NCBI GenBank assembly: GCA_029550925.1
Contig: JAKPGL010000073.1
Coordinates: 1-45,775, forward strand
DNA from: Planctomycetota bacterium
GTDB taxonomy: Bacteria; Planctomycetota; Planctomycetia; Pirellulales; Thermoguttaceae
Direction of reading: 5' to 3'
DNA: 45,775 bases
Shown: positions 1-45,775 of the stretch, piece after piece
Layout of the letters: each line of letters opens with the position of its first letter
Position numbering within the stretch: position 1 is the first letter of the stretch
Program-made: the position numbers and the translations under genes
The notes under the pieces: generated by a model
Databases searched by the model: none
What the model was told of the DNA's origin: nothing
What the model saw: only the letters and a program-made list of their open reading frames with translations

Positions 1-2821
1 TGCAGCCGGCCTGGAGGCACTTTTCGCGGTCTTCTTTCATCGCATGGGCGGTCAGTGCGATCACCGGACCAGTATAACCCCTGCGCCGGAGTCGGCGAAC
101 AGTTTCGTAGCCGTCAAGCAGAGGCATCTGCATGTCCAGCAGGATAAGATCGAACCGTTCGTTCGGCGACGCAGAACCAATGCCTCCTTCGACGGATTGG
201 GAATCGCCGAAGATTTTCTGGAGCACCATTTGGCCGTTCTCGACCACTTCCACTTCGGCGCCCAACCGCTCTAAGAGGAAACGAATCAGCCGTTGGTTGT
301 CTTCGCCGTCCTCGGCCAAGAGGATTCGGCAATGGAGTTGGATTTGGGGGGTAGGCGGCGGGCAATGTCCCGAAGTCGCCGTCGGAGGAGCTTGAAAAAC
401 GCCGGTTTCCGTGGGATGTTCCAGAAACGGAACGCCCTCCAGCGGACCGGTAGGAATCGTTACGGTAAACGTAGTTCCCTCGCCGAGGACGCTTCGGACC
501 GCGATCTCTCCACCCAGGGCGTCCACCAACCGTTTGCTGATCGTCAGCCCCAATCCGGTGCCGCCAAATCGGCGGGAGGTAGAGGCGTCGGCCTGTTGGA
601 ATGGCTGAAAGAGACGGCCCATTTGCTCTTCGCTTATCCCAATACCGGTGTCCGATACTTCGTATTGGAGGCGAGGATTCGGTCCCTCGGGATCGATACA
701 TCGGACCTGGATGCAGACTTCCCCGCTTTCCGTAAACTTGACGGCGTTGCCGACCAGGTTCACCAAAATTTGCCGAAACCGTACCGGATCGGTCCTAATC
801 GTTTGCGGAACCGGACTGGAGTATTTCAATTTGAGGGCTAACCCTTTGGATTGGGCGGCCACCCGCATCATGGAAACCACTTCGGCAAACAGCGATTGCA
901 GAGAACAGACCGATAGCTCCAGAGAAAGTTTTCCCGCCTCGATTTTCGATAGGTCCAGGATGTCGTTGATCAGAGCCAAAAGATGGCGGCCGTTTCGTTT
1001 GATGATTTCGACGGCTTCTTTCTGGTCGGGCTGCTGGAGCGAGTCGGTCAAGAGGTCGGCGTACCCGAGAATGGCCGTCATGGGGGTGCGGATTTCATGG
1101 CTCATGTTGGCCAAGAATTCGCTTTTGGCGCGGTTTGCCAACTCCGCCGCCGTGCGAAGTTCTTCGGATGTTTCGTTGGCTTTTTTCAGGGCGGCGGCAT
1201 ATTCTTGCAATTGATCCCCAGCTCGTTTACGCATCAGGGCCTCGATGAATATCCCCGCTAAAACGGAAGCCCTCTCCATGTCCTGCCGGGTGTAAGGAGT
1301 TCCCTTATTGGCCAAGGCGAGCATACCGACCAGCCGATCCCCTTGATAGAAGGGCGCACCCAAAAAGCGGCGAATCGACAAATGCCCTTCCGGAACGCCC
1401 ACTCGAGCCGGATGATTTTCCGGTTCGTTGATGATCACCGGTCTGCCGCGTCGGATCACCTCAGCCCACAACCCGCGGACCGCCATATTGCGGACGGCTT
1501 TGGCCGCCTGCGTGGGTTCCATCCGGCAGAGTTTCCAGCCTTGGGCGCTGATGGCCAACGTGTCCAGACGCCCTTCGGAGTTCAGTTCGCCCACCCAGCC
1601 ACAATTGCTGCCGGTGATCTCCGCCGCCACGGTAAGACACTCCTGAGCCAGAATCTCTTCGGTGGGCGATCTCAAACCCGCCTGCAAAATCCGGTTCATG
1701 CCTTCGAGCAGGCGTCGATAGGCGTCTTGTTCTTCTTCGATCCGTTTTCGTTCCGTGATATCTTCGGCCACACAGACCAACCCGGCAATCGGATTGGCCA
1801 TGTAGGAGGCGGACACAAGCACCGGAATCCGTCGGCCGTCTTTGGCGAGATACGTTTTTTCGATCGGCCCTAAGGAACTGTCCGGCGGAGACGCATAGAA
1901 AAGGGGTTCCAGTTCGGAAGTATCTTCCAACACGGTTTCCCATCGCTGGCCGATCAGTTCAGCCGCCGAATATCCCAACAATCGGCTCAGAGCGGGATTG
2001 ATGGTCTGAATGAGCCCCGCTGGGCTGACCACCATCAGGGCGTTACTCATCGACTGGAGGATTTTATCCAGATAGGTTCGGGAGACGGTGGTCGTTTTGA
2101 GCTGGACAGCCATCTTTTGAAAAGCGTCCGCTAATTGACCGACTTCATCCTGGGCGCTCTGATCAATCTGAAGATCAAACTCTCCTTGGCCGAGACGCAC
2201 GGTCGCTTTGGTCAATTGAACAATCGGCTGAACGATCCTCCGGGCGGCCAACCAGCTTATCCCAATGCCTGTTAAGACAAACAGAGCGCCGATGGAAAAG
2301 TTCCTCTTTCGGAGGGCGGCAATTTCTTGCTCGATATGCCGGGTGGAAAGCCCGATCCGCACGCCTCCGACTTTCTTTTCCCCTAGATAGACAGGACTGC
2401 AAACTTCCAGCAGATGAGGAGCGTATTGCAGGTACATGCTGGTGGTTTGAACGGCCTTTTGCGCCATGGGATCAGCAAGTACCATGTTTCGGAAGCGATT
2501 CGTGGAAGTGCCGTCGGTGAGGATACGGCCTTGGGCGTCGAAGATATAAATATACATTACTTCAGGATACGACGAGACGTCCCATGCGGCCAATCGAAGT
2601 TGCTTGATATTGAGCGTATCCAGGAAGTCGGCGCATGTTCGTACCAACACCGAAACCAACACCTGCCCCTTTTCCTCTAACCGGGCGCGAATTTCCTCTT
2701 CTTGCCATCGAGAGGTCGTCTGTGTGATTACCAGACAAAATCCGATCAACAGGGCGGAGCTATACCCAGCAAATCGCCACGTTATCCCGGAAAAGTTGAA
2801 GAACTTGCGTTGCTCATGCAC
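1..2821 (-). CDS. Hybrid sensor histidine kinase (sensor-HAMP-PAS-GAF-HisKA-HATPase-REC), 3' end missing
   Basis: Inner-membrane sensor kinase that should autophosphorylate on histidine and pass phosphate to its own receiver domain. The frame stays open from a GTG at 2821 to the window edge, giving 940 codons. Visible in order: membrane segment about residues 20-34, extracytoplasmic sensor about 35-170, second membrane segment about 172-192, HAMP, PAS (about 255-370, ending with DITERKR), GAF-like region (about 385-560), HisKA H-box MSHEIRTPM near 572, N-box NLVGNAVKF near 687, G-boxes DTGIGIS and GGTGLGLTIS near 722 and 750. A receiver follows with acidic AEDGEDN near 835 and phospho-acceptor LLDMQMP near 893. 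The receiver C-terminus lies outside the window. The GTG is chosen because AGAGG stands just upstream and no ATG is in frame nearby. It starts 41 bases after the binding-protein gene on the same strand, so the two are probably one operon and the lipoprotein may present the signal. Confidence 0.9.
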   Translation of the reverse strand, partial: MHEQRKFFNFSGITWRFAGYSSALLIGFCLVITQTTSRWQEEEIRARLEEKGQVLVSVLVRTCADFLDTLNIKQLRLAAWDVSSYPEVMYIYIFDAQGRILTDGTSTNRFRNMVLADPMAQKAVQTTSMYLQYAPHLLEVCSPVYLGEKKVGGVRIGLSTRHIEQEIAALRKRNFSIGALFVLTGIGISWLAARRIVQPIVQLTKATVRLGQGEFDLQIDQSAQDEVGQLADAFQKMAVQLKTTTVSRTYLDKILQSMSNALMVVSPAGLIQTINPALSRLLGYSAAELIGQRWETVLEDTSELEPLFYASPPDSSLGPIEKTYLAKDGRRIPVLVSASYMANPIAGLVCVAEDITERKRIEEEQDAYRRLLEGMNRILQAGLRSPTEEILAQECLTVAAEITGSNCGWVGELNSEGRLDTLAISAQGWKLCRMEPTQAAKAVRNMAVRGLWAEVIRRGRPVIINEPENHPARVGVPEGHLSIRRFLGAPFYQGDRLVGMLALANKGTPYTRQDMERASVLAGIFIEALMRKRAGDQLQEYAAALKKANETSEELRTAAELANRAKSEFLANMSHEIRTPMTAILGYADLLTDSLQQPDQKEAVEIIKRNGRHLLALINDILDLSKIEAGKLSLELSVCSLQSLFAEVVSMMRVAAQSKGLALKLKYSSPVPQTIRTDPVRFRQILVNLVGNAVKFTESGEVCIQVRCIDPEGPNPRLQYEVSDTGIGISEEQMGRLFQPFQQADASTSRRFGGTGLGLTISKRLVDALGGEIAVRSVLGEGTTFTVTIPTGPLEGVPFLEHPTETGVFQAPPTATSGHCPPPTPQIQLHCRILLAEDGEDNQRLIRFLLERLGAEVEVVENGQMVLQKIFGDSQSVEGGIGSASPNERFDLILLDMQMPLLDGYETVRRLRRRGYTGPVIALTAHAMKEDREKCLQAGC

Positions 2822-2862
2822 TGAAGTAGCCTCTGGTGGGAAAATGGTTGCGCCTCTGTTTA

Positions 2863-3828
2863 TTAGGGAATCTTGAATGAGTCCAAAAGTTGGATGGCCC
2901 GGCGAATGGGTTGTAAAGCGGCGTCGCCGCCGTCGGGGAACTCGTCGAATTTGGCGGTTTTCTGAAAGTTCGCCAACGCTTGGCGTCCGGAGTTCGTCTG
3001 ATCCATCTCAAGAAGTGCCTGCCGTACTGCCGCCGCGGCGGCAGGGTCCATATCTCGCCGTTGGCAGACGACATGCCGAGGTACAAAGGGTGTGTATCGT
3101 ATCACCATAAATTGCTCAGGATAAGACGCCGTAAATTCCAAAAACTTCTTTTCATTGATCGCCCCGGCCGCTGCTTTGTCTCGTAAAACCCAAAAAAACA
3201 CGTTCTCCTCATCGCCGGCGAAGACGTAGCCCACCTTGTCCTCGGGTACAGGATCGGACGCCTCCTTGACCGGTTGCAATCGCAGACCTGCTTCCGCCAG
3301 GGCGCCCAGGGGCAATAAATAGCCGCTCGTCGAAGTAGGGTCGTCCAAGGCAATCACACGGCCGCTTAATTGCTTTACCTCGGTCAAGCCGCTTTTCGTC
3401 CGGACGAAGATCACTCCTCGATACTCGGCTTCTCCGCCCTTCCACCGTCGGAGGATAGGCGTCGCCCCGCAAAGCGTGCAGACCCGCGCCACCGGCCAAG
3501 CGCTGTCGATATAAAGGTCCACTTCGCCTTTTTGCATCCGTTGGGCCATTTCCTCCACAGACCTGCAGACCACCATGTCGCAACCCGCCGCTCCATACGG
3601 CCGCAAGGCTTCCTCCAGATAATTTTTCAAAGGTTGAAACGTTGAGATTTCTTTCTTAGGATATTTTGAAACCGAGCCGACTCTCAAAATCCATCCTGTC
3701 TGAGGGGAAGAACACGTTGGTTCTGCCGCGGGAGTCGCGAGAGGTTCGGTCCATCCGCTGGACTGCCCGCAACCAGCAGCCAACACTCCCATCATGAACA
3801 GCACGAACCCAACCTGGACAGATTTCAT
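2863..3828 (-). CDS. PhnD/SsuA-type substrate-binding lipoprotein
   Basis: Predicted exported lipoprotein of 321 residues in the phosphate/phosphonate (PhnD, transferrin-fold) binding family. The signal peptide ends in lipobox LAAGC near residue 20. The mature part shows family landmarks: an RVGSVSKYPKKE start, a region EMAQRMQKGEVDLYIDSAWP (about 95-115), and DDPTSTSGYLLP (about 165-175), which resembles the ligand-contact segment of PhnD proteins. No ABC ATPase or permease lies beside it. Instead it is followed directly by a sensor kinase, so a role in signal reception rather than import is inferred. The mature domain carries several cysteines, including a CTLC motif, which is unusual for this fold. 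The ligand cannot be told from sequence. Confidence 0.85.
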   Translation of the reverse strand: MKSVQVGFVLFMMGVLAAGCGQSSGWTEPLATPAAEPTCSSPQTGWILRVGSVSKYPKKEISTFQPLKNYLEEALRPYGAAGCDMVVCRSVEEMAQRMQKGEVDLYIDSAWPVARVCTLCGATPILRRWKGGEAEYRGVIFVRTKSGLTEVKQLSGRVIALDDPTSTSGYLLPLGALAEAGLRLQPVKEASDPVPEDKVGYVFAGDEENVFFWVLRDKAAAGAINEKKFLEFTASYPEQFMVIRYTPFVPRHVVCQRRDMDPAAAAAVRQALLEMDQTNSGRQALANFQKTAKFDEFPDGGDAALQPIRRAIQLLDSFKIP

Positions 3829-4251
3829 GGCGTCGGTCTGTCTCGAAAAACAAACAAGGAAACTTCTTCCGCTTTTTTCTGCCTCCTCTTCGTTTTGGCG
3901 GCCCGATGACCAACTGGTCGTAGGACCGTCTGGACGGAGAGGGTTCCCTACGTCGGCTGAGGGAGAACCAGGGGCTAGTGGACAGGTTTGGTAACAGCCT
4001 TACAGACTGCGTTACCAAGGCCCTCTAAAAAATAGATTAAAAGAAAGCTCCACGCGCTGCCGGGAAAGCGGCGATTCTGCCCCTGCCAGAAATCTTTTTA
4101 CCGCCAAAGAGGGGCCTTCTTGAAACCATTTCTCCAGAGAAAAGACTGGTATCTGGAAAAGGCACTTTTTTCAACTGGTTGCCCATTATCAGGTTTCGCA
4201 AACCGCCCCCCGGAGAGGGGGGTTCGCTGAAAATAATTTTTCTACCCCCAA
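3829..4251. other. Divergent intergenic region with inverted repeats
   Basis: No credible gene. The stretch separates the binding-protein/kinase pair (leftward) from the HprK-related cluster (rightward). It holds a perfect inverted repeat TTGGTAAC at 3988-3995 with GTTACCAA at 4011-4018, a small CCGTC-TG-GACGG hairpin near 3927-3938, and a GC hairpin (CCCCCC, loop GGAGA, GGGGGG) near 4206-4222. Short ORFs here look like chance readings. Confidence 0.6.
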
Positions 4252-4276
4252 TTGCTAGCATTCTTCATCCTAGCAA
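4252..4276. promoter_or_regulatory. Inverted repeat, candidate operator
   Basis: TTGCTAG (4252-4258) and CTAGCAA (4270-4276) form a perfect 7-bp inverted repeat with an 11-base spacer. It ends two bases before a TATAAT box and about 40 bases before the start codon of the small Tat-like protein. Position and symmetry fit a dimeric repressor or activator site. No regulator gene is adjacent. Confidence 0.5.
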
Positions 4277-4278
4277 AG

Positions 4279-4284
4279 TATAAT
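4279..4284 (+). promoter_or_regulatory. Candidate -10 box (TATAAT)
   Basis: A perfect TATAAT sits 30 bases upstream of the ATG at 4315. The best -35 candidate, TTGCTA at 4252-4257, would be 21 bases away, longer than usual and inside the inverted repeat. The promoter may therefore depend on an activator or use a poor -35. Confidence 0.45.
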
Positions 4285-4314
4285 ACTCTAAGATTCTCTA
4301 AGGAGTTTTCAGCA

Positions 4315-4659
4315 ATGAGCGAGACGCCCCGAAGCTTTTCTATCGCGAACGCCCAGGGCCATTCGCCTGCCGCCGGGGAGCAAGGTTCGCTTTCGGCCGA
4401 AGAGCGTCGCCGCAAAAGCCGACGGGGGCTATTTCGCGCCGTGCTTTCTGGCGCCCCATTGATCCTCACGTTGCCCAATCGCTCGGCCTGGGGCCAAACG
4501 GGCGGCAATGGAACTAACGTCACCCCCATCAGCGCCGCCAAAAAAGCTGGTCTTTCGGAAGAGCAGATCGAACAGCTCCGCCAACAGCTCCAACAGGCCG
4601 AAAAAACGGGCGGGGCCGGTTGGCTCGAAGACCCTCCGAGCGATCTTCCCGAACCGTAA
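4315..4659 (+). CDS. Small protein with Tat-signal-like segment, first gene of HprK-related cluster
   Basis: A 114-residue protein of unknown function. The ATG at 4315 is chosen over an in-frame upstream start at 4252 because AAGGAG lies at 4300-4304, about ten bases ahead, and because the candidate -10 box lies between the two starts. Residues 1-35 are hydrophilic. Then comes a basic RRRKSRRGLFR stretch and a hydrophobic run ending in NRSAWGQ, which looks like a twin-arginine signal set unusually far inside. After the likely cleavage point come a Gly/Asn-rich spacer, a predicted helix rich in Glu and Gln, a TGGAGW motif and an acidic proline tail. Its place directly ahead of the PqqD-like, kinase and nucleotidyltransferase genes suggests it could be the substrate they modify. 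That is inference; I do not recognise it as a named family. Confidence 0.75.
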   Translation: MSETPRSFSIANAQGHSPAAGEQGSLSAEERRRKSRRGLFRAVLSGAPLILTLPNRSAWGQTGGNGTNVTPISAAKKAGLSEEQIEQLRQQLQQAEKTGGAGWLEDPPSDLPEP

Positions 4660-4674
4660 GGCGGCTGGTGGGTC

Positions 4675-4977
4675 ATGGACTGGGCTTCCGCTCCACGATG
4701 GCGTTTACTGACTGCTTCGTCTTTGAAGTTCCACGCCTGGCCGGGGGAAGAATTTGTTCTGGTCTTTCACTCCGCCAGTGGGGATACGCATCTTGTGGAC
4801 GCTCTTTCCGCTGAGGTGCTCCGACGGTTGCAGGACGGTCCCCTAACCGAAGAAACGTTGTGGCGGCGTCTGTTGGAGCAGACCGGTTTCTCGGCAGAGG
4901 AGTTCCCTCTGGATCGGCTGCAACCGATTCTCACCCAGTTGGAACAGTTGTCTTTGGTTGAACGGGCGACGGCGTGA
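4675..4977 (+). CDS. PqqD-like protein of the HPr-rel-A type
   Basis: A 100-residue protein. The pattern is short beta strands, then THLVDALSAEVLRRLQDGP, then a helical C-terminus of the type TEETLWRRLLEQ followed by a second helix rich in leucine. This is the winged-helix layout of PqqD, the peptide chaperone that holds a leader peptide for modifying enzymes. I remember a TIGRFAM describing PqqD relatives paired with HprK-related kinase A, and this gene has that partner. It begins 15 bases after the small protein and overlaps the kinase start by four bases (GTGA), so co-translation is likely. It could bind the upstream protein as its client. No radical SAM enzyme is present. Confidence 0.75.
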   Translation: MDWASAPRWRLLTASSLKFHAWPGEEFVLVFHSASGDTHLVDALSAEVLRRLQDGPLTEETLWRRLLEQTGFSAEEFPLDRLQPILTQLEQLSLVERATA

Positions 4978-5945
4978 TCGTATCACAATGTTCTCTGAAT
5001 GCACTTCGTCATCAACTTCGCTGGGGAGGTGTTTGCATCCGCACCGGCCCCTTCCTGTGTCGTATTCAATCTCCGTTGCCCGAGATCGCCCGCGCCTTGG
5101 CCGACTCCTACGCTCACTTCCCCGTGATCCCGGAGGCCCCTTTCGCCGACATCCATCTCCGAGTCCTGCCGGGGCGGGGATTGCGCCGCTGGATTCGCCC
5201 CCAGGTCTTCTGCCAATGCGACACCGAGGTCCCCTTTAATCCGCATCCACGGCGATTAGCCCCTGCCATGCTGGAATGGGGCCTGAACTGGGCCGTCGCT
5301 AATCTGGCCCACTGGTATCTGATGATCCATGCTGCCGTGTTGGAACGAGGGGGACGCTGTTTGGTCCTGTCAGCCCTAGCCGAGTCCGGAAAAAGCACCC
5401 TTTGTGCGGCGTTGGCGTTACGGGGTTGGCGGGTGTTTTCCGACGAAATCGCACTGATTCGGTTGCCCGACAGCCAGTTGGTTCCCCTGGCCCGGCCCAT
5501 TTGCCTGAAAGGGGCCTCGATCGAGCTGATCCGGCAGCGGGACTGCGAGGGCCTTGTCGGTCCTACTTGGCCTGATCCGGTCCGGGGCGGGATTGCCCTG
5601 GTTCGGCCGCGTCGAGAGACGGTAGCCGGGATGGAGACGCCGGCGCCGGTCGGCTGGGTGGTGTTTCCGAAGTTCGAACCCGGTTGTCCGACCCAATTCA
5701 GCCCCCTGCCCAAAGCCTTGGCCTTCCTCCGCTTGGCCGACAATTCCTTTAATTACAGTCTGCTGGGGACCACCGGCTTTCAGACCCTGGCCGCCCTGCT
5801 CGACCAAGCCCAGGGGTGCTATAAATTCCGATATAGCAAGTTGGACGAGGCCGTCCTGTGGTTCGAACGCCTTATGGACCGCCCGCCTGAATGTTCTGCC
5901 AGTGTTTCTTCGTCCGAGTGGCCCGAAATGTCTGAGCCGTCCTAA
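4974..5945 (+). CDS. HprK-related kinase A
   Basis: A 323-residue cytosolic protein related to HPr serine kinase. The P-loop reads SALAESGKST around residues 136-145, followed by the Walker-B-like segment VFSDEIALI around 155-163; in true HprK this region has SDD. Residues 1-130 are a separate N-terminal part. The classical HPr interaction region is not obvious and no HPr gene is nearby, so the substrate is probably not HPr. The start is a GTG overlapping the stop of the PqqD-like gene. The 3' end overlaps the next start by one base (TAATG). In lasso-peptide clusters, HprK-like kinases phosphorylate the precursor peptide, and by analogy the small protein at 4315 is the first candidate substrate. 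Confidence 0.8.
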   Translation: MIVSQCSLNALRHQLRWGGVCIRTGPFLCRIQSPLPEIARALADSYAHFPVIPEAPFADIHLRVLPGRGLRRWIRPQVFCQCDTEVPFNPHPRRLAPAMLEWGLNWAVANLAHWYLMIHAAVLERGGRCLVLSALAESGKSTLCAALALRGWRVFSDEIALIRLPDSQLVPLARPICLKGASIELIRQRDCEGLVGPTWPDPVRGGIALVRPRRETVAGMETPAPVGWVVFPKFEPGCPTQFSPLPKALAFLRLADNSFNYSLLGTTGFQTLAALLDQAQGCYKFRYSKLDEAVLWFERLMDRPPECSASVSSSEWPEMSEPS

Positions 5946-7039
5946 TGTCCTACGCCCCTTCCGCCAATCGTCCATTGCTTCAGGTCCTTCGAGAGCCTGA
6001 GCAAATGACCCATTTGGCCTTGGCCGACTGGGACCTATTGGTTCGGCAGGCCCGTTGCGCTCGGCTCTTAGGTCGGCTTGGATATCAGGCAGAACAGTTG
6101 GGCGTGGAGCGAATCCCCGAGTCGGTTCGCCCTCATCTGGAAGCCGCCTCTCGAACGGCCGAGAAACATCGCACGATGATGCACTGGGAAATCCATCAGG
6201 TCCGGCAGGTGCTCGGGCCGGTTACCCAGAAAATCGTACTGCTCAAGGGGGCGGCGTATGTGGCCGCCGGTTTGCCGACCGCTCAGGGTCGGCTCTTTTC
6301 CGATATGGACATTCTGGTCCCCAAGGCCGACTTGGCCCAAGTGGAACAGGCCCTGTTGGCCGCCGGCTGGCAACCCATGAAGCTCCATCCCTACGACCAA
6401 CGGTATTATCGGGCCTGGATGCACGAACTGCCGCCGTTAGAACATCGCACCAGGCAGACCACTCTGGATGTGCATCATACGATCCTGCCGGAAACCGGCC
6501 GACTGCACCCGGACCCCCAGAAACTTTTGGCCGACGCCCGCCCACTGCCCGAACCGCCGCTTTATGTCCTCAGCCCCACAGACATGCTGCTGCATAGCGC
6601 CGCCCACCTTTTTCAAGACGGCGAAATTGGCGGCGCACTGCGAGACTTGGTGGATATGGCCGATCTGGTCCGATGCTTTGGCGCAGAACCAGAATTTTGG
6701 CCGAACCTGCTTCACCGCGCCCGGCAGTTGGAGTTGGGCCGACCGCTCTGGTACGCCTTGGCCCATCTCGAATGGTGTTTCCCGGGGCTTACGCCGAAAG
6801 AAGTTTTGCAACAGGCCCAGTCCGAGCGTCCGCCCTGGCCCATCCGTCCGCTCATGCACCTGCTGATACGATGGGCCATCCAGCCAGAACTCCCAGAACA
6901 CTCCACCTGGCTTGGGCAGACGGCCCGTTGGTTGCTTTATGTGCGGTCCCATTGGCTCCGGATGCCGCCCCGACTGCTACTGCCCCATCTGGTCCACAAA
7001 GCCCTCCGCCGCTGGCGCCACGAGGAAGAGGAAAAATAG
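5945..7039 (+). CDS. Nucleotidyltransferase family protein (NTP_transf_5-like)
   Basis: A 364-residue protein with the landmarks of the 'uncharacterised nucleotidyltransferase' family: VLLKGAAY near residue 99, then GRLFSDMDILVP near 117-128, where the two aspartates would bind the metal of the transferred nucleotide. The remainder is helical, with a His-rich patch (LLHSAAHLF near 218) typical of the family. Such proteins occur in lasso-peptide and HprK-related clusters, but the reaction here is not known to me. It is translationally coupled to the kinase by a TAATG junction, making it the fourth gene of the unit. Plausible reactions are nucleotidylation of a protein or peptide, or transfer onto a phosphate set by the kinase; both are guesses. 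Confidence 0.8.
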   Translation: MSYAPSANRPLLQVLREPEQMTHLALADWDLLVRQARCARLLGRLGYQAEQLGVERIPESVRPHLEAASRTAEKHRTMMHWEIHQVRQVLGPVTQKIVLLKGAAYVAAGLPTAQGRLFSDMDILVPKADLAQVEQALLAAGWQPMKLHPYDQRYYRAWMHELPPLEHRTRQTTLDVHHTILPETGRLHPDPQKLLADARPLPEPPLYVLSPTDMLLHSAAHLFQDGEIGGALRDLVDMADLVRCFGAEPEFWPNLLHRARQLELGRPLWYALAHLEWCFPGLTPKEVLQQAQSERPPWPIRPLMHLLIRWAIQPELPEHSTWLGQTARWLLYVRSHWLRMPPRLLLPHLVHKALRRWRHEEEEK

Positions 7040-7254
7040 TACTTGGCTCCATGGGATTCTCAGAGGAAGTAACCGCTCCCAGGGGGCCGGGATTGTAACT
7101 TTGGCTATCTAGCCTGAGTGAATAGCAGCCGGGACAGAGGGTGTTCCTCAGATCGCAAAATGGGCCGAAAAACGGGCATGTCTCCGGACGGTGAACGGTT
7201 ACCAGAGGAATAAGTTCCTAAAATGGGAAGCCTATTGCCGCCCCAGACGCACCC

Positions 7255-7296
7255 CACCCCGCAAAAATCTCTGGGGTGAAGGACTACGAATCCCCT
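7255..7296. terminator. Paired hairpins between convergent genes
   Basis: CACCCC (7255-7260) pairs with GGGGTG (7273-7278). A second small stem, GAAGG (7278-7282) with CCTTC (7292-7296), follows at once. They lie between the nucleotidyltransferase and the convergent Gly/Pro-rich lipoprotein gene. No long T tract is present, so termination is only a guess from position. Confidence 0.35.
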
Positions 7297-7312
7297 TCAA
7301 GCGGCGGAATCG

Positions 7313-9955
7313 TTACGGCTTTTCTTTAGGAGTTTGGGCGGCTTTAGGAGCTTGGCTGGGGTCCTGGCTGGGGTCGCGCATTTCAATCACCAAAATCTGA
7401 ACCACCAACGGTTCTTCGACCTCTTTTTCTTTAGCCCCCGGACCCCGACCAGGAGTTCTTCCGGGCATCCCCACGCCTACTCCGGGTGTTCCCCCGCTGG
7501 TTTGGCCCCGGGTGATCACGACGTCGATCGAACGGAGCAGTTCTTCCGATCGGCCCGGTTGGATGGCGTCCAGCCAGACCATCTGCTGTGATTCATAAAT
7601 CCGGCGGGTTTTGAGTTGTCGTTTGTAGGCGTCGAGCACTTTGCTTGGCTTTTCCTTGTGTTCCAGCCGGACGTAGTGGATGAGGGTCGGCGCGAGGTTT
7701 ACCCCAGAAATCTTTTTGCCCACCTCGCCCGGCAATACCGCTCGATAGCTGGGCTTGGGCGTTAGTTGCGGCTCATGGAGTTGCAGGGGGAGGTCTTGGA
7801 TCGGGGTGGTAAAGTCAGGCCGACGCCGCTGTTGCCGGGCTAATTCGATCTCCCGCAGACCCGCCTGCTGGAACCGCTGACAGAGCGCCAGCACCAGGTC
7901 CCCTGACATCCGAAGCCAATCTTCTTCGGTTTGTTCTTTCTGTTGTTTTTCTCGGACAGCGGAGGGAAGCGTCTTGCCTGCCGGAGTGGTATATCCCGGC
8001 CCGCCCACTCCCGGAGAGCCTAAACCAGGCATAGTCCCCGATTTGAACGCCTTGGCCCGCGGCAACTGTTTCAGGCAGACCACCATCGCCGGGTCGGAGA
8101 CCCACTGATTTGGAAACCCTGCCTTTTGAAGTCCGGCTGGGCCGTCATACCACCGGGCCTTCAGGACCTCGTATATCTGATGCCGAATCGGGGCCGTCGG
8201 TACGGTGGCCGCCCAGACCACCATCGGCGCTTGCTCCTCCAGGGAGTCGATCTTTCCCAAAGCAACCGTCAAAAAGGTGTGGATTTCTGGCCCCCAAACA
8301 GTTGCCGCTGTCCGATAGGGCAACTCGGGGTCCGTCGGCATTCCCCCAACGCCCGGCATTCCCGGCAGACCCGGACCGGGACCATATCCGCCGGGCATGC
8401 CAGGGGCCAGTTCTCCTTCCGGACCTCTAGGCATGGAAGGAATCCCGCCCGGCGCTGCCGGAATCGCTCCAGGCCCCACCCCGGGCATTTCCGGTCCGAA
8501 GCCCGGGCCTCCTCCAGGACCGATTCCGGGTCCTATGCCCGGCGACATCCCCGGACCGCCAGAAACTGCACCGGTCGGCACGCCCAAGACTAGCGCCAAC
8601 GACTCGGCGCTATATTTCATGAAATACTCCAAAAGTTTTCGGCGGGTTTCTTCCGGAGTGTCCGGCGCTTGGAGAAATAGCTTCTGTGCCCGCAGATTGG
8701 CCGGGTGCGGCTCGTACAAAAATGCGCCCAACCGCTGGACGACCTCCAACGGTACCTTGGGATCGACAAGATATTGGGCCAGTTTTTCCCGCACGGCGGC
8801 CGAGCCGACTTTTTTTACCAACTCCAACGTCGTTTGCTGCATCCAGGCGGCGGTTACTTGTTCACCGACGCCCGGGCCAAAGCCCGGCCCATACCCCGGA
8901 CCACCCGGCGGCATCTCCAGACCTGGCCTACCCGGGCCGATCGGCCCCCCGGGACCGCCCGGCATTCCACCAGGCCCACTAGGCTTTTCTTTGGGCAGGG
9001 GCGGACGAATTTTTTCCGGCATGAGCAACACGGCCAACAGCATCTGTTCATTTTCCGGGGTCGGGATCACTGCCAAGGCATTGAGCGCCCGTTCCACAGC
9101 CAGCCGATCCATGCCCGTGTCGATCTTGCCCGCAAGAATCTTGCCGATGATCTCCCGGGCCTCTTTGGTATTATTGAGCACCAAGGCATAGATGGCCATT
9201 TCGAGGGCTTGTTGCGAGAGTTGGATCGCTTTTTGTTGGCCGCCTGGTCCCATCATCCCCGGCATTCCGGGCGAAAACCCGGGGCCTTCCGACGGGATTT
9301 GTCCGGGGGGAGGAACCGCTCCGGGCGGTACCCCAGGCGGCGCCCCTGGTGGAACCCCCGGCCCTCCGGGCGGGCCCGACTTCTGTTCCGGTTTCGGCGT
9401 CGGGGGAACCTCTACCTTGATCAATTCTTCCAACATCAAGGCGGCCGACGGTTTACCGACAAACTTCTGAGCAAAATGCTGAAGGGCGTTGACCAATTTC
9501 GGGTCCCCCTCGGCCTTGGCGGTGAAATAATCCTCCCGCTTCCAATCTTCTACCTTTTCGGGGCGTTTAGGTTTTTCTTGGGGTTTTTGTTCCCCGGTGG
9601 GTTGTCCGGGCGGCTGACCCGGCTGACCGGGTGGTTGTTCTGCACCCGGCGGCTGAGGCCCTCCGGGCGGCGGCGTCTCGGCCGATGGAGGTGGGGGCGG
9701 CGGCGGCGACGGCTTTTTCTTCTCCCCGCCTCCACAACCAACCACCAACATCACCCCTATCACCACACCCAAGCCGATCCCGGTCTGCCAGAGCCAGCCT
9801 GTCCTGCCTTTTTTCCTCCCGGCCTCCTGGTGGAGATAAGCAACTTCCCTCATCGACCAGCTATTCCGAACCACCTTCTTTTCCTTTGTCTCCATCATGG
9901 CGTCCATCGGATAAAAACAAGCCCATCGAAACAGAACCGTCCTTCTTCTATTCAT
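7313..9955 (-). CDS. Long Gly/Pro-rich membrane or lipoprotein with helical repeat blocks
   Basis: An 880-residue protein of unknown function. The ATG at 9955 is preferred over an in-frame start at 10042 because AAGGAG precedes it by seven bases. A single hydrophobic segment ends in VMLVVGCGGGEKKK, a good lipobox, but it sits about 60-75 residues in; either a later start is used or the segment is a membrane anchor. Next is a run of eight prolines and a PG-rich linker. Then helical blocks alternate with collagen-like Gly/Pro stretches (GPGGMPGGPGG, GPGIGPGGGPGFGP and similar). The helical blocks, for example around EMAIYALVLNNTKEAREII, look like HEAT-type repeats. The C-terminal domain (about 690-860) contains INLAPTLIHYVRLEHK-like strands without Gly/Pro repeats. 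It resembles planctomycete surface or periplasmic scaffold proteins. Function unknown. Confidence 0.75.
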   Translation of the reverse strand: MNRRRTVLFRWACFYPMDAMMETKEKKVVRNSWSMREVAYLHQEAGRKKGRTGWLWQTGIGLGVVIGVMLVVGCGGGEKKKPSPPPPPPPSAETPPPGGPQPPGAEQPPGQPGQPPGQPTGEQKPQEKPKRPEKVEDWKREDYFTAKAEGDPKLVNALQHFAQKFVGKPSAALMLEELIKVEVPPTPKPEQKSGPPGGPGVPPGAPPGVPPGAVPPPGQIPSEGPGFSPGMPGMMGPGGQQKAIQLSQQALEMAIYALVLNNTKEAREIIGKILAGKIDTGMDRLAVERALNALAVIPTPENEQMLLAVLLMPEKIRPPLPKEKPSGPGGMPGGPGGPIGPGRPGLEMPPGGPGYGPGFGPGVGEQVTAAWMQQTTLELVKKVGSAAVREKLAQYLVDPKVPLEVVQRLGAFLYEPHPANLRAQKLFLQAPDTPEETRRKLLEYFMKYSAESLALVLGVPTGAVSGGPGMSPGIGPGIGPGGGPGFGPEMPGVGPGAIPAAPGGIPSMPRGPEGELAPGMPGGYGPGPGLPGMPGVGGMPTDPELPYRTAATVWGPEIHTFLTVALGKIDSLEEQAPMVVWAATVPTAPIRHQIYEVLKARWYDGPAGLQKAGFPNQWVSDPAMVVCLKQLPRAKAFKSGTMPGLGSPGVGGPGYTTPAGKTLPSAVREKQQKEQTEEDWLRMSGDLVLALCQRFQQAGLREIELARQQRRRPDFTTPIQDLPLQLHEPQLTPKPSYRAVLPGEVGKKISGVNLAPTLIHYVRLEHKEKPSKVLDAYKRQLKTRRIYESQQMVWLDAIQPGRSEELLRSIDVVITRGQTSGGTPGVGVGMPGRTPGRGPGAKEKEVEEPLVVQILVIEMRDPSQDPSQAPKAAQTPKEKP

Positions 9956-10193
9956 GGTGTTGCTCCTTGCAACTTGCCCAAAGAATATCCGTGCAAGGAT
10001 GGAGAAGCAATCGCCCACCACGTGGAAAGACCCTTGATACAAAGATAACCTTAGTATCTCATAATTTTGCGAAAAATGCTATCCGGTGGAAGGCTTGCGG
10101 GGCTTTTCTTTCCGCAGGCGGATGGGTATGGTGGATGTTTTATGACTGAGATACACCCTCAGACATCGTTTTCCCCATGGCCAGGTGTGGATC

Positions 10194-11147
10194 ATGCTCC
10201 GTTGGCGGTTGGTGTTAGGCGCTGGAGTGATTGTTCTTGTGGTCCTCTTATGTTGGCTGGACCACATAGCCCCCCTTCCAGGCGTTGCTCTTTTCCCCCT
10301 GGCGGCGCTAATCAGTGTGCTTGCCACGGGCGAATTGTTCGCCCTGGCCGACACGGCGCGGGGAGAGCCGCCGGCTGCTGCTCGCTGGTCTGCCTGGCCT
10401 GTTTATGTGGGCAATGGTGCGATGCTGTTGGCGGTCTGGGGACCGGTGCTTTGGAACGCCTTTTCTGATTCCGAGGGCCTTTCGGGTACTTCGGCTACTG
10501 AACTGGCTGGGCCGCATTGTCTGCCACCGGCCCAGACGGCGTTGCTTTTGACCCTGGCGGCCGCTCTAATCCTGGCCATGTTGGAGGAAATCCGGCGGTT
10601 TGAAGGGCCGGGGGGGATCACGGCTCGGTTGGGGGTGGCGAGTTTGGGACTTTTATATGGGGGGCTGCTTTTGAGTTTTTTAGGGCTGTTGCGGATCGGC
10701 TATGGGATCGGCGCCTTGGCCTCGCTGGTGATCGTCGTCAAAATGGCCGACACCGGAGCATATTTCGTCGGACATCTGATCGGTCGGCGTAAATTGGCCC
10801 CTCGGCTTAGTCCCGGCAAAACCGTCGAGGGGACGATCGGCGGGCTTTTGTGGGGCTGGGCATCGGCCTGGGCCGTGTTTACGTGGCTGACTCCGGCTCT
10901 GGCGGTCTCTGGCGAAGGGGCTCACTCCGGTGGATGCCCTTGGTGGGGCTGGACCAGCTACGGCCTGGTGCTCAGTCTAGTCGGCCTGGGCGGCGATCTG
11001 GCCGAATCGCTCCTGAAACGAGACGCCCAGCGCAAAGACTCCAGCCGATGGATGCCAGGCTTCGGCGGCGTGTTGGACCTGATGGATTCCCTGCTCTGGA
11101 CCGCCCCGGTCGCCTATCTCTGGTGGCATTTAGGTTGGGTGGTTTAG
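10194..11147 (+). CDS. cdsA: Phosphatidate cytidylyltransferase
   Basis: Integral inner-membrane enzyme making CDP-diacylglycerol from phosphatidate and CTP, the branch point of phospholipid synthesis. The protein has about 317 residues and many hydrophobic segments. The family signature is recognisable at the C-terminus: ESLLKRDAQRKDSSRWMPGFGGVLDLMDS. Compared with the usual pattern, the His of PGHGG is Phe and the Arg of DR is Leu, variants I associate with planctomycete CdsA. KMADTGAYFVGHLIGRRKLAP and SPGKTVEGTIGG, also typical, are present about 100 residues earlier. Start choice is uncertain: ATG at 10194, or GTG at 10185, neither with a strong Shine-Dalgarno. Confidence 0.88.
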   Translation: MLRWRLVLGAGVIVLVVLLCWLDHIAPLPGVALFPLAALISVLATGELFALADTARGEPPAAARWSAWPVYVGNGAMLLAVWGPVLWNAFSDSEGLSGTSATELAGPHCLPPAQTALLLTLAAALILAMLEEIRRFEGPGGITARLGVASLGLLYGGLLLSFLGLLRIGYGIGALASLVIVVKMADTGAYFVGHLIGRRKLAPRLSPGKTVEGTIGGLLWGWASAWAVFTWLTPALAVSGEGAHSGGCPWWGWTSYGLVLSLVGLGGDLAESLLKRDAQRKDSSRWMPGFGGVLDLMDSLLWTAPVAYLWWHLGWVV

Positions 11148-11704
11148 ACTTTTCGTAGGAAGATGGGAAAAGTTCTTTTCCGTCGTCCTTTTCTCCTTGT
11201 TCTGCATTGGTATCTACACATTTTGGAGTGCGGCGGGAAGGCGGCGTTAACCGCCCACAGACTGTTTTGTTTTAAAACCTTTCTTCATCCGGGAACTCTC
11301 CTGGAGAAGCTTTGTGTTAAGAAAGCAGCCTTTACGCACCTAGCGGCCATTTGCCGCCGCATTCCAAAGAGCATCTCTCCTCGGCAGCGCCGAGTTTTGC
11401 AGATACCAATGCCCAAAGGGGGGGGACGGCTATTCGCTCTTCAATTTCCGGCTTGTTTCAAGCGGGGCAATTGTGTATTTCTACCTCCCTATGGATAAAC
11501 GGGCTATTTAGCTCAGGGAAATGCACCAAATAGGGGATATTTGAAGTCCCCCAAAAGGTTATAATTTCCCCCCAACGGATTATTCTTAATAAACCCAATG
11601 GGGTATTTACAAGCCTTGTCGTGGATTTTCTTTTCTTCGGATAGAGCCCCCTGGTGGGATGGTGGGGTACTTGGGTAGCCGGATCCAGGGTAAATGGGCG
11701 ACTT
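11148..11704. other. Intergenic region before bamA
   Basis: About 550 bases with no convincing gene. Small hairpins are present: GGCGG-cgttaa-CCGCC at 11240-11255 and GCGGC-CATTT-GCCGC at 11343-11357. The 111-codon ORF starting at 11163 has no recognisable features and is probably chance. Promoters for bamA presumably lie here but no clear -35/-10 pair was seen. Confidence 0.4.
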
Positions 11705-14700
11705 ATGAAAAGGACTATCCCCCCTGGAGGGGTAAAAAATAGACGATGCCCTCCCCGTGCAACCAGCCGGGAGCTCGGAGACCGGGCCTTCTGTGGCTGG
11801 ACAACGGTTGTTGGCGGATGCCTCCTGCTTTTGTGTTGGGTGGTAATAGAGGTGTGGGAGGAAACGTGGGGTAGCCAACCACCGGGGAACTCTTTGTTGT
11901 CAGGCCAGTCTTTTGCTTCCGAACCGGCGGGTTTGGATGGCCCCTCCTTGCCGGAGGCGCCTTGGGTAGAACCTGCACCGGAAGGATTTCTTCCGGAAGG
12001 CCCCCAACAGGCCGGTCGCCGACTTACGCCCCCTTCTGCCAGCGGTTCTCCGCTTCGGGGTAACACGGCATCTCCAACTGGCCAGCGGTTTCCCAACGTC
12101 GGCCTCGATTCCGATGCCCTTTCTGGAGGGGCTGACTCTGGGGAAATGGTGGTTGAAGTTCGGGTCGTGGGTCGGGAGCATGTGTCCTGGAGCAAGCTGG
12201 CGCCGCTGATCCGTACTCGTGCGGGCCGACCTTTGGATCTGGAGCTGATCGAGGAGGATGTCCGACGATTGAATCGGTCTCGGCTGTTTGTCAGCGTAAA
12301 GACCTGGACACAGTCGGCGCCGGGCGGTCGGGTGGTGATTTTCGAGGTGGTCGAACGGCCTGTGTTGCAGTATGTGAAGTTTGTCGGCAATGAGAAGGTG
12401 CGTAAAAAGGTGCTGGCCGAAAAGGCCGGTCTGAAACCCGGCGACGCCTTGGACCCGTTTGCCGTGGAAGAAGGCCGACGTAAGATCGAAGACTATTATC
12501 GTTCCCATGGGTTTTCCAACGCCCGGGTAACGATCATCGAAGGCAATCGGACGGAGGACAAAGGGGCCATCTATCTAGTGAACGAAGGGAAAAAACAGCG
12601 GATTTTGTGGACCCGGTTTGAAGGGAACACCGTCGCCACCGACGCCCGGCTGCGGACCCAGATTCATTCGAAGCCTGGGTTTTTATGGATCATTCGCGGC
12701 CAAGTGGATCGCAAAGAGATCGAAGAGGACATCAATCGCTTGAAAGCGTATTACGCCAGCCTGGGCTATTTCAATGCGAAGATTGGTCGAGAGATCGAGT
12801 ATGACAACGATAAAAATTGGATCGTCCTGACGTTTATCATCGACGAAGGCCCCCGATACAAGGTGCGAGAGATTCGCTTTGTCGGCAATCAGCGGTTTTC
12901 GGAGCAGGAGCTGGCCGAGGCCATCAAACTGAAACAGGGGCAGTATTTCAACCAGGCGCAACTTCAGAGCGATACGGCCGCCTTGCAGGAGAAATATGGG
13001 GCGATCGGCTATGTCTTTGCCGACATCAAGCCGGACATCCGCTATCTGCCCGAACCGGGCCAGGCCGATCTGGTCTATGAAATCAAGGAAGGGGACCGGT
13101 ATCAGGTGGGCCGGATCGATGTGAAGATCGGCTCCGAAGAGGTATCGCCGCACACGAAGATCAGTACCGTGCTGAATCGACTTTCCTTAGCTCCGGGGGA
13201 CGTGGTGGATACGCGAGAGCTTCGGGCCAGTGAACGGCGACTGCGGGCTTCGGGGCTATTTTTGATCGATCCGGTACGCAATATCCAGCCGAAGATCGTC
13301 TTCAGCCCGCCGGATGTGTCGGATGAAGAAGTGGAGACCGCCCAGCCGAGGCGACCCGCCGTGCGCGGCCAAAGCCCCTCCCCTTCGACCTCGCCGACGG
13401 AGGTCCGGGGCCAATCGCCTGTTTGGGGAGAGGAAGGCGGCCAGATTGTGCCTCCTCTACCGGAAAACCGGCCGTTGCCAGGGATGGATCGGTTTTACCA
13501 AATTGGCCCCGGCCAGCCGACTGCCGGTGGAATGACCTCGCCGAACGCTTCTGCGCCGAGGACTTCGGGAAGCGGGTACAGCACCGGTACCGCATCGGCA
13601 GGCGCATCGGGCGCTGGATATGGCGGCGGCTGGGTGGCAGGAGGTTCCACACCGACCGCTTCCTCCCCCCCTGTGCCCAGCTCGAATCCTTCTGCCGGCG
13701 GCGTTTTTGCTAACGGGGGGGCAGTGGGACCAGAGGCTGCGGGACAGAGCTTCGTTTCAGACCCCGCCGCAGGTTATCCTACTATACCACCACCGATCAG
13801 CCCACAGGGCAATCCTCCTCAAAACAGGGCGTCTGGCCCTTACGTTGCCGAGTCGGGGCCATTTGGCGGATTTTTCCGGCGGTGGATTGGCCAACCCTTT
13901 TTAGGCGGCGGAACACCGAGTGAAAACTACGGCGCACCCAGCGGGGGGATTCTGGGCGGGCAGGGTGGATTGTTCTCCGGATTGGCCCCCGGCCAAGAAC
14001 TGCCCCAAGAGCCGCTCCGGCCTTTGCCAATTCAGATTATCACCGAAGAATCCCGCACTGGCCGAATCATGCTCGGCGTGGGCGTTACCTCGGATGCTGG
14101 GGTAGTCGGCTCGGTCATTGTCGATGAACAAAACTTCGACCTCTTCCGGTTCCCGCACAGTTGGGAGGAAATCCGCAACGGCACCGCCTGGCGTGGGGCG
14201 GGTCAACGCTTCCGACTGGAAGCCGTCCCGGGAACTCAAGTCCATCGTTATGTCGTCAGTTTCACCGAACCGTATTTTCTGGATACCGACGTGAGCGCCG
14301 GCGTGAGCGGCTATTTCTTCAAGCGGATTTACCGGGATTGGCGGGAAGAACGGTTGGGCGGCACGACGCGGCTGGGCTATCAGTTTCGACCTGATTTCAT
14401 GGCCAATTTTACCTTCCGAGGTGAAAAGGTTACCCTGTTCGATCCGAGCGTCCCTGCCGGGTTGGTACCAGACTTGGACGACGCTCTGGGCGCCCATGAG
14501 CTATTCGGTTTTCGGCTTGGATTGGCCTACGACACCCGAGACAACGCCTTTTTACCCACCGAGGGGCATTACATCGACTTTGGCTTCGAGCAGGTGGTCG
14601 GTTCGTTCCAATATCCGCGGGGCGATGTGGAGATGCGGAAGTATTTTACGTTGCACCAGCGGGCGGACGGCTCCGGCCGGCATGTGCTGAGTGTGGGGAT

Positions 14701-15097
14701 GAGCTTTGCGGTAACGGGCAAAGATACACCCATCTATGACCACTATTTTGCAGGCGGGTTTTCTACGTTGCGCGGCTTCGACTATCGAGGCGCCGGGCCC
14801 CACGTTCATGGAGTCAGCGTCGGCGGCCATATGCAACTGCTGGCCTCGGCCCAATATCTGTTCCCGATCACCGCGGACGATATGCTGCGGGGCGTCGTCT
14901 TTTGCGACGCCGGCACGGTGGAAGAGGATTATACACTTCGGGATGAAAACTTCCGGGTGTCGTTGGGGTTCGGCCTGAGGGTGCTGGTACCGGCGATGGG
15001 ACCGGCGCCGCTGGCGTTCGACTTTGCTTGGCCAGTTACCAAGGCCGACAACGATGTTACCGAAGTCTTCAGCTTCTTCATTGGCATCGGCCGGTAA
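11705..15097 (+). CDS. bamA: Outer-membrane protein assembly factor BamA with long linker
   Basis: Outer-membrane beta-barrel protein that inserts other barrels. The ATG at 11705 gives 1130 residues; a GTG at 11654 would add 17. A hydrophobic segment near residues 35-55 serves as signal or anchor. Residues about 147-527 form POTRA domains, probably five, with typical strands such as VVEVRVVG, LQYVKFVGNEKV, KVREIRFVGNQRFSE and RYQVGRIDVKIG. Residues about 532-773 are a low-complexity linker rich in Pro, Ser, Gly and Ala, not normal for BamA. The barrel fills about 778-1130 and holds the conserved loop-6 motif LRGFDYRGAGP near 1020. The last residues are FFIGIGR, so the usual terminal aromatic is not at the very end. 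Length well above the common 750-850 residues is due to the linker and an extra 100-residue disordered N-terminus. Confidence 0.9.
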   Translation: MKRTIPPGGVKNRRCPPRATSRELGDRAFCGWTTVVGGCLLLLCWVVIEVWEETWGSQPPGNSLLSGQSFASEPAGLDGPSLPEAPWVEPAPEGFLPEGPQQAGRRLTPPSASGSPLRGNTASPTGQRFPNVGLDSDALSGGADSGEMVVEVRVVGREHVSWSKLAPLIRTRAGRPLDLELIEEDVRRLNRSRLFVSVKTWTQSAPGGRVVIFEVVERPVLQYVKFVGNEKVRKKVLAEKAGLKPGDALDPFAVEEGRRKIEDYYRSHGFSNARVTIIEGNRTEDKGAIYLVNEGKKQRILWTRFEGNTVATDARLRTQIHSKPGFLWIIRGQVDRKEIEEDINRLKAYYASLGYFNAKIGREIEYDNDKNWIVLTFIIDEGPRYKVREIRFVGNQRFSEQELAEAIKLKQGQYFNQAQLQSDTAALQEKYGAIGYVFADIKPDIRYLPEPGQADLVYEIKEGDRYQVGRIDVKIGSEEVSPHTKISTVLNRLSLAPGDVVDTRELRASERRLRASGLFLIDPVRNIQPKIVFSPPDVSDEEVETAQPRRPAVRGQSPSPSTSPTEVRGQSPVWGEEGGQIVPPLPENRPLPGMDRFYQIGPGQPTAGGMTSPNASAPRTSGSGYSTGTASAGASGAGYGGGWVAGGSTPTASSPPVPSSNPSAGGVFANGGAVGPEAAGQSFVSDPAAGYPTIPPPISPQGNPPQNRASGPYVAESGPFGGFFRRWIGQPFLGGGTPSENYGAPSGGILGGQGGLFSGLAPGQELPQEPLRPLPIQIITEESRTGRIMLGVGVTSDAGVVGSVIVDEQNFDLFRFPHSWEEIRNGTAWRGAGQRFRLEAVPGTQVHRYVVSFTEPYFLDTDVSAGVSGYFFKRIYRDWREERLGGTTRLGYQFRPDFMANFTFRGEKVTLFDPSVPAGLVPDLDDALGAHELFGFRLGLAYDTRDNAFLPTEGHYIDFGFEQVVGSFQYPRGDVEMRKYFTLHQRADGSGRHVLSVGMSFAVTGKDTPIYDHYFAGGFSTLRGFDYRGAGPHVHGVSVGGHMQLLASAQYLFPITADDMLRGVVFCDAGTVEEDYTLRDENFRVSLGFGLRVLVPAMGPAPLAFDFAWPVTKADNDVTEVFSFFIGIGR

Positions 15098-15575
15098 GCT
15101 TGCCAGAGCCATTCGATGCCTCTCTGGGATTCGCTCCTTTTATCTTGTTTATCTCCTTATTTCAGCCGAATAAAGGAGCTCCATCGGGAAGGATGTCCAT
15201 CATAGTGTCATTCCCGTGGAAGCGGGAATCCAGGCTTCTGTGAGTCTGCTTCGTAGGATGGGGAGAACAAAGGAGTCGCTTCCCAGGAGCCGGGATCGGG
15301 CATTTTCACGGGGATCACAAGACGGGGCCCAATCATTCGGCTGAAATGTTACGGATATTTTTTGGATATTGGATAGAAGAATCAGTGGTTGTCCCCCTCA
15401 TTAGAAGGGGATTTCGGTAGCCTTTTTGAGAAAAACTCACCCCAACGAGGGGGCAGTCGCTCGAAAAACCTTCCGCCATATCGTAAAATTATTCAGATGT
15501 TGAGAAAACGTGCATGTTTTGCCAGAGGGGTAGGTTTCTTTTGCTACCCTCTGGAAGTGGAAAAGAAAGAGCAGC
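15098..15575. other. Intergenic region before ftsH, with hairpins
   Basis: No credible gene in about 480 bases. It holds a dispersed-type repeat at 15210-15229 (separate entry) and a nested inverted repeat: CCCCCTC at 15393-15399 pairs with GAGGGGG at 15447-15453, enclosing a smaller TGAG-aaaaa-CTCA stem. The nested structure ends about 120 bases before the ftsH start and could lie in its leader. Confidence 0.45.
15210..15229. repeat. ATTCCC-N8-GGGAAT palindromic repeat
   Basis: ATTCCC and GGGAAT flank eight bases, followed by CCAGGCTT. The exact ATTCCC-N8-GGGAAT layout is that of the neisserial dRS3 repeat core and of similar dispersed repeats in many genomes. Degenerate relatives occur at 25295-25375 and near 32810 in this window. 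Confidence 0.6.
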
Positions 15576-17759
15576 ATGAAAGAACCGTTCGGATCGTCCT
15601 CTTCTGGCCCAACTGCAGACTTTTCCGCCCCGATGATCGCCTTTTCCGGTGGTGGGGATGGAGGGAATGCAAAACCTTCCGGTCCGAAATCAGAGCCTAC
15701 CCCTCCTGAAGGGGATGGGAAAGAATCTCCCAGGCCTTTTTTGCGGACCTCGACCGGCTGGTTGTTGCTGGTCTTGATTTTGGTAGGGGTGCTCTTGCTG
15801 TTGACCGAACATGCTGGCCGACGCAAGGAGATATCCTACGGCCAATTTCGCGCGGAATTGGCCCGGAAAAACATTGCGAAGGTCGATCTTCGAGGTAGCA
15901 CCCTCTACGGGGAGTTTAAATCCCCACCAAAAGAGGAGAAAGCAGAGTCAGAGAGTTCTCAGAAAGGGCCGGCTAGTGCCCTAGGCCGAGACGTGTTGAA
16001 ATTCGTCTGTGAGCTGCCGCCGCCTGCCCTGGCCGACTCCAAGTTAGATCAAGAATTGCTCGCCGAATTGGGGCCGAATTACAAAGCCACCGAACCGGCG
16101 GATAACACGGTCTGGCTCAGCGTAGTTTATCTGGCGGTTACGGTGGGGCTGTTTGTAGGGTTGTGGCTGATGTTTCGGCGGGCCAGGGATCAGGTCTTTG
16201 GGGGGGGGATTTTGTCCGGTTTTATCAAAAGCCCGGCCAAGCGGTATCAGGCCACCGGCAAAAAAGTTACCTTTCAAGACGTGGCGGGTTTGGAAAACGT
16301 CAAAGCGGAGCTGGAGGAGATCGTCGAATTCTTGAAAAATCCCGGAAAGTTTCAGCGTTTAGGCGCCCGGGTACCGAAGGGGGTGCTGCTGATGGGGCCG
16401 CCGGGGACCGGCAAGACGCTGTTGGGCCGGGCGGTGGCGGGCGAGGCGGATGTGCCGTTTTTCTTTATCAATGGCTCCGAATTCATCCAGATGTTCGTTG
16501 GCGTCGGGGCAAGTCGGGTGCGGGACCTGTTTGCAACGGCCAAAGAAAACGCCCCCTCTATCCTCTTCATTGACGAAATCGATGCGGTGGGCCGACATCG
16601 GGGCGCTGGCCTGGGCGGCGGACACGATGAACGAGAGCAAACACTCAACCAAATCCTGAGCGAAATGGACGGGTTCAGCCAAAACGATTCGGTCATCGTC
16701 ATGGCGGCCACCAACCGACCGGATATTCTGGACCCGGCTCTTTTGCGTCCTGGTCGATTCGATCGGCATATTACGGTGGATCGACCGAACGCCAAAGGCC
16801 GACGGGCCATCTTCGAAGTACATACCCGCGAGGTGCCTCTGGCCGACGATGTGGACCTGGACCGTCTGGCGGCCGGCACCGTGGGCCTGACCGGGGCGGA
16901 TATCCGCAACCTGGTCAACGAAGCCGCTCTTTGGGCCACCCGGCTGGGCAAAGAGAAAGTCGATATGTCCGATTTCGAATACGCCCGGGATAAAATCCTC
17001 ATGGGGCCCAAACGGGAAGAGGTTCTTACGGGCAAAGAGAAGTCGATGACCGCTTATCATGAAGCAGGCCATGCCTTGTTGGCCTGGCTGGTACCGGGAC
17101 TAGACCGATTGCACAAAGTCTCCATCATTCCCAGGGGCCGAGCCCTCGGGGCCACTCAACTGCTGCCCCAGGAAGACCGGGTCAATATTGGGCAACGGGA
17201 ACTGGAAACCCGGCTGATGTTTCTTTTAGGAGGTCGGGCGGCGGAAAGGCTGGTCTTCGACGAATTCAGTGCTGGGGCCGAAGACGATCTGAAACGGGCT
17301 ACCAGCCTGGCCCGACGCATGGTTACCCATTGGGGCATGAGCGAACGGATCGGGCCGATGGCCTTCCGCCACGGTGAAGAACACCCCTTTCTGGGCAAGG
17401 AGATGGCCGAACCCCGCGAGTATAGCGAACACACGGCTCAGATCATCGACGAGGAAATCTCCCGCATCCTTCGGCAGGCGGAATCGCGCGCCGAATCGCT
17501 CTTGGTGCAACATCGGGAGCAACTGGATCGTTTAGCGGCCGCTTTGGAAAAGGAGGAAACCCTGGACGAAATCCAACTGGAAGAGTTGTTGGGCCCTCCG
17601 ATCTATCGGTCCTCCAGTGAGCAGCAGAAGGAGTCGGAAGAAAAACTGGGGCAGCCTCTGCCGAAAGGTTCTGGGATTTTTTCTGGGGATGGCCAACAGA
17701 CGGCGGTACCGGGCCAGGTTCCTGTAGCCCAGCAGGAGTCGCAAAAAACTCCCCCCTAA
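15576..17759 (+). CDS. ftsH: ATP-dependent zinc metalloprotease FtsH
   Basis: Membrane-anchored AAA protease degrading misfolded and regulatory membrane proteins; 727 residues. After a 55-residue Gly/Ser/Pro-rich cytoplasmic N-terminus come membrane segment 1 (about 61-80), a periplasmic domain, and membrane segment 2 (about 179-200). The AAA module follows: Walker A GPPGTGKT near 274, pore loop MFVGVG near 309, Walker B ILFIDEID near 329, and a second-region-of-homology arginine in RPGRFD near 391. The protease domain has the zinc site HEAGH near 495 and a third-ligand region [11 protein letters not shown] near 567. Two changes from the usual consensus are visible: GSEFIQMF where most have GSDFVEMF, and a long Pro/Gln-rich C-terminal tail. 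Planctomycetes often have several FtsH copies, so this may be one of a set. Confidence 0.95.
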
Positions 17760-17828
17760 AACTTGCCCGCCGAGACTTTTCTGGTCTGGCAGTCTTGGTA
17801 CCCAGAAATTGGGAAAAGTGGGCAGTTT

Positions 17829-17852
17829 GTGCAATTTAGGGAAGAATTGCAC
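17829..17852. repeat. Perfect 8-bp inverted repeat downstream of ftsH
   Basis: GTGCAATT (17829-17836) and AATTGCAC (17845-17852) with an 8-base loop. It lies 70 bases past the ftsH stop. No T tract follows, so it is more like a protein-binding site or RNA end-protecting hairpin than a standard terminator. Confidence 0.5.
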
Positions 17853-18300
17853 GTCTATTGGACTATTCTAAGGCCCCTCTAAAATGGGACTTCCAATTTC
17901 CCCAATTTCTTGTTGCCGGTACTTGCTTTTTTCTTTGGGGTGGATATATTGTTCTATTTTGGAGCCTCCAAGGAACTTTAGGAATTCTGAACCTAGTGGT
18001 TCATGCCTACGTATAAGAAGGGGCCAGTAAAAATAACACCCGCCAAAAGAGTGTTGCTCTTTTCGGATCGAGTAGCAAGCGGCAGCCCCAGGTAGGAGGG
18101 GCCAAAAGCCATGCCTCTATGGGAGGCTGGGGCAAGAAAGTGGGCGATTTTTTCCTTAGAATCGGCTCCTAACGCCCCGAATCAACAGATTCCTGGAGGA
18201 ATCCCCGTATCTTCCGATGGGGCCATTCTCTCTGCTCAGGGAGATGGCGAAAGAAACAGGACGGGAATGTCCTGCCCGTCGGGAAAACAGAGGAAATAGA

Positions 18301-18405
18301 TGAAAGGAACATCCTTTCAGGCCTTTTGAGAGACGGGTAAACATGGAAGGAAGGCCGGAACAGGCCGGAGGTTTGGTTTTTATGCCCTCAAAAGGCCCAT
18401 GAGGG
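18301..18405 (+). ncRNA. Candidate structured RNA with alternative pairings
   Basis: Three perfect pairings are visible. TGAAAGGA-aca-TCCTTTCA (18301-18319) is a stable hairpin. GGCCTTTTGAG (18320-18330) pairs with CTCAAAAGGCC (18387-18397) over 11 bp, enclosing an inner GGCC-ggaaca-GGCC stem. CCCTCA (18385-18390) can instead pair with TGAGGG (18400-18405), using bases of the 11-bp stem. Mutually exclusive stems are what a riboswitch or attenuator shows. It matches no riboswitch class I can recall. The strand is assumed from the downstream sigma factor gene, which starts 313 bases later. Confidence 0.35.
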
Positions 18406-18717
18406 AACTTGTGGAATAGAAAAGTATCTATAATATTGGGCCTTAATCGAAGAACCTTTAGGAGCACCGGTTGATAAACCGGGTTTTCAGAAGGGAGCCA
18501 AAGGATTGGGCAAGTCGTTGAGGATTGGGGAACTTGGGAGAACTTTTTAAGGTCTGTTGGGTTATTGAATTTAGAGCTAGGGCCGGGAGGGCCCCGGGAA
18601 ACCGAAACACTAGAGCGGGCCAGGATGCCCAAACACGTGGAGTGGGATGTCAGGTGAGAAGAAAACAACGAGGCGTCGTTTTGGGGACATTTGACTCCAC
18701 CGGAAAGGGGCAAACGA

Positions 18718-20304
18718 ATGGCTACTGAGATGCTTTGGACGCCAAAATGGAATACTTCTTTAGAAGACGTACAGGTCTCGGCGCTAGGCGTCTGCACCCA
18801 GGCAAATAAACCTTTCGGAGGAAATCAATCCGGCAGTTTAGATCGGATGGCGCTATCCCCGGCTGGCTCGAAGCAGGCCGACGTTTCGGCGGGCACTGAA
18901 CCCCAGGAGGCCGAGTCTTGGATCTCGTTGGAGGACCTGAGCCGGGCGCTGAATGTCTCTACCAAAACCCTTTCCCGATGGCGTCGGTATGGTCTGGTGG
19001 GGGCGCGGGTGGTTCTGGAGGGTCGGCAGCGAATGGCCTTCCGCCGGAGCACGGTGGAGCGATTTATCCAGCAGAATCGGCGGCGAGTGGAGCGGGCGGC
19101 GCAGTTCAGTCAACTCGCTCCTCAAGAGAAGGAATCCATCCTCGCGGAAGCCCGTCAGATGGCGCAGCAAGGGGCCTCTTTGGCGGAAATCGTACGCCGA
19201 TTGTCGGAAACCACTGGTCGAAGTCCGGAGACGATCCGTCTTCTGATGAAGCGGTCGGCGGACCGTTGCCCGGAATTCCGCCCGTTTTACGGCGGCGGCG
19301 CTGGGGTTGGAAAATCGGGAAAGCAGGAAATTTTTGAACGGTATTGCCGGGGCGAGTCGGTCGAATCGCTGGCCAAGGCCTATGGATGTTCCCGGACCAG
19401 CATTTACCGAGCGATCAGTCAGGTCCGTGTGGAGAAGATTTTGGGACTTCCGTTGGACTATGTAGGCGGGGAGGCGTTTGCCCGCGTTCGGACCGAGGCT
19501 CAGGAACAGGAGATTCTGGCTCCGGCCCCTCCGGCGGATACGCCGGCTCGTAAGGTCCGCTGTCCGAGCGATGTTCCTCCGTATTTAGCCAGCCTGTACG
19601 AAACGCCGCTTTTGACCCGGCAGCAGGAGGTGCATCTGTTTCGGAAGATGAACTATTTGAAGTACAAGGCGGCCAAACTGCGCGAAAAGCTCGATCCCGA
19701 GCATCCTGATCAGGCCCTCATGGACCAGATCGAACGTTGCTATGAAGAGGCGGTGGGAGTGAAAAACGAAATCATCCGCGCCAATTTGCGCCTGGTGGTT
19801 TCGATTGCCAAACGCCGCGTCCGCGGAACGGGGGATTTCTTCGATCTAGTGAGCGACGGCAATATGTCGCTCATTCGGGCGGTGGAGAAGTTCGATTTTA
19901 CCCGCGGCTACAAGTTCAGCACCTACGCCACTTGGGCGATCGTCAAAAACTTTGCCCGCAGTATTCCCAACGAGCTTCGGCGTCAAGAGCGATTCCGCAC
20001 GTCGGCGGAGGAAATCTTCTCGACCGCGCCCGATCAGCGGTCTAACCTCTATGAACAGCAATCGCTCCAGCATCTGCGCCAGTCGCAGATCGCCCGCATT
20101 TTCGACCGATTGGACGAACGAGAGCAACAGGTCATCCGTGCCCGGTTCGGGTTGGGGCCGGGGCAACGTCCGCGCACGCTCCGCGAAGTGGGACAGTTGC
20201 TGGGCGTAACCAAAGAACGGGTCCGGCAATTGGAGACCCGGGCAATCCATAAACTGCGACAGGCCGCCCAAGAAGAACATCTGGACTTCTTCGGCATCAA
20301 TTAG
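18718..20304 (+). CDS. Sigma-70 family factor fused to N-terminal helix-turn-helix units
   Basis: RNA polymerase sigma factor of 528 residues from the ATG at 18718, preceded by GAAAGGGG; an in-frame start at 18691 lacks this. Residues about 68-116 look like a MerR/excisionase-type HTH (SLEDLSRALNVSTKTLSRWRRYG, then AFRRSTVERF). Two further HTH-like stretches follow: about 154-178 (SLAEIVRRL, SPETIRLLMKR) and about 204-235 (ESVESLAKAYGCSRTSIYRAI). The sigma part comes next: region 1.2 near 285-317, region 2 near 350-417 (NLRLVVSIAKRR, DLVSDGNMSLIRAVEKFDF, YKFSTYATWAIVKNFARSIP), and region 4 near 461-519 (TLREVGQLLGVTKERVRQLE). Between regions 2 and 4 there is only a short stretch, so region 3 seems absent or reduced. 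The N-terminal HTHs could tie promoter choice to an extra DNA site. Known planctomycete sigma factors include such forms, but the target genes are unknown. Confidence 0.88.
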   Translation: MATEMLWTPKWNTSLEDVQVSALGVCTQANKPFGGNQSGSLDRMALSPAGSKQADVSAGTEPQEAESWISLEDLSRALNVSTKTLSRWRRYGLVGARVVLEGRQRMAFRRSTVERFIQQNRRRVERAAQFSQLAPQEKESILAEARQMAQQGASLAEIVRRLSETTGRSPETIRLLMKRSADRCPEFRPFYGGGAGVGKSGKQEIFERYCRGESVESLAKAYGCSRTSIYRAISQVRVEKILGLPLDYVGGEAFARVRTEAQEQEILAPAPPADTPARKVRCPSDVPPYLASLYETPLLTRQQEVHLFRKMNYLKYKAAKLREKLDPEHPDQALMDQIERCYEEAVGVKNEIIRANLRLVVSIAKRRVRGTGDFFDLVSDGNMSLIRAVEKFDFTRGYKFSTYATWAIVKNFARSIPNELRRQERFRTSAEEIFSTAPDQRSNLYEQQSLQHLRQSQIARIFDRLDEREQQVIRARFGLGPGQRPRTLREVGQLLGVTKERVRQLETRAIHKLRQAAQEEHLDFFGIN

Positions 20305-20379
20305 TCCTTTGCCGAACCCCAACATTCCTCCTGGAGGCCATCCGGCATCCAAGGGGGGCGAGCTTGATATTCGCCAGCT

Positions 20380-21102
20380 ATGATCAGCGCCGCCCCAACC
20401 TCCAAGGCTGAAAGGTGGGTTCTTCTGGGGGCAGCCGTCTATCCGACGCTATTGACGTGGGGGTATTTTTTAGCCTTAGCGGACGCCCCCACTCCCATCC
20501 AACACCTTGCCTACACTTTGGGAAAAATGTTCCAATTTGTCTTTCCGCTGGTGTGGGTGCTAGGCGTTCGACGGGAGTCGATTCACACTTTTTGGGGGCA
20601 AGGCGGACGTGGTTTGGCCGAGGGCGTCGCCTTCGGACTGCTGGCGGCAGGGACAATGCAGATCGGATACCGATATTGGCTAGCCCCTACGGAGATTTTC
20701 CAGCAGGCCGCCCAAGCTCTTCAGGAGAAATTGGCCGACACAGCTCTGAATACTCCGAGTCGATTTATCGCCCTGGGTTGCTTTTACGCCTTGGTCCATT
20801 CCTTCTTGGAAGAGTATTACTGGCGGGGATTTCTCTTTGGCCGATTACGCCAATTTTTCTCCGTGGGCGGGGCGTCGGCCAGTTCTAGCCTCGCTTTTAT
20901 CTTCCCCCATGTTTTGGTCCTGGGATATTATTTTGGTTGGGGATCGGGGTGGACCTGGCTATTTTCCTCCGCCGTAGGTGTCGGAGGCGCGTACTGGGCC
21001 TGGCTCTATCAACGCGCCGGGAATCTTTGGGGCGCTTGGCTAGGGCATTTGCTTATCGACGCGGCGATCTTCGCCGTCGGGTACCAGATGCTTGGTTGGT
21101 AG
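20380..21102 (+). CDS. CPBP-family intramembrane metalloprotease
   Basis: A 240-residue membrane protein of the CAAX prenyl protease / bacteriocin-processing (Abi) family. All three motifs are present: EEYYWRG (EExxxR) near residues 147-153, FIFPH (FxxxH) near 172-176, and GHLLID (HxxxD-like) near 226-231. These residues would bind the catalytic metal inside the membrane. About six hydrophobic segments are seen. It starts 75 bases after the sigma factor on the same strand and may be co-transcribed; no obvious substrate gene is adjacent. The Shine-Dalgarno before the ATG is weak. Confidence 0.88.
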   Translation: MISAAPTSKAERWVLLGAAVYPTLLTWGYFLALADAPTPIQHLAYTLGKMFQFVFPLVWVLGVRRESIHTFWGQGGRGLAEGVAFGLLAAGTMQIGYRYWLAPTEIFQQAAQALQEKLADTALNTPSRFIALGCFYALVHSFLEEYYWRGFLFGRLRQFFSVGGASASSSLAFIFPHVLVLGYYFGWGSGWTWLFSSAVGVGGAYWAWLYQRAGNLWGAWLGHLLIDAAIFAVGYQMLGW

Positions 21103-21212
21103 GAAACGTCGGTGGAGGACTTAGAGCCTCTAACAAAATGACTTCGCCGATCTACATACTCCGGTAGGGATGTTCGCTCAATTCTTTTGCGGCTTCATTT
21201 GGTTCGTGGCTT

Positions 21213-22988
21213 TTAGGATTTCGTCTTTCGGATCGTAAATTCGATCGAGCCTTGGCAGACTTCTCCCCGATGGAGGTCTTCCAGGGAGAGTTTGAGTGTG
21301 TATCGTCCCGGCGGCAAATCCTGAGGCAATCGCACCGGATAGGCGATAAAGAAGTCCCGACGGATTTGTCGGCAGTATTCTTCGGTAACAGGGAATTCCT
21401 GCTCGGCCGACGAATGGCCTTCGGCGTTAAAAATCTGATACCGGCTTCGCAACTTGGTGTGAAATCCCTTCGGCGTCGGTTGGCTTTGGAAGTTTTCCAC
21501 CTCGGCATACAGAAGCACTTCTTGCCCGGGTTGAAACTCATATTTATCAAAGCCGCCGTAACAGCCGAAACTCTGCACCTCCGTCGCAAAGGCCAGCCCC
21601 CGGAGCGTCAACGGGGCGGCGACGGCTAATTTACCCGCCGCCTCCTGAAAGAGCCGTTTCGCCTCCGCCGCACGCTGCCGACGATCCGCATTCTCTCGGT
21701 CGTCCAATAACAAATGGATCGCATAAAATTCATGGGACCAGAAATCTTGCATCGCCGGCGGCGCACCGGGAATCGGTTGCAACGCCTCGTCCCGCCGACC
21801 CGCCGCTAAACATAAAAGCCGATAATACACATGCCGGGCTATCTCCTCATCCGTTTGCGGTGTAGGCGAAAGCCCCATTTCCATCTCCCGCAGCAGTAGG
21901 GTTAATCGCTGTTGCCACGAAGTCTGCTCGCCGGGCGATGGTTGTTCTGCGGTCCGCCTCGGTTCCCCTGTTGGCGGAGCGGAAATCCTCGCACCGGTCT
22001 CGCCTCGGGCGTTGGTTCCCGGATCGCCGGCCCCGGCGCCGCCCGGAAGACTGGTCAACGATTCCATCGGCCCGCCGGAGCGAGTCCCTTGCAACGTCGG
22101 CGGCGGCAAACGACGCACTTGCGAAGACGACGCCCCGGCCTCCTGAACATACCCGACCTGGGCAATTTCTCCCGATCCCCCTTTCGCCAAGTTGGAAGAA
22201 GCAGCCGGTGCTGTTTTCTGGGAGGCCTCTTGCCTTTCCGAAGAATCGGAATTCTTTTCCGTAGAGCCGAGGTTTTTCGGTCCATCCGAAGAGACCTTAG
22301 GTTCCCCTGTGGTCTCCCTTGCCTGTGACGCTGCGCTAATGTCAACGCCTCCGGCAGCCGTATCACCGGGAGCAGTTTCAGCGGCGGTGTTTTTCCGAGA
22401 ATCAGAAACCGCCGCTTTCGTTCTCCCTTTGTCTGAGGAGGCGGATCGTTGCCACCGACGGTGATATTCCAAGGCAGCCCGGAACCGCTCCATCAGCGGT
22501 TTCCATAAGGCCGGGTCCGTCTTGGATAAATCTTCCATCAAAAGTTTCTGGGCTTCAGGGTCCAAGAGGGCCAATTCTTGCAACTGCTGCATCAGGGCTT
22601 GGAGTTCCTCCACGCTGGGTTCTGAAGAGGCCGTTGCGGAGGAATCGCGCCGGGTGGATACACCAGTCTGGTGGGCGTCGGAGCATTCTGCCCGGCCTGC
22701 GGTGCTATTGGTTTCGCCGTCTTTTCGATCGCCGAGTTTGGGGGAACTTTTCGATCGTCGCTGAGCCGCCGAATGCGGCTGGGCAGACGCCGACGCCTCT
22801 CCGCTTGCCGAACTCCCATTCTCGGACGCATCAGGAGGAAGCGACGGAACATTTTCCTTAGAAGCGGCCCCAGACCATAGGCTTCCCCCAGCCCAAGGCA
22901 GACTAGCGCATCCCCCGGCCAGTACCACCACGGCCCCGATCAGCATGAAGCTGGTTGCCAACCGCCGCCTCATATTCTGGTTTCCCAT
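21213..22988 (-). CDS. Planctomycete-type lipoprotein, function unknown
   Basis: A 591-residue predicted lipoprotein. The signal segment ends in lipobox LAGGC near residue 28. Residues about 30-300 are hydrophilic and low in order (Ser, Ala, Glu, Lys), with a short helical patch (ELQALMQQLQELALLDPEAQKLLMEDL). From about 350 the sequence is folded: helical segments (DEEIARHVYYRLLCLAAGRRDEAL, about 380-405) and then a beta-rich C-terminal domain (about 475-590) with FGCYGGFDKYEFQPGQEVLLYAEVEN and LPPGRYTLKLSLEDL. The beta domain resembles a carbohydrate- or partner-binding sandwich. I do not know the family name. Start could also be ATG at 22973. Confidence 0.75.
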   Translation of the reverse strand: MGNQNMRRRLATSFMLIGAVVVLAGGCASLPWAGGSLWSGAASKENVPSLPPDASENGSSASGEASASAQPHSAAQRRSKSSPKLGDRKDGETNSTAGRAECSDAHQTGVSTRRDSSATASSEPSVEELQALMQQLQELALLDPEAQKLLMEDLSKTDPALWKPLMERFRAALEYHRRWQRSASSDKGRTKAAVSDSRKNTAAETAPGDTAAGGVDISAASQARETTGEPKVSSDGPKNLGSTEKNSDSSERQEASQKTAPAASSNLAKGGSGEIAQVGYVQEAGASSSQVRRLPPPTLQGTRSGGPMESLTSLPGGAGAGDPGTNARGETGARISAPPTGEPRRTAEQPSPGEQTSWQQRLTLLLREMEMGLSPTPQTDEEIARHVYYRLLCLAAGRRDEALQPIPGAPPAMQDFWSHEFYAIHLLLDDRENADRRQRAAEAKRLFQEAAGKLAVAAPLTLRGLAFATEVQSFGCYGGFDKYEFQPGQEVLLYAEVENFQSQPTPKGFHTKLRSRYQIFNAEGHSSAEQEFPVTEEYCRQIRRDFFIAYPVRLPQDLPPGRYTLKLSLEDLHRGEVCQGSIEFTIRKTKS

Positions 22989-23264
22989 TCTGTGCCAATA
23001 CCAACCCGCAGAAGAGGGGGAGAATCATAGCGAAAATTTTTCCTCCGGACAAGGGATTATTGGATGTTAAGATGGTTAAAATGGAAAGAATAAAAAGAGC
23101 GTTGCTACCGAAATTAGAATCGTCTCCGCAAAATAGATAAGATGCGCAAAATGCAAGCCCTTGCTCTCATGGATTTCTTCCACACAGGAAAAATGCCATA
23201 ATGGATTCTAGTGGGTCCGAATGTACGGAGCACTGTGTGCTCAGCTTTTTGCCGGTCTAACTCC

Positions 23265-24191
23265 ATGATCGAACTCAAAGATTTTACGAAACGATATGGT
23301 CGGCATACGGCAGTGGAAGGCTTAAATCTGCACATTCCGCCGGGAGAACTGTTCGGGTTTATTGGACCTAACGGCGCCGGTAAAAGCACGACCATTCGCT
23401 TCCTGGCCACTCTGCTTAAAGCCACCAGCGGCGATGGGGTGATCAACGGCTATAGCGTCCGTCGGCAGCCGTTGGACGTGCGACGGAGCATCGGCTATAT
23501 GCCGGATAACTTCGGGGTTTATGAGGGGATGCGAGTCTGGGATTTCATGGAGTTTTTCGCCTCGGCGTATCAGATTCCCCGATCTCGTCGGCAACGAGCC
23601 ATCGAAGAGGTGCTGGCCCTGTTGGACCTCGGGGGTAAACGCCGGGAGTATGTCAACAGTCTTTCCCGCGGCATGAAGCAGCGACTCAGCCTGGCTAAGG
23701 CCCTAGTGCATGACCCGCCGGTGCTGATCCTGGATGAACCCACCAGCGGCCTGGACCCCCGGGCACGCATCGAACTGAAAACCCTTTTTCGCCAATTGCG
23801 AGCCCAAGGAAAAACCATTCTGCTGTCCAGCCATATCTTGGCCGAATTGGCGGACTGTTGCTCTTCGCTAGGCATCATCGAACGAGGCCGACTGCTCATG
23901 GCCGGTCCCGTGGAAGAAATCTCCCGCCGGATCACCCCGCATCGGATCATCCAAATCCAACTACTCGAACCGGCGGAAAAAGCCTTGCCGATCCTCCAGC
24001 AACAGCCCCAGATTGTTCACCTTCGGGCAGAAGAGCATACTATTTGGGTAGAACTGGCCGGCGATGACGCCGCCGCCGCTGAGTTACTCCACCAGTTGGT
24101 CCAAGCGGGGTTACGACTTCATGAATTCGCCCAACAGGAGGCCAATATCGAAGAAATCTTCCTTCGGGTTACCCAAGGCATGGTAGGATAG
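23265..24191 (+). CDS. ABC transporter ATP-binding protein (ABC-2 exporter type)
   Basis: ATPase subunit of about 308 residues. The start at ATG 23265 (MIELKDFTKRYG) is chosen because it begins the usual fold; an upstream in-frame start at 23211 adds 18 residues with no family similarity. Walker A GPNGAGKST is near residue 35, Q-loop region YMPDNFGVYEGMRV near 73-86, signature LSRGMKQRL near 134, Walker B VLILDEPTSGLD near 153, and the H-loop LLSSH near 186. The C-terminal 80 residues are the extension common in ABC-2 exporters, where the permease is normally the next gene. Here the next gene is a GH16 enzyme, so the membrane partner must lie elsewhere or be supplied in trans. Confidence 0.9.
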   Translation: MIELKDFTKRYGRHTAVEGLNLHIPPGELFGFIGPNGAGKSTTIRFLATLLKATSGDGVINGYSVRRQPLDVRRSIGYMPDNFGVYEGMRVWDFMEFFASAYQIPRSRRQRAIEEVLALLDLGGKRREYVNSLSRGMKQRLSLAKALVHDPPVLILDEPTSGLDPRARIELKTLFRQLRAQGKTILLSSHILAELADCCSSLGIIERGRLLMAGPVEEISRRITPHRIIQIQLLEPAEKALPILQQQPQIVHLRAEEHTIWVELAGDDAAAAELLHQLVQAGLRLHEFAQQEANIEEIFLRVTQGMVG

Positions 24192-24292
24192 CACCTAAGC
24201 CGAAAGCCCCTGTCCTCCCTGAAAAATACTCCCCGAATCCTACCTTCCTGCCATTGAAGCATCCTTCCTTTTCATCTCCAGGAACCCAAACG

Positions 24293-25081
24293 ATGATCCA
24301 TGCATGGTGTGTTTTGATTTTGCTGGGGGCAGGCCAGGAAGAAGCAAAACTTCAGCCGCCGGACGTGTTGCCCCCGGCCCCGGCAGGCCAAAAGTGGAGG
24401 CTGCTCTGGCATGATGAGTTCGACAGCCAGCAGATAGAGGAAAGCAAATGGAACATTCCCGAATGCAAAATCCGGGACGCTTGGTGGACCCGAAAAGCCG
24501 TCGCTCTCGACGGCCAAGGACGCCTCCGAATGCGCGTCTTCAAGGAAGAAGGCCGCTATTACGACGCAGGTATCCACACTCGAGGAAAATTTGAACATAC
24601 ATTTGGCTATTTCGTCGTCCGAATGCAACTCCAACAGCAGCCGGGACATTGGTCCGCCTTTTGGCTTTGGAATAACGACATGCCCTCGGCCAAAGAGCGA
24701 TTTGAGATCGACATTATGGAACGGCCCTGGTTGGATGATCGGATTCAACACACCTTCCACTGGGGACCGAGCGGAACAGGGCATCGTTCCCTGCCCCATC
24801 AGCCTCGTATTCCAGGCGTCGAAAAAGGCTGGCATACCTTCGCCTTATGGTGGACCCCGGAAAAATATGTTTTCTATGTAGATGGCAAAAAGACTTGGGA
24901 ACCCAAGGAAGTGCCCATCTGGAAGGAACCTCTGTATATCCTTATTACGGACGAAATCCAGTTCGGCGGCTGGGCAGGGGACATTCGTAAAGCCGCTGTA
25001 CCGGATGAATTCCTGGTGGATTATGTTCGAGTTTACGAGTTGGTGGACGCCCAGACCGGCCGACCGGTCCACAAACCATAG
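24293..25081 (+). CDS. GH16 family glycoside hydrolase (first of tandem pair)
   Basis: Exported beta-glucanase-fold enzyme of 262 residues. The start ATG 24293 is chosen over a TTG at 24254. A short N-terminal hydrophobic run (WCVLILLGA) acts as signal peptide. Family marks: LLWHDEFD near residues 37-44, WSAFWLW near 118, the catalytic motif EIDIME near 139-144 with the nucleophile and acid/base glutamates, and a C-terminal VDYVRVYE strand. Members cleave beta-1,3, beta-1,4 or agar/carrageenan-type glycans; the substrate cannot be told here. It is a paralogue of the next gene. Lack of a carbohydrate-binding module or anchor suggests a soluble secreted protein. Confidence 0.88.
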   Translation: MIHAWCVLILLGAGQEEAKLQPPDVLPPAPAGQKWRLLWHDEFDSQQIEESKWNIPECKIRDAWWTRKAVALDGQGRLRMRVFKEEGRYYDAGIHTRGKFEHTFGYFVVRMQLQQQPGHWSAFWLWNNDMPSAKERFEIDIMERPWLDDRIQHTFHWGPSGTGHRSLPHQPRIPGVEKGWHTFALWWTPEKYVFYVDGKKTWEPKEVPIWKEPLYILITDEIQFGGWAGDIRKAAVPDEFLVDYVRVYELVDAQTGRPVHKP

Positions 25082-25194
25082 CCCCGTTCCTCTTGATGAC
25101 AATTTCGAGTGATCGTTTGCAGGTTTAGGGGGACAAATTTCATGACTTCTTCATCCTGGATAACATTTCAGCCGAATGCAAAGGAGGCTTATTT

Positions 25195-25375
25195 TAGGGC
25201 GGAATTTGCCCAGTATTGCCACTGCCGCAAAAGCGGCAGTCCACCCCAGATTGTCCACTGCCGCGAAAGCGGCAGTCCAGTTGTTGACTGTTTAGCTGGC
25301 TAGATTCCCGTTAGCTGGCTAGATTCTCGCTTGCGAGGGAACAAGCCTGGACTGCTGCTTGCGCACGAATGACAA
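25195..25375. repeat. Hairpin repeat cluster between GH16 paralogues
   Basis: Two nearly identical hairpins, ACTGCCGC-aaaa-GCGGCAGT (25221-25240) and ACTGCCGC-gaaa-GCGGCAGT (25257-25276), are followed by a 16-base direct repeat, TTAGCTGGCTAGATTC, at 25292-25307 and 25311-25326. A CTCGC-tt-GCGAG stem (25326-25337) follows. On the minus strand, GTCATTC and CCAGGCTT appear in the same order as at 15208-15240, tying this to the dispersed palindromic family. No ORF. Confidence 0.6.
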
Positions 25376-25443
25376 AATACTGCATTCGGATAAAAGGTTA
25401 CGAGAAGTTTTTTCCCCTTCGTTTTGTTCCAAGGAGACCAGTT

Positions 25444-26274
25444 ATGATCCCAGTAAGTTGGATGATGGTGGTTTGCAGTGTGTTGGCAGAGGCGGATACG
25501 AATCGGCTTCAGCCGCCGGACGTGTTGCCCCCGGCCCCGGCAGGCCAAAAGTGGCGGCTGCTCTGGCACGACGAGTTCGACGGGACGCAATTGGATCGGA
25601 CTAAATGGGACGTTCCCGAAGGGCCACGCCGGGATGGCTTCTGGAGCGCCAAGGCGGCGATATTGGACGGCAAAGGGCGTTTGGTGATCAAAGTTTTCGA
25701 AGAGGGCGGCAGATATTATGATGCCTGCGTCCGGACAAGGGGAAAATTCGAGCATGCCTTTGGGTTTTATGTGGCACGCATCCAGCTCCAGCGCCAGCCG
25801 GGCCATTGGTCCGCCTTCTGGCTCCATACGGAGAGCGTGAACAAAATCGGCAACGAAGGCCGAGACGGTACGGAAATCGACATCATGGAGAAACCCTGGC
25901 TCGACGATCGGGTGAATCACGCCTTGCATTGGGACGGCTACGGCCAGCATCATCGCTCCGCGGTCAAAGAAAGCCGAATGCCCGGAGTGATGGAAGGTTT
26001 CCATACCTTCGCCCTGGATTGGCGGCCGGAGGAATATGTGTTCTATATCGACGGCAAAGAGATGTGGCGGACCCGAGCGGGCGGCGTCTGTCAGGTGCCG
26101 GTCTATATCAAACTGAGCGATGAAGTGGGCCGATGGGCTGGCGATATTCGCACCGCTCGTCTGCCGGACCAGTTCCTAGTCGATTACGTGCGGGTCTATG
26201 AGTTGGTGGACGCCCAGACCGGCCAACCCGCCCTCAAACCGAAGCCGCTATCGCCCTCTCCGAACAAACCCTAA
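25444..26274 (+). CDS. GH16 family glycoside hydrolase (second of tandem pair)
   Basis: A 276-residue paralogue of the preceding enzyme. Start ATG 25444 has AAGGAG about eight bases upstream; an in-frame start at 25369 is rejected. A short hydrophobic leader (WMMVVCSVLA) precedes the mature domain. LLWHDEFD, WSAFWLH and catalytic EIDIME near residues 145-150 are intact, so the enzyme is probably active. Compared with the first copy it carries an insert (TESVNKIGNEGRDGT) just before the catalytic strand and a longer basic/proline tail. A block near the start is identical at nucleotide level between the two copies (see findings). Differences around the cleft suggest different glycan specificity. 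Confidence 0.88.
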   Translation: MIPVSWMMVVCSVLAEADTNRLQPPDVLPPAPAGQKWRLLWHDEFDGTQLDRTKWDVPEGPRRDGFWSAKAAILDGKGRLVIKVFEEGGRYYDACVRTRGKFEHAFGFYVARIQLQRQPGHWSAFWLHTESVNKIGNEGRDGTEIDIMEKPWLDDRVNHALHWDGYGQHHRSAVKESRMPGVMEGFHTFALDWRPEEYVFYIDGKEMWRTRAGGVCQVPVYIKLSDEVGRWAGDIRTARLPDQFLVDYVRVYELVDAQTGQPALKPKPLSPSPNKP

Positions 26275-26620
26275 CCATCCAAACCTTAACCCTTTCTGAG
26301 GGAGCGGTATCTTTAGTATGGGAAAGGTATCCGGTCCGCTAAGGAATCAGCCTATAGGGTGGGGTAAAAGTTTTTTGTTCCCAATATAGCCCATATAGAC
26401 TGTAGCGGCTTGCCTGGCCCAGACAGTCAAACGCTCTCTCGGTGCTTAGAACCGAGGGATCATTGGACCATTCCATTCTTCCATTTATTCCATTCAAAAC
26501 GGTGCTCTTGTTTTTTGGGCTGGAATCGGGTACAAGCATCCTGCTTTTCTCTCAGGTTCGGGTGGTTGCCAGTTATTGGCCGAGGCACTCCGGATACCAA
26601 AATACCAGGAGGCAGGCGGG
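26275..26620. other. Intergenic region, nothing recognised
   Basis: About 345 bases between the second GH16 gene and the SH3-domain gene. I see no gene, strong hairpin or clear promoter. Confidence 0.5.
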
Positions 26621-28054
26621 ATGTTTCTATCTATCTTTTTAAATCCTCCTAGATTTTTTATTTTTTCCAAAATTGCCATTTTGTTTAGATTGTTTGTCTT
26701 CGCCGCCTTTGGAATGGCACTGATCCTTGGGTTTCCCCTCAAGGCGTGGGGGCAAAATCCTCAGTTTCCCTATAAAGCCCAGGTGATCCACCAAGGGGCT
26801 TTGCTCCGTAGTGGGCCAGGACAAGAGTATTATCCTACCGAGGTATTAAAGGCCGGACAAATCGTGGAGGTCTATCGGCATGAGGCGGACGGTTGGTGCG
26901 CCATTCGACCGCCGGAAGGGAGTTTTTCTTGGGTGTTCACTCGGTACTTGGAGCTTGGGGCGGATGGCCTGGCCCGGGCCAAAGAAGACCAGGTTCCCGT
27001 GGTGGTGGGCAGTCGGCTGAAAAACCTTCAGGATGTAATCCAGGTCCATCTCAAGCAAGGCGAACTGGTAGAATTGTTGGAAGAAGACACGGACCCGCAA
27101 AGGATTGCCAAACAGGTTTGGTGCAAAATCGCCCCGCCGTCTGGCGAGTTTCGGTGGGTTTGGGGGCAGGACATTCGACCGGTGGACGCGGTTACGCAGG
27201 GTGCGGCATCTTCTGCCGCGATGGCCTCGGACGATGTGAGCGGTTCCTCACCAGGAACGGCCTCTGTACCGACAGGCCCTTCTCCTTCCTCCGGTTCAGG
27301 CTCGCATCCTTCCTCTAGTGCACCTCCTGCCGCACCGCCCGGGGCTGTGGCGATTCCGGCTGGGGCAGGGGGACTTTCGCCGGAGGATTTTCGGCGGCAG
27401 TTTAATCAGATTGAGCTGGAACTGGCCGAGCGAGTGATGGGCGAACCAAACGGTTGGCAATTACAGGATTTACGTGGCCGGACGGAGACCCTCTTGGGCC
27501 AGGCCCCAGACGCAGCCTGCCGATCGGAAGCCCGCCAAGTGCTGGCCCGGATCGTTCGGTTTATGGAAGTTCAACGCCAATATGGGCAGGTGGCCCTGGC
27601 AGGCCGGTCTGGGGCGTCAAAACCGAATTCTTCGACCGGGGTTGCAGGCCCTGCGGCGGCGACCGCCGAGGGTCGGTCAAACCAACCTCCGTCGGCCCCA
27701 GCAGTCGCCTCGGCATCGGCGCCTCCCACGGTTTCCAGCGGGAACCCGGCGCCGGCTTCGGGGGCATCTCCAAGTCCAGGGCAAGTTCCAAGCCAAGCGG
27801 ATCGGTTTGACGCCGTAGGTCGGCTAAGTCGGGTAGCATCGACCAAACCGGGCGCCCCGACCTATGCCCTGCTCAACGCCGAAGGAGAAGTGATCTCGTA
27901 CATCACCCCGGCCCCGGGCATCAATCTTCACCCCTTTGAAGGAAAATGGATCGGCGTAAACGGAGTGGCCGGACTAATGTTGGAACCCCGGGCCAAGCAT
28001 GTGGCCGTCAAGCAAGTGGCCGTGGTAGATAGCCCTACCTCCGTCCTCCGATAA
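26621..28054 (+). CDS. Exported SH3-like domain protein
   Basis: A 477-residue exported protein. The start ATG 26621 follows a good AGGAGG-type site (26608-26613) and is preferred to an in-frame start at 26576. The signal peptide is long (about 44 residues, cleavage near KAWG-Q). Two bacterial SH3-like domains follow: about 48-110 (HQGALLRSGPGQEYYPTEVLKAGQIVEVYR, then WCAIRPPEGSFSWV) and about 125-188 (VWCKIAPPSGEFRWVWGQDI). A Ser/Pro-rich linker, a helical block (about 262-330, FRRQFNQIELELAERV) and a final beta domain (about 400-477) complete it. SH3b domains often bind peptidoglycan or peptides, so a cell-wall role is plausible. Convergent with the YTV-type gene, 21 bases apart. Confidence 0.8.
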   Translation: MFLSIFLNPPRFFIFSKIAILFRLFVFAAFGMALILGFPLKAWGQNPQFPYKAQVIHQGALLRSGPGQEYYPTEVLKAGQIVEVYRHEADGWCAIRPPEGSFSWVFTRYLELGADGLARAKEDQVPVVVGSRLKNLQDVIQVHLKQGELVELLEEDTDPQRIAKQVWCKIAPPSGEFRWVWGQDIRPVDAVTQGAASSAAMASDDVSGSSPGTASVPTGPSPSSGSGSHPSSSAPPAAPPGAVAIPAGAGGLSPEDFRRQFNQIELELAERVMGEPNGWQLQDLRGRTETLLGQAPDAACRSEARQVLARIVRFMEVQRQYGQVALAGRSGASKPNSSTGVAGPAAATAEGRSNQPPSAPAVASASAPPTVSSGNPAPASGASPSPGQVPSQADRFDAVGRLSRVASTKPGAPTYALLNAEGEVISYITPAPGINLHPFEGKWIGVNGVAGLMLEPRAKHVAVKQVAVVDSPTSVLR

Positions 28055-28057
28055 TCG

Positions 28058-28098
28058 CCTCCGAACCAGCCGGGGTCAGGTGCTGGCCGGTTTGGAGG
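28058..28098. terminator. Imperfect inverted repeat at convergent gene ends
   Basis: CCTCCGAACCAGCC (28058-28071) and GGCCGGTTTGGAGG (28085-28098) pair with two mismatches and a 13-base loop. It begins four bases after one stop codon and overlaps the last codons of the opposite gene. Position suggests a shared transcript end; no T tract. Confidence 0.35.
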
Positions 28099-29569
28099 AA
28101 CTCTCTTTGATCACCGGAGGAGGAAGAGTTTTGGGCGGCGACGTGGGTTGTTCCGAAGGCGTCGTCGGCTTGGTTTCCTGCTCGGCCGGCAAAGGTTTTG
28201 GCAAGGTCTCGGGCGAGGGATAAGCGGGCTGTTTGCCGGTCGGCTGTTGGGCTGGATCGCTTTCCGCCCCCTGAGGGGCAGGAGTAGGAGCAGGGAGAAC
28301 CGGTACACTGTCGGCCGAGGGAGCAGGAGTGGTAGTTGCTCCTGGGGTCGGCAATGTAGGGGCTGACGCTGCCGGTGCGGAAAGCGCCGGTTCTACTACA
28401 ATCGGATTGCCCCACGCATCGACCGGTACGCGGCAGCAAACCACCCGCGGCACATAGACGTAATAGGTGACCGGCGTGCGTTTTTCCACCACGCGGGGAA
28501 CCTGCACCGTCTGTTGGACCGGCATCCATCGGCACACCTGGACCGGCTCTTCGACCACCTGCTCTTCTACGATCGTTTTATGCACCGTAACCGGGATGCG
28601 CTGGACCACTTCCTGCGCCTCCATTCGGCACACCTGGACCGGTATCTGCCGTTGCACCTGTTCGACTATCGGCCGGTACGTGGTTACCGGGATTTTGCGG
28701 ACCTGGCGTTCCTCGACCATTCGGCAGACCTGCACCGGCACTTTCTGACAGACCTGTTCCTGTTGGTAGCGGAGCACCTGCACCGGCACTGGACGGGCTA
28801 CCGTCTGAGGAACCAAGGTGGTCTGCGGAACCTGCACCGGCACAGGGTTCGGTTGCCAGACCCGATGCACTTCATATTGGCCAGGACGAGGAACCCAATA
28901 CAGGCCTGACCGCTGATATACAGTCTGCCCGGTTACCGGATCAATGACACACGCGCTGGGCAACCACGCCAGGCGGTTTCGGAAGAACGGTTCCCGATAG
29001 ACCATTTGATCCACAAAACCGCCTTGGTCTTGGTAAAAAGTGCGGTAGGTAGTAACGGCCTGGTATTCGGTGGTGTATTGGGTCTGGTACTGCGTTTCAT
29101 ACACGGGCCGAAGCACCGTCTGGCAGATCTGGCGTTCTTCAGTCTGATAGACGGGTTTTTGCACCACCACCACTTCTTCCCGTTCGGTGGTTTCGGCCAC
29201 ATAGCGAACTTGCTGATAGGTTTCCGTTCGGTATTGGGTCTCATAGACCGGACGCCAAACGGTGTATCGCCGCTCCTGTTCGCTGGTTTCTACCACCGGT
29301 TTGGAGACCAGATAGCGACGTTGGCGGGTCTGTGTTTCCCAGACCGGCTTATAGCTGGTTACTTGTTGCTGCTCTAAGACATTTTCGTACTCGATCCGGT
29401 AGGCGGTTACCTGCTGGGGTTCATAGACGGTTTGATAGACCAGCCGATAGGCAACCCCATCGGCGGCTGTAAAACACGGCCCCTGGGAGACCTGCGCATC
29501 CACCGGAGCGAGCAAAACCCCTCCGAGCAAGATCAAACCGATTCCGCTTAACTGCCATAACCGTTTCAT
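28076..29569 (-). CDS. YTV-type repetitive envelope protein
   Basis: Exported protein of about 497 residues with a signal peptide (MKRLWQLSG start, cleavage near VDA-Q). The start at 29569 is preferred to 29611 because it begins a standard signal. From residue 40 to 390 it is built of short repeats of Tyr, Val, Pro, Arg, Gln and Glu such as VYETQYRTETYQQVRYV, YTVWRPVYETQ and IPVQVCRMEAQEVVQRIPV, with conserved Cys in the second half (PVQVCR four times). I remember this style as the YTV domain reported in planctomycete cell-wall proteins. The final 110 residues are Pro/Ala/Thr-rich and disordered. Periodic Cys residues may form disulfide cross-links in the envelope. Exact role unknown. Confidence 0.8.
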   Translation of the reverse strand: MKRLWQLSGIGLILLGGVLLAPVDAQVSQGPCFTAADGVAYRLVYQTVYEPQQVTAYRIEYENVLEQQQVTSYKPVWETQTRQRRYLVSKPVVETSEQERRYTVWRPVYETQYRTETYQQVRYVAETTEREEVVVVQKPVYQTEERQICQTVLRPVYETQYQTQYTTEYQAVTTYRTFYQDQGGFVDQMVYREPFFRNRLAWLPSACVIDPVTGQTVYQRSGLYWVPRPGQYEVHRVWQPNPVPVQVPQTTLVPQTVARPVPVQVLRYQQEQVCQKVPVQVCRMVEERQVRKIPVTTYRPIVEQVQRQIPVQVCRMEAQEVVQRIPVTVHKTIVEEQVVEEPVQVCRWMPVQQTVQVPRVVEKRTPVTYYVYVPRVVCCRVPVDAWGNPIVVEPALSAPAASAPTLPTPGATTTPAPSADSVPVLPAPTPAPQGAESDPAQQPTGKQPAYPSPETLPKPLPAEQETKPTTPSEQPTSPPKTLPPPVIKESSSKPAST

Positions 29570-29611
29570 AGTTCGGACGCCTTTTTGGAGAAAAGTTTCC
29601 AAAATATCCAT

Positions 29612-30218
29612 CTCCCCCTGTACAAGGTCCAGAGTAGTCCCAGTCTGAAACCAGAATGCCTAGATACCTCTATATTGAGTGTGGCAAAAAACCGCCGCTT
29701 GGGCAAATCGCTGGGGACGCCATAAGGCTGAATTTTTTCCCTTACTATAGTCTAGGAAAGGATTTAGCGATTTTCAAAAAATTTTGAAGTTTTTCTTGGG
29801 TTCGTCCGATGGGAAACTTTGACGATTTTCCCTAACCTCTTATTTTACAAGTAGTTATAGAAAGAAATGCTCTTTTTTGCCTGGTCTGCAAAATTTAACA
29901 CCCCCCACAAGATGCTATTTTCGGAAATATCCCCTTTGTGGGGGGGCAAAGAGCAGGAAAAGAGCAGAGAGGCCATAACGTGAAGGGCAGAGTGCTGAAA
30001 GTAGGTGAGGAGAGAAGAGAGGGCAAATAGGCGGTAGGAAGGGGAGAGTAGAGGGTGGGGAATGTAGAACGCCGATTCGCTGAGCCGCGCCCGTCAGGAA
30101 GCGGCCTTTCTTGGTACTGGGTGTGCCTACCTTGGAGTACCGTTGGTCAATCGGGAGAGGGCGGCGTAGAACCCCGTAGAACCTCAGACAGAATCATAGG
30201 ATTGGGGGCCACAAGGGT
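29612..30218. other. Intergenic region with IR and purine-rich tract
   Basis: About 600 bases, no credible gene. A perfect 10-bp inverted repeat, CCCCCCACAA (29901-29910) with TTGTGGGGGG (29936-29945), lies in the middle. From about 29946 to 30060 the plus strand is strongly purine-rich (GA-rich runs such as GGAGAGAAGAGAGGG). The left part is AT-rich and probably carries the promoter of the YTV-type gene, but I cannot assign boxes. Confidence 0.5.
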
Positions 30219-31700
30219 TCAAGAGGCAGCGGGACTTTCCGGCGGCAGATCGGGCGGAAAGGTTTTCAGTTGGTGGGCGTATTTTTTCCACCAGGCGTGG
30301 AAATTCGGCGCCGTAGGCGGTTCCGGCAGTTCACGGCCCCGGGTCCAGGCGCCCAGGGGGCCCGGATGCCAGGGTAAGAAGCGGGCCAACCGAGTGCCCA
30401 GTCTTGCCATCCGCATGGACAACCGATACATCCACGGATGACACATTGCCCAGGCCCACAACCGCCAGACAAGCCGTTCCAGCCAACTCCGTACCGGCGA
30501 TGGCTCCTCAACCGCCCGATGACGCAGATGCACCAATTGATGGGGAATATCGATCTTCACCGGGCAGACTTCGGCGCAGGCGCCGCACAGCGAGGAGGCA
30601 AAGGGGAGTTTGCCGGCCTGTTCTAACCCTACCAGGTGCGGCGTCAGGACGGCCCCGATTGGGCCCGGATAAACCCATCCATACGCCCAGCCGCCCACCC
30701 GCCGATACACCGGACATGCGTTCAAACATGCCCCGCACCGAATGCAGAACAAGGCCGACCAGGCTTTCGGGTCCCGAAGCACTTCCGTTCGGCCATTGTC
30801 CAGGATAATGACATAGAGTTTTCTGCCCGGCGTGCTGCCGTGAATTAGGTGGGTATAGGTGGTCAATTTCTGACCAGTGCCGCTTCGGCCCAGCAGATTC
30901 AAAAACACCGGCAGATGCCGAATGTTGGGAATTACCTTTTCCATACCCATCAGGGCCACATGGATCCGTGGGCAGGAAGTGGAGAGGCCCTGGTTGCCTT
31001 CGTTTTCTACTAGGCAGATCGTGCCGGTGTCGGCCACAGCGAAATTGACGCCCGATATGCCCAGGTCAGCCTGCACAAATTGCCGACGCAGGTGTTTGCG
31101 GGCGATTTGGGTAAGTGCGGCGTGGTCGTCGGTGAACGGTTCGCCCAGTTTTTCCTGGAACAGCCGACCGACATCGGCCGCCGACAGGTGCAGGGCGGGC
31201 GTTACCACGTGGATCGGACGCTGGTCGGCTAGTTGGACCAAAAACTCGCCCAGGTCGGTTTCCAACGCCCGCACGCCCACCGCCTCCAGGACGTGGTTCA
31301 TCTCCATTTCTTCGCTGACCATCGTCTTGGCTTTGACGACGGTGCGCACCCCGTGCTCCCGGACGATGCGGAGAATGTGTTCGTTTGCTTCCTGGGCATT
31401 CTGGGCGTAAAGGACCGTAGCGCCCCGGGCTGTGATGTTCCGCTCGAACTCCACCAACAGTTTATCCAAATTGGCTAGGGCGTAGCGCTTGATCTGGTGG
31501 GCCTGCTCCCGCCAACTCTGGAAATAGGGAATCGAAGCGATGATTTCTTGAGTGTGTTTACTGGAGCGTTCGGCCGATTGGGCCAACGAACCGAACTGTC
31601 CCGGCTCGGCCAGCCCCTTATTGTATTCTCGTAAGAACCGCGCTCCTGGTAGGGAGGCACTTGGTTCGGTGTGGAGCGTTTTCCCTGAAGCGGCTTCCAT
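30219..31700 (-). CDS. lutB: LutB-like iron-sulfur protein (lactate utilisation)
   Basis: A 493-residue cytosolic protein of the LutB/YkgF family, part of a non-flavin L-lactate dehydrogenase system. Residues about 40-300 are the LUD domain (TVVKAKTMVSEEMEMNHVLE, VADTGTICLVENEGNQG). Two ferredoxin-like cysteine motifs follow, CIRCGACLNACPVY near 318 and CGACAEVCPVKID near 372, each able to hold a 4Fe-4S cluster. The C-terminal helical extension is rich in Trp and Arg. A GAGGAG site about nine bases upstream supports the ATG. The gene follows LutA by 54 bases on the same strand, matching the usual lutAB order. No LutC gene follows. Confidence 0.9.
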   Translation of the reverse strand: MEAASGKTLHTEPSASLPGARFLREYNKGLAEPGQFGSLAQSAERSSKHTQEIIASIPYFQSWREQAHQIKRYALANLDKLLVEFERNITARGATVLYAQNAQEANEHILRIVREHGVRTVVKAKTMVSEEMEMNHVLEAVGVRALETDLGEFLVQLADQRPIHVVTPALHLSAADVGRLFQEKLGEPFTDDHAALTQIARKHLRRQFVQADLGISGVNFAVADTGTICLVENEGNQGLSTSCPRIHVALMGMEKVIPNIRHLPVFLNLLGRSGTGQKLTTYTHLIHGSTPGRKLYVIILDNGRTEVLRDPKAWSALFCIRCGACLNACPVYRRVGGWAYGWVYPGPIGAVLTPHLVGLEQAGKLPFASSLCGACAEVCPVKIDIPHQLVHLRHRAVEEPSPVRSWLERLVWRLWAWAMCHPWMYRLSMRMARLGTRLARFLPWHPGPLGAWTRGRELPEPPTAPNFHAWWKKYAHQLKTFPPDLPPESPAAS

Positions 31701-31754
31701 GTTCTGGTGCTCCTCGGTATGTTTTCTCCCTGGTCTTTTGGTAGATGCTGGTTA

Positions 31755-32666
31755 CTATTCGGCCGCCAACACTTCCGCAATATGCATACAGCGGATGTTT
31801 CGGCCCTGGGGGTGGCGGCGGAGGATGCCGCCCACGTGCATCAGGCAACTAATGTCCGGCGAGACGACCACCTCGGCCCCGCTGCGGATGATGTTTTCCA
31901 CCTTGGTCTGGCCCATCGCAATCGACGTGCCGGGCATCTTGACGCTGAACGTGCCGCCAAACCCGCAGCACTCTTCCACATTCGGCAGTTCCACATACTG
32001 GAGGCCTTCCACGTGCTGCAATAGTTCCAGCGGCGGCGTCGCCACGCCCAATTCCCGGCGGGTATGGCAGCCGATGTGCAGGGTTACTTTGTGCGGGAAC
32101 CTCGCCCCCACATCCCGAACGCCCATGCACTCGACCAAAAATTCAGTAAGTTCGAAGACCCGCTGGCCGATCTCCACGATCCGAGGGTCCGGATCCACAT
32201 GGCCGAAGAACACCCGGCACATGGCCGTACAGGAGCCGGACGGAGAGACGATCCACCGATACGGGGCGAAGGTTTCGCAGAAATGATGGACAACTTTGCA
32301 CGCCTCTTTCCAATACCCGGAGTTAAACGCCGGCTGGCCGCAGCAGGTCTGTCGGCTGGGAAACTCTACCGGCACCTGAAGCCAGGTCAACAGTTCCGCC
32401 GTGGCCTGGGCGATCTGAGGATAAAATTCGTCGATATAACAGGGCACGAACAATGCGACCGGCTCGCCCGGCTCATAAACTGGATACTCTCGCTTTGTCG
32501 CCGGCGCCGACCAACCAGCGGTTCCCGCCTCGTGGCCTTGCCCGCCGACCGGGTTGTCCGCTTCTGCTAAATCGGTTTCCGAACCCGGTCCGGCCCCGAA
32601 ATGTTTTTCAGACCGGGCCGCCTGTTGCGGCTCCTTGAAAATTGCATCGCCAGAGGGATCCATCAT
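31755..32666 (-). CDS. lutA: LutA-like cysteine-rich protein (lactate utilisation)
   Basis: A 303-residue member of the CCG-domain family (LutA/GlpC/HdrB type), which binds an iron-sulfur cluster in lactate oxidation. Both cysteine motifs are present: TCCGQPAFNSGY near residues 107-118 and ECCGFGGTFS near 232-241, with further Cys at CYIDEFY and IGCHTRRELG. The first 65 residues are a hydrophilic, Gly/Ala-rich extension ahead of the conserved start VALFVPCYIDEFYP, longer than usual for this family. No strong ribosome site precedes the ATG, so a later start is possible, though no nearby ATG is in frame. Confidence 0.88.
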   Translation of the reverse strand: MMDPSGDAIFKEPQQAARSEKHFGAGPGSETDLAEADNPVGGQGHEAGTAGWSAPATKREYPVYEPGEPVALFVPCYIDEFYPQIAQATAELLTWLQVPVEFPSRQTCCGQPAFNSGYWKEACKVVHHFCETFAPYRWIVSPSGSCTAMCRVFFGHVDPDPRIVEIGQRVFELTEFLVECMGVRDVGARFPHKVTLHIGCHTRRELGVATPPLELLQHVEGLQYVELPNVEECCGFGGTFSVKMPGTSIAMGQTKVENIIRSGAEVVVSPDISCLMHVGGILRRHPQGRNIRCMHIAEVLAAE

Positions 32667-32988
32667 ACAACAGCCTTGTTCAGAGTGTTTCGATTTCCTG
32701 TATGGGGAAAACGTTGTCTTTTCGTAACATTTCTACCGAATGGAAAGACCTTTTGTCTCATCCCCGCGAAAGCTTTCGATCCAGGGAAAAAGAGATAAGG
32801 CTAAAATTCTAGATTCCCGATTGGGCGGCAATAACAATTTATGGGCCTTTTTCTCAATAGGTGTACTCCATTCGGCAGAAGTATTACAGAAATCTCTGCA
32901 TCTATATCCGCCTCTGAAGGACACGCCCCGACTTTTCCGAGTCCAGTAGATCGGACTGGGGGCTTAAGAACAAGATTTTCGCACACTG
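32667..32988. other. Intergenic region with degenerate palindromic repeat
   Basis: About 320 bases, no gene. Near 32800-32835 the sequence, read on the minus strand, gives CGGGAATCTAG after a partial stem, resembling the ATTCCC/GGGAAT repeat family at 15210. Confidence 0.4.
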
Positions 32989-34362
32989 TTAATAGATATT
33001 CCACGGGGGGTGGCCGGCAGGACCGGCAGCCAACTTGTTGGCCTCCTCGTCGCCGACGAATTGCTCCTTGTCCGGTGCCCAAGTGAGTTTTCGGCCCAGC
33101 AGGCACGCAATGTAGCCCAATTGGCCGACCGTGCTGGAGCGGTGCCCCACCTCGGCGTCTTCCAGGGTCCGACCCCGCGAACGGACACAATCGAGAAAAT
33201 CGTGTTTTTCGTTTTTGAGCGGATAGGGGAACTCTTCCGGCTTGATCTGGACTGTAAGGAGCGACTTTGGTTCGGCTTCCAGCCGGTCCGGGGCGTACCA
33301 GCCGCAGACCCAGCCTTCCGTCCCCTCGAATCGCATGTAGGATTGGCCGTCGGAGAATTCTTTACGCCCTTCGTAGAACATCTCCACGCCATTGGCGTAG
33401 CGGTAACGGACCTTGAATTCCAGGATCACATTCCAGAGGTAATCGGCCGGGGGCAGGTTGCCTTTGCCTTCGATTTCCACCGGCCCGGTATGTTCGGTGT
33501 TGTTGGCCCACTGGGCGATGTCCGCCGGATGATACCCCCAGTTGCTGATCATGCCATCGCAGTAATCGCGATTGGAATACCAGTAGGGTCGGCCATAGCT
33601 TCGCATGGGATGGACCCGCTTTTCGGTATAAGGGACCCGCGGGGCCGGGCCGAGCCACATCTCGTAGTCCAACTCCTTCGGGACCGGCATTTCCGGTTGT
33701 GCGGGCAGCGACTCCCAGTAAATCGGGACCGAAATGCGGATGGTCTTCAATTGGCCGATCTTGCCGGTCCGGACCAGAGCCACCGCTTTGTATAAATGGG
33801 GGATGGAGCGGAACTCGCTATCGGTGCGGAACACGCAGCGGGCTTTGGCCGCCGCATCCGCCAGGATTCTTCCATGGCCGATAGCAAGCCCCAACGGCTT
33901 TTCACAGCAGACATCTTTTCCCGCCCGAATGGCCGCCAAAGCAATCGGGATATGCCAGTGGTCTGGGGTGCTGATCATGACGGCATCCACGCCCGGACGG
34001 CGCAGGACCTCACGGAAGTCGGTGGTGCGGAAACATTGCTTCAAGATGCCGGCGTCCCATTGATGCTGTTTGGCGCTGGCGGCAATGGCGGGATTTTCTT
34101 CGACCTGAAGGCGCCATCGGTCCACATCGCACAGGGCCAGAATCTGGCAATCGGCTCGTCGAGCGAACACAGGAAGATTACGAGACACACATTGCCGACC
34201 CAGGCCGATCATGCCGATCCCGATCCGCTCACTGGGGGCTGTGCCGCCATCCAAACCGAGACATCGGGCCGGTACCACCCACGGAGCCATGCCAGTGGCT
34301 GCTCCCACGCCGCCCAACCGTTTGAGAAAAGAACGACGATGGATACCGTTGACCGTTTTCAT
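32989..34362 (-). CDS. Tat-exported Gfo/Idh/MocA family oxidoreductase
   Basis: A 457-residue NAD(P)-dependent sugar or cyclitol oxidoreductase-like protein with a twin-arginine signal (HRRSFLKRLG at residues 8-17). The Rossmann part shows IGIGMIGLGRQ near 47-57 and the family's CEKPLGL near 151-157. STPDHWHIPIALAA near 130-143 contains the substrate-side His pair. The C-terminal part is a beta-sheet domain with DGMISNWGYHPADIAQWA near 268-285, typical of planctomycete members. Export of an NAD-binding enzyme through Tat implies folding with cofactor in the cytoplasm. Substrate unknown. It lies upstream of lutA on the same strand but 320 bases away. Confidence 0.9.
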   Translation of the reverse strand: MKTVNGIHRRSFLKRLGGVGAATGMAPWVVPARCLGLDGGTAPSERIGIGMIGLGRQCVSRNLPVFARRADCQILALCDVDRWRLQVEENPAIAASAKQHQWDAGILKQCFRTTDFREVLRRPGVDAVMISTPDHWHIPIALAAIRAGKDVCCEKPLGLAIGHGRILADAAAKARCVFRTDSEFRSIPHLYKAVALVRTGKIGQLKTIRISVPIYWESLPAQPEMPVPKELDYEMWLGPAPRVPYTEKRVHPMRSYGRPYWYSNRDYCDGMISNWGYHPADIAQWANNTEHTGPVEIEGKGNLPPADYLWNVILEFKVRYRYANGVEMFYEGRKEFSDGQSYMRFEGTEGWVCGWYAPDRLEAEPKSLLTVQIKPEEFPYPLKNEKHDFLDCVRSRGRTLEDAEVGHRSSTVGQLGYIACLLGRKLTWAPDKEQFVGDEEANKLAAGPAGHPPWNIY

Positions 34363-34633
34363 GGGGCCGCCTCCCTGGTCAATGGAAAGAATCCTCCTAT
34401 TTCACGGATGTTTCCTGCCCTGCCGACGGAATTGCATCCCTCCCGACGCGCCGAGGCCAAACCACCCCAGAGCTTAATTCCCGAAATTCGGACTGTCAAG
34501 GAGTCCTTGAAATGCCGTTTCGCTTCTGGCAGTTTGGCGTGGTGAAGATAAAATAAAGAGTTCTGGAGTTTTTGTCCCAACGGATGAACTATAGTGGCCT
34601 CTGCTATATTCCGACGGAAGGGTCTCTGGGTCG

Positions 34634-35623
34634 ATGCAAGGGCATGGGTGGGTAGGACTGGCAATAGCCGGGGTCTTTTTGCTGAGTTTTGCCGGCCGGG
34701 GCCATTGGGTCCAGGTGGAAGACCCTACCGTAGCGGATGGCGTTTTTTATAAGCAAACGGCAGGACGCCTATGGTCGCCTGGCGCACCCAGCCCATCGAA
34801 ACCTGTCCGGCGGATCGTCTCTTTGGCCCCTAGCGTTACCGAAACCTTATTTGCCTTGGGATTGGGCGACCGGGTGGTGGGGGTGAGCCGGTTCTGTAAT
34901 TGGCCGACGGAGGTCCAGTCCTTGCCCCAGGTGGGCGGCCTGTTCGATCCGAATCTGGAAAGGATCGTCCGATTGGCGCCGGATTTGGTGATCGGCCTGG
35001 ACGGCCAACCGGACACCCTTTGGCCCATGCGCAAGTTGGGACTGCCGTTGGTGGTGGTGGATCATCGGTCGATCGACGGCCTATTGGAGTCGATTCAGGT
35101 GTTGGGCGGCGTGTGCGGGGCGGAGGCCGAGGCGAAAAGGCTGCTGCAGGATATCCAGCGGCGTTTGGAGGTGGTTGCCCGGCGGGTATCGGGTCGGCCT
35201 CGGCCCAAGGTGCTGGTGAGCGTACAACGGACGGTTGGTGCAGGCCGAATTGAGAATATGTACATTGCTGGGCGGGAAGGCCATCTAGGCCGAATTGTCC
35301 AGTTGGCCGGCGGCGACAATGCCGCCCCGGCTGCGTGGGCGGCCTTTCCGATCGTGTCGGCCGAGAGTCTGCTCGTACTCGATCCGGATGTGATTTTGGA
35401 CTTGGTTCCGGGGTTTTGTTCGGCTCATATTCCTCGGGAGCAAATCCTGGCGGATTGGCAGTCGCTCGGCGGGCTTCGCGCCGTCCGGCAAGGTCGGGTG
35501 TATGTATTGGATGAGGATTTTGTGTTTCGGCCCGGGCCGCGGTTTATCCTGCTGGTGGAGAAACTGGCCCGGCTGTTGCATCCAGAGGCATTTGCCGAGG
35601 AAGCGGAAAGCCCCGCCCCCTAG
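34634..35623 (+). CDS. ABC importer substrate-binding protein (BtuF/FecB-like)
   Basis: A 329-residue periplasmic binding protein of the helical-backbone (TroA/BtuF) class. N-terminal hydrophobic leader (VGLAIAGVFLLSF) without a lipobox Cys. Family marks: RRIVSLAPSVTETLFALGLGDRVVGVS near residues 59-85, LERIVRLAPDLVIG near 113-126, and a C-terminal RQGRVYVLDEDFVFRPGPRF. It is followed by an ATPase and a FecCD-type permease on the same strand, so this is a complete importer for corrinoid, heme or siderophore. I looked for a cobalamin riboswitch upstream and saw none. The stop codon sits in the loop of a GC hairpin. Confidence 0.9.
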   Translation: MQGHGWVGLAIAGVFLLSFAGRGHWVQVEDPTVADGVFYKQTAGRLWSPGAPSPSKPVRRIVSLAPSVTETLFALGLGDRVVGVSRFCNWPTEVQSLPQVGGLFDPNLERIVRLAPDLVIGLDGQPDTLWPMRKLGLPLVVVDHRSIDGLLESIQVLGGVCGAEAEAKRLLQDIQRRLEVVARRVSGRPRPKVLVSVQRTVGAGRIENMYIAGREGHLGRIVQLAGGDNAAPAAWAAFPIVSAESLLVLDPDVILDLVPGFCSAHIPREQILADWQSLGGLRAVRQGRVYVLDEDFVFRPGPRFILLVEKLARLLHPEAFAEEAESPAP

Positions 35624-35630
35624 CGGGGGC
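35615..35630 (+). repeat. GC hairpin at the stop codon of the binding-protein gene
   Basis: GCCCCC (35615-35620), loop TAGC, GGGGGC (35625-35630); the TAG stop codon of the binding-protein gene lies in the loop. It is the first of several hairpins in the 213-base spacer before the ATPase gene. Confidence 0.5.
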
Positions 35631-35749
35631 AGCGTCCCATGAACCCGCCGCTCCCCGTCGCGGGAGAAAGGGGGCAGGCGTTTGCCTGACCAGGTGAGGT
35701 GGACGGTTATCTCCAAAACCTGGAGGGTTCGGCTCCACCCGGGATCCCT

Positions 35750-35774
35750 GCACTGCTGGACAAGCCAGCAGTGC
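35750..35774 (+). repeat. Perfect 10-bp hairpin inside ABC importer operon
   Basis: GCACTGCTGG (35750-35759), loop ACAAG, CCAGCAGTGC (35765-35774). It stands 62 bases before the ATPase start codon and is not followed by Ts. A partial terminator, processing site or REP-like element would fit and could lower ATPase expression relative to the binding protein. Confidence 0.5.
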
Positions 35775-35836
35775 CTCCCGAGCGACAAAACGACCACTTA
35801 AGTTCGGAATTGGTTTCATCTCCTGGAGGGAACCGT

Positions 35837-36655
35837 ATGAGTTGTCCGCCGGTCGAAATCGCCTTAGAAGTAGCAAAATTTTCCTTCCGATTCGGGCAGA
35901 AGGTGATCTTGGAGGACATTTCTTTCCAGGTCCGGCGGGGCGAATATGTGTCGATCATCGGGCCGAACGGTGCGGGGAAAACCACATTATTAAAATGCCT
36001 CACCGGCATTTACCCGGGCGGCCAAGGCGTGATCCGCTGGTTTGGCCGACCGCTTGGAGAATATAAGCAGAAGGAATTGGCCCGGCGGATTAGCTATGTG
36101 CCGCAGGCCGACGGCCGTCTGCCACCTTTTACCGTCGAAGAGTTTGTGTTGTTGGGACGGTATCCGTATCTGAGCCCGTTTACGACGATTCAACCGGAAG
36201 ACCTGCAGGCAGCCCGCCAGGCGATGGAAGCCGCCCAAGTCATGCAGTTTGCCGACCGATTATTAGAAACCCTAAGCGGCGGGGAACGGCAGAAGGTGTT
36301 TCTGGCCGCCGCCTTGGCTCAAGGCGCGGATGTGCTTCTGCTGGACGAGCCGACCACGTTTTTAGACTATCGGTGTCAGGCGGAGATTCGGCAACTTTTG
36401 CGACGGCTAAACGGGACTGGACGAACCATCCTGGCGGTTACCCATGACGTAAACCCAGCCGTCCTGGATAGCCGCCGTCTGTTGGCCCTCCGGGAAGGTC
36501 GCATCGTGTTTTGCGGACCGCCGGACGAACTGATGCAACCGGAGGTCCTTCGGAGTATTTACAACGCCGAGTTGGTCTTGACGCCGCATCCGAGCACCGG
36601 TCAGCCGATCATCGTGCCGGACGCCCCGGCAACGTCAACGTTTGATTCCCATTGA
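35837..36655 (+). CDS. ABC importer ATP-binding protein (BtuD/FecE-like)
   Basis: A 272-residue ATPase. The ATG 35837 is chosen because GGAGGG precedes it by seven bases and the first residues enter the ABC fold; an upstream in-frame start at 35699 has no family similarity. Walker A GPNGAGKTT is near residue 41, Q-loop ISYVPQADGRLPPFTVEEFVLLGRYPY near 88, signature LSGGERQ near 146, Walker B VLLLDEPTTFLD near 165, H-loop AVTHD near 200. The PQADGRLPPFTVEE segment is typical of iron/B12 ATPases. It couples to the permease 6 bases downstream. Confidence 0.93.
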   Translation: MSCPPVEIALEVAKFSFRFGQKVILEDISFQVRRGEYVSIIGPNGAGKTTLLKCLTGIYPGGQGVIRWFGRPLGEYKQKELARRISYVPQADGRLPPFTVEEFVLLGRYPYLSPFTTIQPEDLQAARQAMEAAQVMQFADRLLETLSGGERQKVFLAAALAQGADVLLLDEPTTFLDYRCQAEIRQLLRRLNGTGRTILAVTHDVNPAVLDSRRLLALREGRIVFCGPPDELMQPEVLRSIYNAELVLTPHPSTGQPIIVPDAPATSTFDSH

Positions 36656-36661
36656 ATTCCC

Positions 36662-37675
36662 ATGAGTAAAGAGCGAGCTTTTTTGTACATCTTGGCCGGG
36701 TTGGCCCTCGTGGTGCTTCTGACGGCCCCGTTTGTGGGTATGGAGACCATCTGGCCGCAGACGCTGTGGAACGAACCGGCCAGCCCTTTGGCCGCGATTT
36801 TTTGGAAGATTCGCTTGCCGCGCGTGCTGGCGGCGTTTTTGGCCGGGGCGGTGCTGGCCGTTAGCGGCGCCGCCTTGCAGGCCGTGTTCCGCAATCCTCT
36901 GGCTGAGCCGTTCACCTTGGGTGTTTCCAGCGGAGCAGCGTTGGGGGCGGCCCTGGCCATGTATCTGGCCCTGCCGCCTGCCCTGATCCTTCATCTGATG
37001 GGGACCACCTGGAATATCCCCACCCTGCCGTGGTGTGCGCTGGCCGGGGCGCTGGCGGCCATCGGGCTGGTCTATGGGCTGACCCGGCTTCGGAGCGGCT
37101 TTTCCAGCACCACCCTGCTCTTGGCCGGCGTGGCCGTCAGCTTCTTCTTCTCCAGTATGGTGCTTTTTCTACAGTATGTGAGCGACCCGACCCGCACCTT
37201 CCACATGATCCGCTGGGTCATGGGCGGATTGGACCGGATCGTCGGGTACGACGACCTGCTGGCCATGGCGCCGTTTGCCCTGGCCGGGACGCTCCTCATC
37301 CTGTTTCGGCGATATGAACTGGACCTGTTGCTTACCGGCGAAGAATTGGCCATTGCCCGGGGGGTGGAGGTGGTACAGGTCAAACAGCTCCTGTTCGCAG
37401 CGGCGTCGCTCTTGGTGGCCGGCGTGGTGGCCGTGTGTGGGCCGATCGGCTTTGTCGGCCTGATCGCCCCGCATATTTGCCGACTGTTGGTCGGTCCCCG
37501 GCATGGCCGATTGCTAGTGGCTTCGATTTGCTTTGGCGGCCTGTTTCTGGTGCTGGCCGACACGCTGGCCCGCACCCTGCTAGCCCCAACGGAACTGCCC
37601 GTCGGAATCCTTACCGCGCTAAGCGGCGGCCCCTTCTTCCTCTGGCTCCTCCTGCGAAGCAAACAAACGCTGTAA
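36662..37675 (+). CDS. ABC importer permease (FecCD/BtuC-like)
   Basis: A 337-residue inner-membrane permease, the normal length, with about ten hydrophobic segments. Family marks: RLPRVLAAFLAGAVLAVSGAALQAVFRNPLAEPFTLG near residues 51-88, VCGPIGFVGLIAPHICRLLVG near 258-278, and a final PTELPVGILTALSGGPFFLWLL. The middle segment RWVMGGL fits too. It probably dimerises and pairs with the ATPase dimer. It starts six bases after the ATPase stop, so the two are likely translated together. Confidence 0.94.
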   Translation: MSKERAFLYILAGLALVVLLTAPFVGMETIWPQTLWNEPASPLAAIFWKIRLPRVLAAFLAGAVLAVSGAALQAVFRNPLAEPFTLGVSSGAALGAALAMYLALPPALILHLMGTTWNIPTLPWCALAGALAAIGLVYGLTRLRSGFSSTTLLLAGVAVSFFFSSMVLFLQYVSDPTRTFHMIRWVMGGLDRIVGYDDLLAMAPFALAGTLLILFRRYELDLLLTGEELAIARGVEVVQVKQLLFAAASLLVAGVVAVCGPIGFVGLIAPHICRLLVGPRHGRLLVASICFGGLFLVLADTLARTLLAPTELPVGILTALSGGPFFLWLLLRSKQTL

Positions 37676-37736
37676 ACCGCATCCCTCCCGAAGAGCGACC
37701 TCCCCCCTCTCTTACCTCCTGGATTTTCAGGGAATC

Positions 37737-39128
37737 CTATGGGCCGGTGCGGGGGTTTTGTTGGAAGTAGCGGGCGATAGCTCGGCCCAGCGAGCGGCCG
37801 ACGGCCATATAGCCGTCGATGGTGCTCTCTGGCGTCTCCCAGGGGGTTTCCAGGCACAGGGCGGCTACATGGGGCCGGCAATGCAGCACCACCCAACTCT
37901 TGCTCATCCGGTCCCAGCGAGGATCATACTTGACGCCGGCGGTGCGGGGTTTTTCGGCCAGGCGCATCGGCTGGGTGATTTCGGCCTTGGCCGCCTCTAA
38001 AAATCGCACAATGTTCCGTCGGCCCGGCTCCTTGAGCACTTCCTCCGGCGGAATGAAAAAGAACGGTTGCCGATCTCCCCGGCCTGGATTGTGTAGGTCT
38101 AAAAGTAGGTCCATCCGACCCTGCTCATCCCATTGGCGGATGGCCGATTGCACGGCCTGAACCTCTGCCCAATGAGGCTGGGAGGACCAATCCCGGTTAT
38201 GATCCTGCGGCTTTTGCTCTTTGCCGCCGGCGCCGCGGCAGACATTATCCACATCCATGATCGGCACGATATTCAGGGCGGCTTTTTTGCGAAGCTCCCC
38301 AGCGGCAGGTTCGTCAGAAAGGAGCCAGTCGATCAGTCCCCAGGCCACCCAACTGCTGCCGGTTTCCCAGGCGTGTTGCCGGGCAATCACCCAGACGCCA
38401 AACCGCTCCGAGTCTGGCAAACCGGGTTCGGCAATCCGAAGGGCAGGCACAGATCGACCCTCCCGAGACCGGCAAAGCTCGAACTTTTGGACCCAGGGGG
38501 CTTTCTGGGCTGCTTCGGTCAGCAACCGCTCCGCATCCGAAAGCCGAAACGGCGGCCCCCAGGCAAAATAGGCTTCCGGGCCGTTGATCTTCTGCTGATA
38601 GACGATCCGGTCTTTGTGTCGCTCTCCTGGAGCGGTATGTTGCCAGGTTTTGCCGTCCAGAGAAAAACTGGCCCGGTCCGGTTTTCCCCAATCGCCCAGC
38701 CCGCCGGTTACTTCCAGGGTAATTACCTGGCCGGGCTGGACGCCGGTAACATGTACGAACCACCAACATGTCCAGCCGTGGTCTTTGTGCTCGGTGGGCC
38801 GAATTCGAATCAGCCCCCGCTCCTGGTCGATCGCCTCCACCAGGCCGGAGCCGTTCTCGAAATCGCTTCGGCATTCCAGTCGGCCAGCTGCCGGTTGGGC
38901 CGCTCCGGAGGCATCCTTCGGCCCGATCAAATCAGCCGAAACTGCCTGAATATCCGATGCTGGAAAGCCGTCGGCCCTCAAAAGATCGGGGTTACTGCTG
39001 GCAGCCAAAAGCAAAAGAACCCAAACCACCCGTGGGGCTGGGAGAGTTTGCCAGCCAGGCAGAAACAGCCTGGTTTTCCAGAAAAAGAGAGATTCACCAA
39101 CTCGCCGGCTTTTTGGATAGATGTTCAT
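37737..39128 (-). CDS. M14-type zinc carboxypeptidase-like protein
   Basis: A 463-residue exported protein. A hydrophobic segment (VVWVLLLLAASS) near 35-46 follows a long basic leader, so the start may be later. Residues about 80-200 form an N-terminal beta-sandwich like that of cytosolic carboxypeptidases (SDFENGSG, GWTCWWFVHVTGV). The peptidase part has the zinc and catalytic signatures: RQHAWETG (HxxE) near 249-254, DHNRDW near 307, LDLHNPG near 341 (third zinc ligand) and LCLETPWE near 418 (catalytic Glu). Enzymes of this branch trim C-terminal residues such as glutamate from peptides; its substrate here is unknown. It follows the TPR-protein gene by 59 bases on the same strand. Confidence 0.85.
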   Translation of the reverse strand: MNIYPKSRRVGESLFFWKTRLFLPGWQTLPAPRVVWVLLLLAASSNPDLLRADGFPASDIQAVSADLIGPKDASGAAQPAAGRLECRSDFENGSGLVEAIDQERGLIRIRPTEHKDHGWTCWWFVHVTGVQPGQVITLEVTGGLGDWGKPDRASFSLDGKTWQHTAPGERHKDRIVYQQKINGPEAYFAWGPPFRLSDAERLLTEAAQKAPWVQKFELCRSREGRSVPALRIAEPGLPDSERFGVWVIARQHAWETGSSWVAWGLIDWLLSDEPAAGELRKKAALNIVPIMDVDNVCRGAGGKEQKPQDHNRDWSSQPHWAEVQAVQSAIRQWDEQGRMDLLLDLHNPGRGDRQPFFFIPPEEVLKEPGRRNIVRFLEAAKAEITQPMRLAEKPRTAGVKYDPRWDRMSKSWVVLHCRPHVAALCLETPWETPESTIDGYMAVGRSLGRAIARYFQQNPRTGP

Positions 39129-39187
39129 TCAAACCTCCCACACGAGAAACCCTTTGAGCCGATCCGCTACCGTTTTCATCGTCTGTT

Positions 39188-40426
39188 TTACAGTCGGCGT
39201 AAGAAGGGGTCAATGTGGGCGGTATTGGGGGCGGCTAGCCGGGCCGCTTCCAGAAACGAACGCCGCGCCTGGTCCCGCATCTGGTCGAAATAAAACATGA
39301 TCCCCAAGAGAAACAACAGGTCAGGATCGTTCGGTTTGGCCGCTGCTGCGCCGGCCAAGGCGTTTCGATGGGCCACCCGCTCGGCCTCCTGCGGTCCATA
39401 AAGCACAGAAAGCCGAAATCCGCTGGCCGGCCAATTCGGGTCCAGTCGCAAAGCCTGTTTGAACGCCTGCGCAGCCTCTGCATACTTGCCCAGGGCCGCC
39501 AAAGCAAACCCCATGTGCAGATGGGCTTCCGGAAGTTGGGGGTCCAACCGAGCAGCTTCCCGGTAGCGTCCGAGGGCGTCGGCGTATTTTTTATTGGCGA
39601 AATGAGCGTCGCCGAAATCCACCAGAAGCATGGCCCGCTGGGGATTTTGCCCGGCATCTGGGACGTTATTCCCTCCAGGGGGGCCTTCCTTTTCGCGTCC
39701 TTCCAGAACGAGCGGCGGATTGAGATTCGGCTGGTTCGGGGCCTTCGGTGCCGGCGCTTGGTCGCCAAGGGGCCCCGCCCCTAGATTGCCAACTCGGTTC
39801 GGGGCAAGTGGCCGAGAACTACTGTCTTGCTGACTGGACGGAGGCGCCGAAAACCAATGCTCCACCCCCATCAGGCGAAGCACCGACCGGGGACCATACC
39901 CAGCTGCATCCGGATCCACAAAGATCGGCCCATAGGGGATATACACCGGCGGCGGGGGCGGCGGATATGGCCAGGGATAGCCCGGCCAATACGGCCTGTA
40001 GTAATAGTAGTAATAGCGATAGGGAGGTCGAGGCGATCGGTCGCCAGTAGGACCATGTCTTTCACGGAAATCTTGAGCATCTTTAGAAGGCTTGGGGGGG
40101 CTGGTAGGTTTAATGAAGTCGATATGTCCGGGGCCGGTAATCTGGGGAGAATCTTTGGCGGGGGGCTTACTGGGTTGGCCCTCAGCGGCCCCTGCCAGCG
40201 ACAAACCGGTCAGGAGAACCAACCCCGCAAACCCAGCGGCCAGGAAACGAATCCTTGGGAAGTAAGGGGAATAAAAAGCTACGTTCGCGGGGAACCAAGC
40301 CGCGGAGAACGATTCTTCCGATAAAGAAGTCCAAGCCCAAGGAAACAATTTTTGTAGGCTTAGAAACCGGAAGTTCCCCTTTTCCCAAATGCCTCTCTGT
40401 TGGGTGAGGAAAGGCCCCCTTTTCAT
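39188..40426 (-). CDS. TPR protein with Tyr/Pro-rich segment
   Basis: A 412-residue predicted envelope protein. AGGAGGG precedes the ATG by eight bases, which decides the start even though the hydrophobic segment (RFLAAGFAGLVLLTGLSLAGAA) lies at about 61-82, far inside; it may act as a membrane anchor. Residues about 135-165 are a striking Tyr/Pro run (RYYYYYYRPYWPGYPW followed by PPPPPP). A disordered linker leads to TPR helices from about 270 to 400 (DFGDAHFANKKYADALGRYREAARLDP, AHLHMGFALAALGKYAEAAQAFKQALRLDP, LLFLLGIMFYFDQMRDQARRSFLEAARL). TPRs bind other proteins. The neighbour M14 gene may be in the same operon. Function unknown. Confidence 0.8.
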   Translation of the reverse strand: MKRGPFLTQQRGIWEKGNFRFLSLQKLFPWAWTSLSEESFSAAWFPANVAFYSPYFPRIRFLAAGFAGLVLLTGLSLAGAAEGQPSKPPAKDSPQITGPGHIDFIKPTSPPKPSKDAQDFRERHGPTGDRSPRPPYRYYYYYYRPYWPGYPWPYPPPPPPVYIPYGPIFVDPDAAGYGPRSVLRLMGVEHWFSAPPSSQQDSSSRPLAPNRVGNLGAGPLGDQAPAPKAPNQPNLNPPLVLEGREKEGPPGGNNVPDAGQNPQRAMLLVDFGDAHFANKKYADALGRYREAARLDPQLPEAHLHMGFALAALGKYAEAAQAFKQALRLDPNWPASGFRLSVLYGPQEAERVAHRNALAGAAAAKPNDPDLLFLLGIMFYFDQMRDQARRSFLEAARLAAPNTAHIDPFLRRL

Positions 40427-40687
40427 GGCGGATGCCCTCCTGAGGGTGGTAGGCAGAGAAATATATTTCGGCTCTCCTGAGGCAATGATGCACGAAGTGC
40501 GCCAAAAGCCCCTAGAGAAAATTTTTTTCTTAACCTTTTATATTTTAGGTAGTTAGGAGAGCATCGGAAACGCAATTTTAACAAGATCGGCTCGAAGCGC
40601 AATCAAAATGATTTTGACCGTATCTTTTTGATTCCAGATAGCGAATCCTCAAGATACATTCCGAGTCGCCAACCAAGCAATAAAAAA

Positions 40688-40713
40688 AGACGCCCATCTT
40701 TTGATGGGCGTCT
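40688..40713 (-). terminator. Rho-independent terminator
   Basis: AGACGCCCATC (40688-40698), loop TTTT, GATGGGCGTCT (40703-40713), an 11-bp perfect stem. Read on the minus strand it is followed by a run of seven T. It lies 45 bases past the stop codon of the small EKPA-repeat lipoprotein gene and is the clearest terminator in the window. Confidence 0.9.
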
Positions 40714-40757
40714 CCTGAGAAAACCCAGATTCATTCGCCAAACGGCGGGCAATTTCG

Positions 40758-40964
40758 TTAGGATTTTTCGGCCGGTTTTTCGGCGGGTTTTTCGGCCGGT
40801 TTTTCAGCCGGTTTTTCGGCGGGGGCTTCAGCCGGTTTTTCGGCAGGACCGGCAGCGGGCTTTTCCGGCGCCTTGGGGGCGGGCTTTTTCGCTTCGCCGC
40901 CGCAGCCGATCAGGAACATCCCCAACGCCAACACGCACAGCAACAAACCAATCCTCTTCACCAT
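40758..40964 (-). CDS. Small EKPA-repeat lipoprotein
   Basis: A 68-residue lipoprotein: signal peptide with lipobox LIGC near residue 21, followed by a mature part made of the repeated unit EKPA (about eight copies, some with GP or AP changes), ending in KS. The start is ATG 40964, with GAGGAGGT six bases upstream; a GTG just before is too close to the site. The Lys/Glu/Pro/Ala repeat is unstructured and could reach through the periplasm toward peptidoglycan, a role suggested for similar planctomycete peptides but not shown here. It has its own strong ribosome site and terminator, so it is probably expressed alone at a high level. Confidence 0.85.
   Translation of the reverse strand: MVKRIGLLLCVLALGMFLIGCGGEAKKPAPKAPEKPAAGPAEKPAEAPAEKPAEKPAEKPAEKPAEKS
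40769..40864. repeat. 12-bp tandem repeat encoding EKPA units
   Basis: About eight copies of a 12-base unit, CGGCCGGTTTTT with small changes (CAGCCG, CGGCGG), coding for EKPA on the minus strand. The unit keeps the reading frame, so copy number changes would alter protein length without a frameshift. Confidence 0.75.
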
Positions 40965-41163
40965 CACTCGACCTCCTCAAAAAAAGAAAAGACACTTGTG
41001 AACCCGGCAGGAAACCAAATTCCTACCTATCTACCAAGATTTGATCCTGGATACTGGGTTTTTATTCCAGGATTTGATAAATTTTAGGTTACTATTTTGA
41101 GCTGGGAAGCGGAGGGTGATTTCAGGGCCGAAATAGTTAGGTGTCTGAGTCCCCTCTAAAGAA

Positions 41164-41217
41164 GGGTTGAATCGCCCTCTCTAAGGGCAATTGATACATA
41201 GCCCTTTAGAGGGGGCT
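41164..41217. repeat. Imperfect inverted repeat before ECF sigma gene
   Basis: GCCCTCTCTAAGGGC near 41172-41186 and GCCCTTTAGAGGGGGC near 41201-41216 are imperfect inverses. The unit CCCCTCTAAA also occurs at 41151, 17873 and, shortened, at 4019, hinting at a small dispersed repeat. Confidence 0.4.
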
Positions 41218-41275
41218 GTCAAAAATCGGGGAATAATTCCCGGCCCAGGAGAGTCTAGGAAGGTAGGAGGCCGCC

Positions 41276-41857
41276 ATGGCCGCCGAAGGCAATCCGTTGG
41301 ACATAGCCCGGCTGGTGGCCGAGCATCACGAGGCCGTCTATCGGTACGCCTATCGCCTGAGCGGCACCGAAACGGATGCGGAAGACCTGACCCAACAGGT
41401 CTTTTTAATTGCCTGTCAGAAGGGAGGCCAACTGCGGCAGGCCGATTCGGTTCGCTCTTGGCTATTTGCTATTTTGAGAAACTGTTTTTTGAAGTCCCGA
41501 TCGAAACTGGTCCCTACTCCGGCGGGGACCTTGGAAATCCCACTAGAAAATATTCCTCAGCAAGAGAGTCCTCCGCCGGCGATTGATCCAGAACAACTCC
41601 AATATGCTCTGGACCGATTGTCGCCGCAGGATCGAATGATTCTGGGCATGTTTTACTTTGAAAACCTCTCCTATCGGGAGATTGCCGAAAGTTTGCAGAT
41701 ACCCATAGGGACGGTGATGAGTCGGCTGGCGCGTGCCAAGGCGCGTCTGCGGGGACAACTGTTCCCGCATTGGGCCCAGCAAGTGCCGGCCTCTCCACCA
41801 GAGCATCCCTCCAGGGTACCGACTCCGTTAGAAAAGAAACTTCCTGTACGTCCCTAA
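41276..41857 (+). CDS. ECF-type RNA polymerase sigma factor
   Basis: A 193-residue extracytoplasmic-function sigma factor. Region 2 is near residues 10-70 (YRYAYRLSGTETDAEDLTQQVFLIA with the DAED motif, then VRSWLFAILRN). Region 4 is near 108-160 (YALDRLSPQDRMILGMFYFENLSYREIAESLQIPIGTVMSRLARAKARL). A GGAGG-type site precedes the ATG. The C-terminal 30 residues are a Pro-rich tail. It is followed 230 bases later by a probable membrane anti-sigma factor; two hairpins lie between. Confidence 0.93.
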   Translation: MAAEGNPLDIARLVAEHHEAVYRYAYRLSGTETDAEDLTQQVFLIACQKGGQLRQADSVRSWLFAILRNCFLKSRSKLVPTPAGTLEIPLENIPQQESPPPAIDPEQLQYALDRLSPQDRMILGMFYFENLSYREIAESLQIPIGTVMSRLARAKARLRGQLFPHWAQQVPASPPEHPSRVPTPLEKKLPVRP

Positions 41858-41951
41858 GGAGCGTAAACCCAGTCGGGATAGCCAAAAGGGAAAAACCGAA
41901 AGAAAAGCATAAAACGGAAGAATTGTTTCCCAAAATTGCTCTAGAGCGGTA

Positions 41952-41971
41952 ATTTTACTCCCCAGTAAAAT
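41952..41971 (+). repeat. Perfect 8-bp hairpin between ECF sigma and anti-sigma genes
   Basis: ATTTTACT (41952-41959), loop CCCC, AGTAAAAT (41964-41971). It is the first of two hairpins in the 230-base spacer. Confidence 0.6.
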
Positions 41972-41987
41972 AGAAGGATTCCCCAAT

Positions 41988-42021
41988 GCCTCCCCTGAGG
42001 AACCTTTCCTTGGGGGGAGGC
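41988..42021 (+). repeat. Nested hairpin between ECF sigma and anti-sigma genes
   Basis: GCCTCCCC (41988-41995) pairs with GGGGAGGC (42014-42021), enclosing AGGAA-cct-TTCCT. Not followed by a T tract. It may protect or partially stop the transcript. Confidence 0.6.
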
Positions 42022-42087
42022 AGTGCCAAGGGGCCACTCGAAGGAAAGACAAGATGAATAAGCCGAGCCTTTTTTCGAGGACTTCGC

Positions 42088-43140
42088 ATGGCCTCTGTGC
42101 CGGACAAACAGCCCTTTTATGAAGCGATCGAAGCCTGTCGGCCGGGGGGCCGAGATTTGGCCGATCCAGGGCTGGCATTTTTGGCCGACGCCCTGGGTGA
42201 GGATACCACCCTGGCATTCCGGTATCAGTGGTCGCAGACGGTCGATCGGCAGATAGGAGCAGCCTTTGCCGACGTGGCCGTCCCTGACGGTTTAGGCGAC
42301 CGGATTCTGGAAACACTCCGAACCGCTCTGTCGAGCCAACAGCAAGCGGAAACAGCCGCGATTGGCTCGTTGGAAGAGATCAGTTTGGCAGTGGAGAACC
42401 TGGCTGCCGAGGGCTTGGCCGGTGGGGTACCAGCCCAGGCTGATTTTACGGATGCCTCTGAAGAGGGGGTTAAGGAAGCGATTCGATCTCCGGGAAGAGA
42501 GGAAGGAGAACCTGAAGCTGGGCAATCTGGGCAAGAAAGAGAAAATAAAGGATATGCGGCGGCTGAAGAAGTATCGGTACGAACGTCCGGTTCCATCTCT
42601 GGAGGGAAGAAACCTCGCCGATGGGTTTTGGCTTGGGGGTTGGTAGGAGCGGCTGCCGCGGCGGGTTTGCTAGTGGTTTTCTGGCCTGCCGATTCCCCGC
42701 CTCCGTTTTCTCCCGCTCAGATTCAGGCGGAGGCCCTCCAGTTTGCCATGGGGGAAGCAGAAGGAGTGTTCGGTTCCGGTCAACGGTGGGAAGGCCAACC
42801 GGGGGTTGGTCCACTGGCCTTTAGCCGGGCCATTTGGTTCCAAGGGGAAATACGGGTCCGGAAGGTCTCCGGCCTATTGGGCCGAGAAGGCCTGGCCTAT
42901 GATCTGCACAGTTCGGAAGGCGTCCGGGCCACTCTCTATGTAGTACCGTTACATCAGGCCGGCGCTGTCGCGGTGGAAGAAGGACTATTTACAGAACCTC
43001 CTCGATACGACCAGACCGCACGGACCGGAGGGTACTGTGCGGCAGCCTGGCAGGAAAACGGGCTGCTTTATATGCTGGTGGTACATCGAGATTCTTCCCG
43101 TGCCTACTATCAATTCTTTCGGCCCCAGGTAGTAACGTAA
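42088..43140 (+). CDS. Probable membrane anti-sigma factor
   Basis: A 350-residue single-pass membrane protein following an ECF sigma gene. Residues 1-80 are helical with FLADALGEDTTLAFRYQWSQTVDRQIGAAF and VPDGLGDRILETL, a pattern I associate with planctomycete proteins next to ECF sigma genes. There is no HxxxCxxC zinc motif, so it is not a classic ZAS anti-sigma factor. Residues 80-175 are acidic and disordered. The membrane segment is at about 179-198 (WVLAWGLVGAAAAAGLLVVFW). The exported C-terminal domain (about 210-350) is beta-rich (FRATLYVVPL-like strands, GYCAAAWQENGLLYMLVV) and could sense envelope stress. Anti-sigma function is inferred from neighbourhood and topology. Confidence 0.7.
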   Translation: MASVPDKQPFYEAIEACRPGGRDLADPGLAFLADALGEDTTLAFRYQWSQTVDRQIGAAFADVAVPDGLGDRILETLRTALSSQQQAETAAIGSLEEISLAVENLAAEGLAGGVPAQADFTDASEEGVKEAIRSPGREEGEPEAGQSGQERENKGYAAAEEVSVRTSGSISGGKKPRRWVLAWGLVGAAAAAGLLVVFWPADSPPPFSPAQIQAEALQFAMGEAEGVFGSGQRWEGQPGVGPLAFSRAIWFQGEIRVRKVSGLLGREGLAYDLHSSEGVRATLYVVPLHQAGAVAVEEGLFTEPPRYDQTARTGGYCAAAWQENGLLYMLVVHRDSSRAYYQFFRPQVVT

Positions 43141-43438
43141 TTCGCGTTGCGTCTTTTCGGCGGGATTGGGAAGCCTCTGCCTGGGTGTTGGAGCTGTTGT
43201 AGCAGGAATGTGCTCTTTTCTCGGCCTGTTTCCAGACTGGCGGACTCTGGTTTTGTCGGCGCCAGAGGCACTTCTCAAAGGGCCGTTTTGCGGGTAAAAC
43301 GCCTTGAGAAGATGACCTCCCGGCGGCGCCGTCTTGGAGACGGTGCTCAAAGTCGGTCTGACGGAGGAATCCACTCCAACAGAGCGGGTTCCAAGCGGGG
43401 GCAAGACTATTGTTGTTTTTTAGGGAAATCTTTCTTTG
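43141..43438 (+). other. Intergenic region with strong hairpins
   Basis: About 300 bases without a gene. CTTCTCAA (43271-43278) pairs with TTGAGAAG (43304-43311), with an inner CGTTTT-gcgggt-AAAACG stem, together a long near-continuous hairpin. CCGTCT-tgg-AGACGG (43329-43343) follows. Both would lie in the leader of the downstream membrane gene. Confidence 0.5.
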
Positions 43439-44785
43439 ATGAGGCTTCCACTGCTGGCAAAGCGAAAACCGAGTTGGCAACAGTGGGCAGTGGGCGTATG
43501 GGTCGGCTTTACGGTAGCAGCGGCCGTCAAAGTTTTGGTCCAACCCACGGCGCATACCGTCTATCCGGTGTTTGCCGAGGGGGCCAGAAATTGGTGGCAG
43601 GACATTTCTCTCTATGAACCCACACCGGACCTGGACCTGTTTCGATATAGTCCTACCTTTGCCGTATTGATGACGCCGTTTGGTCTATTGCCAGACTGGT
43701 TGGGCGGGGTTTTATGGGTCGGGTTGAATGTGGGGATGCTCTTTTTTGTGTTGCATTGGGCTGCTGGGGAAGTGTTTCCCGGCCTCGACCATCCGGAGCG
43801 GGAAGCGATTTGGTTGATATTGACCTTGGCGGGATCGGCGCGGAGTTTGTGGGCTGGGCAAAGCAACAGCTTGATATTGGCCGGGGCCATTGGCGCCATG
43901 TTGGCGATTCGTCGGGGATGGTGGTGGACGGCCGCCTTGTTGCTTACCGGCGGCGGGTTCATCAAGGTTTGGCCGTGGGCCTTGGCCTTGTTGGCCGGCG
44001 CTTGTTGGCCGAGGCGATTGGGGCTCCGGATATTGGTCTCGATTGTTTTTTGGTCGGCCATTCCGTTTTTGACCCGTCCACCGGAGACCGTCCTCTGGCA
44101 ATACGGGGAGTGGTTCCGGATGCTCCATAGCACCGAGATTTACCGATGGGGCGGCTATCGAGACGCCTGGACCATCTGGGAGTTGATCCGATTCCCCGTA
44201 CCCAAGGACGTTTATGAACTGGTCCAATGCGAAACTGCTTTGGCGGTGTTGGCGTGGTGCCTGTGGCAACGGCGCCAGATTCGCCCAGAGACTGCGGAGG
44301 GAAACCCTTCCTCTGTTCAACCCGATTTTCATTCGGACGAACAGTTCGCCGCCGAACGCCTTGCCCTCTGCGCCCAAAGCTCGAGTCAACGGTTTCTTTC
44401 TGGCGGGGATTCCGCCGAGGGTTTAGATCGGATGGCGATGTCGCTGTTGGGCGCCTGGGCAAGCTGGCAATTGCTTTTCGGCCCCGGCACGGAACGACTT
44501 ACGTACATCTTGATTGCTCCGATGTCCTCCTGGGCGGTGCTGGCCAGTTTTCAGTCCGGCCGGTATCGGGTGTGGGCGGTCGGTGCATGGGGGTTGATCA
44601 CTCTATTCAGTATGGGCGCCTTTGAACGGCTTGTGCTGAAGATCACTCCTTGGGGGACTGCCTTGCTGCCGCTGGGAGCGGCGGTGTTTGCCGGGTGGCT
44701 TGTGTTGCACGAAACCCTTCCGGGGCCTATCTTGCGAAATATCTTTTCTAAAAAACAAATCCCATCCTGTGATCCTGGAAAATAA
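43439..44785 (+). CDS. GT87-like membrane glycosyltransferase
   Basis: A 448-residue multi-pass membrane protein resembling the GT-C family GT87 (polyprenyl-phosphate-mannose-dependent mannosyltransferases, formerly DUF2029). Marks are the first-loop motif LFRYSPTFAVLMTPFGLLP near residues 67-85, the WAGQSNSLILA segment near 140-150 and about nine or ten hydrophobic segments. A hydrophilic loop near 280-330 interrupts the C-terminal half. Such enzymes add sugars to lipids, glycans or proteins on the outer face of the inner membrane. The ATG 43439 is one codon inside an in-frame TTG; the ribosome site is weak. The next gene starts 19 bases after. Confidence 0.8.
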   Translation: MRLPLLAKRKPSWQQWAVGVWVGFTVAAAVKVLVQPTAHTVYPVFAEGARNWWQDISLYEPTPDLDLFRYSPTFAVLMTPFGLLPDWLGGVLWVGLNVGMLFFVLHWAAGEVFPGLDHPEREAIWLILTLAGSARSLWAGQSNSLILAGAIGAMLAIRRGWWWTAALLLTGGGFIKVWPWALALLAGACWPRRLGLRILVSIVFWSAIPFLTRPPETVLWQYGEWFRMLHSTEIYRWGGYRDAWTIWELIRFPVPKDVYELVQCETALAVLAWCLWQRRQIRPETAEGNPSSVQPDFHSDEQFAAERLALCAQSSSQRFLSGGDSAEGLDRMAMSLLGAWASWQLLFGPGTERLTYILIAPMSSWAVLASFQSGRYRVWAVGAWGLITLFSMGAFERLVLKITPWGTALLPLGAAVFAGWLVLHETLPGPILRNIFSKKQIPSCDPGK

Positions 44786-44804
44786 GGCAAGAGACTACAA
44801 CGAT

Positions 44805-45470
44805 ATGAGGAAACACTTTCGCGCGGTTCTTTTTGATCTGGACGGTACATTGCTGGACACGTTGGGCGACATAGCCGAGTCGGCTAATGCGGCATTAGAC
44901 CGGCTTGGGTTGCCTGGCTGGCCGGTGGAGGCGTATCGGAATTTCATTGGCGACGGGGTGGAGAACCTGGCGCGCCGGATCATGCCGGCTGAGCAGCACG
45001 AACCGGGGATGCTCCAGCAATTCGGCCAATTATTTCGAGAGGAATATGGCCGGCGCTGGACGCACTCCACCCAGCCGTACCCCGGCATCCCAGAGCTTTT
45101 GGAGACGTTGACCGCCCAGCAAATCCCGATGGCCGTCCTGTCGAATAAACCAGATGAATTTACCCAACAATGCGTGCGGCGGTTTCTGAGCCGCTGGCCG
45201 TTCCGCATGGTGCAAGGCGATCGTCCGGGCCAGCCCCGAAAGCCAGACCCTACCGGAGCACTCCAGATGGCCGAGGCGTTGGGAACCCCGCCGGAAGCAA
45301 CTGTTTATCTGGGCGATACGAAAACCGATATGCAGACCGCCCAAGCAGCCGGGATGTTCGCCGTCGGGGCTTTGTGGGGTTTCCGCACCGCCGAGGAATT
45401 GCTGGCCCACGGGGCCCAACGGCTCCTGAACCATCCCCTGGAACTGCTTCCCCTGTTGGAAGGCGTATAA
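44805..45470 (+). CDS. Phosphoglycolate phosphatase-like HAD hydrolase
   Basis: A 221-residue HAD-superfamily phosphatase. Motif I is FDLDGTLLDT near residues 9-18 (nucleophile Asp and acid/base Asp), motif II AVLSNKP near 106-112, a motif III Lys in RKPDPTGA near 145-152, and motif IV YLGDTKTDMQTA near 166-177. A helical cap lies between motif I and II. This arrangement is that of Gph, which hydrolyses 2-phosphoglycolate, but related HADs act on other phosphates. The start ATG 44805 is used because the fold begins at once; an in-frame start at 44688 lies within the upstream gene. Confidence 0.88.
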   Translation: MRKHFRAVLFDLDGTLLDTLGDIAESANAALDRLGLPGWPVEAYRNFIGDGVENLARRIMPAEQHEPGMLQQFGQLFREEYGRRWTHSTQPYPGIPELLETLTAQQIPMAVLSNKPDEFTQQCVRRFLSRWPFRMVQGDRPGQPRKPDPTGALQMAEALGTPPEATVYLGDTKTDMQTAQAAGMFAVGALWGFRTAEELLAHGAQRLLNHPLELLPLLEGV

Positions 45471-45522
45471 AGTCGGCGCTCAGGAAAGAATTTTTCCACG
45501 CAGAGAGGCCGGCGGGCGACGC

Positions 45523-45775
45523 CTATCCATCCGTTTCGAGCAACGAGCGGATTTTCTGGAGGGATTCTGGGGCGGCATGGCCGGCCGATTGGGCCAATTG
45601 CCAGGCTATTCGACCTAACGCCCGATACAGCCGTCCGTACTCTGGGACCCATGCGTCCAGGGCGTTGATTTCTCGCTCGACCACCGAGACATCGCCGCGG
45701 GCGATCGGACCGGTCAGGGCGTGAACCGGTCCCAGTCGGAACAGGTTGGCGACGGTTTCCTGTACGATCGGTCGG
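45523..45775 (-). CDS. DUF2520-type oxidoreductase, C-terminal fragment
   Basis: The 3' part of a minus-strand gene runs from the window edge to a TAG at 45523-45525; only 84 codons are visible. The readable sequence contains LTGPIARGDVSVVEREINALDAW and EYGRLYRALGRIAWQLAQ. TGPIARGD followed by helices is typical of the DUF2520 C-terminal domain found behind an N-terminal Rossmann domain in predicted NADP-dependent oxidoreductases. The Rossmann part would lie outside. It is convergent with the HAD gene, 52 bases apart. Confidence 0.7.
   Translation of the reverse strand, partial: RPIVQETVANLFRLGPVHALTGPIARGDVSVVEREINALDAWVPEYGRLYRALGRIAWQLAQSAGHAAPESLQKIRSLLETDG

Follow-up and report, generated by a model that had tools for sequence, protein, structure and literature searches.

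A Twin-Arginine-Signal Protein as the Candidate Client of the HPr-rel-A Kinase, PqqD-Like Protein and Nucleotidyltransferase

A four-gene locus in a planctomycete

What do a PqqD-like protein, an HprK-related kinase and a nucleotidyltransferase act on when they are encoded side by side? The window, that is, the whole stretch of 45,775 nucleotides of planctomycete DNA analysed here, has such a trio behind a small gene, and it is proposed that the four genes form one operon. The small gene (positions 4315-4659, on the plus strand like all the features given below) is an ORF of 114 aa, and a Shine-Dalgarno-like AAGGAG can be read from the sequence 9 bases 5′ of its ATG (4300-4305). Next come the genes for the PqqD-like peptide chaperone of HPr-rel-A (4675-4977; 100 aa), HprK-related kinase A (4974-5945; 323 aa, GTG start), and an NTP_transf_5 nucleotidyltransferase (5945-7039; 364 aa). 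The ORFs were found as originally predicted, with an overlap of 4 bases between the PqqD and kinase ORFs and of 1 base between the kinase and nucleotidyltransferase ORFs. The predicted identities also held. The PqqD-like protein and the kinase clear the curated NCBIfam cut-offs of TIGR04353 (56.1 bits vs 35) and TIGR04352 (324.7 bits vs 200), respectively, and the nucleotidyltransferase clears the Pfam cut-off of PF14907 (202.7 bits vs 31.2). The name HPr-rel-A system, given in the original prediction, agrees with the NCBI model titles in the case of the PqqD protein, which falls below the Pfam cut-off of PF05402 (13.9 bits vs 23.4). The RNA structure 3′ of the operon is unremarkable (z-score -0.78).

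The P-loop of the kinase, ALAESGKST with K140, is encoded at 5373-5399. In an alignment of 55 kinases (54 of 76 listed kinases and that of the window), H119, K140, D157, and E158 are invariant. The D-x-D of the nucleotidyltransferase fold (6302-6310) is similarly conserved; D120 and D122 are each found in 81 of 82 aligned proteins and are invariant in a set of 23. A nucleotidyltransferase homologue is present in 82 of 87 kinase loci, with none within reach of the kinase locus L124, while in L165, L167, and L170 the kinase and the nucleotidyltransferase are fused in one frame. A profile of the nucleotidyltransferase matched nothing in the PDB at E 1 or better. A PqqD-type peptide binder is present in all 87 kinase loci, and the best PDB match of a profile of 24 PqqD proteins is weak (E 0.0024), namely the lasso B1 protein TbiB1 (5v1u). 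A viral or phage origin was considered and dropped: no match was found in viral contigs searched with six peptide patterns taken from the kinase of the window or in phages searched with a proteobacterial kinase (L096). The latter kinase has matches on four plasmids.

The small protein belongs to no family found by Pfam (best E 0.061) or NCBIfam (best E 0.11). Nevertheless, the small gene looks coding, since its differences from the counterpart in a congeneric genome (L033) are distributed 30/30/55 over the three codon positions of 110 codons. It is kept 5′ of the PqqD and kinase genes in relatives of the same genus and family. When the 999 ORFs of the window were ranked with a leader model built from non-planctomycete loci only, the small protein came first (E 8.4e-5; next, 0.35). 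Its leader, K34-G60 (KSRRGLFRAVLSGAPLILTLPNRSAWG; 4414-4494), has a twin arginine, a hydrophobic stretch with P48 and T52-L53, and an AWG end. The presumed exported tail, Q61-P114 (4495-4656), starts with a Gly/Thr/Ser-rich part, followed by a Glu/Gln-rich charged part, with the cleavage site that sets the boundary being placed by eye.

The partner is dedicated to the kinase loci

Does such a small protein accompany the trio elsewhere? The system was found in several proteobacterial groups as well as in planctomycetes, and a partner with a twin-arginine signal was present in all 87 kinase loci examined (85 distinct). In 84 of them, it was found by a profile trained on the same loci that it scored, and in the other three (L081, L085, and L091) by eye. 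In 83 of the 84 profile-found cases, the partner gene lies upstream of the kinase gene; only in L068 is it downstream. The whole genomes of one order tell the same story. The kinase is present in 50 of 300 genomes, and in 42 of the 50 a profile-matched partner lies beside it on the same strand, at 331-780 bases upstream (36 genomes) or 1205-1579 bases downstream (6 genomes), while the partner in the other 8 was recognised by inspection. Two of the 250 kinase-free genomes have a profile match, in both cases a larger frame carrying the exported domain alone. A comparison of 43/50 with 2/250 gives Fisher 4e-42; some training genomes may be included in this test. The partner is single in 27 of 30 genomes. 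A model of the leader only, tested on 30 kinase and 30 kinase-free genomes that may likewise include training genomes, found at E≤1e-4 a match in 22 of the former, each at the kinase locus, and in none of the latter. The best kinase-free match just misses this threshold (1.1e-4), and 11 of the 30 kinase-free genomes have a match at 1.1e-4 to 0.1, while in 6 of the 30 kinase genomes the kinase locus yields no match even at E 0.1. A leader model built without planctomycetes misses L002, L169, and L170 (E > 0.1).

The original prediction asked that the small upstream gene co-vary with the trio, and named its absence beside the trio elsewhere as the result that would speak against it. The partner is conserved next to the trio and does co-vary with it. 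This co-occurrence shows that the partner is dedicated to the system, and its modification by the trio is what I would infer.

A constant leader on variable exported parts

What do the partners share? I compared 78 of them: 77 of the 84 proteins of the loci, with seven separately fetched ones set aside, and the window protein. L055, a profile match with no assigned start, is outside this set; the subsets A5 and A8 comprise 43 and 54 of the loci. The twin arginine is present in all 78 partners, T44 in 63, L45 in 69, and S47 in 67. Scanning the 78 against Pfam and NCBIfam, with 8 divergent partners and two further groups of 5 and 2 outside the scan, yielded only weak matches of single members (best E 0.0013), and the Pfam TAT_signal model matched a single one of the 78 at E≤0.01. 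The exported part ranges from ~13 to 230 residues and differs by class; most proteobacterial ones are 100-230 residues in length, while cleavage at the AxA-like end could leave planctomycete tails of ~13-56 residues. The partners consist of a constant leader and a variable core. RRE-dependent RiPPs pair a PqqD/RRE-type protein with a neighbouring precursor whose leader is conserved and whose core varies, and the same arrangement is seen here. The twin arginine, the hydrophobic stretch, and the A-x-A-like end are those of Tat substrates, and TatC is encoded in the window's own genome. Tat export or anchoring in the membrane may by itself account for the conservation of the leader.

Many exported parts have, at their start, the motif C-x(2,3)-S-x3-S, which was found in 59 of 82 exported starts (the 84 proteins minus the duplicate loci L033 and L002), while 1000 shuffles gave a mean of 4.3 and a maximum of 12. 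A single universal target residue was rejected as a candidate; Proteobacteria show the Cys/Ser motif strongly, and the window genus lacks it. Since the motif is missing in the window protein and in the planctomycete partners examined for it, no one target residue is common to all partners. The PGYW domain, which like the motif is found in most proteobacterial partners, is also missing in the window tail. The exported domain of L096 was modelled with a pLDDT of 90-98 over residues 81-190. No known fold could be assigned to it (Foldseek best E 4.0; VIA-align 0 of 22 chains at Z ≥ 2), and the PDB sequences gave nothing better than E 0.45. The exported domain also occurs inside larger proteins, two of which are in kinase-free genomes.

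Which reading fits the locus?

Because the small protein travels with the trio and has a common, unusual signal sequence, it is likely to be the target of the enzymes, and it is proposed, from the sequences, that the window protein is their client or substrate. In view of the computed gene set, families, co-occurrence, shared leader, catalytic residues, and fusions, it is somewhat probable that the trio modifies the leader-bearing partner before Tat export. The recognition of the leader, the modified residues, the chemistry, the export, and the role are inferred as follows. Doubling as the leader, the twin-arginine signal of the small protein would be recognised in the cytoplasm by the PqqD-like protein (a peptide binder of the RRE type), which would hand the partner to the kinase for phosphorylation of at least one Ser/Thr early in the exported part. 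Onto this phosphate, the nucleotidyltransferase may then put a nucleotide or a sugar. Tat would export the product, and removal of the signal would leave the small protein, now decorated, on the surface of the cell; in Proteobacteria, this would probably take place in the context of exopolysaccharide and exosortase. The original interpretation is partly supported, in that the small gene co-varies with the trio; binding of the small protein by the PqqD-like protein, its phosphorylation or nucleotidylation, and its export are predicted steps. A more specific version is tentative and, in my estimate, somewhat less than an even bet: HPr-rel-A may be a new class of protein modification guided by a leader, in which a Tat signal doubles as the leader for a PqqD-type binder and the kinase and nucleotidyltransferase place a phosphate-linked nucleotide or sugar on structurally unrelated exported proteins of ~13-230 residues, for example as an exopolysaccharide primer or anchor in exosortase-bearing bacteria.

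Might the partner instead be an unmodified, co-regulated surface or matrix protein, with the trio phosphorylating, for example, a polysaccharide precursor or a lipid carrier of an exopolysaccharide pathway? Exosortase A is present in 47 of 50 kinase genomes and 26 of 250 kinase-free genomes, and in 15 of the 20 genomes with both genes on one contig they are within 58 kb. Of 152 nearest-neighbour frames chosen with a crude ORF caller, 81 were scanned, and the XrtA amidotransferase and PrsT models each matched 4 of the 81 (E≤1e-10). The lasso-cyclase and asparagine-synthase models also matched 4 of 81 each, and these two and the XrtA amidotransferase model are taken to have hit the same four proteins. 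No single dominant neighbour was seen; the commonest among the 25 of 458 matched families listed is a PrmC-type methyltransferase (5/81). This setting would suit an unmodified partner, and so would the larger proteins that include the exported domain, of which two are from kinase-free genomes. However, a leader that stays constant while the exported parts are unrelated, a single partner in 27 of 30 genomes, and a PqqD-type binder in every locus are needed only by a peptide-directed system, which is therefore favoured over a metabolite kinase; I regard the unmodified partner as unlikely. A kinase acting on HPr is also less likely, since the exported partner is constant.

HprK enzymes are kinase/phosphorylases. 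The mark on the partner could then be a reversible switch or set the timing of export, with the nucleotidyltransferase regulating the kinase rather than the partner, which the fusion of the two enzymes in three genomes would also fit. Against this, the one studied analogue, PsmN, alters the phosphorylated peptide itself according to reviews, and such a switch seems improbable. Still less probable is a true RiPP whose leader is removed to release a short modified core as a secreted signal or antimicrobial. The short planctomycete tails would fit, but most proteobacterial exported parts are far longer, and that of L096, the one modelled, has a high pLDDT over most of its length. Moreover, no ABC exporter is among the 25 of 458 neighbour families listed, although a C39 peptidase-family model matched 4 of 81.

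With modification of the partner as the preferred reading, an orphan enzyme system gains a concrete candidate target and its chemistry becomes testable. If true, RiPP-style leader logic would reach beyond small peptides to Tat-exported proteins, and a phosphate-based protein decoration would be tied to the exosortase/exopolysaccharide world.

How does the system compare with known ones? The AlphaFold model of the window kinase (pLDDT 94.1) matches PEP carboxykinase (1aq2, E 2.6e-6) and HprK (3tqf, E 5.9e-4) in Foldseek, and the kinase profile matches HprK chains at E 0.002. However, the sequence match to HprK spans only residues ~117-176, and the first 115 residues of the kinase are unmatched. 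HPr-rel-A is among the closest: the window kinase and PqqD protein clear both curated models, the plasmid copies carry these names in the NCBI annotation, and the adjoining nucleotidyltransferase is presumably the third member. In contrast, the partner is outside any Pfam or NCBIfam model and is called 'hypothetical protein' in two database records; no paper naming the HPr-rel-A system was found in the open-licence literature.

Lasso-peptide tailoring (paeninodin PadeK/ThcoK and pseudomycoidin PsmK/PsmN) resembles the present system in combining an HPr-kinase homologue, a nucleotidyltransferase, and a B1/PqqD-type protein that works with a leader peptide, as described in reviews. According to the same reviews, lasso kinases phosphorylate the C-terminal Ser of the precursor, and that phosphate carries one or two hexoses when PsmN is present. 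The lasso precursor is short, whereas the partner here is a Tat-type protein. A Pfam scan of eight window proteins (2863-15097) revealed no lasso cyclase or B2 protease; in the genome of the window, a single 613-aa frame, located on a different contig, passes the Transglut_core3 cut-off by a small margin (29.2 bits vs 26). A cluster with PqqD, nucleotidyltransferase, and lasso B2 (PMC10040529) is lasso-type and unlike this system. The conserved His-Lys-Asp-Asp reported for lasso kinases in a review is not fully matched; by eye, H119, K140, and D157 align with it, while E158 replaces the last Asp in all 55 aligned kinases. The parallel to lasso tailoring is drawn from the reviews, three of the four kinase active-site residues, and the weak match of the PqqD profile to a B1 protein.

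The four genes and their surroundings

The original prediction described a set of four genes at 4315-7039, and ORF reading confirmed both the coordinates and the overlaps; all four are on the forward strand. The set comprises a small twin-arginine protein of 114 residues (4315-4659; the partner), a PqqD-like protein (4675-4977), an HprK-related kinase (4974-5945), and a nucleotidyltransferase (5945-7039), the last being an NTP_transf_5 protein in Pfam. Its assignment to the HPr-rel-A system also held, the kinase and the PqqD-like protein both scoring above the NCBIfam HPr-rel-A cut-offs. Pfam and NCBIfam scans assigned no family to the small gene. It is preceded by a good ribosome-binding site, and its differences from the copy at locus L033 (30/30/55 by codon position over 110 codons) look typical of a coding gene.

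A Pfam scan of the neighboring genes found a phosphonate-type binding protein (2863-3828, reverse strand), a CTP_transf_1 cytidylyltransferase (10185-11147, forward), and an Omp85/POTRA protein (11654-15097, forward). A large proline/glycine-rich ORF (7313-10042, reverse) has no Pfam match.

The partner gene beside the kinase in other genomes

Does the small upstream gene accompany the trio in relatives? Both a locus survey and 300 whole genomes showed that it does. Among 60 relatives searched, clear copies were found in the same genus (L032 and L033, 61-62% identity) and weaker copies at family level (L034, E 1.2e-6; L036, E 0.004); in each of the four loci the small gene precedes the PqqD and kinase genes, while the other matches, up to E 1, were taken as noise. 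A small twin-arginine gene occupies the same place in L002 and L003, which are distant members of the phylum.

The survey used a kinase alignment against a species-level genome collection, of which the best 80 of at least 222 relatives were kept as a sample, and seven loci from a separate genome search, the window's own included. These make 87 loci, 85 of them distinct (L033/L051 and L002/L073 are duplicate pairs). A partner was called in 84/87 by a profile trained iteratively on the same 87 loci, and the three others (L081, L085, and L091) encode the same kind of protein as judged by eye. A PqqD homologue is present in all 87 and a nucleotidyltransferase in 82; among the five loci lacking the latter, only L124 has room for one. 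By eye or by a weak profile match, such a gene also lies ahead of the kinase in five more loci from the class to which the window belongs (L165, L167-L170) and in plasmid copies from Vibrio alfacsensis (L173) and Sphingomonas parapaucimobilis (L174), where the partners are annotated as "hypothetical protein". Locus L107 has two tandem partner genes (4113-4838 and 4961-5545), and in L068 the partner lies 3′ of the trio and is followed by a second nucleotidyltransferase (8112-8732 and from 10052).

I sampled 300 genomes from the order of the Noviherbaspirillum genome that carries locus L096, and the kinase is present in 50 of them. The partner profile A4 (77 locus proteins plus the window protein) matched 45 genomes at E<=1e-5, with at most ten candidates scored per genome, which makes the negatives soft, and with some sampled genomes possibly among those from which A4 was built. 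Of the 50 kinase genomes, 43 have a match, which adjoins the kinase on the same strand in 42 (36 upstream and 6 downstream); in the 43rd, G446, it is a match to the exported domain within a 1597-residue frame on a different contig. When the remaining eight kinase genomes, including G446, were read directly, every one was found to encode a twin-arginine protein that ends 329-458 bases 5′ of the kinase; its exported part differs, and the 87-locus partner model scored it at 4e-8 to 0.02. The only kinase-free genomes matched (G487 and G563) have the exported domain alone, embedded in larger frames (1046 and 1301 residues).

Because of the soft negatives and the possible training genomes, a 27-position model of the leader alone was applied to two sets of 30 genomes, one with and one without the kinase, and up to 140 candidates were scored. 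At E<=1e-4, it matched 22/30 kinase genomes, always at the kinase locus, versus 0/30 kinase-free genomes. Two further kinase genomes have a match at the locus (2e-4 and 4e-4) and six have none there; weaker matches occur in 11/30 kinase-free genomes (best 1.1e-4). Within this order, the leader can thus mostly be distinguished from the rest of the Tat-like signals. Among 999 window ORFs, the small gene still comes first (E 8.4e-5, against 0.35 for the next) when the planctomycete rows are removed from the leader model, which also detects L003, L032, L034, L036, L165, L167, and L168 but misses L002, L169, and L170.

Features of the partner and the enzymes

The twin arginine is present in 78/78 aligned partners, with L45 in 69, S47 in 67, and T44 in 63. 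In most proteobacterial partners, a Cys and a Ser ladder come right after the signal (C55 in 74/78, S59 in 73/78, and S63 in 69/78); C-x(2,3)-S-x3-S occurs in 59/82 partners (shuffled mean 4.3, maximum 12). The window partner's own tail lacks this motif, and tails in its class are about 13-56 residues long with the cleavage site guessed by eye. Beyond the Cys/Ser region lies a domain marked by PGYW-like and AA-LNA-like motifs, predicted at pLDDT 90-98 for residues 81-190 of the L096 partner, for which no PDB fold match was found. Several partners have, in place of this domain, an unrelated exported part with either CWTS-like residues or a Ser/Gly-rich tail at its end; L174 has a Pro/Gly-rich part there, and in the window's class the short tails take its place. 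Scans of 78 partners with Pfam and NCBIfam found no model that covers them. The PGYW domain recurs inside larger proteins (L151-L156; twice in L151), and the three scanned (L151, L153, and L155) have SdrD_B, DUF11/DUF7507, cadherin-like or CshA domains, company that would fit an extracellular location.

The predicted model of the window kinase (pLDDT 94.1) resembles PEPCK and HprK folds, and H119, K140, D157, and E158 are invariant (55/55). The nucleotidyltransferase keeps Gly and D-x-D in 81/82. The two enzymes share one open frame of 701-744 residues in L165, L167, and L170, three genomes from the same class as the window, so both probably act in one pathway. In the window's phylum, 75/294 genomes have HprK-like proteins that match the HPr-rel-A kinase model TIGR04352 at E<=0.001, just three exceeding its cut-off; these proteins are a larger uncharted kinase family.

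In the 300-genome sample, exosortase A is above cut-off in 47/50 kinase genomes versus 26/250 kinase-free genomes, relatedness being uncontrolled, and part of this association may be shared ancestry. Where both are on one contig, they lie within 58 kb in 15/20 cases. A single exosortase-family match and a single TatC were found in the window's genome, both on contigs other than the window's.

Comparison with lasso-peptide systems

The system is already named by NCBI. No paper about it, by name or by parts, was found in open-licence full text, and the main text of two RRE-mining papers does not contain "kinase", "nucleotidyl", or "HPr". Passages of two reviews (PMC8498205, PMC9266682) describe HPr-kinase homologues that place a phosphate on the C-terminal Ser of lasso precursors, and one or two hexoses on the phosphate when PsmN is present; PsmN is perhaps a true nucleotidyltransferase, a host glycosyltransferase finishing the work (PMC9266682). 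Beyond gene content, conservation, and co-occurrence, I infer by analogy that the PqqD-like protein would read the partner's leader, the kinase would phosphorylate Ser/Thr in the start of the exported part, the nucleotidyltransferase would extend the phosphate mark, and Tat would export the marked partner. Among PDB chains, the PqqD profile matches TbiB1, a lasso B1 protein, best (E 0.0024); designed or unrelated chains rank between it and TfuB1 (E 0.44), and the match is suggestive rather than proof.
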